Below, piece by piece: positions 1 through 64,000 of a DNA stretch of 64,000 nucleotides (position 1 is its first letter; each line of letters starts with the position of its first letter). This DNA comes from Dissulfurimicrobium hydrothermale (GTDB taxonomy: Bacteria > Desulfobacterota > Dissulfuribacteria > Dissulfuribacterales > Sh68). The stretch covers positions 776,306 to 840,305 of the forward strand of contig NZ_CP085041.1 in NCBI RefSeq assembly GCF_022026155.1, given 5' to 3'. The notes beneath the pieces are model-generated. The model made no database searches. It was not told the origin of the DNA and saw only the letters and a program-made list of their open reading frames with translations. The translations under genes were made by a program, and so were the position numbers.

Positions 1-330
1 AGGTATTTGATCGCCAAGATGGGACTTTCAGGGGTCTGGGCGGAACATGGCAGGATTGGCCTGGATGACGTGCCAATACGAAGGCCTCGTGAGGGGTTTG
101 ACCTTGTAATCAGCCAGGCGGTAGGTCCATTAGACAGGATTGTCGAGATTGCCAGTGGTCTTGTAAGGGAAGGGGGTTTGATTGTATCGTTAAAAGGGCC
201 CAAGGGGATAGAGGAATTGAAGGCTAAAGAAGGCTGGCTTACGAGCAAGGGTTGGGTTGCAAGGCCAGTTGAGACCCGGACCCCGGCGGCTGGGTATAGA
301 CGCTGCCTGATCCTTGTCCGCAAGAGATAG
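1..330 (+). CDS. rsmG: 16S rRNA (guanine-N7)-methyltransferase RsmG, C-terminal part (truncated by window edge)
   Basis: The frame is open from base 1, so the gene runs in from the left and only about 109 C-terminal residues remain. They fit the end of RsmG, the SAM-dependent enzyme that methylates G527 of 16S rRNA: a 'DLVISQAVG' strand, a helix, then 'GGLIVSLKGPKGIEEL' and a final 'GYRRCLILVRK' strand are typical of the second half of its Rossmann fold. The SAM-binding loop lies outside the window. The next gene starts two bases after the stop, so the two are probably co-transcribed. Identification rests on a partial protein, hence the reduced confidence. Confidence 0.8.
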   Translation, partial: RYLIAKMGLSGVWAEHGRIGLDDVPIRRPREGFDLVISQAVGPLDRIVEIASGLVREGGLIVSLKGPKGIEELKAKEGWLTSKGWVARPVETRTPAAGYRRCLILVRKR

Positions 331-332
331 CC

Positions 333-836
333 ATGATTCTGCACCCCAATTGGCACAGAGATATCATGCTCCTGCTGTGTTTAGGGTGTGCAAATTCTAT
401 CCCATTGGCGGCTACATTGTTTCTCAAGGAACGACTCGCCATGCCGGTTGACCTCGGTCTTTCTTTCCTTGACGGTCAGCCGCTTTTCGGACCCCACAAG
501 ACATGGAGGGGTCTGATCCTTTCGATATTTGGGACCACTGCCGTATGTAGTCTTTTTTATTTTCCGGGGGCATGGCTGGGTGCAAAGATAGCCGTCTTTT
601 CCATGGTCGGCGATCTTCTTTCAAGCTTTATAAAGAGACGGCTGCGGTTTGGATCGGGCAACAGTGTCATAGGTCTTGATCAAGGCCTTGAGTCCTTTTT
701 GCCGCTTTGGTGTATAAAAAGGGAAATTGGTCTGGAGTGGGGCGAGATAGCCATCATAGTGCTTGTTTTTTTGATTTTAGAGCTTATTATCTCTCCGGTG
801 CTCTATAGGTTTCATATGAGGAGCGATCCGTTTTAG
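333..836 (+). CDS. CarS-like CDP-archaeol synthase family (DUF46) membrane protein
   Basis: A 167-residue polytopic membrane protein with about four hydrophobic segments. It carries the signature of the CarS/DUF46 family, which transfers CMP from CTP to an unsaturated archaeal ether lipid: 'GPHKTWRG' near residue 50, 'GDLLSSFIKRRL' near residue 93 and 'GLDQ' near residue 113. These basic and acidic residues resemble the CTP-binding and metal-binding motifs of the related CdsA family. A separate CdsA is encoded in this window, so this is an additional cytidylyltransferase-like protein. It lies between rsmG and a PHP phosphoesterase with almost no gaps, which suggests one operon. Family assignment is firm by motif; the substrate in a bacterium is not known to me. 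Confidence 0.8.
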   Translation: MILHPNWHRDIMLLLCLGCANSIPLAATLFLKERLAMPVDLGLSFLDGQPLFGPHKTWRGLILSIFGTTAVCSLFYFPGAWLGAKIAVFSMVGDLLSSFIKRRLRFGSGNSVIGLDQGLESFLPLWCIKREIGLEWGEIAIIVLVFLILELIISPVLYRFHMRSDPF

Positions 837-1532
837 GTGACGACCATGCCTCTTTTAAAGGCCGATCTACATATCCATACCTCTGAAGACCCTCAAGACG
901 TGGTTTTTTACAGCGCCGTCGAACTCATAGACATGGCCCACGGTCTCGGCTATTCAGTCCTGTCGATAACTAACCACGACCATCTCACCTATAGCGGTTA
1001 CCTTAGAGACTACGCAAAGGAAAGAGGGATAGTTCTTATCCCCGGCATGGAGGCCACTATTGAAGGGCGACATGTGCTCCTTTACAACTTGGATTTCGCA
1101 TCCGTGGACCGCGGCAGTCTCCGAGGTCTCAGGGGATTGAAGACCCCTCAAGGCCTTGTAATCGCCCCTCACCCTTATTATCCAAGCCCCAAGGCATTAA
1201 GAGGGCTTTTAAGGCCCAATATAACCCTTTTCGACGCCATAGAGTTTTGTCATTTTTATACAGAGCACCTCAGCTTCAATAGGGCTGCACAGCGGATCGC
1301 AGAGGAATGCCGTCTGCCAATGGTTGGGACATCTGACGCCCACCAAAGGTCACAGTTCCATACCACTTATTCCTTGATCGATGCGGAACCCGATCCCGAA
1401 TCCATCGTTGAGGCTGTAAAATCGGGCAGGGTTAGGGTGGTCACACGCCCCCTTGATCTATCCTTTTTGGCCAAGATCAATATAAAGATGGCATGGAGGA
1501 ACCAGGTTGTAAAATTATATAAGAGGTGGTAA
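837..1532 (+). CDS. PHP-domain metal-dependent phosphoesterase
   Basis: A 231-residue protein of the PHP superfamily, whose members use two or three metal ions to hydrolyse phosphoesters. The N-terminal 'DLHIHTSEDP' supplies the first HxH metal ligands, 'ITNHDH' the second, 'IPGMEAT' an acidic ligand, 'IAPHPYY' a further His, and 'GTSDAHQ' the C-terminal ligand pair. All catalytic blocks look intact. A GTG at 837 directly follows the upstream stop codon; ATG at 846 is a possible alternative start. The small size fits the stand-alone PHP proteins such as 5'-3' nucleases or nucleotide/sugar phosphatases rather than a polymerase subunit. The substrate is not evident. It may act on a product of the neighbouring CarS-like enzyme, but that is only positional inference. 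Confidence 0.85.
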   Translation: MTTMPLLKADLHIHTSEDPQDVVFYSAVELIDMAHGLGYSVLSITNHDHLTYSGYLRDYAKERGIVLIPGMEATIEGRHVLLYNLDFASVDRGSLRGLRGLKTPQGLVIAPHPYYPSPKALRGLLRPNITLFDAIEFCHFYTEHLSFNRAAQRIAEECRLPMVGTSDAHQRSQFHTTYSLIDAEPDPESIVEAVKSGRVRVVTRPLDLSFLAKINIKMAWRNQVVKLYKRW

Positions 1533-1544
1533 GGGTTTAGTTTT

Positions 1545-2879
1545 TTATAGATTCGGCAGTTGCAGGTCCGGACCTTTGTATGTCTCCTCGGGTGTGAAGG
1601 ACGTTCCAGCCTTCTTTTCTACGACTATGAGCGATTCGGGCAATGGACCTGTATGCACGGTCTCAGAGGGTCTTATAAGGCCCATTACCCCAGCGTAAGG
1701 CGCATTCAGACCTTCGATGGCCTTAAGTAGTGTATCGGCATCCAGGGTCTGCAGATTTTTGATGCCTGCCGCCAAGAGGTTTATTGCATCCCAGCCGGCA
1801 CCCGCGGCGAGCATCTCGGCTGGGGAGAGATTGTCTATCTTATTTCCCATATCAAGTTCGAAACGTATTACAGCCACTTTGCACGGGTGGTCGTCTTTCA
1901 GTCCTTGGTTTGCCAAAAGGGGAGGGGCTATGATAAAAAAGCGGGCAGTGGCGCCGGCTTCTTTTGGCGTTTCATCGTTCAGCATTGCAGCCGATACGGC
2001 CAAATTGACACCAGCCTCACTGGCTGAGCGTATAAGGGTGGGGAGGGCCGACCTGCCAAGGCCAAAGGCCGCTACCACGTCTGCCATTTCACTTTTGGCC
2101 TTTTTAAATTGCAACGACAGGCTGCTTGAGAGATCGGCCTGATTCAGGGCGATTGATGACGATATGGCCTTTATCCCGCATTCGATGCCGTAGGCTTTGA
2201 GAAGCAGCGTTATCTTTTGCCCAACCGGAGAATCCGGGACGATGGCGAAAAGCGTGCGTTTTTTGGCAGGAAGGGGTCCTGAGGGGGGTCCTGCTGAAAG
2301 CCATCGGCAAAGGGCCTTGATCTCCGAGTTTATATCGGGCGCTACGGTAAACGTCCAGTTCCTGACCCCTTCATTGCCAGTTGAGTATCTGAATATCTCT
2401 TCATTCCTCATGAGTATTACCGGGACATGTAGGGCGGCGCCCAGTTTTTTGAACGCGTCAAGTACGGCATCCTGACCAGTTCCATCAGGGCCACCTGGTC
2501 CTTCAGGTCCTATGATTGCCACAACCCCTTGTTCCTTGACCAGTCCTTCCGCCTTCGGCAAGACCTTGGCTGGGTCTCCCGACGTGTCGGACGCGATGAG
2601 TTCAAGGGGTCTTGTCTTTGCCCAATCCTCTAAGTTTGCGGCGTTAACTGCTGATCTAGCCCCAAGGGCTGCAGCTTTGCACAAACGTGCATCGAATCCG
2701 GACATGTCGCACAGAAGTCCTATCTTTATGGTTCGTTCCTGTTCCTGTGCCTGCACGTCGCTGCAGTGACATGATATGGCGAGAATACAAAGACAGACCA
2801 GCAGACAAGGCCTAGTAAAAACATTGAGGTCATGTATGCATTGTCTCCGGATCGGTTGCATACAATGTCTCACCGCCAT
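1545..2879 (-). CDS. Periplasmic binding protein, LivK/Peripla_BP_6 fold
   Basis: A 444-residue exported protein. The N-terminus has basic residues followed by a hydrophobic run ending near 'SDVQAQEQ', consistent with a cleaved signal peptide. The body begins 'TIKIGLLCDMSG', the usual first strand of branched-chain amino-acid receptor folds, and later has 'VAIIGPEGPGG' and 'GAGWDAINLLAAGI', also typical. No permease or ATPase gene adjoins it. Instead it starts three bases after the stop of cpoB, so it is probably the last gene of the tol operon. That context leaves open a role other than solute uptake, for instance sensing or regulating peptidoglycan synthesis as the same fold does in LpoA. 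Start could also be the Met six codons further in. Confidence 0.75.
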   Translation of the reverse strand: MAVRHCMQPIRRQCIHDLNVFTRPCLLVCLCILAISCHCSDVQAQEQERTIKIGLLCDMSGFDARLCKAAALGARSAVNAANLEDWAKTRPLELIASDTSGDPAKVLPKAEGLVKEQGVVAIIGPEGPGGPDGTGQDAVLDAFKKLGAALHVPVILMRNEEIFRYSTGNEGVRNWTFTVAPDINSEIKALCRWLSAGPPSGPLPAKKRTLFAIVPDSPVGQKITLLLKAYGIECGIKAISSSIALNQADLSSSLSLQFKKAKSEMADVVAAFGLGRSALPTLIRSASEAGVNLAVSAAMLNDETPKEAGATARFFIIAPPLLANQGLKDDHPCKVAVIRFELDMGNKIDNLSPAEMLAAGAGWDAINLLAAGIKNLQTLDADTLLKAIEGLNAPYAGVMGLIRPSETVHTGPLPESLIVVEKKAGTSFTPEETYKGPDLQLPNL

Positions 2880-2882
2880 ACC

Positions 2883-3749
2883 CTATTTTAGGTTGGCAAT
2901 TAATTTCTTTGCCCTTGCCGCCTGTTCACTCTTTGGAAATTGTTTTATCAACTTTTCGAGTAAAATCCTTGCGCTCTGTTTGTCTCCAAGTCTTGCGAAG
3001 GCCATTCCCTGCTTCAGCAGCGCATCGGGTACCTTGTTGCTTTTGGGGAACTGACTTATAACCTTCTGATAGGCGAGGATGGCCTCGTCAAAGTGCTCTT
3101 GGTTGTATTCGCACTCCCCGATCCAGAAATAGGCATTGTCTATAAGTTTGCCATCGGGATTCTTGTCTATATAAGATTTAAACGATTTCTCGGCGTCGTT
3201 GAAATCTTTTTGTTTAAAAAGTTCAATGCCGTGTTGATATTGGTCCGTTTCCTGCGGAGTCTGCACGGGCTGTTGCTCGGCATTGGTAGGCGCTGGCGGC
3301 GTGGAGAGTCCGCCTGGTTTTGGAGCGCCGCATGCGGCGGCTATGGTTTCCTGCTGGGCCTTCAAGTTGTCTATCTGGGTCTTCACCTCGTTTGCAAATC
3401 GCATTATCTCTTCTTTGTCTTGTTTGTTTCTGTGCTTCATCTCGTCTATCATGCCATTCAGCCGCAGGATCTCCGCATGCAGCTCATCGACCTTGTTAGA
3501 CAGGTCAGCCTGTGTGGCTCGTATTTCGGAAAGACCACCTGAAGACTGGAGTTCGGCCAGTTTGTTCGCCATATTTGCGTTTTCAAGGGCCAGGTTGTTC
3601 ATTCGTCGTTCGAGGGTCATGACTTGATCCTGCGGGGCGCAATTGGCAAGGAGTATTGGTGCGCATACGGCAAACAGGAGGCCTGCCACCTTCCTGCCGG
3701 TCCAACAGATCGACTTGGCTTTGTTTGATTTGGCGTCTGGCTTCTGCAT
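2883..3749 (-). CDS. cpoB: Tol-Pal system coordinator CpoB (YbgF)
   Basis: A 288-residue envelope protein with the CpoB architecture: an N-terminal signal sequence, a heptad-rich coiled coil at about residues 45-135 that trimerises the protein, a Pro/Gln-rich linker, and TPR repeats from about 165 ('YQHGIELFKQKDFNDAEKSF', then 'AYFWIGECEYNQEHFDEAIL' and 'PDALLKQGMAFARLGDKQSA'). In E. coli CpoB couples Tol energy to septal peptidoglycan synthesis. The signal region ends 'LLANC', which is a weak lipobox because Asn precedes the Cys, so it may be a lipoprotein or may be cleaved by ordinary signal peptidase. It follows tolB directly; in most Gram-negatives pal would sit between them. Confidence 0.92.
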   Translation of the reverse strand: MQKPDAKSNKAKSICWTGRKVAGLLFAVCAPILLANCAPQDQVMTLERRMNNLALENANMANKLAELQSSGGLSEIRATQADLSNKVDELHAEILRLNGMIDEMKHRNKQDKEEIMRFANEVKTQIDNLKAQQETIAAACGAPKPGGLSTPPAPTNAEQQPVQTPQETDQYQHGIELFKQKDFNDAEKSFKSYIDKNPDGKLIDNAYFWIGECEYNQEHFDEAILAYQKVISQFPKSNKVPDALLKQGMAFARLGDKQSARILLEKLIKQFPKSEQAARAKKLIANLK

Positions 3750-3772
3750 AAAAGGGCTCCTTTTTGTTATTT

Positions 3773-5059
3773 TTATTTAGACCCGGATAGATCATTCGGG
3801 CCCCAGTTAGGCATTGTCAGGTTGCCGAAGCGGCGCACCACCACCCGCTGATCGGCGCCGTTTGCCTGCATTACAAATATGGCTTTCCCGCCCAGCCTGT
3901 TGGAACTGAAGATAATCATCCTGCCGTTAGGCGACCAGGAGGGGTTTTCGTTGTCGCCTACCGTAGTAAGTTGTGTGGGTTCTCCGCCATCTGGGGCGAT
4001 GGTCATTATCTGGAATTGACCGCCGATCCTGCTGGCATAGACTATCTTATCGCCCCGTGGAGACCATTGTGGGTCTGTGTTGTAGTTGCCGTTATACGTG
4101 ATGCGTTTTATTGTCTTCGTGATCATGTCGTAGATGTAGATCTGTGGCTTGCCTTCGCGGTCCGAGACGAACGCCAGTCTCGCACCATCCGGCGACCATG
4201 AAGGTGATACGTTTATGCCCGGTCCATTTGTGAGTCTTTCCAGCACCTTGCCGGAGATATCGATGATATAAATGTCGGGGTTTCCGTCTTTGCTGAGGGT
4301 GACGGCCAGGCGTCTGCCGTCCGGTGCCCATGCGGGTGATATGTTGAGGCCGCGATAAGCGGCTATCCTCTTTGTGACCCCGGTTGCCAGGTCCTTTATA
4401 AATATCTGCGGCTTTCCATATCTGTAAGACGTGTATGCGATATACTTGCCGTCAGGGGAATAGCGCGGAGACACGACAAGAGATCTCTCATTGGTCACCA
4501 CTTTTGCGTCCGCACCGTCGAAGTCAGCGGTATAAACATCCCTGAATCTGCCGTTTGGCCCTACAAAAGTTATTTTTGAAAGGCTTACGCCGTGTTCGCC
4601 AGTAATCGCCATAATTATTTCATCACAGAAACGGTGGGCTATCCATCTGTAGTCGATGATCTTTCCCGTGTAATGTCTGCTGACCATCTCAGAATTATTT
4701 GACATGTCGATGAGTTGAAAATCGACGACTATGGCGTTTCCGCTAGCAGTTACAGCACCCTTTACCAGATAGTCTATCCTGAATTTGCTCCAGTCGGCAT
4801 CGGCCCTGCCACCATATTGGGCTGGGTCGAGGACTGAGAAAAAATCGTGAAACGTGAGGTCGTTGGACAAGATCTCTGAGATCTTACGGCCGAGTTGCTC
4901 ATACTCGATGGTCTGGGGCGTAACGTTCAAATAAGGCACGGCAATAGGGATCTTGGTCATCCCTGGCGAAGTGATGTCTACATATATCCTTGCATGGGCA
5001 ATATGTGCCCATGCAACTAAGAATGGGATCAAGAGAAGCACATTAAATTTTTTTTTCAT
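3773..5059 (-). CDS. tolB: Tol-Pal system beta-propeller protein TolB
   Basis: A 428-residue periplasmic protein. It begins with a classic signal peptide ('MKKKFNVLLLIPFLVAWAHI...HA') followed by an N-terminal alpha/beta domain (residues about 25-160) and a C-terminal six-bladed propeller made of repeated 'SPDGKYIAYTS', 'APDGRRLAVTLS', 'SPDGARLAFVSD', 'SPRGDKIVYAS' and 'SPNGRMIIFSS' units. TolB links the inner-membrane TolQRA motor to Pal at the outer membrane during cell constriction. A ribosome-binding AAGGAG lies about 11 bases before the ATG. It sits between tolA and cpoB on the minus strand with short gaps, so the set is one operon. The usual downstream partner gene pal is not here. Confidence 0.97.
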   Translation of the reverse strand: MKKKFNVLLLIPFLVAWAHIAHARIYVDITSPGMTKIPIAVPYLNVTPQTIEYEQLGRKISEILSNDLTFHDFFSVLDPAQYGGRADADWSKFRIDYLVKGAVTASGNAIVVDFQLIDMSNNSEMVSRHYTGKIIDYRWIAHRFCDEIIMAITGEHGVSLSKITFVGPNGRFRDVYTADFDGADAKVVTNERSLVVSPRYSPDGKYIAYTSYRYGKPQIFIKDLATGVTKRIAAYRGLNISPAWAPDGRRLAVTLSKDGNPDIYIIDISGKVLERLTNGPGINVSPSWSPDGARLAFVSDREGKPQIYIYDMITKTIKRITYNGNYNTDPQWSPRGDKIVYASRIGGQFQIMTIAPDGGEPTQLTTVGDNENPSWSPNGRMIIFSSNRLGGKAIFVMQANGADQRVVVRRFGNLTMPNWGPNDLSGSK

Positions 5060-5097
5060 ACGGCCAGCATCTCCTTAAAATTGCCAGATTACACAGA

Positions 5098-6141
5098 TCA
5101 TAATGTAACACCCGATTGTGTGAATTTCAGCCCGATCCCGTCACTGAGAAGGGGTGCGATAGCCCTGGGGATGGGCTGAAACGGGGCCGCATCCTTTACA
5201 GCCCTCAACGCCGCCTGATCGAACAGGGCCTGTCCTGATTTTTTTTCAAACTGGATGTTTGTTATGGAGCCGTCGCTGTTTATTCCGAATGTTATGATGC
5301 ATAAAAGCCCTTTTTTATTAATGAGTTCGTCAGGAAGGACCCATCTGCTCTGTACCGCGGACACCATTTCGCCTAGGTACTGCCTCAGGAGTTCATTGTT
5401 GATCTGACCCCCGCCGCCGGCCTGTATTGATCCACTTGGTATTGCATTTGACCCTTCCTTTTCAATACCTTTTTTTTCAAGTTTTTCTGCAAGGGCGGCT
5501 ATGCGCTCGGCCAGCAATGCCGCGTTCTCCTTTTCTTGAACATGTTCCTGGATCGCATTGAGACTTTTGTTCAGGAGCCTTTCCTCTTTTACATGTTCTT
5601 GAATGGATTGCAGCTTTTTGGCGAGCACATCTTCTTCTTTCTGTTTTTGGGCCTGTGGTGTGGCCTTTGGGGGCTTTTCTGCCTTTTCCTCGGGCCTTGG
5701 TTCAGGCCTTATCTTTTTGTCGGCAGAGATAGAGACTGTTTCTTTCGGCTTCGTCTCGGGCCTTGGTTCAGGCCTTTTTTCAATAGGTTTTGGAGGAGGC
5801 GTTTTGGGTCTCGCCTCCTTTTCAACCACCGGTTTCGGAGGTTTGGGCACTGGTATCTTCGGGACCGGCGGTAGGGCCTTTTGTACCTTATGCGATTCCG
5901 AGCCGATTTTTGGTGCTGTATCTGCCTTTGCGGTAGGTCTCCCGAGTGGGGCTGGCCTTGACGCAGGCATGTCCGATACGTCGAAAAGCTTTACATTATA
6001 AACTGGAGGAAGTGGCCTGGGGACGTCAAAAAACATAGACAGCACGACCGACATGGCTGCTATGATAATATGGAGTCCAAGCGCACTTAAAAAGGCAACT
6101 TGCCAGTCTTCATTTGTTCGGCTTATTGACCTTTTTGTCAT
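5098..6141 (-). CDS. tolA: TolA/TonB-family energy-transducing envelope protein
   Basis: With the ATG at 6141 the protein is 347 residues. It has one N-terminal membrane helix (from 'WQVAFLSALGLHIIIAAMSV'), a long Pro/Lys/Glu-rich spacer with repeated 'PEPRPETKPK' and 'KPPKP' runs, a helical Glu/Lys/Ala segment holding two near-copies of 'IQEHVKEERLLNKSL', and a C-terminal TonB/TolA-type domain with 'SRWVLPDELINKKGLLCIIT' and 'ALRAVKDAAPFQPIP'. It spans the periplasm and passes proton-motive force from TolQR to TolB/Pal. A TTG at 6177 would add 12 residues, but the ATG has a better-placed AAGG and overlaps tolR by about 32 bases. The C-terminal domain alone would not separate TolA from TonB; the operon does. 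Confidence 0.9.
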   Translation of the reverse strand: MTKRSISRTNEDWQVAFLSALGLHIIIAAMSVVLSMFFDVPRPLPPVYNVKLFDVSDMPASRPAPLGRPTAKADTAPKIGSESHKVQKALPPVPKIPVPKPPKPVVEKEARPKTPPPKPIEKRPEPRPETKPKETVSISADKKIRPEPRPEEKAEKPPKATPQAQKQKEEDVLAKKLQSIQEHVKEERLLNKSLNAIQEHVQEKENAALLAERIAALAEKLEKKGIEKEGSNAIPSGSIQAGGGGQINNELLRQYLGEMVSAVQSRWVLPDELINKKGLLCIITFGINSDGSITNIQFEKKSGQALFDQAALRAVKDAAPFQPIPRAIAPLLSDGIGLKFTQSGVTL

Positions 6142-6586
6142 ATTTGGCCTTATTCCCCTTGGCGCCGGCTGAGTCAATCGGTTCGGTTACAAGACCAAGG
6201 TCTTCTATACCCGCCTCTCTGATCGTCGCCATAACACCCGCCACTACGCCGTATGCAACGGCCCTATCTGCCCTCAACAGGACCTGCTCTGCCGAGCCGC
6301 TGTCTTTCATCTCCAAGAGCCGTTGCCTCAATGTCTCTTCATCTACCGGTATTTTGTTGAGGAATATCTTGTCGTCGGCATTTACGGTGATCTCAACAGG
6401 CTCTCTTTTTTGTGGCAGCGGTTTTGCGCTGACGGCAGGGAGCTTGACATCCAGACCTTTGGTCATCATGGGCGCCGTCACCATGAATATGATGAGCAGT
6501 ACCAGCATTACATCCACAAGTGGGGTCACATTTATATCCGCCAGGTAGTGGCGTTTGCCTTTCTGAGGCACAGCGCCCATGCCCAT
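6110..6586 (-). CDS. tolR: Biopolymer transport protein TolR (ExbD family)
   Basis: A 158-residue inner-membrane protein: a short cytoplasmic start, one membrane helix at about residues 20-42 and a periplasmic domain. 'INVTPLVDVMLVLLIIFMV' holds the conserved Asp in the membrane helix that carries protons in TolR/ExbD. Following 'MTKGLDVKLP' is also standard. It forms the stator and peptidoglycan-binding part of the TolQR motor. The C-terminus is unusually basic ('KAKYDKKVNKPNK'). The gene starts one base after the tolQ stop, with GGAGGG inside the tolQ end as its ribosome-binding site, so the two are translated together in a set ratio. Confidence 0.96.
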   Translation of the reverse strand: MGMGAVPQKGKRHYLADINVTPLVDVMLVLLIIFMVTAPMMTKGLDVKLPAVSAKPLPQKREPVEITVNADDKIFLNKIPVDEETLRQRLLEMKDSGSAEQVLLRADRAVAYGVVAGVMATIREAGIEDLGLVTEPIDSAGAKGNKAKYDKKVNKPNK

Positions 6587-6587
6587 T

Positions 6588-7301
6588 TTAATTGCCCTCC
6601 CTGCCGTTTTTCCCGGGCAGCAGTTTTCTTTCGACCATATTTATAAAGTCACTCGAGAAGCCCTGAAGAACCCCCTCTATCCTGGCAAGTGAGCTCATAA
6701 AGGTATTGAATGCAATTACGGCTGGGATCGCAGCTGAAAGTCCGACCGCAGTGGCGATCAGCGCCTCTGATATGCCTGGCGCCACAGTAGCGAGGCTTGC
6801 CGAACCATGGAGTCCTATGTTGTGAAAGCTCCGCATGATGCCCCAAACAGTGCCGAAGAGCCCTATAAACGGGGCTGAGTTGCCGATCGTCGCCAAGAAC
6901 GGGATGCCGTTTTCAAGCATTGCAATCTCTTCCTGGATACCCTTGTTCAGGCTCCTTTCGAGTGATTCTATCCATACCCTTGGGCCGGGTGCCATGTTCT
7001 TGTCCTTGACACTCTCCTGCAGGCGGCGCAGTTCATTATATCCGGCAAGGAACACCCCGGCCATAGGGGCCTCATCCATCCTTTTTGCATGACTGTAAAG
7101 TTGTACAAGGTTCTGTGTGTCCCAGAAGAGCTCTTCAAATTCCTCGTTAAGTCGTCTTGCCTGCCGGAATCTCTTTGATTTCACGATTATGATGGTCCAG
7201 CTCAGGATTGAGAAGAAGATGAGCAGCAGCAGGACCATCTGCACCACTGGCCCTGCCTCCAATATCAAAGATAATATATTGTCGTTTCCGTTAAGTGGCA
7301 T
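6588..7301 (-). CDS. tolQ: Tol-Pal system proton channel TolQ (MotA/ExbB family)
   Basis: A 237-residue inner-membrane protein with the three membrane helices of the MotA/TolQ/ExbB family: one near residues 15-38, and a pair near 135-160 and 170-200. 'NSAPFIGLFGTVWGIMRSF' and 'APGISEALIATAVGLSAAIP' are the two conserved channel motifs. It forms the pentameric stator around TolR and powers TolA. It is the first gene of the tol operon on the minus strand. Only 15 bases separate it from the end of mqnD upstream, so transcription may continue from the menaquinone genes. Confidence 0.97.
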   Translation of the reverse strand: MPLNGNDNILSLILEAGPVVQMVLLLLIFFSILSWTIIIVKSKRFRQARRLNEEFEELFWDTQNLVQLYSHAKRMDEAPMAGVFLAGYNELRRLQESVKDKNMAPGPRVWIESLERSLNKGIQEEIAMLENGIPFLATIGNSAPFIGLFGTVWGIMRSFHNIGLHGSASLATVAPGISEALIATAVGLSAAIPAVIAFNTFMSSLARIEGVLQGFSSDFINMVERKLLPGKNGREGN

Positions 7302-7316
7302 TGTATCTCACCAGCC

Positions 7317-8177
7317 TTAAAGTTCTATGAACAGCGAACCGATTTCTTGTCTGAAGATGTCCTTTTCATGGGTAGCTTTTGTCAGGAGCTCTACCGCTTT
7401 CAAGCCGTCTTCGCCTACATCTACTGTATAATGATTTACATACAATTTTATGTGGTTGACCATAACCTCCGGCGACATCTCCTGTGCATGACGCCTGACA
7501 AAGTCAAGGATTTCACCCTTGAGGCCACTATTCATTGCATACAAAACACTAAATTTTAAGGCATTATTCAGCGTTTGCAATAGATTTCGACCTAGACGGC
7601 GTTTTGCCGCTATACCTCCAAGCGGGATTGGAAGCCCGGTCAGTTCCTCCCACCATGCTCCAAGATCCCGTATCAGCGCAAGGCCGTATTTATGATAGAC
7701 AAACCTCGTTTCGTGTATGATTACACCTGCATCGGCGTCCCCATCGGCTACGGCCTGAGCGATCTTTGCAAAATTCATGGGTATAAGATTTGTCGCCCCG
7801 GGACAATAGAGTCTGAGCAGCAAGGCAGCGGTAGTGTGGACCCCAGGTATGGCTATCCTTGCAGATTCGAGGTCTTTTGGGGTCATATCCTTTTCCCTTC
7901 CGAGGATAAGCGGGCCGCAACCCCTTCCGAGTGCGCTTCCCGATCTCAAGAGGACATAGTCATCAGCTATGCGGTCTAGCACGCCGTATGAGATCTTGCT
8001 TACATCCAGATTGCGCTTTATGACTTCTTTATTCAGTTCCTCGATGTCGGAGATGCAGTAGTTTATTTCCAGCGAAAACTGGACCTTTTTGTGGAGGAGT
8101 GCGTAAAATATGCCCGTATCGTTCGGGCAAGATGAAAGGCCGAGGGAGATTGTCCTGCTCGGATTGACTGTGTCCAT
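7317..8177 (-). CDS. mqnD: 1,4-dihydroxy-6-naphthoate synthase MqnD (futalosine pathway)
   Basis: A 286-residue protein of the MqnA/MqnD periplasmic-binding-like fold. MqnD converts cyclic dehypoxanthinyl futalosine to 1,4-dihydroxy-6-naphthoate, the bicyclic core of menaquinone. Recognisable blocks are 'LSSCPNDTGIFYAL', 'VSKISYGVLDRI', 'GRGCGPLIL' and 'DADAGVIIHETRFVY', the last holding the catalytic His of the family. The ATG at 8177 is preferred to a TTG at 8189. It lies close to mqnB on the same strand; the remaining futalosine genes (mqnA, mqnC, mqnE) are not in this window. The pathway indicates menaquinone-based anaerobic respiration. Confidence 0.92.
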   Translation of the reverse strand: MDTVNPSRTISLGLSSCPNDTGIFYALLHKKVQFSLEINYCISDIEELNKEVIKRNLDVSKISYGVLDRIADDYVLLRSGSALGRGCGPLILGREKDMTPKDLESARIAIPGVHTTAALLLRLYCPGATNLIPMNFAKIAQAVADGDADAGVIIHETRFVYHKYGLALIRDLGAWWEELTGLPIPLGGIAAKRRLGRNLLQTLNNALKFSVLYAMNSGLKGEILDFVRRHAQEMSPEVMVNHIKLYVNHYTVDVGEDGLKAVELLTKATHEKDIFRQEIGSLFIEL

Positions 8178-8225
8178 ATCTGCTGTCAAGATTCTTTTCG
8201 ATGTTGCCTCATCATGCAGGCCTAA

Positions 8226-8918
8226 TCAATCACCGGGCGAGAGAATTTTCAAGTAGTTTAGTATAGAAACGAGTACGGTGGCGGTTTTTTTGAGTGCGCC
8301 TTCAGTCGTCCATCTAGCTTTATCAGGATCCCCGGCGTAATTACTTATGCCGCGGAGCTCAATGAGCGGCGCATAATAGAGGCTACATACCTGGGCCGCT
8401 GCAGCCCCTTCCATGTTTTCCACTGCTGCCTTGAAGCGGTGTTTCAGTCTGGCAGCCCTCTCGAAGTCGGCGCTTGCACATGATACAGTTACCATTGGTA
8501 TGGCTTTTATCCCAATGCCGTCGAGGATTTTAAAAAAATCGGGTTTTAAAAAGCGCGTCCATCTGTCTTTGAGTGGGAACATCATGGGGATCCTTTCATT
8601 GCCGATTTCGATGGGTTCGACCCCCTTTGGAGTACACCGGCCGAGGTCTCCGTAAATCTCTGACTCTGCAAGGCACACATCTTCCAACCCGACCCCGGTG
8701 TCTTTGTAGCAGCCCCCGATCCCGACCAGGATCACGATCTCAGGCCTTTGCCTCTCCATTATCATTGTGAGGGTCATGGCGGTCGCCCCTGGGCCTATGC
8801 CTGACACGATATGGGGGAGGCGGTTTCTTTCCACGACTTTTGAGAATTCAACGACGCTGGAAAGGGCATAGAGTTCGAGTCTTGTCGGTGTGATGAGTAA
8901 GGTCTTTTTCAGGTCCAT
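8226..8918 (-). CDS. mqnB: Futalosine hydrolase MqnB
   Basis: A 230-residue protein of the nucleoside phosphorylase/hydrolase fold. MqnB removes hypoxanthine from futalosine in menaquinone synthesis. 'VSGIGPGATAMTL' and 'LVGIGGCYKDTGVGLEDVC' form the purine and ribose site, and 'AAVENMEGAAAAQVC' with 'ELRGISNYAGD' is the conserved Met-Glu/Asp C-terminal half that separates MqnB/MTAN-type enzymes. I chose the ATG at 8918, where the family core 'KTLLITPTRLE' begins; the frame is open further upstream, but that would extend into the znuB-like gene. This start overlaps that gene by 10 bases, which suggests coupled translation. Confidence 0.9.
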   Translation of the reverse strand: MDLKKTLLITPTRLELYALSSVVEFSKVVERNRLPHIVSGIGPGATAMTLTMIMERQRPEIVILVGIGGCYKDTGVGLEDVCLAESEIYGDLGRCTPKGVEPIEIGNERIPMMFPLKDRWTRFLKPDFFKILDGIGIKAIPMVTVSCASADFERAARLKHRFKAAVENMEGAAAAQVCSLYYAPLIELRGISNYAGDPDKARWTTEGALKKTATVLVSILNYLKILSPGD

Positions 8919-9724
8919 TTGTATCTCTGTCGGAAGACAAGACCTATGCCAAGTATCAAGCCGCTCAACAGGACTATCGAACCCGATGCGGGCCAGTCGA
9001 GGCAAAAGGCCAGGATCAGGCCCACGAATATGGAGACAACGGCAAAGATCACGGCCATGAATACAGCCTGTCTGAAACTTGCGGCCATGGTAAGCCCTGC
9101 TGCCGCCGGTATAATCATCAGGGCCGCTACAAGGAGGAGCCCTACAACCTTCATGCCGGTCACCACTGTTACAGCCGTCAGGATGGCGATGAGCATGTCG
9201 AGTACGCCTACATTGATGCCAGCCGTCTTTGCTGTCTGGTTGTCGAATGTGGCATATACCAGCTCGTTATAAAATAATGCGAGGGTTGCAAGCGTTACCA
9301 GGGCAAGTCCTCCCGCCATCCAGACCTCGACCTGGCTGATCGCAAGGATGCTCCCGAAGAGATAGGAAAACAGCTCCGCATTAAAGTCGCCTGCTATGGA
9401 TGCCAGCATGACCCCGAGCGCCATTCCAAGGCTGCTGACTATCCCTATGCCGGTATCCCCGCCAAGGCCTGATTTGTCCTTGATGGCGTTGATCCAGAGG
9501 CCTGCGAGGAGTGTAAAGACAAGGGCGACCGGTAAGGGTGCCAGATTGAACATGAGCCCTATGGCCACCCCGCCGAATGTCACATGGGAGAGCCCATGGC
9601 CTATCATGGCCTCTCTTCTAAGTACTAGAAATATCCCCAGTATGGCACAGCTTGCGCCTACAAGCGTGCCTGCCAGAAAGGCCCTTTTCATAAAATCAAA
9701 GGAGAAGATATAGAGGATTTCCAT
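8909..9724 (-). CDS. Metal ABC transporter permease, ZnuB/MntB family
   Basis: A 271-residue integral membrane protein with about eight hydrophobic helices, matching the ABC-3 family permeases that move zinc, manganese or iron. Early 'AFLAGTLVGASCAILGIFLV' and 'EAMIGHGLSHVTFGGVAIG' are hallmark segments, and 'GGDTGIGIVSSLGMALGVML' follows in the usual place. The matching ATPase and binding protein are not next to it, so they must lie elsewhere. It sits between a histidine kinase gene and mqnB, with an overlap of 10 bases with mqnB. The metal cannot be decided from the sequence. Confidence 0.88.
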   Translation of the reverse strand: MEILYIFSFDFMKRAFLAGTLVGASCAILGIFLVLRREAMIGHGLSHVTFGGVAIGLMFNLAPLPVALVFTLLAGLWINAIKDKSGLGGDTGIGIVSSLGMALGVMLASIAGDFNAELFSYLFGSILAISQVEVWMAGGLALVTLATLALFYNELVYATFDNQTAKTAGINVGVLDMLIAILTAVTVVTGMKVVGLLLVAALMIIPAAAGLTMAASFRQAVFMAVIFAVVSIFVGLILAFCLDWPASGSIVLLSGLILGIGLVFRQRYKWT

Positions 9725-9733
9725 GTCGAATGG

Positions 9734-11290
9734 TCAGGAGGCGGCAGGTCTGATTTCTGCGCCTTTATTAGACCGTCCAGCGGGCTGTAAGGCCCCAGGT
9801 CTTTTGAGGGGAAACAGCACCTTAACCGTGGTGCCAAGGGACGGCCTGCTTGAGACGCTTATCATGCCGTTGTGGCCCTTTACTATCCCGAGCACTGCAG
9901 CCATGCCGAGACCACGTCCTGTGAATTTGGTTGTAAAGAACGGGTCGAATATCCTTGCCATCGTCTCCTCATCCATGCCTATGCCCGTGTCAGATACCTC
10001 GATAAAGGCATACTCATCTTCCTTCGAATCTTCAGCGAGAAAGGCCTGGGAGATATATTGCCTGTCTGCGTACATGGTGCCCACTTTTATGGTTATAAGG
10101 CCGCCAGCGTTATTCAGTGCCTCTGATGCATTGGCTGCAAGGTCTATGACCATGTATTTCAGCTGCGTCGGATCCCCGTTGATCAGGATGGGCGCCGTTT
10201 GGATCTCCAGTTTTAATTCGGCCTTTTTGGATATAGTGTTCCTTATTAGATGGGCCTGTTCCCTCATGAAGGCCGCGAGTTCCAATTCTTTTAACATTAA
10301 CATGGCCTGGCCCGAATAGGCAAGCATCTTACTGGTGAGTTCCGCCGCGCGTCTGACCCCCTGTTCGATTTTTAAAAGGAATTCTTTAAGCGGAGAGTCG
10401 TCAGGGAGTCTGGTCAGACAGATCTCTGTATACCCAAGTATTCCTGCCAGGATGTTGTTGAATTGGTGGGCTATTCCCCCTGCAAGCACGCCGATGGCCT
10501 CGATCTTTTTCGTACGATGAAGCCTCTCTTCGAGCCTCTTTTTATCCTCTTCGACCCTTTTGCGTTCGGTTATATCACGGAATATGCCCCTGGTAAAAAG
10601 GGGCCTGCCCTGTTCATCGAGGTGACAGTTGGCGTTTCCTTCGAGGATGATCCGGCGCCCGTCTTTTGCAATAAAACTGGTCTCGATATGCTCGGCGCTG
10701 CCCCCTGAGAGCACGGTTTTGAACATATCCTGGCATTTTAATTGGCATTCAGGGGCCCAGACATCCATGAGCTTCAGCCTTGCTACCTCCTCCACGGTAT
10801 AACCGAGCGTTTCAAGCCATGCGCGGTTTACATAGATGAATGACCCGTCAGGGGCCACGCTCTGTATGAGGTCGTTTGCGTTTTCGAGGAGGTCTAGGTA
10901 TCGTTCCTCACTTTTTTTGAGGTCTTTTTGGGTCTTTTTAAGGGTGGTTATGTCGTGGGCTACATGTATTGCGCCGACGAGCGCCCCTTTTTCATCGTGA
11001 AGCGGTGAGACGTTTACCTCTACATATTCGCCAAGCGGGCCGCCGGTTATCTCAACGGTATGGGATTTGCCGTCGACCAACAGCATGGCAAGTGGACAAT
11101 AGTCAACCGGCGCCTCCCTGCCGTATATGACCTCATAGCATGGTCTTCCAATGATTTCAGGTTGATGGTCGAGCCTTGCCTTCATTGCCCTGTTTATGTA
11201 TATGAGCCGGTATTCCCTGTCCAATAGGCAGATCATGTCTGGTATTGAATCAAGCACGGCCTTCCAGTCTTTTATTTTCATGGTTTTCAT
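9734..11290 (-). CDS. PAS-domain sensor histidine kinase (orphan)
   Basis: With the ATG at 11290 the protein is 518 residues and has no clear membrane helix, so it is probably cytoplasmic. Two PAS domains come first (about 8-120 and 130-250): the first has 'DMICLLDREYRLIYINRAM' and a Cys pair in 'RPCYEVIYG...DYCPLAML', the second 'FIYVNRAWLETLGYT'. The dimerisation helix holds the phospho-accepting His in 'GIAHQFNNILAGILGY' (about residue 276). The ATPase domain has 'DLAANASEALNNAGG', 'DTGIGMDEE' and 'TGRGLGMAAVLGIVKGH'. All catalytic motifs look intact. No response regulator adjoins it. An ATG at 11362 would add 24 residues; neither start has a clear ribosome-binding site. Confidence 0.88.
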   Translation of the reverse strand: MKTMKIKDWKAVLDSIPDMICLLDREYRLIYINRAMKARLDHQPEIIGRPCYEVIYGREAPVDYCPLAMLLVDGKSHTVEITGGPLGEYVEVNVSPLHDEKGALVGAIHVAHDITTLKKTQKDLKKSEERYLDLLENANDLIQSVAPDGSFIYVNRAWLETLGYTVEEVARLKLMDVWAPECQLKCQDMFKTVLSGGSAEHIETSFIAKDGRRIILEGNANCHLDEQGRPLFTRGIFRDITERKRVEEDKKRLEERLHRTKKIEAIGVLAGGIAHQFNNILAGILGYTEICLTRLPDDSPLKEFLLKIEQGVRRAAELTSKMLAYSGQAMLMLKELELAAFMREQAHLIRNTISKKAELKLEIQTAPILINGDPTQLKYMVIDLAANASEALNNAGGLITIKVGTMYADRQYISQAFLAEDSKEDEYAFIEVSDTGIGMDEETMARIFDPFFTTKFTGRGLGMAAVLGIVKGHNGMISVSSRPSLGTTVKVLFPLKRPGALQPAGRSNKGAEIRPAAS

Positions 11291-11424
11291 GGATAGAACG
11301 ATCCGAGAGTTATTAAAACATAAATAGTATAGTATAACTGTGCTACTTACAAGGAGCGACATTTGATTTTGTTTGCGTGTTATTTAATTTATAAAAATAT
11401 TACCTAATTTTAATCTGCTAATGA

Positions 11425-11453
11425 TTGACAAATTAAGATTTGGATAATAAATT
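11425..11453 (+). promoter_or_regulatory. Candidate sigma70-type promoter for the ilv operon
   Basis: A perfect TTGACA at 11425-11430 is followed 17 bases later by TAAATT at 11448-11453, which matches TATAAT at four positions. It lies in the AT-rich gap between the divergent histidine kinase and ilvB and would leave a leader of roughly 95 bases before ilvB. A second TTGACA at 11514 is too close to the ilvB start to have a well-placed -10. Prediction by eye only. Confidence 0.35.
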
Positions 11454-11554
11454 TCATTTGTTTGTGACTCAGCCACTAACTAATGGGCATGACGTCTGTC
11501 TGGTGGTTTAATGTTGACATTACATTATTTAGATTTAGACAGTGAGGTGAATTT

Positions 11555-13255
11555 ATGGCTAAGATGGCCGGGAAACAGATGGTTGTTGAGGCCCTCAAGA
11601 GGGAAGGCGTCGAAGTGGTCTTTGGCTACCCAGGTGGGGCCATCATAGACGTCTTTGATGCAATCGACAAAGATGGCAGCATCAAATTCGTGCTTGTGCG
11701 CCATGAACAGGGGGCGACGCATGCGGCTGATGGGTATGCAAGGTCGAGCGGCAAGGTCGGCGTATGTATTGTCACATCTGGCCCTGGCGCAACCAACACG
11801 GTGACTGGCATCGCCACTGCATATATGGATTCTGTGCCCATGGTCGTGATAACAGGCCAGGTACCGACGGCGCTCATAGGAAACGATGCATTCCAAGAGG
11901 TTGACATAGTCGGCATCACGCGCCCATGTACCAAACACAACTACCTTGTAAAGGACGTAAAAGACCTCTCAAGAATACTTAAAGAGGCGTTCTACCTGGC
12001 AAGATCAGGCCGGCCTGGGCCAGTGCTTATCGATATCCCGAAAGATGTCCAGAACGGCAAGGCCGAGTTCGCCTATCCGGAAGAGATAGAGTTGAGATCT
12101 TATAAACCGGTGGCCGATCCGCACATCAAACAGATCGAGAGGGCATGCGCCTTGATCGAGCAGGCAAGAAAGCCGATAATCTATGCAGGAGGCGGTGTCG
12201 TCATCGCAGGTGCGCACAAGGAACTTAGGGCGTTGGCTGAGGAGATAAGCGCCCCTGTGGCAATGACGCTCATGGGGCTTGGAGGGTTTCCTGGTACCCA
12301 TCCATATAGTCTTGGGATGCTTGGAATGCATGGGAGCTACTGCTCCAACATGGCTATGGCGAATACAGACCTTATCATAGCCGTTGGCGCTCGTTTCGAT
12401 GACAGGGTGACGGGCAAGATAGAGGCCTTCGCCCCAATGGCGAAGATAATCCATATGGATGTTGATCCTACCTCTATACAGAAGAACGTCAAGGTGGATG
12501 TCCCGATAGTGGGCGATTGTAAAAAAGGCCTTAGCAAACTATTGAAGGTCTTAAAAGAAGGCGGACGCGACCAGGAGACATGGAAGAATCAGCATAAGGC
12601 ATGGTGGGAACAGATAAGGGCCTGGGAGAAGCGGCATCCTCTGAGCTATAAAAAGGATTCGAATGTCATAAAGCCTCAATATGTAATTGAAAGGTTATAT
12701 GACATGACAAAGGGCAGGGCTATAATTACGACTGAAGTCGGTCAGAATCAGATGTGGACGGCCCAGTTTTACAAGTTTGACGAGCCCAGGACGCTCTTGA
12801 CCTCCGGGGGCCTCGGCACCATGGGTTACGGTTTTCCAGCGGCAATCGGTGCCCAGATAGCATTTCCTGACAAGCTTGTCGTGGATGTGGCCGGTGACGG
12901 CAGCATCCAGATGAATATCCAGGAGATGGCGACTGCGATGGAGCAGAAACTGCCGGTAAAGATAGTCATTTTAAATAACCAGTTCCTAGGTATGGTGCGG
13001 CAGTGGCAGGAGCTCTTTTATGAAAAGCGCTACGTGGCCACCAGATTCCAGGTCGTCCCCGATTTTGTAAGGCTCGCCGAGGCCTATGGGGCGAAGGGGT
13101 TCAGGGCTACCAGACCTGAAGAGGTGGATCAGGTCTTGAAACAAGGGCTTGAGACCGACGGCCTTGTGATCATGGAATTCGCCATCGCCCGTGAGGAGGG
13201 GGTGTTCCCAATGGTCCCTGCTGGCAAAGCTACGACCGAGATGTTGTTAGTTTAG
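11555..13255 (+). CDS. ilvB: Acetolactate (acetohydroxyacid) synthase large subunit
   Basis: A 566-residue thiamine-diphosphate enzyme that condenses pyruvate with pyruvate or 2-ketobutyrate in the first common step of valine, leucine and isoleucine synthesis. Visible landmarks: the catalytic Glu in 'VRHEQGATHAADGYARSSGK' (about 45-65), 'GVCIVTSGPGATN', the FAD-linked central domain with 'IYAGGGVVIAGAH', and the ThDP/Mg motif 'VVDVAGDGSIQMNIQE' (GDG-x-N) near 445. Length is normal. GAGGTG lies shortly before the ATG. It heads the ilvB-ilvH-ilvC-psd-pssA-leuA run on the plus strand; ilvH follows after 23 bases. Confidence 0.97.
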   Translation: MAKMAGKQMVVEALKREGVEVVFGYPGGAIIDVFDAIDKDGSIKFVLVRHEQGATHAADGYARSSGKVGVCIVTSGPGATNTVTGIATAYMDSVPMVVITGQVPTALIGNDAFQEVDIVGITRPCTKHNYLVKDVKDLSRILKEAFYLARSGRPGPVLIDIPKDVQNGKAEFAYPEEIELRSYKPVADPHIKQIERACALIEQARKPIIYAGGGVVIAGAHKELRALAEEISAPVAMTLMGLGGFPGTHPYSLGMLGMHGSYCSNMAMANTDLIIAVGARFDDRVTGKIEAFAPMAKIIHMDVDPTSIQKNVKVDVPIVGDCKKGLSKLLKVLKEGGRDQETWKNQHKAWWEQIRAWEKRHPLSYKKDSNVIKPQYVIERLYDMTKGRAIITTEVGQNQMWTAQFYKFDEPRTLLTSGGLGTMGYGFPAAIGAQIAFPDKLVVDVAGDGSIQMNIQEMATAMEQKLPVKIVILNNQFLGMVRQWQELFYEKRYVATRFQVVPDFVRLAEAYGAKGFRATRPEEVDQVLKQGLETDGLVIMEFAIAREEGVFPMVPAGKATTEMLLV

Positions 13256-13278
13256 TTCTAGAAAAGGAGTTTGCCCTT

Positions 13279-13764
13279 ATGAGACATACACTTTCCGTCT
13301 TGGTGGAAAATAATCCAGGTGCCCTTTCCCGTATCGCCGGACTCTTCAGCGGCCGCGGCTTCAATATCGAGAGCCTCTGTGTAGCCGCAACGCTTGATCC
13401 CACACTCTCCCACCTGACACTGGTCACGTCCGGCGCGGATCTGATCATCGAACAGATCATCAAGCAACTGAACCGCTTGGTTGATGTCTATAAGGTTGTG
13501 GATGTCAGCGAAGGGGAGTATGTTGAGCGTGAGATGGCCCTTATAAAGGTCAAGGCCGAGGCCGAGACGCGCGCAGAGGTCTTGAGGATCGTTGACATCT
13601 TCCGCTGCAAGGTTGTGGATGTAAGCCCAAAGACCTATACCCTTGAGGTGACAGGACCTGAAACCAAGCTCAAGGCCGTGCTGGAGCTTTTGCGCCCTAT
13701 AGGGATAAAAGAGATCGCAAGGACCGGGACTATAGCGATGGCACGGGAGAAAAAGACCGTTTAG
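13279..13764 (+). CDS. ilvH: Acetolactate synthase small (regulatory) subunit
   Basis: A 161-residue subunit with an N-terminal ACT domain ('HTLSVLVENNPGALSRIAGL', then 'GRGFNIESLCVA') and the conserved C-terminal half from about residue 80 ('REMALIKVKAEAETRAEVL'). It activates the large subunit and gives feedback inhibition, typically by valine bound at the ACT dimer interface. A strong AAAGGAG precedes the ATG. It is placed between ilvB and ilvC, the standard order. The symbol ilvN would be equally acceptable. Confidence 0.96.
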   Translation: MRHTLSVLVENNPGALSRIAGLFSGRGFNIESLCVAATLDPTLSHLTLVTSGADLIIEQIIKQLNRLVDVYKVVDVSEGEYVEREMALIKVKAEAETRAEVLRIVDIFRCKVVDVSPKTYTLEVTGPETKLKAVLELLRPIGIKEIARTGTIAMAREKKTV

Positions 13765-13779
13765 AAAGGAGTTGCAACC

Positions 13780-14769
13780 ATGCGTATTTATTATGAACAA
13801 GACGCCCAGCTGGAGGCGTTGAACGGCAAGATTATAGCCGTCATAGGTTATGGGAGCCAGGGACATGCCCATGCCTTGAATCTCAAGGAGAGCGGGCTGT
13901 CTGTTATTGTAGGTCAGAGGCCCGGTTCGGCCAATTACGACCTTGCCGTAAAACACGGCTTTAAGCCTGTAAGCGCGCAGGAGGCCGCCGAAAAGGCCGA
14001 TGTGATCATGCTTCTAGTGCCTGACCATATCCAAGGGCCTTTATACAACGAGGCGATCGCACCGCACCTTAAAGAGGGCGACATGCTACTCTTTGCGCAT
14101 GGGTTTAATATTCATTTCGGCCAGATAGTCCCGCCTGCTTATGTGGATGTGGCTATGGTGGCACCGAAGGGCCCTGGGCACCTTGTCAGACGAGAGTATG
14201 AAAGGGGCGCCGGTGTGCCCAGCCTTGTGGCCGTCCATCAGGATGCAACCGGCGAGGCCATGAAGAAGGCGTTGGCATATGCCAAGGGTATAGGGGCGGC
14301 CAGGGCTGGTGTTATCGAGACCACATTTAAGGAAGAGACCGAGACTGACCTTTTCGGCGAGCAGAGTGTCCTCTGTGGTGGTGTGAGCGAACTCATAAAA
14401 GCTGGTTTCGAGACGCTTGTAAATGCAGGCTATCAACCTGAGATAGCCTATTTTGAGTGCTGCCATGAGCTCAAGTTGATAGTTGATCTTATATATGAAG
14501 GCGGTCTTGGAAGGATGCGTTATTCTATAAGCGATACCGCTGAATATGGGGACTATACAAGGGGTAAGCGCATCATTACTGATGAGACCCGCAAGGAGAT
14601 GAAAAAAATCCTTGACGAGATACAGTCCGGTCAGTTCGCCAAGGAGTGGATGCTCGAGAACCAAGTGGGCCGTCCGGTGTTCAACGCCCTGAGGAGGCGC
14701 GAAAGGGGGCATCTTATTGAAGATATCGGTGCCCGCCTCAGGGGGATGATGAGCTGGTTAAAAAGATAA
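13780..14769 (+). CDS. ilvC: Ketol-acid reductoisomerase
   Basis: A 329-residue class I enzyme that isomerises and reduces acetolactate or acetohydroxybutyrate. The N-terminal Rossmann domain has '[19 protein letters not shown]' and the cofactor loop '[13 protein letters not shown]', whose Arg and Ser are the pattern usual for NADPH. The metal-binding helical domain includes '[17 protein letters not shown]' and '[17 protein letters not shown]', with the catalytic acidic residues intact. AAAGGAG precedes the ATG. The stop codon abuts the psd start with no gap, so phospholipid genes are tied to this amino-acid operon. Confidence 0.97.
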
Positions 14770-15414
14770 ATGCTCCCTAAAAAGATCCCGGTAGCAAAGG
14801 AAGGTGTGCCTTTTATAGGTATCCTTTCCCTCGCTTCCGTAGTATTTGCCATCTTGAATTGGCCTGCAGCGGCCGTGGTCTCTCTTGCGGCCACGGCCTT
14901 TGTGCTTTATTTTTTTAGAGATCCGGAGAGGGTGGTCCCAAGCGGGGATGATCTTGTAGTCTCCCCTGCCGATGGCAGGATTATAGAGGTCAAGGGTGCA
15001 TCAGAAGGCTCGCTTCAGGGTTCTGATGTTGTGCGGATCAGCATATTCATGAATTTATTTGATGTGCATGTAAACCGCGCACCCATCTCTGGCAGGGTCG
15101 TTCGGATGGAATATAGGGAAGGGGCGTTCTGGGCTGCCGATAAAAAGATGGCGGTTGTCGAAAACGAGAGGAACGCCCTTTTGTTGGCATCCGACGAGGG
15201 TTTTGAATGTACAGTGGTCCAGGTGGCTGGTCTTGTTGCGAGACGGATTGTCTGCTGGGCCGAAGAAGGAGATTGCCTGAAGATGGGTGAGCGTTTCGGT
15301 CTTATCAGATTCGGCTCGAGACTTGATGTATATCTGCCCAAAGATATCCCTGTATTGGTGAGAAAGGGCCAGCGCGTCCTGGCTGGTCAGACGGTGCTCG
15401 CCCTGAAAAAGTGA
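14770..15414 (+). CDS. psd: Phosphatidylserine decarboxylase proenzyme (short form)
   Basis: A 214-residue proenzyme of the short Psd class. Psd makes phosphatidylethanolamine from phosphatidylserine at the inner membrane. The N-terminus has two hydrophobic stretches (about 15-60). 'VSPADGRIIEV' and 'MNLFDVHVNRAPISG' are conserved, the latter holding an active-site His. The C-terminal 'IRFGSRLDVYLP' contains the Gly-Ser bond where the chain cuts itself, the Ser becoming the catalytic pyruvoyl group. The ATG directly follows the ilvC stop and the gene overlaps pssA by four bases (GTGA), so the order of synthesis and decarboxylation genes is coupled. Confidence 0.95.
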   Translation: MLPKKIPVAKEGVPFIGILSLASVVFAILNWPAAAVVSLAATAFVLYFFRDPERVVPSGDDLVVSPADGRIIEVKGASEGSLQGSDVVRISIFMNLFDVHVNRAPISGRVVRMEYREGAFWAADKKMAVVENERNALLLASDEGFECTVVQVAGLVARRIVCWAEEGDCLKMGERFGLIRFGSRLDVYLPKDIPVLVRKGQRVLAGQTVLALKK

Positions 15415-16220
15415 GTCTCTATATGGTAACTAGACAACAGATCGAAAATCCTGTCAAAAATCCAAGAAGAGGGGCCTATCTGCTACCCAATCTCATTACG
15501 TCCGCCGCGCTCTTCAGTGGTTTTTACGCCATTATATCGGCGATAAATGGGAACTACCAAGGCTCGGCCGTGGCCATATTCGTTGCTGCCATATTTGACG
15601 GCCTTGACGGAAGGATTGCAAGGCTTACAAAGACCACAAGCCGCTTTGGCATAGAGTATGATTCACTTTCCGATCTTGTGGCCTTCGGCGTGGCGCCGGC
15701 AGTGCTCGGATTCGTATGGGGGTTGAGGGAATACGGCAGGCTCGGCTGGCTTGCAGCGTTTATTTATGCAGCGACTACGGCCTTGCGCCTTGCCCGTTTC
15801 AATACCTTGAGCTTCAGCGGCATGGGTTCTAAGCGATATTTCGTCGGTCTCCCGTGCCCTTCGGCAGCTTGTACCGTGGCCTCGCTAGTGCTGTTGTGTC
15901 AATATCTCGGTATGGCAGGTCCGATCCGGCATGTTGGTGTGCTTGCCATAGTCTATATATTGTCATTTCTTATGGTAAGCAATGTGCGTTATTACAGCTT
16001 CAAGGAGATGCGTTGGTTTCATAGGCACCCGTTTTCTGGCATTATTGTCGTCTTAATGGCCATGACCGTGGTTGCCATCGAGCCAAAGGTGACACTCTTT
16101 GCAGTCATGTCTGTATATGTGCTTTCAGGGCCTGTATTGGCGCCTTTCAAGAGGTTTTTAAGGGTTGGAGGCGTACACGGCGATGACGCCGAACCGCTCA
16201 TAGCGGGCGAAAGAAAATAA
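15411..16220 (+). CDS. pssA: CDP-diacylglycerol-serine O-phosphatidyltransferase
   Basis: A 269-residue multispanning protein of the CDP-alcohol phosphatidyltransferase family that joins CDP-diacylglycerol and serine. The family signature DGx2ARx8Gx3Dx3D is complete: 'FDGLDGRIARLTKTTSRFG' then 'EYDSLSDLVAFGVAPA' (about 62-100). About seven membrane helices can be drawn. A GTG at 15411 overlaps the psd stop; an ATG four codons on at 15423 is also possible. It supplies the substrate of Psd, encoded just upstream. Confidence 0.95.
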   Translation: MSLYMVTRQQIENPVKNPRRGAYLLPNLITSAALFSGFYAIISAINGNYQGSAVAIFVAAIFDGLDGRIARLTKTTSRFGIEYDSLSDLVAFGVAPAVLGFVWGLREYGRLGWLAAFIYAATTALRLARFNTLSFSGMGSKRYFVGLPCPSAACTVASLVLLCQYLGMAGPIRHVGVLAIVYILSFLMVSNVRYYSFKEMRWFHRHPFSGIIVVLMAMTVVAIEPKVTLFAVMSVYVLSGPVLAPFKRFLRVGGVHGDDAEPLIAGERK

Positions 16221-16235
16221 AGGGTCGAAACATCT

Positions 16236-17798
16236 ATGACAGACTGCAAAAGGATATTGATCTTTGATACGACTCTTAGGGACGGCGAGCAGTCACCTGG
16301 CGTCTCATTAAATGTCGATGAAAAGTTTCAGATAGGCGTACAGCTTGAAAAATTGGGCGTGGACGTCATCGAGGCAGGCTTTCCTGTGGCCTCGGCAGGG
16401 GATTTTGCGGCTGTAAAGCGCCTTGCCGATGAGATCCGTGGTGTTCAGGTTGCTGCCCTTGCAAGGGCAAGCCAGAAAGACATTGATACTGCATGGGAGG
16501 CCATAAAGCATGGGGCCAACCCTCGTATCCATACCTTTCTTGCCACCTCTGATATTCACCTTAAATATAAACTCAGAAAGACAAGAGAAGAGGTGATTGA
16601 AATGGCGAGGGCGGCGGTCAGCCATGCCGCCGGATACACCTCAAACGTGGAATTCTCGGCCGAGGACGCAAGCCGCAGCGACCTTGATTTTCTGTGCAAG
16701 GTCTTTGAGATCGTGATCGATGCCGGGGCTACAACGGTGAATTTTCCGGATACGGTCGGCTATGCTGTACCCTGGGATTTTGCAAGGATGATACGTTATG
16801 TAATCGAGCATACGCCCAATATCCATAAGGCTGTTTTGAGCGTTCATTGTCATAACGACCTCGGGCTTGCCACGGCGAATGTCCTTGCGGCCATAGACGC
16901 CGGGGCGCGTCAAGTTGAATGTACCATAAACGGCATAGGCGAACGCGCTGGCAATACGGCTATGGAGGAGGTGGTGATGGCGATACGTACCAGGAATGAC
17001 CTCCTGCCGTATTACACGGATATCGTAACCAGATATATAGCAGCCACGAGTCGCCTGGTGAGTCTGCTTACAGGTATGGCCGTCCAACCGAATAAGGCGA
17101 TCGTCGGGATCAATGCATTCGCCCACGAGTCAGGTATCCATCAAGACGGGATCTTGAAGGAGCGTACAACTTACGAGATAATGGATCCGAAAGACATAGG
17201 TCTTGCGCAAGGTGCCCTAGTCCTTGGCAAGCACTCAGGACGCCATGCTCTCAAGGCGAGACTTGAGGAACTGGGTTATCGGCTCAGTGACGATGAGATC
17301 GATCGGGTGTTTGCAAGGTTCAAGGCTGTAGCTGACAAGAAAAAGGAGATATTCCCCGAAGATATCGAGGCGCTGGTGGCGGAAGAGGTGTTTCGGATTC
17401 CGGCCGAGGGGGTGCCTGACAGGTACCGCTTGGTCTATCTCCACGTGGCGGGTGGGAGCGGCATCAGGCCCACTGCGACCGTGGTGGTCGAGGTGGACGG
17501 CAAGGAGATAAGCGGGGTCAGTATGGGTGCAGGGCCTATCGATGCGGCCTTCAGGGCTGTCTCCGAGATTACGCAGACCAAGAGCAGACTGTTGAAATTT
17601 TCTGTAAATTCCATCACAGGCGGGACTGATGCGCAGGGCGAGGTGAGCGTCAGGATAGAAGAAGACGGTGTTGTCGTGACCGGTCAGGGAGCAGATCCTG
17701 ATATCATAACGGCAAGTGTGAGGGCCTACCTGAACGCCCTGAACCGCATAGAATACAAAAAGGCCTGCACATCGGAAAGGGCATCGGTCCGTCTTTGA
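16236..17798 (+). CDS. leuA: 2-isopropylmalate synthase
   Basis: A 520-residue enzyme that condenses acetyl-CoA with 2-ketoisovalerate, the committed step of leucine synthesis. The TIM-barrel start '[18 protein letters not shown]' and the metal-binding '[19 protein letters not shown]' are diagnostic, and '[16 protein letters not shown]' follows. The C-terminal regulatory domain (from about 395, with '[18 protein letters not shown]') is present, so leucine feedback is expected. Length is typical of the LeuA type 1 family. It lies 15 bases after pssA and slightly overlaps the open frame preceding leuC. Confidence 0.97.
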
Positions 17799-17836
17799 AG
17801 AAAAAACAAGTTTGCGTTTCTGCCAAGGGGAGACTT

Positions 17837-19102
17837 ATGATCAAAAAGATGACGATAGCTGAAAAGATACTGGCTGTGCATGCAGGCCTTGACTATGTCG
17901 AGCCCGGTCAGCTTGTCCAAGTGAATGTTGATCTTGCGCTTGGTAATGACATCACTGCGCCGATTGCAATAAAGATATTCAGAGACTCGGGCGTCAAGAG
18001 GATCTTTGATAAGGAGAAGATAGCGCTTGTCGCGGACCATTTTGTCCCTAATAAAGACATAAAGAGTGCTGAGCAGGCGAAGATCTTGAGGGAGTTCGCC
18101 CGAGAGCATGGCATAGTGTATCACTACGAAGGCGGAGAGACAGGGGTTGAGCACGTACTCTTGCCGGAGAAAGGTCTTGTCCTACCCGGGGATGTGGTGA
18201 TAGGCGCAGACAGCCATACTTGCACTTATGGGGCGCTTGGGGCGTTTGCTACAGGGATAGGTAGCACAGATCTTGCAGCAACCATGATTACGGGCCAGAC
18301 TTGGTTCAAGGTCCCTGAGTCCATAAAGTTTGTCTATAAGGGCGGGCTCAGGCCCTGGGTCTCGGGCAAAGACCTCATCCTTTACACTATCGGGAGGATT
18401 GGCGTGGATGGAGCGCTTTATATGGCCATGGAGTTTGCAGGTCCTGTCATTGAGGCGCTTCCGATGGCGGATCGTTTCACTATGTCAAATATGGCGATTG
18501 AGGCTGGGGGTAAGGTTGGGCTTATAAATCCCGACGAGGAGACTATGCGCTATGTAAATCAGCGGACAACGAGGGAATTTAAACCGTTAACGAGCGATGA
18601 AGGGGCTGAATATACAAAGGTGTTTGAATTCGACTGCGAAAAGATCGAGCCGCAGGTGGCATGCCCCCATCTTCCTGGGAATACGAAAGGGATATCCGAG
18701 TTTGGCGACGTTCCGCTTGATCAGGTCGTGATAGGCTCATGCACAAACGGCAGGATCGAAGATCTCGCCGTTGCGGCGGGTTTACTTAAGGGGCGCAAGG
18801 TCTCTAAGGGCTTGAGGCTCATCGTACTTCCGGCTACCCCTTTTGTGTATTTTAAGGCCATGGAGCTCGGGTATCTGAAGATATTCATGGAGGCAGGGGC
18901 AGTTATCGGGCCCCCGACCTGTGGGCCGTGTTTAGGTGGGCATATGGGGATATTGGCAAAGGGCGAGCGCGCCCTCAGTACAACCAACAGAAATTTCGTA
19001 GGTCGGATGGGGCATCCGGAGAGCGAGGTCTATCTCGCGAGCCCGGCAGTGGCTGCAGCAAGCGCGGTATTAGGCAGGATTGCGGGCCCTGACGATCTGT
19101 AA
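17837..19102 (+). CDS. leuC: 3-isopropylmalate dehydratase large subunit
   Basis: A 421-residue aconitase-family subunit that, with LeuD, isomerises 2- to 3-isopropylmalate. The three Cys ligands of the [4Fe-4S] cluster are visible in '[13 protein letters not shown]' and '[14 protein letters not shown]'. '[20 protein letters not shown]' is the substrate-binding block. The shorter length and sequence style match the LeuC type 2/HacA group found in anaerobes and archaea. I chose ATG 17837 because AAGGGGAG lies just before it, although the frame is open upstream. LeuD follows after 45 bases. Confidence 0.95.
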
Positions 19103-19147
19103 TGCATCTTGGGTTAGACAAAATAAGATTGGCAAAGGAAAGGCATC

Positions 19148-19645
19148 ATGAAGATAAAGGGAAAGGCCTGGAAATTCGGTGAAAATATAGATACGGATGT
19201 GATCATCCCGGCCAGGTATCTGAATACATCCGATCCGGCTGAGCTTGCAAGGCACTGCATGGAAGACAAAGACCCTGAATTCGCCAGGAAGGTGCGCCCA
19301 GGCGATGTGATCGTCGCAGGCAAGAACTTCGGCTGTGGTTCATCCAGGGAGCATGCCCCTATAGCGCTTAAGGCTGTGGGTGTAGGTTGCGTCATAGCCC
19401 CTAGTTTTGCAAGGATATTCTATCGTAACGCCTTTAATATGGGGCTTCCCATCTTTGAGTCGGCGGATGCCGCAGATGCCATCAGAGAAGGGGATGAGGT
19501 AGAGATCGATGCATCTGTTGGTGAAATTAAAGACATCACCACTGGCAAGACCTTTAAATTCAAACCAATCCCACCCTTTATGCAAGAGCTCATCGCTGAC
19601 GGGGGGCTAATACCGCACATCCTTAATGGACTTGCAAAGAGTTGA
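19148..19645 (+). CDS. leuD: 3-isopropylmalate dehydratase small subunit
   Basis: A 165-residue swivelling domain that completes the isopropylmalate isomerase. 'GENIDTDVIIPARYLNTSD' at the start and 'VAGKNFGCGSSREHAPIAL' (about 57-77) are the family hallmarks; the Ser-Arg pair binds substrate. The short form pairs with the short LeuC upstream. AAAGGAAAGG precedes the ATG. The gene ends before a gap of about 185 bases that holds a possible small open frame leading into leuB. Confidence 0.96.
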   Translation: MKIKGKAWKFGENIDTDVIIPARYLNTSDPAELARHCMEDKDPEFARKVRPGDVIVAGKNFGCGSSREHAPIALKAVGVGCVIAPSFARIFYRNAFNMGLPIFESADAADAIREGDEVEIDASVGEIKDITTGKTFKFKPIPPFMQELIADGGLIPHILNGLAKS

Positions 19646-19726
19646 TACAATATAAGAAACCTCTCATATCATAAGATAGAGTTTTAAAAAGTATGTTATT
19701 TCCAATGATTTACTAGGAGATGTGGT

Positions 19727-19834
19727 TTGGAATACATGAAAGATCGCAGGTCAGTTTTGATTGGAAGTCGGGGCGGGGATGAATATAGATCTCAACCATT
19801 GAATTTTAAGAGCGATAAAGGAGTTTATGCATGA
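19727..19834 (+). CDS. Possible 35-residue leader peptide coupled to leuB
   Basis: A short frame starts at TTG 19727 (35 residues), with AGGAG seven bases upstream, or at ATG 19736 (32 residues). Its TGA stop overlaps the leuB ATG as ATGA, the arrangement used for translational coupling. The peptide reads in part 'MKDRRSVLIGSRGGDEYRSQ'. It has only two Leu codons after the start, so it is not a classical leucine attenuator. I recognise no family. The evidence is the ribosome-binding site and the exact overlap; codon statistics are too short to help. Confidence 0.35.
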   Translation: MEYMKDRRSVLIGSRGGDEYRSQPLNFKSDKGVYA

Positions 19835-20892
19835 AGAATTATAAGATTGCGGTTATTCCAGGCGATGGGACTGGCCCGGAGGTGATCAGAGAGGGTGTAA
19901 AGGTGGTGAATGCAGCAGCTGATCGTTTCGGTTTCAAACTGGACCTTACCTGGTATGATTACGGCGGAGAGCGTTATCTCAGGACGGGAGAGGTGTTGCC
20001 AGATGGGGCGGTTGAAGACCTTAAACAATATCAAGCTATCTATCTTGGTGCCATAGGTCATCCTGATGTAAGACCAGGTATCCTTGAAAAAGGGATACTT
20101 CTTGCCCTGAGGTTTGCCTTGGATCAGTATGTGAATCTGCGTCCAGTGGTTCTCTATCCTGGTGTCGATACGCCGCTTAAGGACAAGGGTCCTGACGAGA
20201 TCGATTTTGTAGTGGTGAGAGAGAACACAGAGGGACTCTACACAGGTTCAGGCGGGGTCTTGAAAAAGGGCACGCCTGATGAGGTTGCGGTGCAGGAGTC
20301 GATAAATACAAGGAAGGGTGTCGAGCGCTGCATAAGATTCGCCTTTGAATATTGCAGAAAGCGGAATAAGAAAAAGAAGTTGACCCTGTGTGGTAAGACC
20401 AATGTCCTCACTTTTGCCTTTGATCTCTGGGAGCGCACCTTTTATGAGGTGGCAAAGGAGTATCCTGATATTGAAACCGATTATGCCCATGTTGACGCTA
20501 CTTGTATGTGGATGGTCAAGAATCCGGAATGGTTTGATGTGATAGTTACCGACAATATGTTCGGTGATATAATCACAGACCTTGGGGCCATGATCCAGGG
20601 CGGTATGGGCATCGCCGCCGGCGGCAATATCAACCCCGAGGGGGTTTCCATGTTCGAGCCCATCGGCGGTTCGGCGCCGAAATATACAGGCAAAAATGTG
20701 ATAAACCCGCTTGCCGCAATATGTGCCGGCCAGATGATGTTAGACTATTTAGGAGAACATGATGCGGCTAAGACGATAGAAGATGCAGTAAAAAAGGTGG
20801 TAAGCAAGGATTTGAAGAGCCTTTCTGCCGGTAAGATGGGCCACAGCACCACAGAGGTCGGCGACCTGGTGGCTGGCTATGTGAAAGGATAG
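19831..20892 (+). CDS. leuB: 3-isopropylmalate dehydrogenase (LeuB-like beta-decarboxylating dehydrogenase)
   Basis: A 353-residue member of the isocitrate/isopropylmalate dehydrogenase family. 'VIPGDGTGPEVIREG' starts the fold; 'ILLALRFALDQYVNLRPV' holds the hydrophobic residues that favour isopropylmalate over isocitrate; 'VVVRENTEGLYTG' and 'VTDNMFGDIITDLGAMIQGG' are the substrate and metal sites, and 'PIGGSAPKYTGKNVINPLA' the NAD site. It oxidises and decarboxylates 3-isopropylmalate in leucine synthesis. AAAGGAG precedes the ATG. Its position after leuCD supports the leucine role, though related homoisocitrate or tartrate dehydrogenases cannot be excluded by sequence alone. Confidence 0.88.
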   Translation: MKNYKIAVIPGDGTGPEVIREGVKVVNAAADRFGFKLDLTWYDYGGERYLRTGEVLPDGAVEDLKQYQAIYLGAIGHPDVRPGILEKGILLALRFALDQYVNLRPVVLYPGVDTPLKDKGPDEIDFVVVRENTEGLYTGSGGVLKKGTPDEVAVQESINTRKGVERCIRFAFEYCRKRNKKKKLTLCGKTNVLTFAFDLWERTFYEVAKEYPDIETDYAHVDATCMWMVKNPEWFDVIVTDNMFGDIITDLGAMIQGGMGIAAGGNINPEGVSMFEPIGGSAPKYTGKNVINPLAAICAGQMMLDYLGEHDAAKTIEDAVKKVVSKDLKSLSAGKMGHSTTEVGDLVAGYVKG

Positions 20893-20899
20893 GTGCTTT

Positions 20900-21919
20900 A
20901 TGTCCAGAGGATATAGCGTGGCAGTCGCCGGTGCGACCGGCGCTGTTGGTCAGATGATGATGAGGGTCTTAGAAGAGAGGGCCTTTCCTGTGAGCCGGAT
21001 CAGGCTCCTGGCCTCAGAGCGGTCAGAAGGCAAAGAGTTTGTCTTTAACGGCGAAAAGGTCAGGGTGCAAAAGTTAGACCATAACTCATTCAAGGGCGTG
21101 GAGGTGGCCCTGTTTTCCGCAGGTGGGGACAGGAGTATTGCATTTGCTCCATCCGCTGTAAAGAGCGGGGCCGTGGTCATAGATAATTCAAGCGCATGGC
21201 GCATGGATCCAGACGTGCCGTTGGTGGTCCCTGAGGTCAATCCCCATGCCATAGCCGGATATAAGAACAAGGGGATTATAGCAAACCCGAATTGTTCTAC
21301 CATCCAGATGGTGGTGGCCCTGAAGCCTTTACATGACTTTGCCAGGATAAAGCGGATCGTGATTTCTACTTATCAGGCCGTGTCAGGGACAGGGCAAAAG
21401 GCGATAGCTGAGCTTGATGGTCAGGTCAAGGCCTGGGCCAACGGCCAATCCATGGAAAGCAGGATCTATCCTCACAGGATCGCCTTCAACTGCCTTCCCC
21501 ACATAGACAGCTTTCTTGATAACGGCTATACAAAGGAAGAGATGAAGATGGTCAACGAGACCAGGAAGATACTTGAGGCACCGGATATACTGGTTTCGGC
21601 GACCGCTGTGCGCGTTCCGGTATTTTATGGCCATTCAGAGGCGGTCAATGTGGAGTTTGAGAGATGTATAACACCTGAAAGGGCAAGAGAACTCCTTGCC
21701 GCTGCGCCAGGGGTAAGGGTTGTAGATGAACCTGGGGCGAATAGATATCCTATGGCTATTGAAGCCGCAGGTCAGGATTTTACCTTTGTGGGCCGCATAC
21801 GCGAGGATTTATCCTGCGCTAACGGCCTTGCGATGTGGATCGTGGCTGACAATATACGAAAGGGCGCGGCGACAAATGCCGTTCAAATAGCCGAGATACT
21901 GATAAAGGACTATATATAA
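20900..21919 (+). CDS. asd: Aspartate-semialdehyde dehydrogenase
   Basis: A 339-residue NADP enzyme that reduces aspartyl phosphate to the semialdehyde, the branch point to lysine, diaminopimelate, threonine and methionine. 'VAVAGATGAVGQMMMRVLEE' forms the nucleotide site, 'IANPNCSTIQMVVAL' carries the catalytic Cys, 'YQAVSGTGQKAI' follows, and 'VRVPVFYGHSEAVNVEF' provides the second active-site His. It lies seven bases after leuB, so it is likely in the same transcript. Confidence 0.96.
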   Translation: MSRGYSVAVAGATGAVGQMMMRVLEERAFPVSRIRLLASERSEGKEFVFNGEKVRVQKLDHNSFKGVEVALFSAGGDRSIAFAPSAVKSGAVVIDNSSAWRMDPDVPLVVPEVNPHAIAGYKNKGIIANPNCSTIQMVVALKPLHDFARIKRIVISTYQAVSGTGQKAIAELDGQVKAWANGQSMESRIYPHRIAFNCLPHIDSFLDNGYTKEEMKMVNETRKILEAPDILVSATAVRVPVFYGHSEAVNVEFERCITPERARELLAAAPGVRVVDEPGANRYPMAIEAAGQDFTFVGRIREDLSCANGLAMWIVADNIRKGAATNAVQIAEILIKDYI

Positions 21920-22366
21920 ACTAGATATAAACAAACTTTATATCAGAGCCTAAAGTCTGCCCCAATTATAATCCGATCTTCGGTCTGTCGGCGGCCACGG
22001 GAAAGTGCAGAATTGAATGAACCGCCTCTGCGCCCCGTAGCAGCCGAATGTCTTCTCTATGGGTCCCACTTGTTCTTGAGATTCTTGAGATATGGTTTCC
22101 TACGGCCGATCTCCCCGCAATATCTCTGCTAGCTTTATATAATTGAAATGATAAAAATGTTCCCTGGAGTACACGATGTCTGCAGACCTGCGAGACATTC
22201 CAAGATGGCTTCCAGCCTCTGCAACCCCAGTTCGTCTTCGAGTTCTTAAAGATTAGAAATCCGTCTTCTTGGTCTTGCTTGGATTATTTTTTATTTTGTA
22301 GTGACTTCAGCATGTGTTACAATAACAAATATTATTGATAATGGTATGACATTACGGAGGTAAGTT
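21920..22366 (+). other. 447-base gap with degenerate coding-like fragments on the minus strand
   Basis: No intact gene is visible. Right after asd there is an 8-bp perfect inverted repeat (GATATAAA/TTTATATC, 21924-21944) without a T-run. On the minus strand, two open fragments in different frames look protein-like: 22245 to 22138 (reading 'ELEDELGLQRLEAILECLAG') and 22130 to 21966 (reading 'LLRGAEAVHSILHFPVAADR'). Neither has a start with a ribosome-binding site, and stops separate them. This could be a decayed gene, but I cannot name a family. No tRNA or rRNA pattern is seen. Confidence 0.3.
22318..22323 (+). promoter_or_regulatory. Candidate extended -10 element for the aldolase gene
   Basis: TGTTACAAT (TG at 22315-22316, TACAAT at 22318-22323) is an extended -10 type sequence five of six to consensus, placed 43 bases before the aldolase ATG. 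The -35 position is weak (TTGTAG). The ribosome-binding site GGAGGT of the gene lies downstream. Prediction by eye only. Confidence 0.3.
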
Positions 22367-23656
22367 ATGACGATAAGCCAGGCCGACAGAGATTTTGAAC
22401 GCGCATTAGAGATCGGGCGTCCACCGAATATCAAAAAGCTCTTTCCCAATTCAAGGGCCTTGATTGTGAGCGGCAAGGTCATCGACAGGGCCATGACCGA
22501 AAAAGGCAAGGCCATGACCATAGCTGCGAATGCAAGGAATCGTTTTGTAATAAGGGGCGCGTTAATAGCTGCACAGCGGGCTAGTGCCGCTATTATCATT
22601 GAGATTGCAAAGTCAGAGGGCGGTCAGAATGCATATTGTCCTGTAAATTATTGGAACATCGCCTGTTTTGTGGATCAAACAATGAACGAGCTTGGGGTCA
22701 ATGTGCCGGTTGCCGTACATGCCGATCATTATGCCATCAAGGGGCCAAAGGATATAGCGCAGGCCAAGACCGAGATACCCTCCATCTTTGACGCAGGGAT
22801 CACATCGATAGCTATAGATGCATCGCATCTGCCTGACGACGAGAACCTTCTTGCCAATATAGCGCTGAATCCGCTTATTCCCAAATGGGCCGGGCTTGAG
22901 ACGGAGGTTGGGGAGATAAAGGGCAAGGAGGGGCTTTCGACGCCGGATGAGGCCTTGTTTTTAATTAAAGGGCTTAATGCCCATGGGATATTCCCGGACT
23001 GGATCGCACTCAACAACGGGACTACGCATGGGCTTGAAGCAAGCGCTCAAGGGATACAAGTAGGGCTTACCGAGGAGATACATAGGGTCTTGTCCCCATA
23101 TAAAGTTTCAGGCGCCCAGCATGGGACTTCGGGCAACAGCTCGGAGCGGCTAAAGGAGATAGCCTCAAAGACCAGGACCACCAAGGCCAACGTCGCAACA
23201 GCGCTCCAGATGATATCATGGGGTCTGAAGGTCAATGACTACGGTAACGCCGAGATGGATGAGGCTGGGAATTTCATAAAACTGGAAGACGAAGGCGTCA
23301 CAGAGGAGATGTGGCAGGCTATGGTTGCATATGCCTTTGAAAAAGGTCTTAAGGCTGGGGACTACAAGAAATTAAATCTCGTTTTCGACAATAAACTTAT
23401 GGCGCAGCCGAGGGAGATAAGAGAGAGGATGGCGAGGAGGGTGGAAGATTTTGTATATCATCTCTTGGTCGATGTCTTCAATGCCGCCAATTCCGCGCCC
23501 CTTGCTATAGATGCCATACTTTCCACTGGTTCTTATGACCTTGGTCCGAAGGCCTCAAGGGTCGAAGACCCTGCGGATTGGACTGAAGACAAGATAAGAC
23601 AGAGGGCAAAGGGGCTTAACACCAACAAGGGTCCAGCCGGCAGTTTTGACGATTAG
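22367..23656 (+). CDS. Class II fructose-bisphosphate aldolase family protein (long form)
   Basis: A 429-residue protein, clearly longer than the usual 285-360 residues of class II aldolases. The zinc and catalytic motifs are intact: 'VAVHADHYAIK' (catalytic Asp and zinc His), 'ETEVGEIKGKEG' (acidic ligand region), 'NNGTTHG', 'SGAQHGTSGNSS' (zinc His) and 'TTKANVATALQMISWG' (phosphate-binding strand). Extra length lies at the N-terminus and in a C-terminal tail of about 100 residues. It probably cleaves or makes fructose-1,6-bisphosphate in glycolysis/gluconeogenesis, but related ketose-bisphosphate substrates are possible. GGAGG sits seven bases before the ATG. It precedes rsmD by 11 bases. 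Confidence 0.82.
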   Translation: MTISQADRDFERALEIGRPPNIKKLFPNSRALIVSGKVIDRAMTEKGKAMTIAANARNRFVIRGALIAAQRASAAIIIEIAKSEGGQNAYCPVNYWNIACFVDQTMNELGVNVPVAVHADHYAIKGPKDIAQAKTEIPSIFDAGITSIAIDASHLPDDENLLANIALNPLIPKWAGLETEVGEIKGKEGLSTPDEALFLIKGLNAHGIFPDWIALNNGTTHGLEASAQGIQVGLTEEIHRVLSPYKVSGAQHGTSGNSSERLKEIASKTRTTKANVATALQMISWGLKVNDYGNAEMDEAGNFIKLEDEGVTEEMWQAMVAYAFEKGLKAGDYKKLNLVFDNKLMAQPREIRERMARRVEDFVYHLLVDVFNAANSAPLAIDAILSTGSYDLGPKASRVEDPADWTEDKIRQRAKGLNTNKGPAGSFDD

Positions 23657-23667
23657 GCCTGTAAGTC

Positions 23668-24258
23668 ATGAGGATTATTGCCGGGGAGGCGAGGGGGCGC
23701 AGGCTCTTTGTGCCTAAGGTGCGCGGACTTAGGCCAACAACTGACTTAGTAAGAGAGGCGCTTTTCCAGATATTGACCAATCACATCCCTGTTCCGTGGA
23801 CCGAGACCCGCGTTATGGACCTCTTTGCAGGTGCAGGCACATTGGGGCTTGAAGCCCTGTCAAGAGGGGCAAAGGAGGCGGTGTTTATAGAGCTTTCAAG
23901 GAAGGCAATCGACGGAATTTATAGAAATGTCGAGGTTTGCGGTTTCTTGTCCAGGGCTACTGTGATAAGGGCTGATGCCGGCCAGGGATCCGCCATGGTC
24001 TACGGATTGATCGAGAGAGAAGGACCGTTTGATGTCATTATGGCCGATCCACCTTATATGGAAGGGTTGTCAAACCAGTGTCTAGGATGGGTGGTTCATT
24101 CGAGTGCATTGCGCATAGGCGGTATTATGGCGGTAGAGGAGTTTAAAAAGGTTGAGCTTCCACAGGGATTCGGTATGGATAACGGCGACAAGGCATTGAA
24201 ACTCGTCGATGTCCGCGCCTATGGACAGTCTAGGATATGGTTTTATAAGAGAGGTTGA
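23668..24258 (+). CDS. rsmD: 16S rRNA (guanine966-N2)-methyltransferase RsmD
   Basis: A 196-residue SAM-dependent enzyme. 'MRIIAGEARGRRLFVP' and 'RPTTDLVREALFQIL' are the standard RsmD opening, 'VMDLFAGAGTLGLEALSRGA' is the SAM-binding loop and 'VIMADPPYMEG' the catalytic N-methyltransferase DPPY motif. It methylates G966 in the 30S subunit. The pairing with coaD directly downstream is a widely conserved bacterial gene order and supports both names. Confidence 0.96.
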   Translation: MRIIAGEARGRRLFVPKVRGLRPTTDLVREALFQILTNHIPVPWTETRVMDLFAGAGTLGLEALSRGAKEAVFIELSRKAIDGIYRNVEVCGFLSRATVIRADAGQGSAMVYGLIEREGPFDVIMADPPYMEGLSNQCLGWVVHSSALRIGGIMAVEEFKKVELPQGFGMDNGDKALKLVDVRAYGQSRIWFYKRG

Positions 24259-24260
24259 CG

Positions 24261-24767
24261 ATGACGAAGCGCATAGCCGTTTATCCCGGGACGTTTGATC
24301 CCGTTACGAATGGACATATAGACCTCATAGAGCGCGCCCTCAGGCTGTTTGATAAGATAGTCATTGGGATCGGCACGAATCCGGCAAAGGCGCCGCTTTT
24401 CACCCTTGAGGAGCGGATTGAGATGATAAAAGACACCGTTGGGGTGGATGGGCGTATTGAAGTTGCAAGCTTTGATGGTCTGTTGGTCGATTTCGCGGTT
24501 AGACACGGGGCTTGCGCGATTCTCCGCGGTTTGAGAGCAGTTTCTGACTTTGATTATGAGCTTCAGCGGGCGCTGATGAACCGCAAGCTTGCGCGTGATA
24601 TAGAGACCGTATTTTTGATGACAGGTTTTCGTTGGATATATATAAGTTCTACTATTGTAAAAGAGGCGGCCCGTTTTGGCGGAAGCCTTGAAGACCTTGT
24701 GCCTCCTCTTGTAGAAGAAAGACTCAGAGAAAAGTTCAGGGAGATAAACCTTCAGACTGTTCGCTGA
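24261..24767 (+). CDS. coaD: Pantetheine-phosphate adenylyltransferase
   Basis: A 168-residue nucleotidyltransferase that adenylates 4'-phosphopantetheine, the fourth step of coenzyme A synthesis. 'VYPGTFDPVTNGHIDLIERA' contains the T/HxGH nucleotide-binding motif, 'ILRGLRAVSDFDYE' the substrate loop and 'YISSTIVKEAARFGG' the ISSTxxR-like signature. ATG 24261 is chosen because GAGAGG lies seven bases before it; a TTG two codons earlier overlaps rsmD. Its 3' end overlaps the convergent AMMECR1 gene by 32 bases. Confidence 0.97.
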   Translation: MTKRIAVYPGTFDPVTNGHIDLIERALRLFDKIVIGIGTNPAKAPLFTLEERIEMIKDTVGVDGRIEVASFDGLLVDFAVRHGACAILRGLRAVSDFDYELQRALMNRKLARDIETVFLMTGFRWIYISSTIVKEAARFGGSLEDLVPPLVEERLREKFREINLQTVR

Positions 24768-25311
24768 ATATATCGGCGCTGAATATGTATATCTTTGTCG
24801 CAGGGTCTTTCCAACATCCAGGAGCCAGTCCGGCTTTCAGACATGTTTGATCCAGAAATGTCAGGCGGTCCCAACCGTATTCAGTGGCCACCTGCGGCAG
24901 GAGTACGCCGCTGTAAGGTCCGCTTATTATATAGATGCCATGTGTCCCTATCTCTATCTCGTTGATGCTGCTGATAAGCCTTAGGGGACTCAAGACTGAG
25001 ATCTCTATGTCTATTTCTTTGAGCTCCTGGCTCGTCAATGGTCTGAATCTAGGGTCATGAAAGGCGCTTGATATGGCCATGTCCATTACTTGTTCATAGA
25101 GGGGTTTGTTTGATACGAATGTACCTATACAGCCCCTAAGATTTCCATGCTTATGCAGAGTGACGAAGACACCAGAATGTCTTTGCAGTCTTGGTTCCCT
25201 TACGATCGGGATGCTTAGCGGGGCGTCTTTCAGCTTAGCATCTATGGTTTTTCTCGCGAGTTCGAGCAAAAAACGCCGTTCTTCCTTGCTAAATTGATCT
25301 ATTTGTGTCAT
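24736..25311 (-). CDS. AMMECR1-domain protein (AmmeMemoRadiSam system protein A)
   Basis: A 191-residue protein of the AMMECR1 family. The invariant 'HGNLRGCIGTF' motif (about residue 58) and 'SSAFHDPRFRPLTSQEL' are present, and 'SGPYSGVLLPQVATEYGWD' follows as in archaeal and bacterial members. The family often accompanies a Memo protein and a radical-SAM enzyme, but neither is next to it here. Its biochemical role is not settled. It converges on coaD and overlaps its end by 32 bases. AAGGA precedes the ATG. Confidence 0.9.
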   Translation of the reverse strand: MTQIDQFSKEERRFLLELARKTIDAKLKDAPLSIPIVREPRLQRHSGVFVTLHKHGNLRGCIGTFVSNKPLYEQVMDMAISSAFHDPRFRPLTSQELKEIDIEISVLSPLRLISSINEIEIGTHGIYIISGPYSGVLLPQVATEYGWDRLTFLDQTCLKAGLAPGCWKDPATKIYIFSADIFSEQSEGLSP

Positions 25312-25366
25312 ATTTTTTCCTTTTTAAATTGCATAGTTGTTGCACAACTAAAGACGATGATTATGT

Positions 25367-25395
25367 TTAATTTAAATATCAAAAATATTTATAAT
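25367..25395 (+). promoter_or_regulatory. Candidate promoter for the small Cys protein
   Basis: A perfect TATAAT at 25390-25395 has TTAATT 17 bases upstream (25367-25372, three of six to consensus). Transcription would begin just before the AAGGAGG at 25403-25409. Upstream at about 25335-25349 lies the inverted repeat AGTTGT-TGC-ACAACT, a possible operator between the divergent AMMECR1 gene and this one. Confidence 0.35.
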
Positions 25396-25413
25396 AAAAA
25401 CAAGGAGGTAAAC

Positions 25414-25530
25414 ATGCGTTGTTATAAAAACCCGAAGCGGTTGACCCATCCAGCCATATGTAGAAACTGCAGGCGTAATTGTGAGTTCGCCGGCAAAAAG
25501 GACAAGGCGCAGAGGAGGGCTCGGTATTAA
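25414..25530 (+). CDS. 38-residue basic four-cysteine protein
   Basis: A very small gene with an excellent AAGGAGG placed five bases before the ATG, and a perfect TATAAT upstream. The product begins 'MRCYKNPKRLTHPAICRNC' and has four Cys in the order C-x11-C-x2-C-x3-C, a spacing that could bind zinc or an iron-sulfur cluster. More than a quarter of residues are Arg or Lys and it ends 'AQRRARY', so it may bind nucleic acid. I recognise no named family. The strong translation signal makes a real gene likely. Confidence 0.6.
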   Translation: MRCYKNPKRLTHPAICRNCRRNCEFAGKKDKAQRRARY

Positions 25531-25536
25531 TTAAAA

Positions 25537-25773
25537 TCATTGCTCTGTTTCTGTCAGTGTAAGACCTTCGTCGCGCCATTTTAGCCGCTCCTGGTAGTAA
25601 CCCCAAAAAAAGGCCAATACAGTCCCTGCCGCAAGCCCTGTAAAGACGGCGAATAACTTTAATCTGCAATCGTTTTCTTTTTTTAAGGGTGTCAGCTCCT
25701 TACGGCAGTATCTACAAATCAGGGCGTCTTTCCTTATCTTTTCCCTGCAATACGGACAGCGTCTCTTTGACAT
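25537..25773 (-). CDS. Zinc-ribbon protein with one membrane helix
   Basis: A 78-residue protein. The N-terminal 'RCPYCREKIRKDALICRYCRK' region (split here: CPYC at residue 6, CRYC near 20) is a double CxxC zinc ribbon of the zinc_ribbon_2 type. It is followed by a hydrophobic helix at about 40-60 ('LFAVFTGLAAGTVLAFFWGY'). The topology suggests a small membrane-anchored protein with a cytoplasmic zinc finger. AAGGAG lies six bases before the ATG. Function unknown. It ends seven bases from the convergent 38-residue gene. Confidence 0.7.
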   Translation of the reverse strand: MSKRRCPYCREKIRKDALICRYCRKELTPLKKENDCRLKLFAVFTGLAAGTVLAFFWGYYQERLKWRDEGLTLTETEQ

Positions 25774-25839
25774 GGGTTGCTCCTTATCGGTGATAGCTGA
25801 TTTTGACTCAAACAGGATATATGAATCAAGGATTGTTTG

Positions 25840-26547
25840 TCAAATCTGTCTTGACAATTCAGCATCCGATGGGCGTACATAGATTGGCCTCAGTGTGCCG
25901 ATATCGCTACCGACCGCTCCTGACATGTATCTACGCCAGGCTATAAGGCCTATATTTTCCGCCTTTATACGGGCGAGATGGGCTGGTACCAGATATGCTT
26001 TTCTGTCTAGCGAGAGCTCTTTGTCTTCTTTTATGCCCAGAAGATGCGCACCGTCGCCCAAAAAAAATATCCTACCGCGACCGGGGAGTTGTTCCAGGAC
26101 CTCTTTCGGGGTTAGGCACTGAAATCGACTGATCCTTACGTGCCAGCCGTCCATCTGCCCTTTATAAAAGGCCAGATAAACCTGGGATTTTTTGGCATCG
26201 AGCACAGGGCATATGATATCTCCTTCGCAGCATATGATGTTGGCCGCAAGTGCATCAAGTGTAGGGACCCCAATAAGGGGGATGCCGAGCGAAAAAGCAA
26301 GGCCTTTTGCTGTGGCAAGGCCTATCCTGAGCCCAGTGAAACTCCCAGGCCCGAGACCTACTGCTATCATATTTATATGGGACCATTCCATTATGAGGTC
26401 CTTGAATAGCCAACCTATCGCCCTCAAGAGCCTTTTTGAGTAGGTCCCGCAGCCTGATGAAAGCGTGATCTCTCCCAAAAGGGTTCTGTCTTTAAGCACG
26501 GCAATCCCGCCAAACGGTCCAGATGTCTCCAGCGCGAGCGTGATCAT
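25840..26547 (-). CDS. tsaB: tRNA threonylcarbamoyladenosine biosynthesis protein TsaB
   Basis: A 235-residue protein of the ASKHA fold. 'LALETSGPFGGIAVL' starts the domain and 'AVGLGPGSFTGLRIGLATAKG' (about 63-83) is the TsaB/YeaZ signature. TsaB is the partner of TsaD in making t6A37 on tRNAs that read ANN codons. It is the last gene of the rpsB-to-rseP series on the minus strand, 12 bases after rseP. Confidence 0.93.
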   Translation of the reverse strand: MITLALETSGPFGGIAVLKDRTLLGEITLSSGCGTYSKRLLRAIGWLFKDLIMEWSHINMIAVGLGPGSFTGLRIGLATAKGLAFSLGIPLIGVPTLDALAANIICCEGDIICPVLDAKKSQVYLAFYKGQMDGWHVRISRFQCLTPKEVLEQLPGRGRIFFLGDGAHLLGIKEDKELSLDRKAYLVPAHLARIKAENIGLIAWRRYMSGAVGSDIGTLRPIYVRPSDAELSRQI

Positions 26548-26559
26548 TTAAATTGCCTG

Positions 26560-27648
26560 TTATGGGGTTGTTGTGACAGTATGAGCTATGCCCAAAAGTC
26601 TTATGATGTCGTTGTAGAATACAAACAACATTAGGGTCCCCAGGATGGCCATGCCGATCTTTTGTGCAAATTCCATCTGCTTTATCGACAGTGGGCGGCC
26701 TATTATGGCCTCGAGTGTAAAGAATGCAAGGTGACCGCCGTCGAGTACTGGTATGGGTAAGAGGTTTAAGAGTCCCAGGTTGATGCTTAGTATGGCAATA
26801 AAATAAAAAAGGTTCAGCAGCCCAAGCTGGGCCTGTTCTCCGGCGAGTTGGGCGATCATTATCGGACCTCCAAGTGTAGAGAGCGGGATCGCCCTCTGGA
26901 TGATTTTTAAAAAGCCCTTGGCTGTAAGGACGGTAAGCTCCCATGTCTTCACCGATGCCTGGGCAAGTGCCTCAAGCGGATTCAGCTTTTCTATTTTCAG
27001 GTCTCCGGCGGCGCTGATGCCTATGACAGGGACCTTCACCTCTTCGCCGAATATGTTTTTGAGCCGGGTTATGTTTGGCTTGACAATCAGGTCAAGCAGT
27101 TTTTCGCCCCTTTTTATTGATATAGATATCTCATGCCCTGGGTATTTTTTTATCCTTTCAGAGACCTCCTGCCATGTCTTGACCGGCTGACCATTTATGG
27201 CGATTATCTTGTCCTTTTTCGTGATGCCAGCCTTTTGAGCAGGGGATCCAGCCTGTACATTACCTATGTCCGGGAGCAGTATCGGATTTCCATAACTAAG
27301 GAATATTACAAAAAAAATAGCCCACGCAAAGATGATATTGAATAGGGGCCCGGCGAATACGATCGCCGCCCTTTGCCACACTGGCCTGTGAGAAAATGAC
27401 CCTTTTATTTCATTATCGGGCACGGGTTCATCGGGTTGCTCACCGAGCATTTTTACAAATCCGCCTAGCGGGAGGGCAGAGACGCAGTAATCTGTAGCCC
27501 CGCGAATTATCCCAAAAAGTCTTGGTCCGAAACCAAAGGAGAATTTTAGTACCTTTATGCCGAGGCGTCTGGCTACTATAAAGTGACCGAATTCATGGAC
27601 CAAGATAAGGAGACTCAGTACCAAGAGAAAAGACCAAACCGTCGTCAT
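26560..27648 (-). CDS. rseP: Site-2 zinc metalloprotease RseP/RasP
   Basis: A 362-residue intramembrane protease. 'LILVHEFGHFIVARRLG' holds the HExxH zinc site in the first membrane helix; a PDZ domain spans about 115-200 ('AGSPAQKAGITKKDKIIAIN'); 'LGLLNLLPIPVLDGGHL' provides the third ligand (LDG motif) near 310. It cuts membrane-bound anti-sigma factors or signal peptides. The ATG at 27648 overlaps the dxr stop as ATGA, which decides the start over an upstream ATG at 27687. The dxr-rseP order is widely conserved. Confidence 0.96.
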   Translation of the reverse strand: MTTVWSFLLVLSLLILVHEFGHFIVARRLGIKVLKFSFGFGPRLFGIIRGATDYCVSALPLGGFVKMLGEQPDEPVPDNEIKGSFSHRPVWQRAAIVFAGPLFNIIFAWAIFFVIFLSYGNPILLPDIGNVQAGSPAQKAGITKKDKIIAINGQPVKTWQEVSERIKKYPGHEISISIKRGEKLLDLIVKPNITRLKNIFGEEVKVPVIGISAAGDLKIEKLNPLEALAQASVKTWELTVLTAKGFLKIIQRAIPLSTLGGPIMIAQLAGEQAQLGLLNLFYFIAILSINLGLLNLLPIPVLDGGHLAFFTLEAIIGRPLSIKQMEFAQKIGMAILGTLMLFVFYNDIIRLLGIAHTVTTTP

Positions 27649-28832
27649 GTTATTATGCTCCTGGATGGCGGCGCAGAGGTCATGCATTGGACAAGGTTGT
27701 CTGCTTTGAGCCTCGCCAGGGCGTCCGCCCTCAACACATCGTCAAGTCCGTTTATTTCCTCCGGTGCGATAGAGGAGAGTACCTCGTTTACTATATCGGC
27801 TATTGTATTGAAACCGATACGTCCTTCAAGAAAGGCCTCAACTGCCACTTCGTTTGCGCCGTTCAATATGGTGGTGGCCGTACCGCCCACCTTTGCCGCC
27901 CTATATGCCATGGAAAGGCATGGGAATTTATCCATTGAAGGCCTTTCAAAGGTCAGTGGAGCGGTCTTTGTAAGGTCAAGGGCTGGAATGTCCAGTTTCA
28001 TTCGTTCCGGCCATGCAAGTGCATAGGCTATGGGTATGCGCATATCCGGAACAGCCATCTGGGCCACGATCGAACCGTCGGAATATTCAACCATTGAGTG
28101 GACTATGCTCTGCGGGTGGATGAGCACGTCGATCAAGTCAACCCTGATATCGAAGAGGCAGCTTGCCTCTATCACCTCGAGCCCTTTATTCATAAGCGTG
28201 GCTGAATCAACGGATATCTTTGCGCCCATTGACCAAGTTGGATGTTTGATTGCATCCTCGGCCGTAACATTTGCCATTTCCTCCTGAGACATATCTTTGA
28301 ATGGACCCCCTGAAGCCGTAAGAATAAGCCTCTTGATGTCTTCCTTTCTGTTTCCAGCCATACACTGGAATATGGCTGAGTGTTCACTGTCGACAGGGAG
28401 TAGCCTGCAATTGTTTTTATCGGCGATGGCCTTTACTAACGGGCCTGCAGTGACCAGCGATTCCTTATTTGCAAGGGCTACATCTTTCCCTGCATCCAAG
28501 GCGGCTATGGTAGGTATAAGTCCGGCTGCCCCGACCATGGCCGAGACGACTATGTCAACCTCTGGCATCTGTGCCAGCGCCCTATAGCCGGCTTTGCCGT
28601 AGAGGATTTGTGTCCTGGGTAGACCAGGCGTGTTTGCAAGCTTCTTGGCAAGTTCAGGCGTCATGACCGTAACAAGGCGCGGCCTGAATAACCTGATCTG
28701 TTCTGCTAAGAGTGCTATATTTTTGCCCGCGCCGAGCCCGACTACCTTGATTTGTCCATTGGATCTGGCCGCTACATCCAAGACGTTTTTGCCGATAGAA
28801 CCTGTGGAACCAAGGACCGATATGGTTTTCAT
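27645..28832 (-). CDS. dxr: 1-deoxy-D-xylulose 5-phosphate reductoisomerase
   Basis: A 395-residue enzyme of the MEP isoprenoid pathway, converting DXP to 2-C-methyl-D-erythritol 4-phosphate with NADPH. 'VLGSTGSIGKNVLDVAA' is the nucleotide site, 'LANKESLVTAG' and 'LLPVDSEHSAIFQC' hold the metal ligands, and 'LTASGGPFKDMS' and 'HPTWSMGAKISVDSATLMNK' complete the active site. Length is normal. It overlaps cdsA and rseP by ATGA at each end, so the three are translated in tandem. Confidence 0.97.
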   Translation of the reverse strand: MKTISVLGSTGSIGKNVLDVAARSNGQIKVVGLGAGKNIALLAEQIRLFRPRLVTVMTPELAKKLANTPGLPRTQILYGKAGYRALAQMPEVDIVVSAMVGAAGLIPTIAALDAGKDVALANKESLVTAGPLVKAIADKNNCRLLPVDSEHSAIFQCMAGNRKEDIKRLILTASGGPFKDMSQEEMANVTAEDAIKHPTWSMGAKISVDSATLMNKGLEVIEASCLFDIRVDLIDVLIHPQSIVHSMVEYSDGSIVAQMAVPDMRIPIAYALAWPERMKLDIPALDLTKTAPLTFERPSMDKFPCLSMAYRAAKVGGTATTILNGANEVAVEAFLEGRIGFNTIADIVNEVLSSIAPEEINGLDDVLRADALARLKADNLVQCMTSAPPSRSIIT

Positions 28833-29653
28833 TGAAATAGACCGTATTTTTCAGTAAGTTGCAATATCCAGTACATCATGGGTGTCGCCATAAGGAGGGC
28901 GTCTATCCTGTCAAAGATACCGCCGTGACCTGGCAGCAATGATCCTGAATCCTTTACGCCGAATGAACGCTTCACGAGTGATTCGGTGAGATCGCCGATC
29001 TGTCCTGTTATTCCAAGCGCAGCCGCAAGCGCTCCAATGAATATGGGGCTTGTCCTGTTAAAGAGCAAGGCACCAGCCCCTGAACCTACGATAACGCTGC
29101 TTACCAGGCCGCCTGCTGCCCCTTCTATCGTTTTTCCTTTACTTAGCACAGGGCACAGCTTGTGCCTGCCGACAGCGCTTCCTGTATAATAGGCCCCTAC
29201 GTCACCGGCGAATATTACACAGAAGAGAAAGAAGACCCATTCCCTTCCGGCCTCAAGCGATCTGATCAAGACAAGATGGGCCGCACACAGGCCGATGTAG
29301 GATGCGCCCATCAGGAATGCAGCCCAGTTCAATAAGGGGTTCGGCCATATCTTGACGGACGGTATGAATATCAAAATGCTGCTGAAAAGCGCAAGGTAAA
29401 GTCCCGCAGCAATGGCGCCGGGTTCAGGATTTATAATGGCACATACAACTGGCAAGAGTCCGATTATAATCCCGAGCCTGCCAACTGCATTTGGACAAGG
29501 GAATGTAATTGCAAAATATTCCCTTAGACATAAGGCGGTTGCGGCGATCACCATGAATAAAAACGCCATCTCTCCGCTGTGCCCGCCTTTGCTTAAAACG
29601 GCCAACGACGCCAGTGCAAGGATGGCAGCGGTGATAACCCTTTTCCTGTGCAT
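28829..29653 (-). CDS. cdsA: Phosphatidate cytidylyltransferase
   Basis: A 274-residue polytopic membrane enzyme with seven to eight helices, making CDP-diacylglycerol from phosphatidic acid and CTP. The C-terminal signature 'KRSFGVKDSGSLLPGHGGIF' with 'DRIDALL' is the CdsA consensus (S-x-x-K-R-x4-KD-x5-PGHGG-x2-DR-x-D). It supplies the substrate for PssA encoded elsewhere in this window. It sits between uppS and dxr, the normal order of this envelope operon. Confidence 0.96.
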   Translation of the reverse strand: MHRKRVITAAILALASLAVLSKGGHSGEMAFLFMVIAATALCLREYFAITFPCPNAVGRLGIIIGLLPVVCAIINPEPGAIAAGLYLALFSSILIFIPSVKIWPNPLLNWAAFLMGASYIGLCAAHLVLIRSLEAGREWVFFLFCVIFAGDVGAYYTGSAVGRHKLCPVLSKGKTIEGAAGGLVSSVIVGSGAGALLFNRTSPIFIGALAAALGITGQIGDLTESLVKRSFGVKDSGSLLPGHGGIFDRIDALLMATPMMYWILQLTEKYGLFQ

Positions 29654-29656
29654 ATC

Positions 29657-30391
29657 TTAAGATATCTGCTCGGCGGTAAGGCCGAACCTTCTTTCTCTTT
29701 TCTGATATTCATAGAGGGCGGCCATAAAGTCGTCTCTGCCAAAGTCAGGCCACAGGGTCGGTGTTATGTAGATTTCAGCATAAGCGGCCTGATATAAGAG
29801 AAAATTGCTAAGCCTTTCTTCCCCGCTTGTCCTTATTATAAGATCTGGATCCGGCAGCCCTGCCGTATAGAGACAGCCTGCAAAACTTCCTTCGTCTATG
29901 TCTTCAGGACATATCTCGCCCCTTAGACATCTTTCCGCAAGCACCTTGGCCGCCCTCACGATCTCAGCTCTGCCGCCGTAGCTAAGGGCGAGATTCAAAA
30001 TCATTTCTTTATTTACAGAGGTCTTTTTAATGGTTTCCTCAAGATATTTCCTTACTCTATCAGGCAGTTTTTCGATCTCGCCTATGGCCTTGAGAGCTAT
30101 CTTGTTCCCTAGGAGTTCATCAAGTTCACTTTCAAGGTAGTTATATAAGAGGTCCATAAGGGCATTTACCTCGTCTCTGGGCCTGCCCCAATTTTCGCTG
30201 GAAAAGGCATACAGCGTAAGTACCGATATCCCAAGTTCTCGCGCCTGCCTAACTACGGAACGAACGGCCTTTACCCCCTCTTTGTGTCCCATGACCCTTG
30301 GAAGGCCTCTGAGCCTTGCCCATCTGCCGTTTCCATCCATTATTATAGCCACATGCCCTGGGAGTTTTGTCAGGTCTTTATTGGTGGCCAT
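29657..30391 (-). CDS. uppS: Isoprenyl transferase (undecaprenyl diphosphate synthase)
   Basis: A 244-residue cis-prenyltransferase that extends farnesyl diphosphate to the C55 carrier used for peptidoglycan and O-antigen. 'HVAIIMDGNGRWARLRGLPR' holds the catalytic Asp; 'GHKEGVKAVRSVVR', 'LTLYAFSSENWGRPRDEV' and 'PDLIIRTSGEERLSNFLLYQ' are the other conserved regions. It is encoded between frr and cdsA. Confidence 0.97.
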   Translation of the reverse strand: MATNKDLTKLPGHVAIIMDGNGRWARLRGLPRVMGHKEGVKAVRSVVRQARELGISVLTLYAFSSENWGRPRDEVNALMDLLYNYLESELDELLGNKIALKAIGEIEKLPDRVRKYLEETIKKTSVNKEMILNLALSYGGRAEIVRAAKVLAERCLRGEICPEDIDEGSFAGCLYTAGLPDPDLIIRTSGEERLSNFLLYQAAYAEIYITPTLWPDFGRDDFMAALYEYQKRERRFGLTAEQIS

Positions 30392-30399
30392 TCTTTCGG

Positions 30400-30957
30400 T
30401 TAGAATTCCAAAACCTCCTTTTCTTTTAAAGCGAGGATGTCTTCGACCTTTTTGACGTGCCCATCGGTTATTTTTTGTATTTCGTCTTGTAGTTTAAAAA
30501 AGTCGTCTTCAGAAAGACCCTTGTCTTTTTTTTGAGCCTTAAGGCGCTCTATCATGTCCCTTCTGATGTTTCTTATGGCTACTTTGCATTCTTCGGCCAT
30601 CTTTTTGACCATTTTGACCAGGTCTTTTCTCCTTTGTTCGTTAAGTGGCGGGATGTTGATACGGATCATCTTCCCGTCGCTGTTGGGTGTCAGGCCGAGG
30701 TCGGATTTCAATATGGCCTTTTCGATGAGTCCAAGGACTGCATTGTCCCACGGCTGAATGGTAAGAAGTCTGCTTTCAGGGGCGGCTATGGTCGCCAATT
30801 GGTTGATGGGCATGAGTGTCCCATAATAATCTACCTTGATACCTTCAAGAAGGGCTGGGGCCGCTCGGCCCGTCCTTATCCTTGCAAGTTCCTTTTGAAA
30901 GGATTCTATAGCCTTGTCCATTCTTGATTTCGTATCTTTGATGACCGCATCGTGCAT
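30400..30957 (-). CDS. frr: Ribosome recycling factor
   Basis: A 185-residue protein that, with EF-G, splits the 70S ribosome after termination. The N-terminal helix 'MDKAIESFQKELARIRTGRA' and the C-terminal 'EECKVAIRNIRRDMIERLK' are characteristic. I chose the ATG at 30957 because GAGGAGG lies six bases before it; an ATG two codons earlier (30963) abuts that site and overlaps the pyrH stop. Domain and length are normal. Confidence 0.97.
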   Translation of the reverse strand: MHDAVIKDTKSRMDKAIESFQKELARIRTGRAAPALLEGIKVDYYGTLMPINQLATIAAPESRLLTIQPWDNAVLGLIEKAILKSDLGLTPNSDGKMIRINIPPLNEQRRKDLVKMVKKMAEECKVAIRNIRRDMIERLKAQKKDKGLSEDDFFKLQDEIQKITDGHVKKVEDILALKEKEVLEF

Positions 30958-30959
30958 TG

Positions 30960-31694
30960 TCATCCTCCTCTTACAATCGTACCTATTGGTTTTCCCATTA
31001 TTACACCTTTTATGTTGCCTGGGGTCTTCATATTGAAGACGATTATGGGAAGCCGACCGTCGCGCGCCATGGAGACTGCTGAGGCGTCCATGACCTTTAG
31101 TCCCATCTCGAGTACATCCTGATAGGTCAAATTGTTAAACTTAACCGCTTCAGGGTACTTTTTGGGATCTCTATCATATATGCCGTCCACGCTTGTTGCC
31201 TTCATGAGCAGGTCAGCCTTTATCTCGAGCGCGCGCAATGCGGCGGCTGTGTCTGTTGTAAAAAATGGGTTGCCTGTGCCTGCAGCGAAGATTACGATTC
31301 TGCCCTTTTCAAGGTGTTTAAGCGCCCTGGCCCTTATAAAGGGTTCGGCCATTCTACCGACTTCGATGGCCGACATTATCCTGGTCGATACCCTCCGTTT
31401 TGTGAGCGCATCTTGGATAGCGAGGGCATTCATAATCGTGGCGAGCATGCCTATTTGATCTGCCGTGGCCCTGTCCATGCCCTGGGCTGCGCCCATAACC
31501 CCTCTGAATATGTTGCCGCCCCCTACAACAACACCCATCTGTACGCCAAGTCCATGTATCTGGGACAGTTCATCGGCAAGTTCATTTACAGCGTCCTGTG
31601 ATATACCACCATGGAGGTCATCGGAAAGCCCTTCTCCGCTTAGCTTTAAAAGGACCCGTTTGTATGGTAGGGCTGTAAAATTCTTTGACGGCAT
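30960..31694 (-). CDS. pyrH: UMP kinase
   Basis: A 244-residue hexameric amino-acid-kinase-fold enzyme that phosphorylates UMP to UDP. '[18 protein letters not shown]' and '[20 protein letters not shown]' form the phosphate and UMP sites, and '[20 protein letters not shown]' plus '[14 protein letters not shown]' complete the fold. The tsf-pyrH-frr order is near-universal in bacteria. No clear ribosome-binding site precedes the ATG, so translation may depend on tsf. Confidence 0.97.
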
Positions 31695-31703
31695 ATACTT
31701 GTA

Positions 31704-32303
31704 CTATTCAGCCCCTATCTGGTAGCGTATAAAGCGCTTTATAGAGATATTTTCCCCCATTTTTGCCATGAGTTCGTTCAGGAGGTCTTGCACGGATATG
31801 TCGGGGTTCTTTACAAAAGGCTGTTCAAGGAGGCAGACTTCTTTATAGAATTTTTCAAGCCTACCCGTTACCATCTTTTCTGCGATATGTTCAGGCTTAC
31901 CGGCATCAACGGCCTGGTTTTTATATATAGCCTTTTCTTTTTCGATGATTTCCGTCGGGACATCTTCCCTTCTTATGCAGATGGGGTTGGATGCCGCTAT
32001 TTGCATGGCGATATCCCTTGCGAATTGGATGAATTGATCTGTTTTTGCTACAAAATCAGTTTCGCAGTTTACCTCCACCATTACCCCAAGTTTATTTCCT
32101 GCATGAATATAGGATTGTATGATCCCTTCGGATGTTACACGTCCGGCCCTTTTTGCTGCAACTGCCAATCCTTTTTGGCGGAGCCATGCAACCGCCTTTT
32201 CCATGTCGCCGCCGCATTCTTGAAGCGCCTTTTTGCAATCCATCATTCCTGCATTGGTCCTATCCCTTAATTCCTTGACCTTTGCAGCAGATATATCAAC
32301 CAT
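31704..32303 (-). CDS. tsf: Elongation factor Ts
   Basis: A 199-residue short-form EF-Ts, the nucleotide exchange factor of EF-Tu. '[20 protein letters not shown]' with the following '[11 protein letters not shown]' is the N-terminal signature, and '[19 protein letters not shown]' the second conserved block containing the TDF motif. The length matches the compact bacterial form lacking part of the C-terminal domain. AGGAG precedes the ATG. It follows rpsB after about 70 bases. Confidence 0.96.
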
Positions 32304-32374
32304 GATAACTCCTCCAAGAAATTGTCTTTAAGTTTAATCAAAATGAATAAAGTGTGATTATCACAGAGGCCTTG

Positions 32375-33181
32375 TTAGGCCTCGACCGCTGTATATTCCT
32401 CTTCAACTTCAACGACGGTCTCTTCGACTGTATTTTTATCAGCCCCCATCTCTTCTTCTGTGACGGCCTTGTCAGTCGCGGCCTGCTGGGCCTCGGCGAG
32501 CCGCTGCCTGCCTTCAATTATGGCGTCGGCCATCTTGGCCGTTATTAGTCTTATGGCGCGTATTGCATCGTCGTTGCCTGGTATAGGATAGTCGATCCCA
32601 TCAGGGTCGCAGTTGGTGTCAACGATCGCCACCACAGGTATCCCAAGTTTTTTGGCCTCTTTTACCGCTATCTCTTCTTCGTTTGAATCGACTATGAACA
32701 AGGCCGATGGTAAGGATGTCATATTTTTTATCCCACCGATGTTAAGTGTGAGTTTTTCACGTAACCTATTCATCAGCAGGATCTCTTTCTTGGGAAATCT
32801 CTCTATGCTGCCGTCTTCAAACATGGCATCGAGACGTTTCAATTTTTCGATCCCTTTTTGAATCGTATGAAAATTTGTTAGCGTCCCACCCAACCATCTG
32901 TTATTGACGTACGGCATTTCACACCGTATGGCCTCTTCGGCTATAGCGTCCTGTGCCTGTTTTTTTGTGCCTATAAAAAGTACTATACCCCCTGCTTCGG
33001 CTATATTGCTTACAAAATCATATGCGGTCTTAAAAAATTTTACGGTTTTTTGGAGATCTATTATATAGATACCATTTCTTGCCCCAAAGATATATGGCTT
33101 CATCTTTGGGTTCCATCGCCTAGTCTGATGTCCGAAATGTACCCCCGCCTCTAAAAGTTGTTTCATTGTTACGTAACCCAT
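32375..33181 (-). CDS. rpsB: 30S ribosomal protein S2
   Basis: A 268-residue S2 protein. '[20 protein letters not shown]' and '[17 protein letters not shown]' form the N-terminal signature; '[16 protein letters not shown]', '[12 protein letters not shown]' and '[20 protein letters not shown]' follow. A C-terminal acidic extension ('[16 protein letters not shown]') is longer than in E. coli. The start is fixed by AGGAGG five bases before ATG 33181. It is the first gene of the long minus-strand operon and has a structured leader. Confidence 0.97.
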
Positions 33182-33262
33182 AGGTCCTCCTAAAGTGGTT
33201 TTTCCACCACCAAGCTTTAAAAAAGATATGCCCGTCTTGCCTATTAAGACGGCACCACGTGG
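33182..33262 (-). promoter_or_regulatory. Structured 5' leader of rpsB, possible S2 autoregulatory element
   Basis: Between the candidate promoter and the rpsB start codon lie a 7-bp perfect hairpin (CCGTCTT at 33232-33238 pairing with AAGACGG at 33246-33252), a GTGG/CCAC hairpin with an A-rich loop close to the ribosome-binding site (33195-33207) and the palindrome CCACGTGG (33255-33262). Many bacteria control rpsB-tsf by S2 binding its own leader. The fold here fits that idea, but I have not matched a specific leader class. Confidence 0.35.
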
Positions 33263-33294
33263 AGTTGCCTGGTGTGTGTAATTTAAATCTGTTC

Positions 33295-33323
33295 TTTGTA
33301 ACACCGAGGCAGAAGTTTTGCAA
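33295..33323 (-). promoter_or_regulatory. Candidate promoter of the rpsB operon
   Basis: On the minus strand TTGCAA (33323-33318) is followed after 17 bases by TACAAA (33300-33295), preceded by an extended -10 TG. This is a good sigma70-type match and would give a leader of a little over 100 bases. Confidence 0.45.
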
Positions 33324-33345
33324 GCATATGGGGGTCGATATAAAT

Positions 33346-33378
33346 AAAAAAGGGCGATATGATATCGCCCTTTTTTTT
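33346..33378 (-). terminator. Rho-independent terminator after hsp20
   Basis: A perfect 8-bp stem GGGCGATA (33352-33359) / TATCGCCC (33363-33370) with a three-base loop has A6 on one side and T8 on the other, so it can act on both strands. On the minus strand it lies just past the hsp20 stop and insulates hsp20 from rpsB. Confidence 0.8.
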
Positions 33379-33396
33379 GAATCGAATCTAATTTTT

Positions 33397-33840
33397 TCAG
33401 GCGGTTTTGATTTCTATCTGTTTCGGCTTAACCTCCTCTTTTTTGGGCAAGACCAGTTTTAAAACCCCCTTTTCATATGTTGCAGTGGCTTTTTCGGCAT
33501 CTATGGATACCGGCAACCTTATCATCCTTGAAAAGGAACCGTATCTTGTTTCGACACGGTGATAATTTTCGTCTTTTTCTTCTGTCTTTCTCTGTTTCTC
33601 ACCCTTGATGGTGAGCATATCGCCTGCAATGGAGATGTCTATATCTTTGGCATCCATGCCAGGCACTTCAGCTTTTATGATGAGATTGTCTTTGGTTTCG
33701 GAGAGATCAATGGAAGGGATCCATGTGCCCTCGGTGCTCACCAGTTCGCCACCGCCAAAAAAATCTTCCCACACCTTGTCCATCTCTCTCCTCAGATTAC
33801 TTAGCTCCCGGAACGGTCTCCACGGTTGGATCTCAAACAT
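33397..33840 (-). CDS. Small heat shock protein, Hsp20 family
   Basis: A 147-residue alpha-crystallin-type chaperone. The core beta-sandwich spans about 42-135: '[20 protein letters not shown]' begins it, '[20 protein letters not shown]' is the central part and '[15 protein letters not shown]' with '[17 protein letters not shown]' the conserved A-x-x-x-n-GVL end. It holds unfolding proteins in a refoldable state. The C-terminal 'PKQIEIKTA' contains the IxI motif used for oligomer assembly. A GGAGGAGATGAG tract precedes the ATG, and a weak promoter (TTGACT at 33897-33892, TATTTT after 16 bases) lies upstream. A strong terminator follows. Confidence 0.95.
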
Positions 33841-33930
33841 AGCTCATCTCCTCCTTTCTTTTTTTGAAAAAAATAAGATTTGATAATATAAAGTCAAGTG
33901 GAGATGAGTTTATAGCCTCACAGCATAAAT

Positions 33931-33959
33931 AAAAGACCCTCTTTTTCAGAGGGTCTTTT
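33931..33959 (-). terminator. Terminator of the repeat-bearing lipoprotein gene
   Basis: An 11-bp perfect hairpin AAAAGACCCTC (33931-33941) / GAGGGTCTTTT (33949-33959) with a seven-base loop. The arms carry A and T runs at their ends, so it works in either direction. It lies 30 bases past the lipoprotein stop and just upstream of the hsp20 promoter. Confidence 0.8.
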
Positions 33960-33988
33960 ATTCTCATGTTTTTGAGGTTGTTTGACTA

Positions 33989-34309
33989 TTATTTCGTCTT
34001 GGGGGCTTCGGGTGTTGCTGCAGGTGCTGCCTGCTCAGTAGCAGGTGCCGCCGGCTTAGCCTCTTCCTTTGGTGTTGCTGCAGGTGCTGCCTGCTCAGTA
34101 GCAGGTGCCGCCGGCTTAGCCTCTTCCTTTGGTGTTGCTGCAGGTGCTGCCTGCTCAGTAGCAGGTGCCGCCTCTTCTACCTTGGGTGCAGGTGCTGCCT
34201 GCTCAGTGGTTGTCCCTTCTTTCTTTTCTTCAGATTTTGAGCACGCCACAAGCCCGCCCATAAGGGAAACTGAAACCAATACTGCGATCAAGAGATTCAG
34301 CTTTTTCAT
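33989..34309 (-). CDS. Ala/Pro/Glu-rich repeat lipoprotein
   Basis: A 106-residue predicted lipoprotein. 'MKKLNLLIAVLVSVSLMGG' is the signal and 'LVAC' the lipobox, with Cys 23 the lipidated residue. 'SKSEEKKEG' follows. The rest is low-complexity: three copies of 'AAPATEQAAPAATP' joined by 'KEEAKP', encoded by perfect 60-base DNA repeats. Such an extended Pro/Ala arm could cross the periplasm or the peptidoglycan. It has its own strong promoter and terminator, so it is a single-gene unit and may be abundant. No catalytic domain. Function unknown. Confidence 0.75.
   Translation of the reverse strand: MKKLNLLIAVLVSVSLMGGLVACSKSEEKKEGTTTEQAAPAPKVEEAAPATEQAAPAATPKEEAKPAAPATEQAAPAATPKEEAKPAAPATEQAAPAATPEAPKTK
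34011..34172 (-). repeat. Perfect 60-bp tandem repeat inside the lipoprotein gene
   Basis: Units at 34011-34070 and 34071-34130 are identical base for base, and a third unit begins at 34131 and stays identical for 42 bases (to 34172). The period is a multiple of three, so each unit adds 20 residues in frame. Identity at the DNA level, including third codon positions, shows recent duplication; copy number may vary between strains. Confidence 0.95.
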
Positions 34310-34386
34310 TCTCCTTCTCCTTTTCTGATGTTGGCTCTAGAGGCCTAAATTTTTTGATAAAAATCGATCTTAATTTAATTTAAGAT

Positions 34387-34414
34387 ATTATACAAATATT
34401 ATTTGAATCGTCAA
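34387..34414 (-). promoter_or_regulatory. Strong sigma70-type promoter of the lipoprotein gene
   Basis: On the minus strand TTGACG (34414-34409) and a perfect TATAAT (34392-34387) are separated by 16 bases. The start codon is about 78 bases downstream. AAGGAGAAGGAG precedes the ATG. Confidence 0.65.
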
Positions 34415-34685
34415 GTATTATTGATCACAATGGAACAATAAATCAATGATGGCCGTTGACATCAAGGCCGCCGCTAAGTATCTTGAATCATCTGTGGGTA
34501 AGCGCACATCTTTTTTTGAGGTTATGTTTTACCCTGAGGCTGTAAAGGTCAGCTCTTCTTTATCGTCCTGTTCATCAACCCTTGCCTTGCTTTTGGGTTC
34601 TGCCATGCTTGGGGCAAGCTAAATTTTAAATATTATAAAATATTGAGGTCGAAATCAATCTAAATTTTTTAGATAGAGGTGTTAT
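34415..34685 (+). other. Intergenic region between the lipoprotein gene and the ppiC-wzm operon
   Basis: This stretch, 5' of two divergent genes, holds no convincing gene. A plus-strand frame at 34446-34622 would give 58 residues ('MMAVDIKAAAKYLESSVG' at its start) but has no ribosome-binding site. A 25-residue minus-strand frame at 34606-34529 is hydrophilic and equally unsupported. AT-rich sequence just before 34686 probably contains the ppiC promoter, but I could not place boxes. Confidence 0.3.
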
Positions 34686-35579
34686 ATGGCTGTCTTGAAG
34701 CAGATGACAGGGATATACATAATCATCTTTTCAGTGTTGTTTTTTGCCCCGTTCCTTTCTTGTGCCGAGATGGTTTCTGTGGGCAAAAACGAAAACCATG
34801 CGGTGGCCGAGGTCCATGGAAAGTTTATAACAATAAAGGATGTGGTGGAATTTGCCAAGACCTCGCCGAATTTTAATTCGATGCTTCAGTTCCCGGGTGG
34901 GGCACCGAAGGTGCTGAATGAACTCATATGGCGCAAACTCCTGCTCCTTGAGGGGCGGGATGCAGGAATAATAAAGCCCGGTGAAGAAAAAGAAGGCGAC
35001 GATGAGCTTCTCGTCCTTCGTGTTCTCAAGAAGTTGCTGCCCCCATTTAAACCGCTCACAACCGAAGAGCTTCATTCGTTTTATGAAAGACACAAGGCCC
35101 TTTTTTCTACGCCTCTGATGCTTCGCATCTCTCAGATCAAGGTCGAGATAAAAGATAAAGGCGAAGCCGCCGCGCTGGCAAAGATAAATGAGGCAAAAAG
35201 GGCCATCGACGAGGGGACGCCTTTTGATAAAGTCGCTAAAAAATACTCAGAAGATGGATTCAGCAGGGATAGGGGCGGCGATCTGGGTTTTATTCCTATG
35301 GAGAAGATAGAGTCGTCAAAGATTGAAAAGACCCTTGAGTCTCTGCCGTTGAACAGGCCGAGCGGGGTGTTGAAAAACGGCGATGCCTTTGTCATATATA
35401 TGGTGACTGAGAGAGAAGAGCCTATCGCCGACCCGTATGGCAAAATAATCGAGACAGTGCAGCAAAAGGCGGATGAATGGCGCAGGAGTAAGGCAATGGC
35501 CGAGCTTCGCAAGAGGCTTGAGAAGAAATGGGGAGTTGAATATCTGGACAAAGAATGGATGCCGAAAGAAGACAGATGA
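34686..35579 (+). CDS. Periplasmic PpiC/SurA-like peptidyl-prolyl isomerase
   Basis: A 297-residue exported foldase. A signal peptide spans about 1-27 ('GIYIIIFSVLFFAPFLSCA'), with a Cys near its end. A SurA-N-like helical segment follows, then a parvulin domain at about 138-235: 'LRISQIKVEIKD', 'GTPFDKVAKKYSEDGFSRDR' and 'GGDLGFIPMEKI'. It assists folding of envelope proteins. AGGTG precedes the ATG. The unusual feature is its end: the stop overlaps the ATG of a polysaccharide ABC-exporter permease, so the foldase and exporter are translationally coupled. Confidence 0.85.
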   Translation: MAVLKQMTGIYIIIFSVLFFAPFLSCAEMVSVGKNENHAVAEVHGKFITIKDVVEFAKTSPNFNSMLQFPGGAPKVLNELIWRKLLLLEGRDAGIIKPGEEKEGDDELLVLRVLKKLLPPFKPLTTEELHSFYERHKALFSTPLMLRISQIKVEIKDKGEAAALAKINEAKRAIDEGTPFDKVAKKYSEDGFSRDRGGDLGFIPMEKIESSKIEKTLESLPLNRPSGVLKNGDAFVIYMVTEREEPIADPYGKIIETVQQKADEWRRSKAMAELRKRLEKKWGVEYLDKEWMPKEDR

Positions 35580-36364
35580 CGGCGCAAGGACTTTGGAGGT
35601 TAAGGGAATTATTTTTTTGTCTTTTCAAGAGAGAGCTCGGCAATTCCTATTCAGGGCATTTGGCCGGTTTTTTTTCGATAATGGTAAATCCATTGGTGCA
35701 ACTGGCCGTATATGCCTTTGTATTTAAGATAGTATTCAAGGTCAGATTCCCTGAATTATCAGGTCAGGATTTTGTAGCCTTCGTGGCCACGGCGATGTGG
35801 CCGTGGATGGCGTTTCAGATCGGTGTTCAAAAAGGACTTGCCTCGATTGAGGCTAACAGAAATCTTGTCAAGAAGGTATGGTTGCCCCATGAGTTTCTCG
35901 TTTACGCCTCTGTAGGCTCCATCTATGTGATTCAAATCACAGGTTTTATATTCGTTATTCTGGTCTTGTATTTAACAGACTTTTCGATCCATGTATTCAA
36001 ACTACCGTTCATATTGCCGGTGTTGATCCTGCAGTTTATTTTTACCGCCGGCCTTGCTTTGATTTTTGCGGCACTCAAGGTCTTTGTGGAGGACTTAGGC
36101 CAAGCTATAGCCCCTTTATTTACAGTCTGGTTTTATGCGACGCCGGTTCTCTATCCAATCAGTCTTGCCCCTATACAACTTCGTAATATCATCGAACTCA
36201 ATCCCATGACTTATTGTGTAAGCCGTATTCGGGATGTCATTTTATATAATAAATTTCAGATAGGCTTGATGGATGCCTTTCAATCTGTAGCGATTGTCCT
36301 TTTTTTCATATTTGCGCGCCTGTTTTTTAATAGGCTTTCGCCTTATTTCGAAAATGTCCTATAG
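35576..36364 (+). CDS. wzm: Polysaccharide ABC transporter permease, Wzm/ABC-2 family
   Basis: A 262-residue inner-membrane protein with six predicted helices, of the ABC-2 family that exports O-antigen, capsule or teichoic acid. 'RELGNSYSGHLAGFF' is the cytoplasmic start typical of Wzm, and 'YATPVLYPIS' with 'NPMTYCVSRIRDVIL' is the conserved C-terminal part. The ATG at 35576 overlaps the ppiC stop (ATGA). It pairs with the ATPase gene 66 bases downstream, so together they form a Wzm-Wzt exporter for an undecaprenyl-linked glycan. Confidence 0.9.
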   Translation: MTAQGLWRLRELFFCLFKRELGNSYSGHLAGFFSIMVNPLVQLAVYAFVFKIVFKVRFPELSGQDFVAFVATAMWPWMAFQIGVQKGLASIEANRNLVKKVWLPHEFLVYASVGSIYVIQITGFIFVILVLYLTDFSIHVFKLPFILPVLILQFIFTAGLALIFAALKVFVEDLGQAIAPLFTVWFYATPVLYPISLAPIQLRNIIELNPMTYCVSRIRDVILYNKFQIGLMDAFQSVAIVLFFIFARLFFNRLSPYFENVL

Positions 36365-36429
36365 GTTATTAAATCATCTAACAGGGTTACTAAGAGAAGC
36401 CCTGATAGAAAATAAACTGTCGTTTTGAT

Positions 36430-37641
36430 ATGTCTTTGTCTTTGGTAAGGCTCAGAAATTGCAGCAAAGGATATCCATTACTTAGTCCAGGTCTTGGGAA
36501 TTTAAAAAATATCTGGTCGTTTTTGACAGGGCGGGGAGACATCCCGAGTTTTTATGCCGTTCATGGGATAGATCTGGATATAAGTAAAGGGGAGTCGATT
36601 GGACTTATCGGTGAAAATGGTGCAGGCAAATCGACCCTCCTTAAAATTATCGCTGGTGTTGTAAGACCGACATCAGGTACTGTTGAGGTCAATGCCAGGA
36701 TAGGCGCATTGCTGGAGCTTGGTGCCGGGTTTCATCCTGAGCAAACAGGCAGGGAAAATATCAGGCTGGCGGCTACGCTTATGGGCATGACCAGCGCCGA
36801 GATAAGGGAGAGCATAGACGATATAATAGAGTTTGCGGATATCGGAGATCATATAGACAGGCCTATAAAACATTATTCCTCCGGTATGGTTGTCAGGCTT
36901 GGCTTCGCCATAGTTACTGCCATGCGCCCCGACTTGCTCATCACCGATGAAGTCCTTGCGGTAGGCGATGAATCTTTTCAAAAAAAGTGCATAAGATGGA
37001 TGGAGTCATATCTGTCGGGCGGAGGCACCTTGATGCTTTGTTCCCACGGTATGTACCATATTCAGAAATTGTGTCGAAAGGCATTGTGGCTCAAGGATGG
37101 TAAGGCGCATATGTTTGGAGATGCAATGGAGGTGACGCAAAGCTATCTCGCCTATTTTGAGGAGATGGAGCGCGGCTGTAAAGAAAAGACGGGTCCAGAA
37201 GAACTTGGGGTGCGCAAGGCCTCAATTTATGACGATGTCTATTCAGTGTTGGAGGTACATATGGAGGATGCGTACGGCAAGATCGTTTACGACATCAGGC
37301 ATGGGGACGATGTAACCGTTCGAGGGGTGGTTTATTCGCCTGACGGTCGCACGCCTGTCGTGGCCATCGGCATCTTGAGGGCCGACGGTACCCCTGTTTA
37401 TGCCACATCCACAGAAATTGACGGATCTGAACCTTATATCCTATCTAATCCAGGACGATTTGGTTTTTCTATATATTTTAAAAAATTGCCGCTCCTGCCA
37501 GGAAGGTATATCCTGCGAGCCCACGCCATGGATCCTGAGGCCATGCGGCTGTTTGATCCGTTGGAATGTCCTTTTAGGGTCTTGGGTGACATAAGGGACA
37601 TGGGTATTTGCTATTTGGAACACGTATGGCGGCATGAATAA
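36430..37641 (+). CDS. wzt: Polysaccharide ABC transporter ATPase with C-terminal Wzt carbohydrate-binding domain
   Basis: A 403-residue protein. The ATPase half (1-240) has Walker A 'GLIGENGAGKSTLLKIIAG' near residue 60, signature 'HYSSGMVVRLGFAIV' near 152 and Walker B 'DLLITDEVLAVGD'. A linker then leads to a beta-sandwich Wzt-C domain (about 255-395, with 'DVTVRGVVYSPDGRTPVVAI' and 'NPGRFGFSIYFKKLPLLPG'). In ABC-dependent O-antigen systems this domain recognises the modified non-reducing end of the chain before export. The downstream methyltransferase-GT fusion could supply such a cap. Start at ATG 36430 lacks a strong ribosome-binding site. Confidence 0.93.
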   Translation: MSLSLVRLRNCSKGYPLLSPGLGNLKNIWSFLTGRGDIPSFYAVHGIDLDISKGESIGLIGENGAGKSTLLKIIAGVVRPTSGTVEVNARIGALLELGAGFHPEQTGRENIRLAATLMGMTSAEIRESIDDIIEFADIGDHIDRPIKHYSSGMVVRLGFAIVTAMRPDLLITDEVLAVGDESFQKKCIRWMESYLSGGGTLMLCSHGMYHIQKLCRKALWLKDGKAHMFGDAMEVTQSYLAYFEEMERGCKEKTGPEELGVRKASIYDDVYSVLEVHMEDAYGKIVYDIRHGDDVTVRGVVYSPDGRTPVVAIGILRADGTPVYATSTEIDGSEPYILSNPGRFGFSIYFKKLPLLPGRYILRAHAMDPEAMRLFDPLECPFRVLGDIRDMGICYLEHVWRHE

Positions 37642-37682
37642 TCATATCCGCCTGTTTGATCGGCGATGACTGGTTTTTATTT

Positions 37683-38573
37683 ATGAGCCTGAGACAGAAC
37701 CTTTTGGATCTTTTCGAGCTTTTTTTGTTGCCAGGGCTCGCGATTTTTATCCCCTGGCCCTTTTGTTTCCGAATCTACAGATTTTTTGCAGCATTTGATT
37801 GGATTTACAAGACAGAGACCCAGATGGCCGTCAGCCGGGCTGCAGCGATCGCCGGAATCGCCGATACCATTGCTTGGGCATCTGCCTATCGTTTGACAAG
37901 GCTCGTTGACCATGCCGATCTCTACCTCTCTCTTTTCCGCAGTAACAGATGGTTCAAGAAATACGTCTCGGTGACAGGTCTTGGTTGGCCAGCGGATGAC
38001 GTCCCATTTTTGGCCATAACCTTTCATTTCGGCGCTGGTCTGTGGTCTTTGAGGCATCTGAAGGCCACTGGAAGATTCATCTCAGGCCTTATGAAGGGAT
38101 TCAACAGAGAGGAGTTCCCTGGCAGGTTTGTACGCTATTGTTACGGTCGCCTTCGTACCTATGCGATTTCAAGGGCTGGGGTAAAAAACCTCGTGTTTCT
38201 CGATAAGGGCAGTTATTTTAAATTGAGAAACGTCTTCAGTGCCAGGTCATGTCTTGTTGCGCTACTGGATGTTCCGACAAGGCGGCAGCGAAATGCCATT
38301 AAGGCTTCGCTCTTTGGCCGTGATATCTTTTTGCCGCGCGGCTTGATCCATCTGGCAGCGAGAGAGAAGATCCCGATTATAGCCTATTCAGCCACGCTTG
38401 ACAGAGAGACCGGCGCAAGGACAATAAATATAAGCGAACCAGTTAAAAGCGATAGCGAGGAGGTTCTTGCCGATTATCTTGTAAATGAGCTTAAAAAGGT
38501 CGTATATTCCGATACGGCATCTTGGCATTGTTGGGAATATGTAGATATGTTTTTTGTTGATCATGAAAAGTAA
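37683..38573 (+). CDS. LpxL/HtrB-like lysophospholipid acyltransferase homologue
   Basis: A 296-residue protein resembling the lipid A biosynthesis acyltransferase superfamily. An N-terminal hydrophobic segment ('LLDLFELFLLPGLAIFIPWP') is the membrane anchor. 'LAITFHFGAGLWSLRHLKA' lies where LpxL-type enzymes have H-x4-D/E, but the acidic residue is absent here (Leu five after His). 'LVALLDVPTRRQRNAI' and 'FLPRGLIHLAAREKIPIIA' match the later conserved block with the Arg. ATG 37683 is preferred to a TTG at 37656. It may acylate lipid A or a glycan intermediate, or be catalytically altered. It closes the normal-GC part before the AT-rich island. Confidence 0.65.
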   Translation: MSLRQNLLDLFELFLLPGLAIFIPWPFCFRIYRFFAAFDWIYKTETQMAVSRAAAIAGIADTIAWASAYRLTRLVDHADLYLSLFRSNRWFKKYVSVTGLGWPADDVPFLAITFHFGAGLWSLRHLKATGRFISGLMKGFNREEFPGRFVRYCYGRLRTYAISRAGVKNLVFLDKGSYFKLRNVFSARSCLVALLDVPTRRQRNAIKASLFGRDIFLPRGLIHLAAREKIPIIAYSATLDRETGARTINISEPVKSDSEEVLADYLVNELKKVVYSDTASWHCWEYVDMFFVDHEK

Positions 38574-41520
38574 TCATATATACAATAGAGTAATGTCCAT
38601 TGATAGTGGTGATTCTCTCTCTATAATTGCAAAACAGGTTAGACATGGCGCCAAAGTATTAGAACTTGGTGTTGCTTCAGGTTATTTTGGGCGTTTTCTA
38701 GTTGAACAACTTGATTGTATAGTAGATGGTATAGAGATAGATCCATTAATGGCTGAAATAGCTAGGAGATATTATAGAAAATTAATTATAGGTGATTTGG
38801 AAAATATCTCCCTGAGTGATCAGATAGATACTGATTATAATTATATTATATGTGCAGATATCCTCGAACATTTAAAGGAGCCATCCCAGGTACTTGAAAA
38901 TTTAAAATCTTTTTTAAAAAGGGATGGTGAAATTTTAATTTCGATTCCGAATATTGCTTATGCAGGGGCGGTAATTGCGATAATAAGCGGGGATTTCCCT
39001 TATAGAGACGAAGGATTGTTAGATAAAAGCCATTTAAGATTTTTTACTCTTAAAAGTTTTTTACGGATGCTTATTGAGCTTAAATATGACGTAAAGAGAA
39101 TAGAAAAAGTACATCTGTCATTTGAAGAAAGTGAATTTGCTTATATGATAAGCGAGATAGACCCTCAGATTAGAAAGTATCTCTTTGGAATTCCTGACTC
39201 CGATGTCTATCAATATGTTCTTGCTGTGGGCTTGTATGATTCAGCAAATGGATTTTTTAATCCAAGATCTAAATTGTCAGTTTATCCTGAGGAAGAAAAA
39301 ATAGATGTAATCATACCTGTTTATAAAGGCGAAATAGAGACAAAAAGATGTATTGAGAGTGTATTATCGTATGAACAGAATGCGCCATTTGAAGTTATCG
39401 TAATAGACGATAATAGTCCTGATATGTTTATTTATGAGTATTTAAGTAATCTTGCAAGTAAAGATTTAATTACATTTATTTATAATTCACAAAATCTTGG
39501 TTTTGTTGCCTCTGTAAATTCGGCAATGTTGTTACATAATAAAAGAGATGTTATAATTTTAAATAGCGATACAATTGTCTCAAATGATTGGATAGATCGT
39601 CTTAGACGCTGTGCTCTAAGCGATCCTGCAATTGGCACAGTAACTCCTTTTTCTAACAATGCTACAATATGTAGTTATCCGAATTTCTGCGAAGATAACG
39701 AATTGCCAGAAGGTTTATCAGTAGAATATTTGGATAATTTATTTAAAAAGATTAATTCATGTAAGATGATTGATATACCAACTGGCGTCGGTTTCTGTAT
39801 GTATATAAAGCGTTCTTGTTTAAATGATGTCGGCATGTTTGATTTCAAAAATTTTGGGAAGGGTTACGGTGAAGAAAATGATTTTTGTATGAGGGCATCA
39901 AGATCAGGCTGGCGTCATGTGCTCTGTGGAGATGTCTTTGTATACCATAAAGGCGGTGTAAGCTTCTCCGGTACCAAAAAAGAATTGCAGCAAAGAGGTA
40001 TTGAAACCCTAGTTAAACTTCATCCTGATTATTTGGATATTATCCGTAGCCACTTGGAAGCCGATCCTGCCAAAGATTTGCGATCGGCAATTGATACAGC
40101 GATAGTTAAAAATAAAAATAATTTTCTATTAAATAAATATAGAGGCTTTTTAAATAGATTATTTGGATCAAAATTATAATTATAATGTGACAATGATCGA
40201 ATCTCGAAATAATCATATATTATGTTTCCCTGTGTTATCAACTGACACTTTGTTATCTAATGATATCAATTTAATTTTAAAGAAGTGCTACTATGATACT
40301 AGCATCTTATTTATAGATATGACAAGAGCTGGAATTGATATTTTTGATCCAGTTTTTGCAAAGTATCATGATATTTTTATTGAAAATTCTAATGTAATAT
40401 TCCGTCGGATAAATATTGATTTATATTCTAATGCCATAATTGCCTCTCTTGTTGTGTGTTTAAGAGAATTTCCATGCAATGATGTTTTATTTATTAAACC
40501 GGAGTTAAAAGTACCAGATATGTGGGATGTGCGTCTAAAAAAGGCTGCATATTCTGATTCCGTTATTGCTACAGCATCTCCAATGTGTGATTGCTCACCT
40601 TTTTTTTCTCTTCTTGATGTAAATAGTTCCAATGATAATACCAATTTTGATTTTGAAGATATAGATCGTCTTTCTTTTTGTCTTGGCCATCGTTTTGTTT
40701 ATGAGACGCCTTATTTTTTTGATGGCTGTTTTTATCTAAGATTTGATGCTTTGAATGAAATTGAAGATCATAATTTATTGTTTAGTAGCAATTCTAATTC
40801 GACTTTAAGTGATTTAAATAATGCATTAATTTCTATCGGTAAATTACATGTTTTATGTGATCATCTTTATGTTGGCTACGATAAATCAATAAGTAATTGT
40901 GTATCTTATAACAATATTGATTATAGTAAATATAATTTTGTTGATAAAGAATTTCTTCTATCGCATCCATTAACTACTGTTCGTCAGGCAGTTGCATATT
41001 TTATTGATAAAAAATATAAAATTATTTCTATGCCAGGTCTTGAATCAAAGCCTGTTATCCTTCATATAACTCATAGTTGGGGTGGTGGAATTGAGGAATG
41101 GATTCGCGATTTTTCAAATGTTAGAGATAAGGCAGTTAATATTGTTTTAAAATCTATAGGCAATTCAGGAGTCTATGGATATAGGCTTGCCCTTTTTACC
41201 AATATTAAAGATACTAATCCAATTAGATTATGGGAATTATCGCTTCCAATATTGTGTTCCAAAGCCAGCAATATCGAATATAGAAGAATTCTTAATCAAA
41301 TCATTAAAGAATTCTCAGTTGATGCTATTATTATATCATCTTTTATTGGTCATAGTTTTGATGTTATTTCAAGCAACAAAAAGACTGTTATAGTTTGTCA
41401 TGATTATTATCCATTTTGTCCTGCTATAACGACATATTTTGATGGAGTATGTGCAAAATGCGATTTTGATAGTTTGTCAAGTTGTATCTATCATAATAAA
41501 TCGAATTTATTGATGAATAG
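38560..41520 (+). other. AT-rich genomic island with sharp borders inside the glycan locus
   Basis: Hand counts of 60-base lines show 14 G/C at 40741-40800 and 15 at 41461-41520, but 30 at 41521-41580. The left border coincides with the start of the methyltransferase-GT2 gene; the right border falls inside the coding sequence of the next gene near codon 443, with no break in the frame. A/T is strongly favoured at third positions throughout. This is the pattern of a block imported by recombination from an AT-rich relative. Confidence 0.85.
38563..40179 (+). CDS. Fusion of SAM-dependent methyltransferase and GT2 glycosyltransferase
   Basis: A 538-residue two-domain protein. Residues about 15-215 are a class I methyltransferase: 'GAKVLELGVASGYFGRFL' is the SAM loop, 'GIEIDPLMAEIARRYY' the acidic ribose contact and 'YIICADILEHLKEPSQVL' the motif IV region. 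From about 245 a GT2 (GT-A fold) domain follows: 'IDVIIPVYKGEIETKRCIES', 'IVIDDNSPD', 'NLGFVASVNSAML', 'VIILNSDTIVSNDWIDRL' (DxD-like NSD) and 'GYGEENDFCMRA' with the catalytic acid region. It probably adds and methylates sugars on the exported glycan. Its base composition is far more AT-rich than its neighbours. ATG 38563 overlaps the preceding gene. Confidence 0.85.
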   Translation: MKSNHIYNRVMSIDSGDSLSIIAKQVRHGAKVLELGVASGYFGRFLVEQLDCIVDGIEIDPLMAEIARRYYRKLIIGDLENISLSDQIDTDYNYIICADILEHLKEPSQVLENLKSFLKRDGEILISIPNIAYAGAVIAIISGDFPYRDEGLLDKSHLRFFTLKSFLRMLIELKYDVKRIEKVHLSFEESEFAYMISEIDPQIRKYLFGIPDSDVYQYVLAVGLYDSANGFFNPRSKLSVYPEEEKIDVIIPVYKGEIETKRCIESVLSYEQNAPFEVIVIDDNSPDMFIYEYLSNLASKDLITFIYNSQNLGFVASVNSAMLLHNKRDVIILNSDTIVSNDWIDRLRRCALSDPAIGTVTPFSNNATICSYPNFCEDNELPEGLSVEYLDNLFKKINSCKMIDIPTGVGFCMYIKRSCLNDVGMFDFKNFGKGYGEENDFCMRASRSGWRHVLCGDVFVYHKGGVSFSGTKKELQQRGIETLVKLHPDYLDIIRSHLEADPAKDLRSAIDTAIVKNKNNFLLNKYRGFLNRLFGSKL

Positions 41521-42565
41521 TCCTGAGTTTTCGGCCCGGGAGTGGCTCAATCTCCGTGGAGAATACGTAAGATTGATCAAATCGCACGGAGTGAGCTTGG
41601 TTGCCCCATCGAAGTCCGCTGTTGAGCGCCTATGTGCGCTTGAATCACGTTTTTCCCCTTTGGATTTCACGGTCATTCCTCATGGTTATCTCTTCAATGA
41701 CTTTTCAGTGGCATTAGATGGGGACAGATCCTTGCGGCCCTATCCCATGGCCCATTCAAAGATGCGGGCGATCGTGCTTGGTCAGTTAAAAAGGGAAAAG
41801 GGGCTTCATCTGCTCCAGGAAGTTTGCCATGGGCTATCCCAATATGTAGATATATATTTAGTGGGTTGTGGGGAAAAGGCGAAGCAATCGCTGAGTGACG
41901 CCAGGTGTATAAAAGAGATTATAGAAAGATATGATCGATCGGATCTGCCTGGCATTATTAAAGGTATAGCGCCTGACTTTGGATTGCTCCTTTCCGTATG
42001 GCCAGAGACCTTCAGTTATGTTTTAAGCGAACTCATGATCCTTGGTGTCCCGCCAGTGGCTACTGCCCTTGGCAGTTTTAAGGACCGTATAATAGATGGA
42101 GTGAATGGTTTTCTTTTTGAGCCAAGCGGAGACGCCCTTTTAGAAAGGGTCCGACTGCTTTCGGAACATCCGGCCATGTTGACAGGTGTCAGAGAGAGGC
42201 TCAAGTGTTTCCGGCATCGGTCGCTTGATGAAATGGTCGATGATTATGTGCGTCTGTTAGGAATAGGCCGGCCGCAAGCCGCCCGTTATGAGCCTTGCAT
42301 AGGCACGGAAACAGGGCTTACAGAGCCGTATATGCGGCTTTATTCCTCTTATAAGGGGCTGGAAAGGGCTTATGCCCACATGAAAGAGGCATATGAACAG
42401 AAGACCGAGGCGTGCGAGCGGATGCAGTTGCGCATCGCCGAACTTAATGAGTCTTTAATGGCCGCAATAACAGAATCTGAAAATATGCAAAAGAAATTGG
42501 AAGAGATATATGGTAGTCTGTATTGGAAGGTAGGCCGTTTCTTTAAGTTGATCGGTTCAGATTAG
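40193..42565 (+). CDS. Large GT4-family glycosyltransferase with GT2-like N-terminal remnant and C-terminal coiled coil (mosaic gene)
   Basis: A 790-residue protein from ATG 40193 (TTG 40163 would add ten). Residues 1-280 contain a stretch resembling the second half of a GT2 domain ('DVLFIKPELKVPDMWDVRLK') without the DxD metal motif. A GT-B fold starts near 286 ('KPVILHITHSWGGGIEEWIR'); its C-lobe has 'AIVLGQLKREKGLHLLQEV', 'LVGCGEK', 'LLLSVWPETFSYVLSELMIL' and 'GVPPVATALGSFKDRI', typical of GT4. The last 80 residues form a coiled coil ending 'LYWKVGRFFKLIGSD'. Codons up to about 443 are AT-rich and the rest are of normal GC, so the reading frame is a recombinant. It probably elongates the exported polysaccharide. 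Confidence 0.8.
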   Translation: MIESRNNHILCFPVLSTDTLLSNDINLILKKCYYDTSILFIDMTRAGIDIFDPVFAKYHDIFIENSNVIFRRINIDLYSNAIIASLVVCLREFPCNDVLFIKPELKVPDMWDVRLKKAAYSDSVIATASPMCDCSPFFSLLDVNSSNDNTNFDFEDIDRLSFCLGHRFVYETPYFFDGCFYLRFDALNEIEDHNLLFSSNSNSTLSDLNNALISIGKLHVLCDHLYVGYDKSISNCVSYNNIDYSKYNFVDKEFLLSHPLTTVRQAVAYFIDKKYKIISMPGLESKPVILHITHSWGGGIEEWIRDFSNVRDKAVNIVLKSIGNSGVYGYRLALFTNIKDTNPIRLWELSLPILCSKASNIEYRRILNQIIKEFSVDAIIISSFIGHSFDVISSNKKTVIVCHDYYPFCPAITTYFDGVCAKCDFDSLSSCIYHNKSNLLMNSPEFSAREWLNLRGEYVRLIKSHGVSLVAPSKSAVERLCALESRFSPLDFTVIPHGYLFNDFSVALDGDRSLRPYPMAHSKMRAIVLGQLKREKGLHLLQEVCHGLSQYVDIYLVGCGEKAKQSLSDARCIKEIIERYDRSDLPGIIKGIAPDFGLLLSVWPETFSYVLSELMILGVPPVATALGSFKDRIIDGVNGFLFEPSGDALLERVRLLSEHPAMLTGVRERLKCFRHRSLDEMVDDYVRLLGIGRPQAARYEPCIGTETGLTEPYMRLYSSYKGLERAYAHMKEAYEQKTEACERMQLRIAELNESLMAAITESENMQKKLEEIYGSLYWKVGRFFKLIGSD

Positions 42566-42598
42566 TTAGTTGGTGATTTTATGCCAGGAGGTGCATAT

Positions 42599-42982
42599 AT
42601 GGCCAAGGTGGCCGTTTGTGGTTCAAGGAGCATCAATTCCTATGGGTTGGTAAAAGATGTACTTGATCAGCTCTTGATAGAGGAGGATGTTGTGCTCTCC
42701 GGCAATGCCCCAGGGGTTGACCGCATGGGAGAGGAATACGCCAGACAAAGGGGGCTTGAGGTCAAGATCATACCTTCTGAATGGGCCAAGCACGGTCTTA
42801 AGGCCACCATGATGAGGAATGAGGTGCTGCTGAGGTCCTCCGACTTTGTGATCTGCTTTTGGGACGGCCTCTCTGAAGGTGCCGGCCATATGCTTGAGAT
42901 ATCCAAGAGGGCGAGAAAGCTGTTGGCTGAGGTCAGAATTGACGGGTATCTCAAGTTGTTCTTGAATCCAAGAAGGCTTTGA
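42599..42982 (+). CDS. SLOG-superfamily (DUF2493/YspA-like) nucleotide-binding protein
   Basis: A 127-residue Rossmann-like protein. 'KVAVCGSRSINSYGLV' at the start, 'VVLSGNAPGVDRMGEEYAR' and 'MMRNEVLLRSSDFVICFWDG' are the DUF2493 pattern (GSR, G-x-x-x-GVD, RN, and the W-D-G strand). SLOG proteins bind nucleotide-derived ligands and occur in stress, plasmid and defence contexts. ATG 42599 has AGGAGGTG seven bases upstream and is preferred to an ATG at 42581. It sits just past the glycan genes at normal GC. Ligand and role unknown. Confidence 0.8.
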   Translation: MAKVAVCGSRSINSYGLVKDVLDQLLIEEDVVLSGNAPGVDRMGEEYARQRGLEVKIIPSEWAKHGLKATMMRNEVLLRSSDFVICFWDGLSEGAGHMLEISKRARKLLAEVRIDGYLKLFLNPRRL

Positions 42983-43158
42983 CGCTTTGTATTCGATAGG
43001 TCGAAACAGAGCCCTGTTTGCCTGATCTGGTTGGGGGCGGCGGTTGAGACCTTGCCTTTCAGTGCCCCAAAAGGTCATCGGTACTTGTGTTCGAGAATTC
43101 TTTTTTGGCTAGGGGATTGGGTCTCTATTTAATTTAAATTGTTGGGCGGGTATTGGTT

Positions 43159-43992
43159 ATGATGGATTTCGGCTGGTGGACTACAGGCAGGGATCGGGCG
43201 GCGTTTGATCTCTTTGATGCCGCCTGGAAGGGCATACAAGACGGCGTTATCAGCGGTAAAATCTCTTATGTATTTTGTTCGAAGGCCAAGGGAGAGGGTG
43301 TATATAGCGACAGGCTTATGGACGAGGCGTCGATGCGCGGTCTCCCTGTCGTGAGCATCTCTGCGGCCAAATTCATGCCGGAGCTAAGGGTGGCTGATCG
43401 TGAGAGATGGAGGGATCTTTATCACGGCATGGTGCTCGACGCTTTAAAGGATCTTCATCATGACATTGTAGTGCTCGCGGGTTATATGTGGGTGGTAAGT
43501 GCAAGGGTCTGCCGAAGTTTCCCGATCATAAACCTTCATCCGGCGCTCCCCGGCGGGCCCTGTGGTACATGGCAGGAGGTGATCTGGCAGCTCATCCAGG
43601 AAAGAGCTGGATCTGCAGGGGCGATGATCCACCTTGTCACCCCTGAACTCGACAGGGGGCCGGCTATAACCTATTGCAGGTTCAAGATAAGAGGTAATGA
43701 CAAGTGGGATATTTTGTGGGATCAGCTTGATAGATCTCTCAAGACCACCGATCTTGATGCAATCAAGGCCTCTTATGGAGAGACCCAGCGGCTTTTTGCC
43801 GCGATCAGGATGGAAGGGGTAAAAAGAGAGGTCCCGCTTACAATCCAGACCTTGAGGTTGCTGGCAAACGGCGATATCTTGATAAAGAACGGTATGCCCT
43901 TTGACAGGTTTGGTAGGGTGCTCGAGGCCCCTTTAGATCTTACACCCGAGATCGACCCATCGCTTCAGGGAGCGGCCAACCGCATCGATTGA
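43159..43992 (+). CDS. Formyltransferase-family protein of unknown substrate
   Basis: A 277-residue protein of the GART/Fmt formyltransferase fold that uses 10-formyltetrahydrofolate. The catalytic Asn-His-Asp set is visible: 'FPIINLHPALPGGPCGTWQE' and 'MIHLVTPELDRGPAITY'. It differs from PurN (about 200 residues) and from true Fmt, which is also encoded in this window. A C-terminal extension of about 90 residues has no recognised domain. With the GT genes nearby it could N-formylate an amino sugar, but no amino-sugar genes adjoin it. Start may be ATG 43159 or the next ATG at 43162. Confidence 0.72.
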   Translation: MMDFGWWTTGRDRAAFDLFDAAWKGIQDGVISGKISYVFCSKAKGEGVYSDRLMDEASMRGLPVVSISAAKFMPELRVADRERWRDLYHGMVLDALKDLHHDIVVLAGYMWVVSARVCRSFPIINLHPALPGGPCGTWQEVIWQLIQERAGSAGAMIHLVTPELDRGPAITYCRFKIRGNDKWDILWDQLDRSLKTTDLDAIKASYGETQRLFAAIRMEGVKREVPLTIQTLRLLANGDILIKNGMPFDRFGRVLEAPLDLTPEIDPSLQGAANRID

Positions 43993-44049
43993 TAAGATCT
44001 AATTTATCTTTAAGCTTCAAACTGTAAGGATTGCGCGACAAAAAATATC

Positions 44050-44077
44050 TTGACAGATTTAATAACGGTCATATACT
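44050..44077 (+). promoter_or_regulatory. Strong sigma70-type promoter of the small exported protein
   Basis: TTGACA at 44050-44055 and TATACT at 44072-44077 (five of six) are separated by 16 bases. The start codon lies 54 bases further on and is preceded by AGAGGGGG. A strong terminator closes this single-gene unit. Confidence 0.6.
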
Positions 44078-44131
44078 TAACAACTAAGCCTAAAAAAGGC
44101 TTAATTCAAAATAAAAAGAGGGGGTTTAAAA

Positions 44132-44383
44132 ATGCGCAAAAAGATTTTAGCCGTAGTTTCAGCTCTTGTTTTTTCCTTGAGTATAGCGGGTATGGCCATT
44201 GCTGGTGAGTGCACTGGTGAGGTCACAAAGGTTGAGGGCAACAATGTAACAGTAAAGTGCAGTGATGGCACTGAGATGGAGGCGACAGGCGCGGCCAAAG
44301 TCGGTGAAAAGGTGACCGTAAAAGACGGCAAGATTGAGGCTGCAAAGGCCGCCCCAAAGAAGAAAAAGATAGAAGGTTGCTAA
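44132..44383 (+). CDS. Small exported Lys-rich protein
   Basis: An 83-residue protein with a clear signal peptide ('MRKKILAVVSALVFSLSIAG', cleavage likely after 'MAIA'). The mature part of about 58 residues reads as a short beta barrel-like segment ('GEVTKVEGNNVTVKCSDGTE', then 'AKVGEKVTVKDGKIEAAKA') and ends in 'PKKKKIEGC'. It has two or three Cys that could pair. The pattern 'G-x-V-x-V-x-G-x-x-V-T-V-K' resembles small OB/SH3-like periplasmic proteins. I recognise no function. Strong promoter and terminator suggest it is well expressed. Confidence 0.75.
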   Translation: MRKKILAVVSALVFSLSIAGMAIAGECTGEVTKVEGNNVTVKCSDGTEMEATGAAKVGEKVTVKDGKIEAAKAAPKKKKIEGC

Positions 44384-44411
44384 TTCGTAATTAGAAGACA
44401 TCGATAGATCA

Positions 44412-44445
44412 AAAGAAGGGGGCCTTGCCCCCTTCTTTATTTTTG
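44412..44445 (+). terminator. Rho-independent terminator
   Basis: A 12-bp perfect stem AAAGAAGGGGGC (44412-44423) / GCCCCCTTCTTT (44427-44438) with a three-base loop is followed by ATTTTT. It ends the small exported protein gene and faces the end of rpe on the other strand. Confidence 0.9.
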
Positions 44446-44458
44446 GTCTTTTAATTTA

Positions 44459-45130
44459 TCAGGCGCCTTTTCCCTTATCCCCAAGGGATTTGAGTTCTTC
44501 TATGGCCTTTGTGTAGTTTTTTGTGCCGAAAATTGCGGATCCTGCAACAAATATTTCGGCACCGGCACGCGCTGCGTCAAATATGGTATCGCAGTTTATC
44601 CCGCCGTCTACCTCTATTGCGACCGAAAGACCCTTATCAGCCAACATCTGCCTCAATGCCTCGGTCTTCCTCAATGCCGATGGTATAAAACGCTGCCCGC
44701 CGAAGCCGGGGTTTACGCTCATGACTAGTATGAGGTCGAGTTCATCCAGACAGTATTCAAGGGTAGAGGGCGGCGTGGCTGGATTCAGCACGGCCCCGGC
44801 CTTGATCCCGAGGTCTTTTATCTTTTGGATGGTCCTGTGCAGGTGTGTACATGCCTCGACGTGTACAGTGATCCAGGATGCCCCTGCCTTTGCGAAGGCG
44901 TCTATGTATCTGTCTGGGGCCTCGATCATGAGGTGGACATCGAGCGGAAGTCCTGTGACGGGACGGATGGCCTCAACGACCATAGGCCCTATGGTCAGAT
45001 TGGGGACGAAGCGGCCGTCCATTACGTCCACATGGATGGCGTCAGCTCCTGCCTCTTCTACGGCCCTTATCTCATCTCCTAGGCGGCTGAAGTCAGCGGA
45101 CAGGATGGAAGGCGCGATCATGATTCCCAT
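44459..45130 (-). CDS. rpe: Ribulose-phosphate 3-epimerase
   Basis: A 223-residue TIM-barrel enzyme that interconverts ribulose 5-phosphate and xylulose 5-phosphate. '[17 protein letters not shown]' begins the barrel, '[20 protein letters not shown]' holds the metal-binding His and catalytic Asp, '[12 protein letters not shown]' the next ligand, and '[18 protein letters not shown]' and '[10 protein letters not shown]' the phosphate site. GGAG lies before the ATG. It faces the terminator of the small exported protein gene. Confidence 0.97.
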
Positions 45131-45218
45131 AGAGCATCTCCGTTAGATTTGGTCTTTACGAAGCGGCATTTCTTTAGTAAGAGCATTGATAATACCTTTA
45201 TTTGAGGAAAATGAGAAG

Positions 45219-46415
45219 ATGCGAGAGGCGGGTGTTATAGCCAGCAGAATGCTTGACTTCATGGGCAGGGCATCGTGGATAAGGAAGATGTTTGAGGAGG
45301 GTTCGAGACTGAAGGCAAGATACGGTACGGAAAATGTTTGTGATTTTACGCTTGGGAACCCCGATCTGAACCCACCCGATCGTTTCCGCGAGGCGCTTGA
45401 GAGCGTATCGAGGGATCGAATGCCTGGCGTACATGGTTATATGCCTAATGCTGGACTCTTTGATGTGCGAGAGAAGGTGGCTGCGTCTGTAGGCGAGGCC
45501 CATGGTGTTAGGCCCTCATCCGATGATGTCATCATGACCTGTGGTGCCGCAGGCGGGCTCAATATCATTTTTAAGGCCATGCTGGATCCTGGCGACGAGG
45601 TTATAACCCCAAGCCCATTTTTTGTCGAATATTACTTTTATGTCGACAATCATGGTGGCACGCTCGTGCCAGTGGATACAAAAAGGGATTTTTCCCTTGA
45701 TATTTCGGCCATTGAGAAGGCTATCGGTCCAAAAACCAGGGCCGTGCTGATAAATTCCCCCAACAATCCGACAGGTGCGGTCTACGGCGAGGGTGAGATA
45801 GCGGCCTTGGCCGGGCTTTTAAAGGATGCAGGCGCCTCTTTTGACAGGACCATATTTCTCATCTCGGATGAACCATACCGGAGATTGACCTTTGACGGCG
45901 TTATTGCACCGCCCATCCTTAAATATTACGAGGCAGGTCTTGCAGTCACGTCTTTTTCTAAAGACCTCTCCATACCAGGAGAAAGGATCGGCTATGTCCT
46001 AGTCCATCCTCAAATGCCAGGGCGAGAGGTTGTCTTGGGGGCCTTGATCCTGGCAAACCGTATATTGGGTTTTGTAAATGCCCCGGCATTGATGCAGCGG
46101 GCCGTAGCCATGTGTCTGGAAGATACGGTGGATGTCGGGATATATGAAAGGCGCAGGGATCTTATGGCCAGTATACTTACCGAGGCAGGTTACGAGTATA
46201 TTATGCCGAAAGGGGCGTTTTATTTCTTTCCTCGTTCACCCATTGAAGACGATTTAAGATTTGTTGATCTCTTGAAAAACGAGCTCATTTTGGCCGTACC
46301 TGGTTCGGGTTTTGGATGCCCTGGCCATTTTCGTTTGGCCTTTTGTGTTGATGACAGGGTGATTGAGCGCTCACGGAAGGGTTTTATGCAGGCCATGGAA
46401 AGGGCCTGGGCTTAA
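45219..46415 (+). CDS. PLP-dependent aminotransferase, class I/II
   Basis: A 398-residue fold-type I aminotransferase. 'TLGNPDLNPPDRFREAL' and 'GYMPNAGLFDVREKVA' are N-terminal landmarks, 'TCGAAGGLNIIFKAMLDPGD' the cofactor loop, 'INSPNNPTGAVYGEGEI' and 'LISDEPYRRLTFDG' the cofactor-ring contacts, and 'VTSFSKDLSIPGERIGYV' contains the Schiff-base Lys. The C-terminal Arg that binds the substrate carboxylate is in 'GHFRLAFC'. It is of the aspartate/alanine aminotransferase type; the amino acid used cannot be read from sequence. Its end overlaps rsmB, on the other strand, by four bases. Confidence 0.88.
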   Translation: MREAGVIASRMLDFMGRASWIRKMFEEGSRLKARYGTENVCDFTLGNPDLNPPDRFREALESVSRDRMPGVHGYMPNAGLFDVREKVAASVGEAHGVRPSSDDVIMTCGAAGGLNIIFKAMLDPGDEVITPSPFFVEYYFYVDNHGGTLVPVDTKRDFSLDISAIEKAIGPKTRAVLINSPNNPTGAVYGEGEIAALAGLLKDAGASFDRTIFLISDEPYRRLTFDGVIAPPILKYYEAGLAVTSFSKDLSIPGERIGYVLVHPQMPGREVVLGALILANRILGFVNAPALMQRAVAMCLEDTVDVGIYERRRDLMASILTEAGYEYIMPKGAFYFFPRSPIEDDLRFVDLLKNELILAVPGSGFGCPGHFRLAFCVDDRVIERSRKGFMQAMERAWA

Positions 46416-47821
46416 CAAGGCGCTTCAAGCACAGCGGCGAAGAATAGATCAGGTCCATCCTCTTTGGGCTTGATTTCTAAAAAACCGGCTTTATCTGCCA
46501 GCATTTTTGCCCGGTCTGGCAGGCAGTTACGACATGTTATGAGTCTAAAATCAGGTCTTGTTTTCAAAAACGCCTCAATCACACCAGTCGTTTCGTCAGG
46601 TTCAGTGGTGCAGACGGCATAGACCAGCCTTCCTCCAGGCCTGACCCGCTCCGAGGCCTCTTTGAGTAGTTCAAGCTGCGTTCTCGAAAGGATCTGGATC
46701 AAGGCCTCGGTCCGGTTCCATTTTATGTCGGGGCGGCGCCTTATAACCCCAAAGCCAGAACATGGGGCGTCGATGAGAATGCGGTCATAGTTTTTTAAAA
46801 GCCCTTGTTTTGTCTGGACTATCTCGATGGACTTTAATTCCAGCCGATCCCTGACTTCAACAAGTCTTGCAAGCCTTTTTTTATTTGGATCAAATGCATG
46901 GATCAGCCCGACGTCTGATATGATGTCAGCTATGTGAATAGTCTTTCCGCCCGCGCCAGCGCAGAGATCAAGGATCCTTTCATTAGGCGTCGGATCAAGA
47001 AGCAGAGTGACGAGCTGGGCTGCCTCGTCCTGTACTAAAAAGAGGCCGTCATTCCAGCCCGGGAGTGTGGTGGGTGCACCACTGAAGCCATGTACCACCA
47101 ATGCGTCAGGGCAATATCTGCCAGGTCTCGCCTCAAGCCCGGCTTTGCTCATAAGGGAAATGACCTCGCCTCGTCGGGCCCGGCGCCGGTTGACCCTGAG
47201 TGTCAAGGGGGCCCTTTGATTGTTCCAGAGGCATCGTATCTTTGTCTTATCAAGGCCGTATCTTCTGATCCATCTATTCAGCATCCACATGGGATGGGAC
47301 GTCTCCAAGGACAGCCTTTTGATCGGATCAAGACCTCCAGCGTTGTAAACGGTCATGTCGCCGCCATTCCTTGCCTTTGTCAAACGCCTTAAGACGGCGT
47401 TTACCAGCCCTGCAGCCCTGTTGTCTTTTGTGGCCTTGATGGCCTCTACCGCCTCGTTTACCACTGCAAAGTCGGGGATTTTATCTAAAAAAAGTATTTG
47501 ATATGCCCCTATGCGAAGATGTGACCTTGTTAAAGGGGAGAGGATGCAGCCGTTGTTTACTCTTGAATCTATGATCCAGTCAAGCAAAATAAGGTTTCTT
47601 ACCGTTCCAAATATGAGTTCGTAAAAGAGTGCCCTGTCCCTTGGGTCTAGCGGCTCATGGTGTTTCAGGGTCTCTTCGGCCAGTTCGTTTAATGGTGGGC
47701 GATTTTTATAAAAATTTTCCCACCTTAGCAGGAACCTTGCTGCAAGCATCCTTACGGACGGAAGAGGCGGTCCAGCTGTCTTTTTAAGATGTGTCCTGTC
47801 AAGATCCAAGGACGATCCCAT
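46412..47821 (-). CDS. rsmB: 16S rRNA (cytosine967-C5)-methyltransferase RsmB
   Basis: A 469-residue protein with an N-terminal NusB-like RNA-binding domain (about 25-165) and a C-terminal SAM-dependent m5C methyltransferase. 'ILDLCAGAGGKTIHIADIIS' is the SAM loop, 'ILIDAPCSGFGVIRRRPDIK' carries the release Cys and 'LVYAVCTTEPDE' the catalytic Cys. It overlaps the end of fmt by 23 bases, the normal def-fmt-rsmB order. Confidence 0.95.
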   Translation of the reverse strand: MGSSLDLDRTHLKKTAGPPLPSVRMLAARFLLRWENFYKNRPPLNELAEETLKHHEPLDPRDRALFYELIFGTVRNLILLDWIIDSRVNNGCILSPLTRSHLRIGAYQILFLDKIPDFAVVNEAVEAIKATKDNRAAGLVNAVLRRLTKARNGGDMTVYNAGGLDPIKRLSLETSHPMWMLNRWIRRYGLDKTKIRCLWNNQRAPLTLRVNRRRARRGEVISLMSKAGLEARPGRYCPDALVVHGFSGAPTTLPGWNDGLFLVQDEAAQLVTLLLDPTPNERILDLCAGAGGKTIHIADIISDVGLIHAFDPNKKRLARLVEVRDRLELKSIEIVQTKQGLLKNYDRILIDAPCSGFGVIRRRPDIKWNRTEALIQILSRTQLELLKEASERVRPGGRLVYAVCTTEPDETTGVIEAFLKTRPDFRLITCRNCLPDRAKMLADKAGFLEIKPKEDGPDLFFAAVLEAPC

Positions 47822-48749
47822 CTGTAATTTTTGTCCCCTTCAGGAATTCTTTGGCGCCGAGACGTCTTTTGCCAGCCAAAAAGAGTTCCTGTACAAGGAG
47901 CGAATCCCTGCCGGTGGCGATCAACAGGCCGTTTTCGCCGGACTCAAGCACCGTTCCTGGCGTGACAGTCGTATGCCTTTTTATTATTATGGGGCTGAAA
48001 AGTTTGAGTCTTTTCCCTCTGAAGATGGTATATGCCCCAGGCCGCGGATCAAGGGCCCTGATCAGGCAATGGAGCTCTTCGGCGGGTTTGGCCCAGTCGA
48101 TCCATGCTATCCCCGACCCTAAAGGCGGCGCATAGCTTATCTCACTTTTCGGCTGGGGGAAAGGTGTGATCGCCCCTTCCTTGAGGCCTCGAATAGCCTT
48201 GAGGAGGAGCCTGGCGCCAAGTTCTGCAAGGCGCCTGTAGAGTCTGCCGTAGGTCTCGTCCTCCTCGATTGTTACTGCTTCGGCTAAGAGAATGGGGCCG
48301 GTGTCCATTCCTATGTCCATCTGCATAATGGTGACGCCGGTTTCCTTCTCGCCCTTTAAAATGGCCCATTGGATTGGCGCCGCCCCTCGAAATTTAGGCA
48401 AGAGCGAGCCATGGACATTGATTGACATGATGCTCGGGATGTCAAGGACCTGTTTTGGTAGTATCTGGCCGAATGCCGCAGTAACCAACAGATCGGGTGA
48501 GAGGTCTCTGAGGGCCTTGATAAATCTCGGATCATCCGCCTTTTCGGGCTGGATCACCGGGATCTCGGAGAGCAACGCCTCCTCCTTTACAGGGCTGGGA
48601 AGAGGTCTTTTGCCTCTTCCCCTGGGCCTGTCAGGCTGGGTCACTACCGCCGTTACCTCATCTTTGCTATCCAGAAGCGCCCTTAATGACGGCAAGGCAA
48701 AGTCAGGGGTGCCCATAAAGACGATTCGAAATATCTTGTCTCTGTCCAT
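47799..48749 (-). CDS. fmt: Methionyl-tRNA formyltransferase
   Basis: A 316-residue enzyme that formylates initiator Met-tRNA. 'IVFMGTPDFALPSLRALLDS' is the N-terminal signature, 'INVHGSLLPKFRGAAPIQWA' and 'TGVTIMQMDIGMDTGPILL' supply the catalytic Asn, His and Asp, and the C-terminal OB-like tRNA-binding domain follows from about 205. It lies four bases after def and overlaps rsmB. Confidence 0.97.
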   Translation of the reverse strand: MDRDKIFRIVFMGTPDFALPSLRALLDSKDEVTAVVTQPDRPRGRGKRPLPSPVKEEALLSEIPVIQPEKADDPRFIKALRDLSPDLLVTAAFGQILPKQVLDIPSIMSINVHGSLLPKFRGAAPIQWAILKGEKETGVTIMQMDIGMDTGPILLAEAVTIEEDETYGRLYRRLAELGARLLLKAIRGLKEGAITPFPQPKSEISYAPPLGSGIAWIDWAKPAEELHCLIRALDPRPGAYTIFRGKRLKLFSPIIIKRHTTVTPGTVLESGENGLLIATGRDSLLVQELFLAGKRRLGAKEFLKGTKITDGIVLGS

Positions 48750-48753
48750 TGCC

Positions 48754-49251
48754 TTATTCCTTGGGCCTTGTTTTAGACCACTTTTTGCGGAACAGGGCCC
48801 TTTTTAAAGGGCTCAAACGATCAATGAAACAGACACCATTAAGGTGGTCGATTTCGTGTTGAATACACCTGGCCAGCAGACCGTCAGCCTCGAGCCTTAT
48901 TTCCTTTTCATCCCTGTCATATCCTGTGACGAGTATCCTTTCCGCCCGCTTCACCTTTTCAGAATAATCCGGGAGGCTTAAACATCCCTCGACATCTGTA
49001 GCCTCTCCGTCAGCCTCTATTATTATCGGGTTTATCAACACAATAGGTTTCTTGGGTTGTTCCGGCTGGGTTATGTCGATAACGATGAGCTCTTTCAAGA
49101 TCCCGACCTGATTGGCGGCAAGGCCGATACCCTTGGCCTCGTACATGGTCTTGAACATCTCGTCTATGATTGAGACGATATCGCCGTCTATCGACTTAAC
49201 AGGAAGGGCTTTTTGCCTTAGAATCTCATGTGGATAGACAAGTATCTTCAT
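48754..49251 (-). CDS. def: Peptide deformylase
   Basis: A 165-residue metalloenzyme removing the formyl group from nascent proteins. All three motifs are intact: 'GIGLAANQVGI' (GxGxAAxQ), 'EGCLSLPD' (EGCLS) and 'QHEIDHLNGVCFID' (HExxH). It is the first gene of the def-fmt-rsmB operon, so formylation and deformylation are encoded together. Confidence 0.97.
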   Translation of the reverse strand: MKILVYPHEILRQKALPVKSIDGDIVSIIDEMFKTMYEAKGIGLAANQVGILKELIVIDITQPEQPKKPIVLINPIIIEADGEATDVEGCLSLPDYSEKVKRAERILVTGYDRDEKEIRLEADGLLARCIQHEIDHLNGVCFIDRLSPLKRALFRKKWSKTRPKE

Positions 49252-49290
49252 AAATTATGAAAATAAGCCCTTGATGCAGGTTAATCAAGC

Positions 49291-50379
49291 ATGAATATCA
49301 TGAAACCGCACAAATCTATCGGTCTTGCAGGAGCCTTTATAGAAGAGGCTATTGAAGACGGTCTCTTCCCTGGCTGCACCCTTTCCATACGTTACGGAGG
49401 ACTTGATCTGGATTTGGCATTTGGGAGGCTCGCATATGCGCCATGGGTTGCAAGAGTGACAGTAGATACCGTTTATGACCTTGCCTCTCTTACTAAGCCC
49501 TTGGCTACAGCCTTGGCCGTACTTGCCCTGGTGACAGAAGGGAGGATGAGACTCGATTCCAGTCTTGATGATCTGTTGCCGTCAGTCCCGGATGATAAAA
49601 GGTCGATCACGGTATCCATGCTGCTTTCCCACTCGTCCGGGCTCCCTGCTCACAGGCCGTACTATAACCGCCTGGTAACCCTGCCTCTTGAAGAGAGAAG
49701 AGGTGCGTTGCTGGATATGATCCTTAGCGAACCCTTAGAGTGCGTCAAGAGGCCAATCTACAGTGATCTTGGATTTATGCTTTTGGGTTTTATAGTGGAA
49801 GACATAATGGCTATGCCGCTAAACGAGGCGGTCCACCGCCTGGTCTTTATGCCATTTGATGCAAGGCAGCTCTGGTTTTCCGGTGAGGACTTAATGCCTC
49901 TACATGATTTCGCCCCATCTGCCGGTTTTTGCGGTCTGAGGAAAAGGGTGCTCTGGGGCGAGGTAAATGATCAGAACGCATGGGCGCTGGGCGGAATTGC
50001 TGGCCATGCTGGTCTTTTCGGGACTGCATCCTGTATCAAGGCCATGCTTTCTAGACTGCTCTCACTCTATAAGGGAGAGTCGATCGTCCCTGGATTTACG
50101 AGTGGGCTTGTCCGCAAGGCCTTTACCCCATGTTGTGGCACCTGGGGTCTTGGTTTCGATACGCCCTCCGTTTATGGTTCTACGTCAGGTCGTTTTTTTT
50201 CAAAAAATAGCGTTGGGCACCTGGGATTTACAGGTACGTCCTTCTGGATGGATCTCGACCAAGGGGTTATTGTTGTCTTCCTTTCAAACAGGACGTTTCC
50301 GCACCATGCCGAGGCGAAACAAGAGGAGATGAGGCGGTTCAGGGCTCGACTTCACGATGCGATAATGACAACTTTATGA
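49291..50379 (+). CDS. Beta-lactamase-fold serine hydrolase
   Basis: A 362-residue protein of the class C beta-lactamase/esterase EstB/penicillin-binding family. 'YDLASLTKPLATALAV' contains the S-x-x-K nucleophile near residue 70, 'PIYSDLGFMLLG' the Tyr motif (Y-S-D rather than Y-x-N) near 153, and 'SVGHLGFTGTSFWMDLD' the H-x-G third motif near 310. No signal peptide is apparent, so it may be cytoplasmic. It could be a carboxylesterase or act on D-amino peptides; a true beta-lactamase is less likely. It is divergent from def. Confidence 0.85.
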   Translation: MNIMKPHKSIGLAGAFIEEAIEDGLFPGCTLSIRYGGLDLDLAFGRLAYAPWVARVTVDTVYDLASLTKPLATALAVLALVTEGRMRLDSSLDDLLPSVPDDKRSITVSMLLSHSSGLPAHRPYYNRLVTLPLEERRGALLDMILSEPLECVKRPIYSDLGFMLLGFIVEDIMAMPLNEAVHRLVFMPFDARQLWFSGEDLMPLHDFAPSAGFCGLRKRVLWGEVNDQNAWALGGIAGHAGLFGTASCIKAMLSRLLSLYKGESIVPGFTSGLVRKAFTPCCGTWGLGFDTPSVYGSTSGRFFSKNSVGHLGFTGTSFWMDLDQGVIVVFLSNRTFPHHAEAKQEEMRRFRARLHDAIMTTL

Positions 50380-50587
50380 AGATTTTTTGCGGCAGGTTGT
50401 TTGTTTGATTATCCATGTATGTAGATATCCATTCCATATCCTGCAGGGTCCTGTAGGGATTGACATGTCGCAAGAGGCCATGGATGGTCTTAGCCTGGTT
50501 CATGTAAAGGATGTCCGTAGCAAGAATATTTATCATTACTAACAAGGTTGGTCGCATAGAGACCTAGACCTGATATGTCTTTGATCC

Positions 50588-52072
50588 ATGGGTGTTTATA
50601 TGAATGAAATCATACCTGATATGTCATTGATATTGGATGAACTCCGAGCCGTATCGCAGACCTATGAGGTCTATGTTGCAGGCGGTCCCGTAAGGGATTG
50701 GCTGTTAGGCCGCAGATGCGCCGATATCGATCTTGTAGTTCCGAGGGACGCCCTTAAAACGGCATCTAGCTTTGCAGGGTTTACAGGCGGGGCATTTGTG
50801 CCCCTTGATGCGGAAGAGGGGGTTGCGAGGGTGGTGTTTTCGGGCCTTGTCCTTGATTTCAGTCAGTTTAGACATGGCGCCGCCACCATTTGTGAAGACC
50901 TGAAAGAGAGGGATTTTACTATAAATGCCATGGCTGTATCGCTTGACAAGGTCCTTTGTCTCTTGGACAGCGTAGCCCAACCCTCGGCAAGGCTGGATAC
51001 TTCTCTGATCATCGACCCGACCGGCGGTCTTTACGACCTTGAGAATGGTAGAATAAAGGCGATATCCCTTAAAAACCTCCAAGATGATCCATTGCGAGTA
51101 CTCAGGGCCTATCGTTTCCAGGCCCAATTGGGTTTTGAGCTGGAATCTGATACGGTGAAGTGGATAGATCAGGCGAGGGATGGACTTTTGTCTGTTTCCT
51201 CTGAACGGATCAGCTATGAACTCAGGCTTATCATGACCACAGGCAGGGCGGCCGGCGTTTTTGCTGAAATGGCACAAGGCGGTCTGTTGTTTTTGCTCTT
51301 CCCGGAGCTCAAGGCGATGGAGGGTGTTGACCAGCCCGGTTTTCACCACCTTGATGTCTTGGGCCATAGTCTCGAGACATTAAGGGCGGTCGAGGAGCTC
51401 ATTATGGACCCGTGTGTCAAATTCACGTCTTGCAGCGCCTTGACCGATTGGGTGGTTCAAAATCAGGAAAAGGTAGTGTGCCTCAAGTGGGCCGCCCTTT
51501 TCCATGACGTTGGAAAGCCTGTGTGCAGGGGCAAAAAAAATGGCAGGGTCACATTTTATCATCATGATGAGACAGGGGCTGCATTGATAATGGGGATAGG
51601 GCGGCGTCTCAAATGGCCGAGGCGCGACACCGATTTTGCGGTACGCCTTGTTGGTCTTCACATGAGGCCATTCCATCTCTTGGGCGACTTGAGGAGGGGT
51701 GGGCCATCCCTTCGGGCCATGAGGCGCCTTGTCATGGAGATAGAGGCCGATTACCCGGCGCTCTTTTTACTTGCAATGGCGGATAGCATCGCAGGTTGTG
51801 GGCCGCTGAAGCCGCCGGAACTTGATTTTGAGCTCTCCATACTCTGGGAGAGGGTTCATGAATTTTATGTCGGGCGCCTGGCCCAGCTGAGACAAAAAAA
51901 ACGTCTTCTTACTGGCCATGACGTCATTGCCCATTTCGATCTCAGGCCAGGGCCGTTGATCGGCAGGGCACTGGATGCCGTTGAGGAGGCTAGGCTTGAG
52001 GGCATTGTGGGTTCCACAGACGAGGCAGTTTCATTTCTGGAGACATGGTTTAAGAGAAATAACCTTTCTTAG
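50588..52072 (+). CDS. tRNA nucleotidyltransferase (CCA-adding)/poly(A) polymerase family with HD domain
   Basis: A 494-residue class II nucleotidyltransferase. 'VYVAGGPVRDWLLGRRCADI' and 'DIDLVVP' form the head with the catalytic DxD, 'ERDFTINAMAVSL' the next motif, and 'DPLRVLRAYRFQAQLGFELE' the neck. A C-terminal HD domain has 'KWAALFHDVGKPVCRG' and 'YHHDETGA'. Since the tRNA-Ala gene here lacks an encoded CCA, such an enzyme is required. Whether it adds CCA, A-tails, or only one of the two (as split enzymes do) is not decided. ATG 50600 is an alternative start with GGGTG upstream. Confidence 0.88.
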   Translation: MGVYMNEIIPDMSLILDELRAVSQTYEVYVAGGPVRDWLLGRRCADIDLVVPRDALKTASSFAGFTGGAFVPLDAEEGVARVVFSGLVLDFSQFRHGAATICEDLKERDFTINAMAVSLDKVLCLLDSVAQPSARLDTSLIIDPTGGLYDLENGRIKAISLKNLQDDPLRVLRAYRFQAQLGFELESDTVKWIDQARDGLLSVSSERISYELRLIMTTGRAAGVFAEMAQGGLLFLLFPELKAMEGVDQPGFHHLDVLGHSLETLRAVEELIMDPCVKFTSCSALTDWVVQNQEKVVCLKWAALFHDVGKPVCRGKKNGRVTFYHHDETGAALIMGIGRRLKWPRRDTDFAVRLVGLHMRPFHLLGDLRRGGPSLRAMRRLVMEIEADYPALFLLAMADSIAGCGPLKPPELDFELSILWERVHEFYVGRLAQLRQKKRLLTGHDVIAHFDLRPGPLIGRALDAVEEARLEGIVGSTDEAVSFLETWFKRNNLS

Positions 52073-52099
52073 TCTTAGAATGTACTTGTTTAAAAGTAT

Positions 52100-53407
52100 T
52101 TAAATAGATTTGTCTCCCTTGATGTCTTTTTTAAACAAGAGGCTTCCGCGCTCCATCGCGCAAAAATCCCCGCACATGGTACACGTCTTCTTATTCCTCG
52201 GAGAGCGGCTGTCCCTTATCTCTTTTGCCCTTTGAGGGAACATGAGGAGATCCATCTGCTCGTCCCATCTGGTGTCGCGTCTTAAGATGGCCACTCTTTT
52301 TTCAAGGTCGCGTCTCCCCGGATATTTGGCCAAATCTCCTATATGGGCCGCAAGGCGGGTTGCGCGCACACCCTCTCGGACGTCGTCTTCGTTCGGGAGG
52401 GCCAGGTGTTCGGCAGGCGTGATGTAGCAGATGAGGTCTGCACCGTATCTTGCCGAGCTTGCAGCACCTATCGCGGCGGTTATGTGGTCGTAGCCAGCAC
52501 CGCTGTCCGCTGGAAGCGGCCCAAGCACATAATAAGGCGCGCCATCGCTCATACGCTTTTCTAGAAGAATATTTGCCTCTATCTCATCGAGCGGGACGTG
52601 TCCGGGCCCTTCGATCATCACCTGGCATCCCATTTCTCTCGCTATTTCAGCAAGTTCGCAGTTTATGATCATCTCTGCCATCTGGGCGCGGTCATGGCTG
52701 TCGTGGATAGCGCCCGCCCGCATTCCGTTTCCAAGTGAGAGGACCGCATCGTAGCGTTTCATGAGTTCAACCACGCGGTCAAACTGTTCATATAATGGAT
52801 TTTCCTTGTTGTTATGTTCCATCCATGAGACCATAAACGTCCCGCCTTTCGACACAAGGCCGCCGTAGCGGTAACCCTGTCTTCTGAGGCGTTCTATGGA
52901 AAAGCGGTTTATGCCGCAGTGAATGGCCATAAACGAGATGCCGTCGGCAAGCTGTCTTTCGATAAGGTCGAAGAGCTCCTCCGGGTCAAGCCTGTTTGGA
53001 TTTTTGCGTCTCCTTGAGGCCTCGCAAAAGGCCTGATAGAGTGGGACGCTCCCCACTGGGAGGGTGGTTGCATCGATGATCTTTTTTCGTATCTCGTCCA
53101 AGTCCCCGCCTGTCGATAAATCCATCAAGGTGTCCGCACCCTCTTCCTCTGCCGCCCTTGCCTTTTTTACCTCCATCTCGATGTCAACGATGTCGGAAGA
53201 CGTCCCGATGGAGGCGTTTATCTTGGTCCTCAGGCCCTTGCCTATCCCGACCACACGTTGGTCCCTTGTACGGCTGTTCAATATCACAATTGCACCTGAG
53301 GCCACGCGGCTTCTCACGTCCTTGGCGTCCATCCCCTCGTCATTCGAAACGGCTTTTATTTCTTTTGTGATGACCCCTTCGCGGGCGTATTGGATCTGAG
53401 TCTTCAT
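52100..53407 (-). CDS. thiC: ThiC-family radical SAM phosphomethylpyrimidine synthase (short form)
   Basis: A 435-residue protein of the ThiC family, which turns 5-aminoimidazole ribotide into the HMP-P pyrimidine of thiamine. Core motifs are 'DTLMDLSTGGDLDEIRKKII', 'GSVPLYQAF', 'MAIHCGINRF', 'VMIEGPGHVPLDEIEANI' and 'YYVLGPLPADSGAGYDHI'. The C-terminal cluster motif is 'CTMCGDFCAME', spaced C-x2-C-x3-C. The N-terminal domain of E. coli ThiC is missing, as usual in anaerobes. Only 62 bases separate it from the next gene and I see no TPP riboswitch. The paralogue BzaF, which makes a cobamide base, is an alternative. Confidence 0.87.
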   Translation of the reverse strand: MKTQIQYAREGVITKEIKAVSNDEGMDAKDVRSRVASGAIVILNSRTRDQRVVGIGKGLRTKINASIGTSSDIVDIEMEVKKARAAEEEGADTLMDLSTGGDLDEIRKKIIDATTLPVGSVPLYQAFCEASRRRKNPNRLDPEELFDLIERQLADGISFMAIHCGINRFSIERLRRQGYRYGGLVSKGGTFMVSWMEHNNKENPLYEQFDRVVELMKRYDAVLSLGNGMRAGAIHDSHDRAQMAEMIINCELAEIAREMGCQVMIEGPGHVPLDEIEANILLEKRMSDGAPYYVLGPLPADSGAGYDHITAAIGAASSARYGADLICYITPAEHLALPNEDDVREGVRATRLAAHIGDLAKYPGRRDLEKRVAILRRDTRWDEQMDLLMFPQRAKEIRDSRSPRNKKTCTMCGDFCAMERGSLLFKKDIKGDKSI

Positions 53408-53469
53408 TTTTTAACTTTTTAGTCCCCTTTCTCTTAATTTTTTTATTCCATTTTTGTTCGTCCATCTCG

Positions 53470-54426
53470 TCAATAATGCCTTATGATATCCCCTTTATGA
53501 AGGGCATCAATGACCACCTTCCTTATAAGGTCATATATGGCCTGAGGGTCTTTGCCTTGTGCAAGGGGGCCTGTTGCGGTGTCGCCTGGGCCGATCCGTC
53601 CGTCTGCGTTCTGGTCGGTCAGGACCAAAATGGGCTCATTTTCGGGCCCCTTGCCGTTTTCGTCGAAAACCATGACCTTGAGCGAGCGGTTGCCGTCCCT
53701 GCCCTCTTTGATTTTTATCAACATCCGCCCCATGGATGTCTTAAGGCCTGTCTCGAATGTACATACACCGTCCGGGCATACAGGAAATCCGCTTTTATCC
53801 GTCTCAATTATGGAGGCGAATGGGCGTATAACGCCATAGAGGTTACGGCGGCTGTTGAGGATTATGACCGTGTCGTTCGGTCTGACCAATGGGAAGATCT
53901 GGTCTATATCTTTGTCATTTAATGCAACACATCCTTCTGTCCAATCAGCCTCCGGTACGCCGTCAAACAATCTATAGATACCGCCGCCGTGAATACCGAT
54001 CCCGCAGCCAAGTCCGGTATCGCAGGGGACAGCCTCTGATTTTTTGATCGCCGTGTATATTTTTTTGTATTCCTCAGGGGAGATGACCCCTCCCATCAAT
54101 GCCCTTATAGCGTTGATAAGATTTGGATATGATATGCCCAGGAAACGATGGAAGCGGCTTTTTGGTTTTTTGTATGTGATGAAGTAGAGGCCTTCCGGCG
54201 TGGCGGCGTCGTTAACCTTGTATTTGTCGGAATCAGGGTCTATGCCAAGAGACACATGCACCTTTACCGCAGGTCTTTTGTCTTTCAGGACGGTCAACGT
54301 CTTCCGCGCCTTGTCTATTACTAGACAGGTTGAGGCAAACGCATATCTTGGCACAAAGATGTTTATGAGCGTGAAGATAAAAAAAAGGCGCATCGCTTGA
54401 CTTTTAAAAAATTTTTCTAATATCAT
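53470..54426 (-). CDS. L,D-transpeptidase (YkuD) with C-terminal EF-hand-like segment
   Basis: A 318-residue exported protein: signal peptide from the Met at 54393 ('MRLFFIFTLINIFVPRYAFA'), then a YkuD domain. 'IGIHGGGIYR' and 'DWTEGCVALNDKDIDQIFPL' hold the catalytic HxG and the Cys (TxGCVxL). The substrate loop between them is long. After about residue 215 a region ends with 'DQNADGRIGPGD', a Ca-binding EF-hand/dockerin-like loop. It probably forms 3-3 peptidoglycan cross-links or attaches lipoprotein. It is divergent from the OprI/Lpp-like lipoprotein gene, 33 bases away. ATG 54426 or 54393 may be the start. Confidence 0.82.
   Translation of the reverse strand: MILEKFFKSQAMRLFFIFTLINIFVPRYAFASTCLVIDKARKTLTVLKDKRPAVKVHVSLGIDPDSDKYKVNDAATPEGLYFITYKKPKSRFHRFLGISYPNLINAIRALMGGVISPEEYKKIYTAIKKSEAVPCDTGLGCGIGIHGGGIYRLFDGVPEADWTEGCVALNDKDIDQIFPLVRPNDTVIILNSRRNLYGVIRPFASIIETDKSGFPVCPDGVCTFETGLKTSMGRMLIKIKEGRDGNRSLKVMVFDENGKGPENEPILVLTDQNADGRIGPGDTATGPLAQGKDPQAIYDLIRKVVIDALHKGDIIRHY
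54397..54426 (+). promoter_or_regulatory. Candidate promoter of the Lpp-like lipoprotein gene
   Basis: TTGACT at 54397-54402 and TATCAT at 54421-54426 (five of six each) are 18 bases apart. Start of transcription would be near 54433, shortly before AAGGAGG. The box overlaps the first codons of the divergent L,D-transpeptidase gene if that gene starts at 54426. Confidence 0.45.
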
Positions 54427-54459
54427 ATAACTATTGAGATAGAAAAGGAGGAAACTGAA

Positions 54460-54813
54460 ATGCAGAAGAAGAATGCGATGAATCGGATGTTGTCAGGGAT
54501 GTTTGTCTTGGTTGCCCTGCCATACCTTGCCGGGCTTGGTGGTTGTGCGGCTTCCCTAAATAAGGAAGACAAGGCCCTTTTGGAGAGCTCAAAGCAGTCC
54601 GCCGAGGAAGCGAAGGCCGCCGCAGCCAGGGCTGAGGCGATAGATAAACAGCTCGAGGCGATGGGGGCTCGTCTTGAAAGCGCTGCATCCAGCGCCGAAG
54701 AGGCTGCGAAGAGGGCTGATGCGGCTGCCAACAAGGCAACCGATGCGGCGGAACGCGCAGAGGCGGTGGCAAAGAAGACCGAGCGCATCTTCGAGAAGTC
54801 CCTCAAGAAGTAG
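54460..54813 (+). CDS. Alanine-zipper lipoprotein, OprI/Lpp (Braun lipoprotein) type
   Basis: A 117-residue lipoprotein. The signal ends in the lipobox 'LGGC' at residue 29. The mature chain of about 89 residues is a continuous alanine-rich helix with heptads ('AEEAKAAAARAEAIDKQLEA', 'AANKATDAAERAEAVAKKTE') and ends 'RIFEKSLKK'. This layout and the terminal Lys match Pseudomonas OprI ('LEKASRK') and E. coli Lpp ('TKYRK'), whose C-terminal Lys is bound to diaminopimelate by L,D-transpeptidases. AAAGGAGG lies eight bases before the ATG. L,D-transpeptidase genes flank it on both sides, which supports a role in tying outer membrane to peptidoglycan. Confidence 0.78.
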   Translation: MQKKNAMNRMLSGMFVLVALPYLAGLGGCAASLNKEDKALLESSKQSAEEAKAAAARAEAIDKQLEAMGARLESAASSAEEAAKRADAAANKATDAAERAEAVAKKTERIFEKSLKK

Positions 54814-54824
54814 TCATTTGAGGG

Positions 54825-55757
54825 TTACTGTCCATTTTTTGGACTGGCGACAGCCATGGGTACACCACTTTTTTCTTTCAAGGCCTTATCGAGGGCCGCG
54901 AAGTCTATTTCAAGCGGACCCATGGCTGTTTCACACTGCAGAAGCCTTTTCATGGCCTCTTTTAACGGGTCTGCTATTTTGTTGTCAAAGTCATCGAAGA
55001 CCTGCACCCAACATTTGCCATTCCCCCAGCCTACTTTGATGGGTTCATAGGTGACCCTCACCATCGTTCCTTGCGGCACAATCGGGTAGAGGGCGGCTAT
55101 GTCTTCAGGATACATGCGGATACATCCATGACTTACACGCCTGCCCACCCCGAAAGGCTTATTTGTCCCGTGTATCCCGTATTCCAGACGGGAGAGGCGG
55201 AAGATATAGTCGCCAAGCGGGTTGTCAGGCCCAGGTGGGACCTCAGGCGGGAGGTTGGGTTCCATGGCCCTGATGGAGGCGGGCACGACCCATGTGGGGT
55301 TCGGGGTCTTGCTCTTTATTGTATAAACGCCGAGTTCTGTAAGGAATCCTTCCTGTCCTATGCCCACTGGGGCGGTAATAAAGTAATCGTGGCCGCCGTT
55401 CGAGAAGAAGTAGTAAAGGCGCATCTCAGCCAGGTTCACTACTATGCCTGAGCTTATCCTATCCTGCGGCAGGACGAATGCCCATGGGATCAGTACTAGC
55501 CTGTCTTTTGGCGGTATCCATGGGTCTATCCCCGGGTTTGCCGATGTAATCTGATTGTAACCCAGGTCGAACTCCCTCGCGATGTCGAGCAGCGTGTCTC
55601 CTTTGTTTATCTTGACCCATCTTGTCGTCCCATAGATGGTGCTGTCGGGCGTCAAGACAAACGACCGTAGGGCAAATGCGTTTTGTATGCTGGCCATCCA
55701 GCAGAAGATGGAGATAAAGAAGGTTGTGCTTGAAGTATAAAGTTTAGTACGTTTCAT
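54825..55757 (-). CDS. LysM-containing L,D-transpeptidase (ErfK/YbiS/YcfS family)
   Basis: A 310-residue exported protein: signal peptide (about 1-29), a LysM peptidoglycan-binding domain at about 45-92 ('VKINKGDTLLDIAREFDLGY'), and a YkuD catalytic domain ('GIVVNLAEMRLYYFFSNGGH'; 'YGIHGTNKPFGVGRRVSHGC', where the last Cys is the nucleophile). The domain order matches E. coli ErfK/YbiS/YcfS, which join Braun lipoprotein to peptidoglycan. A C-terminal extension of about 70 residues follows. It ends 11 bases from the convergent lipoprotein gene. It is two bases upstream of the DRTGG gene's end. Confidence 0.92.
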   Translation of the reverse strand: MKRTKLYTSSTTFFISIFCWMASIQNAFALRSFVLTPDSTIYGTTRWVKINKGDTLLDIAREFDLGYNQITSANPGIDPWIPPKDRLVLIPWAFVLPQDRISSGIVVNLAEMRLYYFFSNGGHDYFITAPVGIGQEGFLTELGVYTIKSKTPNPTWVVPASIRAMEPNLPPEVPPGPDNPLGDYIFRLSRLEYGIHGTNKPFGVGRRVSHGCIRMYPEDIAALYPIVPQGTMVRVTYEPIKVGWGNGKCWVQVFDDFDNKIADPLKEAMKRLLQCETAMGPLEIDFAALDKALKEKSGVPMAVASPKNGQ

Positions 55758-55758
55758 G

Positions 55759-56829
55759 TCATTTTATACCTAGCAGGGAATCCAGTCGCATGAAATCCAT
55801 GCGTTCTTTAAGAAGGCCGTCCAAGTGCGAAAGCTTTTTGGGTTGATGAAAATGGCTTTTTCCGAAGAAGTTTTCAATGACCTCTATTGCCCCCATGGTG
55901 TCCAGATTTGTAAGTATAACAGGCACCCCAGCCTCTTCGGCCTTTCCTATGATCATCGGACTTGGACGAAGTCCACCAGTAAGTATGAGGCATTTCGTGG
56001 AGGTTTCAAGCGCTGCAAGCTGTATATCCGGCCTGTCTCCACCGGTTATTACCGCCTTGTTCCGTTTTCTGCGGAAAAACCGAAGGGCGCTTTCAAAGCT
56101 CATCGCTCCTATCATTATATTCTCAACCAGTTCGTCTAGCCTTTTTTTTGCACAGAGTACATCACCTCCAAGTCCTTCAAGAAATTCTTCTACGCTTGCA
56201 GCCGTCAAAAGTTTCTCTTTAGGCAGCACACCGAGCACGGCTATACCTCTTTTTTCAAGATAGGGCCTTATGAGTCCATGGACAGTCTCGATCTTTGAGA
56301 CGTTGACCCGATTGATTACGGCGCCAACCATGGAATCTCCAAGGCGGATCTGCGCCGTTATCAGGTCATCCAGCACCTGCATCTCTGTTTCAAACGGCAC
56401 TACCACCAGGGACCTTGCACTGAGCGAGGGTCCTGTCTGTACCGGGGCCAGGTTTACGAACCATCCTTCCCTGAGGCTGGCCCCGCCTTCAAGTATAACT
56501 ATGTCTTTTCCGTCGGCTATAATATTAAAGGCGGCGTTTACGGCTGCAGGGAAGTCAATCGTCATACCCTTAAGGACATCTTCGATTACGCGGTTGTTCA
56601 ATATGGTAGGGGACATGGCCTCAATTGGGTCAGCAAGCTTGAAAGTTGTTTTTATAAAGGCGGCGTCTTCGTCTATGGCCTTTCCATCCACAATCTTGGG
56701 ATTGGTGCTGAGAGGCTTCATATAGCCGGTTTTCAGCCCCTTTTTTTGAAATCTGTTGATAAGTCCGGCGCATAAGGCGCTTTTACCGGAAAAGTTCTGG
56801 GTAGAGGTTACATATATGCTTTTTGTCAT
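55759..56829 (-). CDS. DTB-synthetase-like ATPase with DRTGG domain (Pta N-terminal-type protein)
   Basis: A 356-residue protein in two parts. Residues 1-200 are a BioD-like P-loop domain ('IYVTSTQNFSGKSALCAGLI' and 'DIVILEGGASLREG'); residues about 205-320 form a DRTGG domain ('IMIGAMSFESALRFFRRKRN', 'AVITGGDRPDIQLAALETST', 'CLILTGGLRPSP'). The same pair forms the N-terminus of large phosphotransacetylases, but the catalytic Pta domain is absent. The start is set by GGAGG before ATG 56829. It lies 17 bases after the ADP-forming acyl-CoA synthetase, so a regulatory role in acetate metabolism is plausible. Confidence 0.82.
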   Translation of the reverse strand: MTKSIYVTSTQNFSGKSALCAGLINRFQKKGLKTGYMKPLSTNPKIVDGKAIDEDAAFIKTTFKLADPIEAMSPTILNNRVIEDVLKGMTIDFPAAVNAAFNIIADGKDIVILEGGASLREGWFVNLAPVQTGPSLSARSLVVVPFETEMQVLDDLITAQIRLGDSMVGAVINRVNVSKIETVHGLIRPYLEKRGIAVLGVLPKEKLLTAASVEEFLEGLGGDVLCAKKRLDELVENIMIGAMSFESALRFFRRKRNKAVITGGDRPDIQLAALETSTKCLILTGGLRPSPMIIGKAEEAGVPVILTNLDTMGAIEVIENFFGKSHFHQPKKLSHLDGLLKERMDFMRLDSLLGIK

Positions 56830-56846
56830 GACATCCTCCAGCCTTG

Positions 56847-58940
56847 TCAGTTCTTCAATACGAACCTTACGTCTAGCCCCATCACGCCCCATCCTTCTTC
56901 GAAGACTACGAGCGGATTTATATCCATCTCGACTATCTCGGGGAACTCCGTCACGAGCCCCGAGACCTTGAGGAGTGTTTCGGCTATCGCGTCGATATCG
57001 AGACGTCTTGTCCCGCGGGCGCCGTAAAGGAGCCCTGCCGAACGTATCTCAGAGATCATCTCAAGGGCCTCTTCTTTTGAGAATGGGGCTATACGAAATG
57101 AGATGTCCTTTAGAATCTCAACATATATACCCCCGAGTCCGAACATCACAAGGGGTCCGAACTGCGGATCTCGGTTCATGCCGATTATGACCTCGGCATC
57201 TCCTTTTATCTGTTTCTGGACGAGGCATCCCCATATTTCGGCGTCAGGCATATAACGCTGGGCCCGGAGCGTGATAAGGTCAAATGCATCGCGCACCTCC
57301 CTGGCGTCTTTTATATCAAGACGCACGCCGCCAATATCTGTCTTATGGAGTATGTCGGGGGAGGCTATCTTCATGACCACCGGATAGCCTATCTCTTCAG
57401 CGGATTCTACAGCCTCCTGCGGATTTTTGCAGAGCCTGGATGTAGGTATTTGAAGTCCGCATGCTGAGACGATCTCCCTTCCCTCAGCCTCGCCCAGTTC
57501 GGCCCTGCCTTCATTTTTTGCCTTTTCTATAACAGCGCGTATCCTGTCGCGGTCAAGGGTTGCCTGTTTCGGGATGTGAATAGGTGTGTCTTTCCATCTC
57601 TTTTGGTCCCACATTACCTTCAAGACAGCTACGGCCCTTTCAGGCGTGATGAAGTTTGGGATATTGCCTTCCTCAAGGATCTTTTGGGCAGTTTTAAGGT
57701 TTTTGTCCCCGATGAAACAGGCTATGACGGTTTTTTTTGCGACCTTTGCCATCTCGACCACCACCCTTGCCGTTTCATCGGCCTGGGTCATAATCTGAGG
57801 GGTCAATATGACGATCAGTGCATCGACTCCAGGGTCTTTTGTAACTAGTTCGAGTGCTGTTCTGTAGCGTTCAGCCAAGGCATCCCCAAGGACGTCAACC
57901 GGGTTCAAGACGCTTGCCGCGGGCGGGAGTGCCATGGAGAGGGCGTCCATCACATCTCTGCTCAGGCGAGCGAGTCTTAGGCCTGCACGTTCGATGGCAT
58001 CCGCTGCCATTATTCCAGGACCGCCGGCATTGGTCACTACGGCTATCCGATCCCCTGAGGGTAGCGGCTGTATAACCAGGGAGGCGGAAAAGTCAAAGAG
58101 GTCTGTGATAGACTCGGCCCTGATGATGCCCGATTGCCTGAATGCCGCCTCATAGGCCTTTTCGCTCCCTGCAAGAGTCCCTGTGTGTGAGCTTACCGCA
58201 CGCGATCCAGCGCCAGTCGACCCCGATTTTATAGCGACAAATGGTTTTTTTTTCGTAAGGCGCCGGCTTAGCTCCATAAACCTTGCCCCGTCGGTGATGC
58301 CTTCGAGATATCCCATCACTATCTTGACATGGGGGTCATCTATCCATGCCTCCATAAAATCCAGTTCATTAAGGTGCGCCTTGTTCCCCAGGCTAACAAA
58401 CCTCGAAAATCCAAGACCTGCGGAAAGAGATATGTCTATTATTGACGTGCATAGGGCGCCCGACTGGGACATGAATGCCGCCTCTCCCTTAAGGGGCATG
58501 GATGCAGCGAAGGATGCGTTCATGGGCGTTATGGTGTCTATGACGCCGAGACAGTTTGGACCAAGGATCATCATATGGTGTTCTTTTGCGATATTTGCCA
58601 TTTCAATCTCCCGAAGGAGCCCTTCATGGCCTGTCTCTCTGAAGCCTGCCGATATTACGACCGCCGCGCCGACCCTGCATTCGCCGCAGGCCCTGAGGGC
58701 GTCGAGCACAAAATCTGCTGGTATGGCTATTATCGCAAGGTCTATCGGCTCTTTGACGGCCCTGATGTCGGGGTGGCTTTCGATGCCGAGGACTGACTCG
58801 GCTTTAGGGTTGATTGGATAGATGGGGCCTTTGAAACCGCTTGCTACGAGATTTTTAAGTATCTCATGGCCCAGTTTGCCTGGGTGAGCCGATGCGCCTA
58901 TAAGGGCGATGGCCTGTGGAGAAAACAGTTTCTCAAGCAT
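56847..58940 (-). CDS. Acetyl-CoA (acyl-CoA) synthetase, ADP-forming, fused alpha-beta
   Basis: A 697-residue fusion. An N-terminal CoA-binding domain (about 5-130, 'IALIGASAHPGKLGHEILKN') and the succinyl-CoA-ligase-like flavodoxin domains contain 'AVSSHTGTLAGSEKAYEAAF' with the phospho-accepting His. The C-terminal ATP-grasp domain (about 480-690) has 'GYPVVMKIASPDILHKTDIG' and 'VIIGMNRDPQFGPLVMFGLG'. It reversibly makes ATP from acetyl-CoA, ADP and phosphate, releasing acetate; in anaerobes it either conserves energy or activates acetate. The ATG at 58940 overlaps pyrF by eight bases. Acyl chain specificity cannot be read from sequence. Confidence 0.9.
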   Translation of the reverse strand: MLEKLFSPQAIALIGASAHPGKLGHEILKNLVASGFKGPIYPINPKAESVLGIESHPDIRAVKEPIDLAIIAIPADFVLDALRACGECRVGAAVVISAGFRETGHEGLLREIEMANIAKEHHMMILGPNCLGVIDTITPMNASFAASMPLKGEAAFMSQSGALCTSIIDISLSAGLGFSRFVSLGNKAHLNELDFMEAWIDDPHVKIVMGYLEGITDGARFMELSRRLTKKKPFVAIKSGSTGAGSRAVSSHTGTLAGSEKAYEAAFRQSGIIRAESITDLFDFSASLVIQPLPSGDRIAVVTNAGGPGIMAADAIERAGLRLARLSRDVMDALSMALPPAASVLNPVDVLGDALAERYRTALELVTKDPGVDALIVILTPQIMTQADETARVVVEMAKVAKKTVIACFIGDKNLKTAQKILEEGNIPNFITPERAVAVLKVMWDQKRWKDTPIHIPKQATLDRDRIRAVIEKAKNEGRAELGEAEGREIVSACGLQIPTSRLCKNPQEAVESAEEIGYPVVMKIASPDILHKTDIGGVRLDIKDAREVRDAFDLITLRAQRYMPDAEIWGCLVQKQIKGDAEVIIGMNRDPQFGPLVMFGLGGIYVEILKDISFRIAPFSKEEALEMISEIRSAGLLYGARGTRRLDIDAIAETLLKVSGLVTEFPEIVEMDINPLVVFEEGWGVMGLDVRFVLKN

Positions 58941-59727
58941 GGTCCCTCTCTTGCCTTTCTGTCTCAGTGCCCGCAAGGTTTTGTTTTATTAGGCGTTGCA
59001 CCCTGCTTGCAAGTCCCTTCTGTATGTCGTCTTGCATCATCAGGACCGTCTTTTCAGGGTCTTTTGCATCCCTGATCGGCCTTCCGATGACTATGTGGTC
59101 CGCCCCGTTTGCCATGGCGTATTTTGCAGTGACGACGCGTCTCTGATCGTCTCTCGTAGAATTTTCAGGCCTTATCCCAGGGGTCACGATGAGGAAATTC
59201 CACCCAAGCCGTTTTCTTAGCATAGCGGCTTCAAGGCCTGATGCCACGACGCCGTCGCAGCCGAGCGATAAGGCGGATTTTGCACGTTTATAGACTAGCT
59301 CATCGAGCGCCCCTTTAAAACCGAATTCCAGCATGTCTTCGTCTGAGAGGCTCGTCAGCACCGTGACGGCAAGGACCTTGGGCCCTTCCCTGGCACAGGC
59401 TGCCGCATCCACCGCCGCTTTTACTATCGAGGAATCGCCGTGTACAGTCGTAAATTCTATGCCTCTGCCCTGAAGCTGTCTTACGGCCCGCGCAACCGTT
59501 CGCGGGACATCGAAAAATTTTAGATCCAGAAATATCTTGTGACCCCTGGCTGCTATCCATTCCACCATGTCAAATCCGCCGGCAAGGAAAAGTTCCAGGC
59601 CTATTTTGTAAAATCCGACCTGCCCTTCAACGAGTTTTACCCATGACCTTGCCTCTTCCGGCGTGTCGACATCTAGGGCAAAGATAAGACGGTCCCTCAA
59701 GGGGATATCGTTTGGTATCGCAGCCAT
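58933..59727 (-). CDS. pyrF: Orotidine 5'-phosphate decarboxylase
   Basis: A 264-residue TIM-barrel enzyme making UMP. 'RLIFALDVDTPEEARSWVK' starts the barrel, 'KIFLDLKFFDVPRTVARAV' carries the catalytic D-x-K-x2-D set, and 'FLIVTPGIRPEN' and 'GADHIVIGRPIRDAKDPEKT' form the phosphate site. A C-terminal tail of about 25 residues is longer than usual. It is the first gene of a minus-strand series with the acyl-CoA synthetase and DRTGG genes. Confidence 0.96.
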   Translation of the reverse strand: MAAIPNDIPLRDRLIFALDVDTPEEARSWVKLVEGQVGFYKIGLELFLAGGFDMVEWIAARGHKIFLDLKFFDVPRTVARAVRQLQGRGIEFTTVHGDSSIVKAAVDAAACAREGPKVLAVTVLTSLSDEDMLEFGFKGALDELVYKRAKSALSLGCDGVVASGLEAAMLRKRLGWNFLIVTPGIRPENSTRDDQRRVVTAKYAMANGADHIVIGRPIRDAKDPEKTVLMMQDDIQKGLASRVQRLIKQNLAGTETERQERDHA

Positions 59728-59801
59728 CCGCAGTTTATCCTTTTATTCTTCATATCATGCCGGAAATTTCAAAGTCAATAGACTTCGTATACCATCCCTC
59801 C

Positions 59802-59830
59802 TTGACGTGCAAAATCCGGTGTGTTATTAG
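59802..59830 (+). promoter_or_regulatory. Candidate promoter of tRNA-Ala
   Basis: TTGACG at 59802-59807 and TATTAG at 59825-59830 are separated by 17 bases. The mature tRNA begins 14 bases after the -10 box, the usual distance for a short 5' leader. Confidence 0.5.
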
Positions 59831-59843
59831 CTTTTTTGTTCAA

Positions 59844-59916
<73 letters not shown>

Positions 59917-60062
59917 CAATTCAGGCATTAGGGATGGCCCTGAAGGGGTTTTCCCCAAGAAACACGCCTCTGTCGTATGATTATTGGCCTTCTTGTGCGG
60001 CAGGGGCGTTATAATTGAATTCATTTTTTAGTCCTTGCATACCACTTTGAGCTGTCGCCACT

Positions 60063-60278
60063 ATGATCGATCCTTTAAATAAACGCACGGCCGTCGATGA
60101 TTCGAGGTCTCGAGAGGCGGAATTGATATTAAAAGCCTCAAAGGAGATCATGGTCAAATTTATTGAATGTGGACGTGTAGGCCCTTCTTCTTTTGAAGAA
60201 ACATTCCAAATGGTGTTCGCTTCTATAAGTAAGGCGGTTTCTGGATACATGCACAGAGACCTGTCAGACAGGGATTAG
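60063..60278 (+). CDS. Small hypothetical protein (71 residues)
   Basis: A soluble, mostly helical 71-residue protein beginning 'MIDPLNKRTAVDDSRSREAE' with a central 'ILKASKEIMVKFIECGRVGP' and 'FEETFQMVFASI'. It has no signal peptide and no metal motif apart from one Cys. The amphipathic pattern and normal codon use suggest a real gene, though no good ribosome-binding site precedes the ATG. I cannot assign a function. It lies alone between tRNA-Ala and the nuo promoter region. Confidence 0.5.
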   Translation: MIDPLNKRTAVDDSRSREAELILKASKEIMVKFIECGRVGPSSFEETFQMVFASISKAVSGYMHRDLSDRD

Positions 60279-60398
60279 GTCGCGCCTTTGACTGTCTTGG
60301 GCAGGTCCCTTTATCGCCTTTACTCCTAGTTATCGCCTCTTAAAAATAAGTCCTGTGCATATCCTCATTATAAAAATGAGTGACAGTTCATTTTTGCC

Positions 60399-60425
60399 TT
60401 GACATCTTGGCGAGAGTGTTATATT
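60399..60425 (+). promoter_or_regulatory. Candidate promoter upstream of nuoA
   Basis: A perfect TTGACA at 60399-60404 is followed after 15 bases by TATATT (60420-60425) with the extended TGn motif. A second TTGACA at 60481 has only a weak -10 (TAAAAG). The 335-base stretch 60279-60613 otherwise holds no gene and appears to be the regulatory region of the nuo operon. Confidence 0.4.
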
Positions 60426-60557
60426 GATGTATGTGATTTTTGGTGCAATCGTAAGGATGATTTGGATCGTTTTTTCTTGCTTGACATTTTATACAGAAAG
60501 AAATAAAAGAATCTAAATCTATGATCCATTGAAATAGCATATCTGGTGAATTTGGGT

Positions 60558-60604
60558 GCAATCATGAACAGCAATTCATGATTGCGGTCTTTTGTTGCAA
60601 CAAA
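60558..60604 (+). promoter_or_regulatory. Paired inverted repeats just before nuoA (possible operator)
   Basis: An 11-bp perfect inverted repeat GCAATCATGAA (60558-60568) / TTCATGATTGC (60575-60585) is followed at 60591-60604 by the 14-base perfect palindrome TTTGTTGCAACAAA, which reaches the edge of the AGGGGG ribosome-binding site. A related TTGGTGCAATCG occurs near 60439. The symmetry suggests protein binding or an RNA hairpin controlling nuoA translation. Confidence 0.45.
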
Positions 60605-60613
60605 GGGGGTGGC

Positions 60614-60979
60614 ATGATGAGTGGGTTTGAGACCATAGTCATGTATCTGGGTATGTCTTTATTGGCCATCGCGGCGATGCTTGCCATCTCTGCAGCGCTT
60701 GGTCCGTTGCGTCCAACTCCAAATAAAAGAAGCACATATGAATGCGGCGTCCCGCTTCTCGATCCGGCAATCAAGCGTTATGATGTCAAATATTATCTAG
60801 TGGCAGTGCTGTTTCTCGTATTTGATCTAGAGACAGTCCTTATATATCCCTTGGCCGTTAGATATCGCGCCCTGGCTCAATATGGCTGGGGTGTTTTTTT
60901 TGAGGTCTTCATATTTGTCGCAGTTTTGTTGGCGGGTCTTTTTTATGCCATAAAGAAACGTGCGGTGGAATGGGAATAA
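60614..60979 (+). CDS. nuoA: NADH-quinone oxidoreductase subunit A
   Basis: A 121-residue membrane subunit of complex I with three helices. '[15 protein letters not shown]' contains the conserved Glu-Cys-Gly loop and '[20 protein letters not shown]' with the acidic residues of helix 2 is diagnostic. ATG 60614 is chosen because AAAGGGGGTGG precedes it; the frame opens further upstream inside the palindrome. It heads nuoA-B-C-D-H. Confidence 0.95.
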
Positions 60980-60992
60980 GAGGGAGAATCCA

Positions 60993-61508
60993 ATGGGGCT
61001 ACAGGCATACAGCGGTTCTGGGTGGATACTTACCAAGCTTGAAGATCTGATTAATTGGGGTCGCAAGAGGTCGCCGTGGCCGCTTCCTTACGGCACCGCC
61101 TGTTGCGGTATTGAGATGATGTGCGCGCTAGCCTCAGGTTATGATATGGCAAGATTCGGTGCAGAACGTCCAAGTTTTTCACCCCGCCAGGCGGATGTCC
61201 TTATAGAGGCAGGGACGATCACTAAAAAGATGGTCCCGATATTAAAAAGGATATATGACCAGATGGCTGAACCGAAGTGGGTGATAGCAATGGGGGCTTG
61301 TGCATGCAGCGGAGGCGTCTTCAGGACCTATTCCACGCTCCAAGGCATAGATAAGGTCATCCCGGTTGACGTCTATGTGCCAGGCTGCCCACCCAGACCC
61401 GAAGGTCTTTTGTACGCCCTTATTAAGGTTATGGAAAAGATCGAAAAGGACCATCCTCTCAGGAAGCAGTTTGATCAATTGAAGCTGGGGGTCGACAATG
61501 GAGCTTAA
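60993..61508 (+). CDS. nuoB: NADH-quinone oxidoreductase subunit B
   Basis: A 171-residue peripheral subunit carrying cluster N2, the last Fe-S cluster before quinone. The four Cys ligands are seen in '[13 protein letters not shown]' (adjacent pair), '[12 protein letters not shown]' and '[13 protein letters not shown]'. GGGAG lies seven bases before ATG 60993. It overlaps nuoC by 11 bases. Confidence 0.97.
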
Positions 61509-62049
61509 AGACATGATCAGGGGGTGTCTTGGGCCATTAGCTGTGGCCATCGATGAATTTCGTGGGGATTTGAGCGTGGAGGTACCAAAGTCACACATAA
61601 TAGACGCCCTCCGCCGCCTTAAGGATGACCCTGGACTTGGTTTCGATTTTTTGAGCGACCTCTTTGGTGTGGATAATTCTGAGATTTATAAGAAAAAGAC
61701 CGCCTCTAAAAAACCAGGCGATGAGGGCCCAGAGACGCCTTCTGAGAATGACATGCCTTCGCCGCCACGTTTTGATGTGATCTACCTTCTGTTGTCATTA
61801 AAGACAAACAGGCGTCTGCGGGTTAAGGCGCGGATAGCTGAAGATGATCCAGTGATCGATAGTGTAACCTCCATATGGAAGGCGGCCACATGGCCGGAGC
61901 GGGAGGTGTTTGATATGTATGGTATACGCTTTAAGGGGCATCCTGACCTTAGAAGACTCCTGATGTGGGATGAGTTTCCGGCCCACCCCCTTAGAAAAGA
62001 TTATCCGCTTGAGGGTATGGGGGAGGAAAGGTGCCTAATTTACGAATAA
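61498..62049 (+). CDS. nuoC: NADH-quinone oxidoreductase subunit C
   Basis: A 183-residue peripheral subunit (30-kDa type). The C-terminal signature '[20 protein letters not shown]' and '[11 protein letters not shown]' is complete. Near residue 63-85 there is a charged low-complexity insert rich in Lys, Pro and Glu that most relatives lack; it sits before the central '[20 protein letters not shown]' strand and is probably a surface loop. NuoC and NuoD are separate genes here, unlike the E. coli fusion. Confidence 0.95.
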
Positions 62050-62135
62050 ATCCTGAATTCCTTCAAAGGAAGAAGGGCGGTTGGGTTTGTTAAGGTTTGT
62101 TCGTAGGCTGGTGTTTTTAAAAACGGAGGGTAAAG

Positions 62136-63272
62136 GTGTTTCAAGATTCTTCTCTGTCAGGCCATTCTACTGGTGATTATGTCAAAATAAATATTGGGCC
62201 GTCTCATCCGGCCATGCACGGCACTTTGAGGGTTGTAGCCTGGACCGACGGGGAGACCGTCATAAAGGCAGATCCTGAGATAGGCTATTTGCATCGCGGC
62301 GTGGAAAAGATGGGCGAGTCGCTTACGTATCATCAATTCATCCCACTTACTGATAGATTGAATTACTGTTCCGCCATTTGTAATAACGTTGCATATGAGA
62401 TAGCAGTGGAGAAGTTGCTTGGCATTGAGATACCAGAAAAGGCCCAATTGATCCGCATTATAATGATGGAGCTTGCAAGGATAGCCGATCACCAGGTTTG
62501 TGTCGGCATCCTTGGCGTTGACCTCGGTGCATTCACGCCGTTTTTTTACCTGATTATCCAGCGCGAAGAGATATATGAAATATTTGAGTGGTATAACGGT
62601 GCTAGGCTTACCAATACATTCGGTCGTATAGGAGGGGTCGAGGCGGATCTGCCTGACGACTTTGAACAGAGATGGAAGGAGTTGAGGCCTAATCTTTTAA
62701 AGGCGATAGACGAAACCGATAAGCTCCTTACCCATAACCGCATCTGGATGGACAGAACTATAGGGGTTACCGCCTTTTCTCCGGAGGACGCCCTGAATTG
62801 GGGGTTTACAGGGCCTTGTCTAAGGGCCTGCGGGGTAAAAAGGGACCTTAGAAAAGACGAACCTTATTATATGTATGATAAGTTTGCCTTTGAGATCCCA
62901 GTAGGAAGGCATGGGGATGTCTTTGACCGCTATATGGTGCGCATGAGGGAGATGGAAGAGTCCATAAAGATTATTGACCAGGCATACAAGATGTATAAAG
63001 AGCTCCCGCCTGACGCCCCACTTATGGCAAAGGTGCCTAAGGTTATAAAGCCCCCTGAAGGTGAGGTGTACAGGGCGATCGAATCGCCGAACGGCGAGCT
63101 TGGTTTCTTTATAAAAAGCGATGGTTCTGATAAGCCTTACCGTATAAAGATCAGACCGCCTTGCTATATGGTCTATCAGGCGTTCCCTGAGATGGTTAAG
63201 GGCGAGATGATCGCCGACCTTATAGCCTGTCTAAGTAGTTTAAATGTCATTGCAGGCGAGTTGGATCGATAA
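62136..63272 (+). CDS. nuoD: NADH-quinone oxidoreductase subunit D
   Basis: A 378-residue peripheral subunit that forms the quinone site with NuoB. 'NIGPSHPAMHGTLRVVAWTD' contains the conserved HxxxH loop, 'IGYLHRGVEKMGESLTYHQF' and 'RLNYCSAICNNVAY' follow, and the C-terminal 'IADLIACLSSLNVIAGELDR' is typical. It starts at GTG 62136 with GGAGGG five bases before it. NuoH follows directly, so genes for the E, F and G subunits are not inserted as in E. coli. Confidence 0.96.
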   Translation: MFQDSSLSGHSTGDYVKINIGPSHPAMHGTLRVVAWTDGETVIKADPEIGYLHRGVEKMGESLTYHQFIPLTDRLNYCSAICNNVAYEIAVEKLLGIEIPEKAQLIRIIMMELARIADHQVCVGILGVDLGAFTPFFYLIIQREEIYEIFEWYNGARLTNTFGRIGGVEADLPDDFEQRWKELRPNLLKAIDETDKLLTHNRIWMDRTIGVTAFSPEDALNWGFTGPCLRACGVKRDLRKDEPYYMYDKFAFEIPVGRHGDVFDRYMVRMREMEESIKIIDQAYKMYKELPPDAPLMAKVPKVIKPPEGEVYRAIESPNGELGFFIKSDGSDKPYRIKIRPPCYMVYQAFPEMVKGEMIADLIACLSSLNVIAGELDR

Positions 63273-63290
63273 GGGGGAGGAGATCTGTCA

Positions 63291-64000
63291 ATGGATGATT
63301 GGTTGATAGCTTTGATAAAGGTTGTGTTCATCTGGGTCTGGGTACTCCTTATCGCAGTGGTTATGACCTGGGTTGAGCGCAGAGGGGCGTCAATGATCCA
63401 GGACCGCCTCGGACCTAACCGGGCGGGGCCGTTTGGGCTGTTTCAGCCACTTGCGGACGGTATAAAACTCTTTACCAAGGAAGACATAGTGCCGGAGAAC
63501 GCGAGGAAGATACTGTTTAATCTCGGCCCTGTTCTCTTTGCTTTGCCAGCCTTTTCGGCTTACGCCGTAGTGCCCTTCGGAGACAAGATTGTCATCGGAG
63601 GAAAAGAAATAATCCTGCAGGTGTCTGATATTAGTGTTGGTTTTCTGTATGTGGCCGCTTTGGGGGCAATGGCTGTTTACGGAATAATAGTGGGCGGTTG
63701 GGCGTCAAGTAACAAATATTCCATACTCGGCGGTCTTAGGTCGACGGCACAGCTTATTTCTTATGAGGTTCCATGGGGCCTTGCACTTCTTGCGATAACT
63801 TTCGTATATGGAACCTTCAGCTTGAGGGAGATAGCACTTGCTCAGCAAGGTACGTTCCTCGGATTTTTGCCCAACTGGGGGATATTCAAACAACCTTTGG
63901 GTTTTATCATTTTTATGGTGACAGCCTATGCTGAAGCAAATCGTGTACCTTTTGACCTGCCAGAGGCGGAAAGCGAGATCGTCGCTGGCTACCATACTGA
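63291..64000 (+). CDS. nuoH: NADH-quinone oxidoreductase subunit H (cut by the right edge)
   Basis: The frame starts at ATG 63291 after GGGGGAGGAG and is still open at base 64000, giving 236 residues of a protein that normally has about 330-350. 'VMTWVERRGASMIQDRLGPN' is the first conserved cytoplasmic loop, 'ISYEVPWGLALLAIT' the middle one and 'FMVTAYAEANRVPFDLPEAE' the quinone-channel loop, followed by 'SEIVAGYHTE'. It is the membrane subunit that joins the quinone site to the proton pumps. Confidence 0.96.
   Translation, partial: MDDWLIALIKVVFIWVWVLLIAVVMTWVERRGASMIQDRLGPNRAGPFGLFQPLADGIKLFTKEDIVPENARKILFNLGPVLFALPAFSAYAVVPFGDKIVIGGKEIILQVSDISVGFLYVAALGAMAVYGIIVGGWASSNKYSILGGLRSTAQLISYEVPWGLALLAITFVYGTFSLREIALAQQGTFLGFLPNWGIFKQPLGFIIFMVTAYAEANRVPFDLPEAESEIVAGYHT

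Follow-up and report, generated by a model that had tools for sequence, protein, structure and literature searches.

A candidate attach-detach cassette for an OprI-like outer-membrane tether in Dissulfurimicrobium hydrothermale

Three adjacent genes of Dissulfurimicrobium hydrothermale probably form an attach-detach cassette for an OprI-like outer-membrane tether. The window, that is, the whole 64,000-nucleotide stretch of DNA analysed here, is contained in a 2.03-Mb one-contig genome whose nearest named relatives are 'Deltaproteobacteria' and SEEP-SRB2 metagenome bins, which we take to represent the Dissulfuribacterales side of Desulfobacterota. The genes, which were found where the original prediction had placed them, are arranged as ldtA <- lipoprotein -> <- ldtB (ldtA and ldtB are names used here) with gaps of 33 bp and 11 bp. 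ldtA (53470..54426, minus strand) encodes a YafK/DpaA-like YkuD protein of 318 aa, recognised by PF03734, a PDB profile match and an alignment with DpaA. The middle gene (54460..54813, plus strand) encodes an OprI/Lpp-like alanine-zipper lipoprotein of 117 aa (89 aa when mature), recognised by a PF11839 match above the cut-off and an alignment of 22 relatives, and ldtB (54825..55757, minus strand) encodes a LysM-YkuD L,D-transpeptidase of the LdtA/B/C/E type (310 aa), recognised by domain profiles and an AF2 model.

In the proposed mechanism, the lipoprotein would be lipidated at Cys29 and then carried to the outer membrane, where its 89-residue mature part would form a rod (about 13 nm if fully helical) with the C-terminus towards the peptidoglycan. 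The enzyme ldtB (SHGCIR) would join the side-chain amine of Lys117 to the meso-diaminopimelate of a stem peptide, and ldtA (TEGCVA), as a putative amidase, would hydrolyse the Lys117-diaminopimelate bond, which would make the anchored fraction of the tether adjustable. The chemistry of both steps is taken from E. coli and P. aeruginosa. We regard attachment by ldtB to Lys117 as highly likely, and release by ldtA, given attachment, as likely; of the two steps, release is the less certain, and it is from these two assessments that the whole picture is rated as probable.

The 33-bp gap (54427..54459) separates the divergent starts of ldtA and the lipoprotein gene and contains the lipoprotein ribosome site AGGAGGAAA; just upstream of it, at 54397-54426, lies a sigma70-like match, which is a consensus match only. 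The 11-bp gap (54814..54824) separates the convergent stop codons of the lipoprotein gene and ldtB. Promoter and terminator scans of the locus gave few matches that exceeded the shuffled background, and they were excluded as evidence. Two antisense ORFs over the lipoprotein gene (127 and 113 aa) were rejected as by-products of its alanine-rich coding. An alternative ldtA start at Met12 (54393) would yield a tidier signal peptide.

The lipoprotein and its terminal lysine

The lipoprotein carries the lipobox Leu-Gly-Gly-Cys29 (54535..54546, plus strand), in which the Cys is invariant in the 22-member alignment, and its length and LGGC lipobox agree with the original prediction. Outer-membrane sorting is predicted by the E. 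coli rule because the lipidated Cys is followed by Ala; a crude lipobox call found Asp at this position in 0/84 related ORFs. Lipidation at Cys29 and sorting are expected by analogy with E. coli and P. aeruginosa. The window genome also encodes LolA and DapF, which is consistent with lipoprotein export and a meso-diaminopimelate wall.

The mature part reads as an alanine-rich heptad coil, as had been claimed: the protein contains 31% Ala, and its mature part has no Pro, with Ala concentrated at some positions of the heptad and charged side chains at others. The match to Pfam Alanine_zipper PF11839 scores 26.6 bits (cut-off 23.1), and no other protein of the genome exceeds the PF11839 cut-off. 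Of the two Pfam families suggested for a search, PF11839 was thus found, whereas PF04728 (LPP) gave no match to the window lipoprotein at E <= 1. The NCBIfam Lpp/OprI family NF040598 scored 28.2 bits, below its cut-off of 43, and a search of the lipoprotein profile against the PDB returned only designed helical-repeat and coiled-coil proteins, which are composition matches.

The C-terminal attachment motif KTERIFEKSLKK (54775..54810, plus strand) ends in Lys117, and the last residues read FEKSLKK, in accordance with the predicted Lys-Lys end. Lys106, Glu108, Phe111 and Lys117 are invariant in the alignment of 22 members, one of which (G014) has an Arg added after the Lys. The terminal Lys is present in 80/84 related lipoprotein ORFs. 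The four that lack it are G014, in whose genome no ldtB was detectable, and three ORFs that differ in sequence type and are the second copy in their genomes, which belong to f17 and f60. Since the lipoprotein profile includes the C-terminus, lipobox ORFs near ldtB were also sought without the profile; at a locus missed by the profile (L090), this search found a lipoprotein at the expected place, ending in FEKSMRK.

The two YkuD enzymes

Both flanking genes encode YkuD proteins, as originally predicted (PF03734, cut-off 23.4), with scores of 91.2 bits for ldtB and 59.4 bits for ldtA, and the LysM peptidoglycan-binding domain that had been noticed in one of them is located in ldtB (55521..55613, minus strand; PF01476, 23.9 bits, cut-off 20.9). 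ldtB can be aligned over its full length with LdtE and similar transpeptidases of E. coli (NF047955 across residues 15-307), and NCBIfam LdtE is its top-scoring family; since the score of 168 bits is under the equivalog cut-off of 480, ldtB is not filed as LdtE itself. Its AF2 model (pLDDT 89) is closest to the Klebsiella Ldt 4lzh (TM 0.74/0.83). From these matches and its catalytic motif SHGCIR (Ser209-Arg214, with Cys212; 55116..55133, minus strand), we propose that ldtB is an attaching Ldt of the ErfK/YbiS/YcfS/YnhG (LdtA/B/C/E) type. The third and last YkuD gene of the genome encodes a YcbB-like protein (FSSGCIR; family assigned by eye, not by HMM) and lies beside a YcbK-like gene; the YcbB gene of E. 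coli is likewise found beside YcbK. Thus, 3-3 cross-linking has its own candidate, and since the YcbB-like gene is the only other YkuD gene, no other obvious anchoring enzyme is present in the genome.

The original prediction had taken ldtA for a second attaching transpeptidase, which its sequence argues against. The catalytic motif TEGCVA (Thr163-Ala168, with Cys166; 53923..53940, minus strand) lacks the transpeptidase Arg and has Ala in its place, as in DpaA. Over all loci fetched, a few of which are the same contigs under two names so that not all are independent, [ST]xGChR was found in 85/85 ldtB-type motifs and TxGChA in 41/41 ldtA-type motifs, with Arg two residues after the Cys in none of the latter. 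Winkle et al. 2021 (PMC8263019) showed that the bond between Lpp and peptidoglycan is hydrolysed by DpaA. They also found that most DpaA-like proteins carry Ala or Asn at the second position past the catalytic Cys, which is occupied by Arg in transpeptidases. The top PDB profile match of ldtA is also E. coli DpaA (8ikr, E 7.9e-9). That both YkuD proteins are attaching enzymes for the lipoprotein, each possibly active under its own conditions, would fit the YkuD domain found in each, the three attaching enzymes of E. coli in the literature and a Foldseek search of ldtA that puts transpeptidases first. However, this is quite unlikely given the missing Arg in 41/41 relatives, the loop-1 residues common to ldtA and DpaA, and the undetectable transpeptidase activity of DpaA (PMC8263019), and the split between SHGCIR and TEGCVA led us to reject it.

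By sequence search, ldtA appears to group with the hydrolases DpaA, Bd1075, Csd6 and Pgp2. The last three belong to the hydrolytic YkuD branch and have in common with ldtA the loop-1 Lys and the absence of the transpeptidase Arg, but their D-Ala pocket is aromatic and contains a Trp (PMC10653827). When the ldtA group (36 relatives) was aligned to E. coli DpaA from the MG1655 record, the essential DpaA residue Lys83 was kept in 35/36 and an aromatic residue was present at Tyr109 in 36/36, with Lys68 and a Phe at these positions in the window ldtA; the roles of both residues and of the carboxypeptidase Trp have been described (PMC10653827). DpaA His135, Cys143 and Ala145 were kept as well (Ala145 in 36/36). 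The Trp was found in 0/36 ldtA relatives, in which the position is mostly Gly, or Met as in DpaA.

These residues bear on whether ldtB attaches the lipoprotein while ldtA, as a Csd6/Pgp2/Bd1075-like L,D-carboxypeptidase, removes D-Ala and thereby restricts the supply of tetrapeptide donors for attachment. Csd6, Pgp2 and Bd1075 are indeed among the next PDB matches of ldtA, the carboxypeptidases likewise lack the Arg (PMC8263019), and short YafK-like genes are also found where there is no lipoprotein. Nevertheless, the specific Trp is missing in 36/36 relatives and DpaA scores clearly better than Bd1075 (1.9e-5) and the weaker matches Csd6 and Pgp2, which makes this reading doubtful; because of the missing Trp it was rejected as the leading one. 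On the other side, Tyr131, which matters for DpaA activity, is not conserved (Gly in the window ldtA and variable in relatives), and the NCBIfam DpaA equivalog NF040599 gives ldtA 17.9 bits against a cut-off of 365, so that ldtA is named DpaA-like and not DpaA. In Foldseek, the ldtA model (pLDDT 84) matched generic YkuD transpeptidases first (TM about 0.5), with DpaA not among the best 50 matches listed, and DpaA-type and transpeptidase-type enzymes were not separated. For these three reasons, we keep to the term DpaA-like and retain the carboxypeptidase reading as a rival to release by ldtA.

Linkage of the three genes in the phylum

The gene content, motifs, conservation and linkage of the trio can be read directly from the genomes. 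A search of 394 phylum genomes gave 52 strong lipoprotein carriers (E about 1e-12 or better), of which 37 have ldtB within 2 kb and 50 have it anywhere in the genome. By chance, adjacency is expected in about 0.1 of the 52 genomes (about 1.3 LysM-YkuD copies per 3-Mb genome), so that the 37 observed greatly exceed chance; related genomes are not independent in this estimate, but the cases come from at least 21 families and show several gene orders. The common layouts of the lipoprotein-ldtB pair are convergent, as in the window, and tandem (ldtB-lipoprotein). By hand count, about 33 genomes, representing at least 21 families, contain the full trio, which occurs in at least five gene orders, so its conservation, which the original prediction had proposed to survey, extends far beyond close relatives. 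The order ldtA <- lipoprotein -> <- ldtB occurs in 10 numbered families, the tandem order ldtB-lipoprotein-ldtA in 7 and ldtA-ldtB-lipoprotein in 3, with two further orders in single genomes each; the total for the trio is 21 numbered families. Against the attach-detach reading, many lipoprotein-ldtB pairs have no adjoining YafK-like gene, and shorter YafK-like genes are also found in genomes of the same taxonomic order without the lipoprotein.

The flanking genes thiC, pyrF, cca and those for a Pta-like protein and an acetyl-CoA ligase were not beside the trio at the loci searched, with the exception of one acetyl-CoA ligase match. Since these genes are not conserved, the linkage of the trio is not general synteny, and a chance neighbourhood was rejected because the trio is conserved while the wider gene order is not. 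Within the taxonomic order of the window genome, the lipoprotein and ldtB occur together in 20 genomes, the lipoprotein only in 1, ldtB only in 2 and neither in 22 (Fisher p 1.5e-9). The lipoprotein-only genome is G014, and the two ldtB-only genomes have truncated or weak ldtB matches. In one of these two (G001), the lipoprotein gene probably falls in an assembly gap because ldtA and ldtB are at contig ends.

The joint presence or absence of the lipoprotein and ldtB, together with their linkage in several gene orders, the near-invariant terminal Lys and the separately available YcbB-like enzyme for 3-3 links, makes it very improbable that ldtB forms only 3-3 cross-links, like LdtE, with the lipoprotein as a non-covalent periplasmic spacer and a linkage that is merely historical. 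Such a role would be in keeping with LdtE as the top-scoring family for ldtB, with the position of E. coli ldtE itself next to lpp, and with the finding that attaching and cross-linking Ldts are not separate lineages (PMC10434034). The preferred reading is attachment of the lipoprotein by ldtB. The terminal Lys, the alanine zipper, the lipobox with Ala at +2, the ErfK/YbiS/YcfS/YnhG-type Ldt and the conserved trio together give good support to the self-contained outer membrane-peptidoglycan tether first suggested for this locus.

Pfam LPP PF04728 is essentially absent from the phylum, with weak matches in 4/296 genomes, and to our knowledge Desulfobacterota lack the classical Braun lipoprotein. 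In open-access text, nothing on point was found on Braun lipoprotein gene clusters of Desulfobacterota or Geobacter. The original statement that Lpp is not generally described in this lineage is correct only in part, as Geobacter is on record with a long Lpp, at 99 or more residues (PMC8824477). Geobacter belongs to the same broad group and its protein is also long and Lpp-like; the PMC8824477 passages concerned give its length, without enzymes or gene clusters.

Known systems, tether length and the calcium-type loop

Among the closest known systems is the OprI system of P. aeruginosa, in which LdtPae2 anchors OprI and the YafK-like LdtPae3 is tentatively assigned to release (PMC10434034). It likewise combines an alanine-zipper lipoprotein ending in Lys with two kinds of YkuD enzyme, the first from the LdtA/B/C/E lineage and the second carrying the Ala motif, and three roles are distributed over LdtPae1-3 (PMC10434034), the remaining Ldt serving 3-3 links, as is proposed for the window genome. 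In contrast to OprI, the window lipoprotein is longer, and the window YafK-like enzyme is extended at its C-terminus by a segment that bears a calcium-type loop. In the window, the three genes form one cassette. The E. coli system of Lpp, LdtA/B/C and DpaA also has a Lys-terminated coiled-coil lipoprotein, attaching Ldts with Arg and DpaA with Ala (PMC8263019, PMC10653827). In E. coli, lpp and ldtE lie side by side and converge across a gap of 63 bp, compared to 11 bp for the convergent lipoprotein gene and ldtB in the window, whereas dpaA is about 1.5 Mb from lpp and ldtA adjoins the lipoprotein gene. E. coli Lpp belongs to PF04728 and has 78 residues, compared to 117 in the window lipoprotein, which does not match that family.

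DpaA-like proteins occur in many bacteria without PF04728 Lpp, including Deltaproteobacteria, and other substrates or carboxypeptidase activity have been suggested for them there (Winkle et al. 2021, PMC8263019). The main interest of the locus is that the cassette lipoprotein is a candidate substrate for the DpaA-like proteins of a phylum from which classical Lpp is essentially missing, and the position of a DpaA-like gene beside a Lys-terminated OprI-type lipoprotein and an attaching-type Ldt makes the substrate question directly testable.

The C-terminal extension of ldtA contains the loop DQNADGRIGPGD (residues 271-282; 53581..53616, minus strand), which resembles a single EF-hand/dockerin loop and corresponds to the Ca-binding-like loop reported in the first enzyme. 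The pattern DxNxDGxxxxxD is conserved among the long-form ldtA proteins that belong to window-type cassettes, nearly all of which have it (it takes a variant form in G014 and is absent in G006), and is absent from tandem-type and short-form ldtA proteins. Given this conserved loop, the release of the lipoprotein could be sensitive to Ca2+ in the periplasm. Ca2+ also stabilises the outer membrane.

When lengths were counted from a fixed N-terminal motif, 30/32 window-type lipoproteins had a length of 72, 79, 86 or 93 and 11/14 tandem-type lipoproteins had a length of 65, 72, 86, 93 or 100, all of which are 2 mod 7. In these sequences, the length steps are whole heptads, as a coiled-coil rod would tolerate. 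A regulated tether, with Ca2+-dependent release by ldtA and a rod length set per lineage in whole heptads, would combine the two observations, although we consider it unlikely. In E. coli, addition of two or three heptads to Lpp gives a proportionally wider periplasm (PMC5736177), and the cassette lipoproteins provide a natural series of tether lengths in whole-heptad steps with which to study how periplasm width is set. By the same counting rule, the window lipoprotein has a length of 79.

Length of the proposed tether lipoprotein

Among relatives of the Ala-zipper lipoprotein encoded at 54460-54813, the lengths of the lipoproteins are separated by whole-heptad steps. Counted from a fixed anchor, they have 72, 79, 86 or 93 residues in one set and 65, 72, 86, 93 or 100 residues in the other, and form a natural series of tether lengths. 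In addition, in some genomes of families f17 and f60 (L140, L143, L144, L145), a second, Cys-rich lipoprotein (CCQKYYD...) adjoins the tether lipoprotein and ldtB, the LysM-YkuD gene. The C-terminus of this protein is strongly basic, with a Lys at the end in some but not all of them.

Neighbors of ldtB

In the window, a gene named by eye as BioD/Pta-N-terminal-like (55759-56892) lies on the same strand as ldtB, and its end precedes the ldtB start by one base, which suggests that the two may be co-transcribed in the source genome. The search of relatives did not find this neighbor next to the cassette. In E. coli MG1655 (L148, 1757421-1758725), lpp and ldtE are convergent neighbors, a layout that matches that of the lipoprotein and ldtB in the window. 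Since ldtE is usually labeled a cross-linking enzyme, the lpp-ldtE pairing merits a second look.

Altered arrangements and a third YkuD gene

The cassette is broken in genome G018 (contig C2, 97757-134533), where the DpaA-like gene and the lipoprotein gene are still adjacent and ldtB is about 34 kb away. In the lipoprotein of G014 (L031:3155-3502), and in no other of the order, an Arg follows the last two Lys residues (Lys-Lys-Arg), which leaves no terminal Lys. G014 also has no detectable ldtB, its genome being about 90% complete, and it retains a DpaA-like gene at another site (L056). The third YkuD gene of the source genome (L051:2053-3978; motif FSSGCIR) is YcbB-like and is followed by a YcbK/MepK-like gene, both assigned by eye; E. 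coli has the same succession of YcbB and YcbK/MepK genes.
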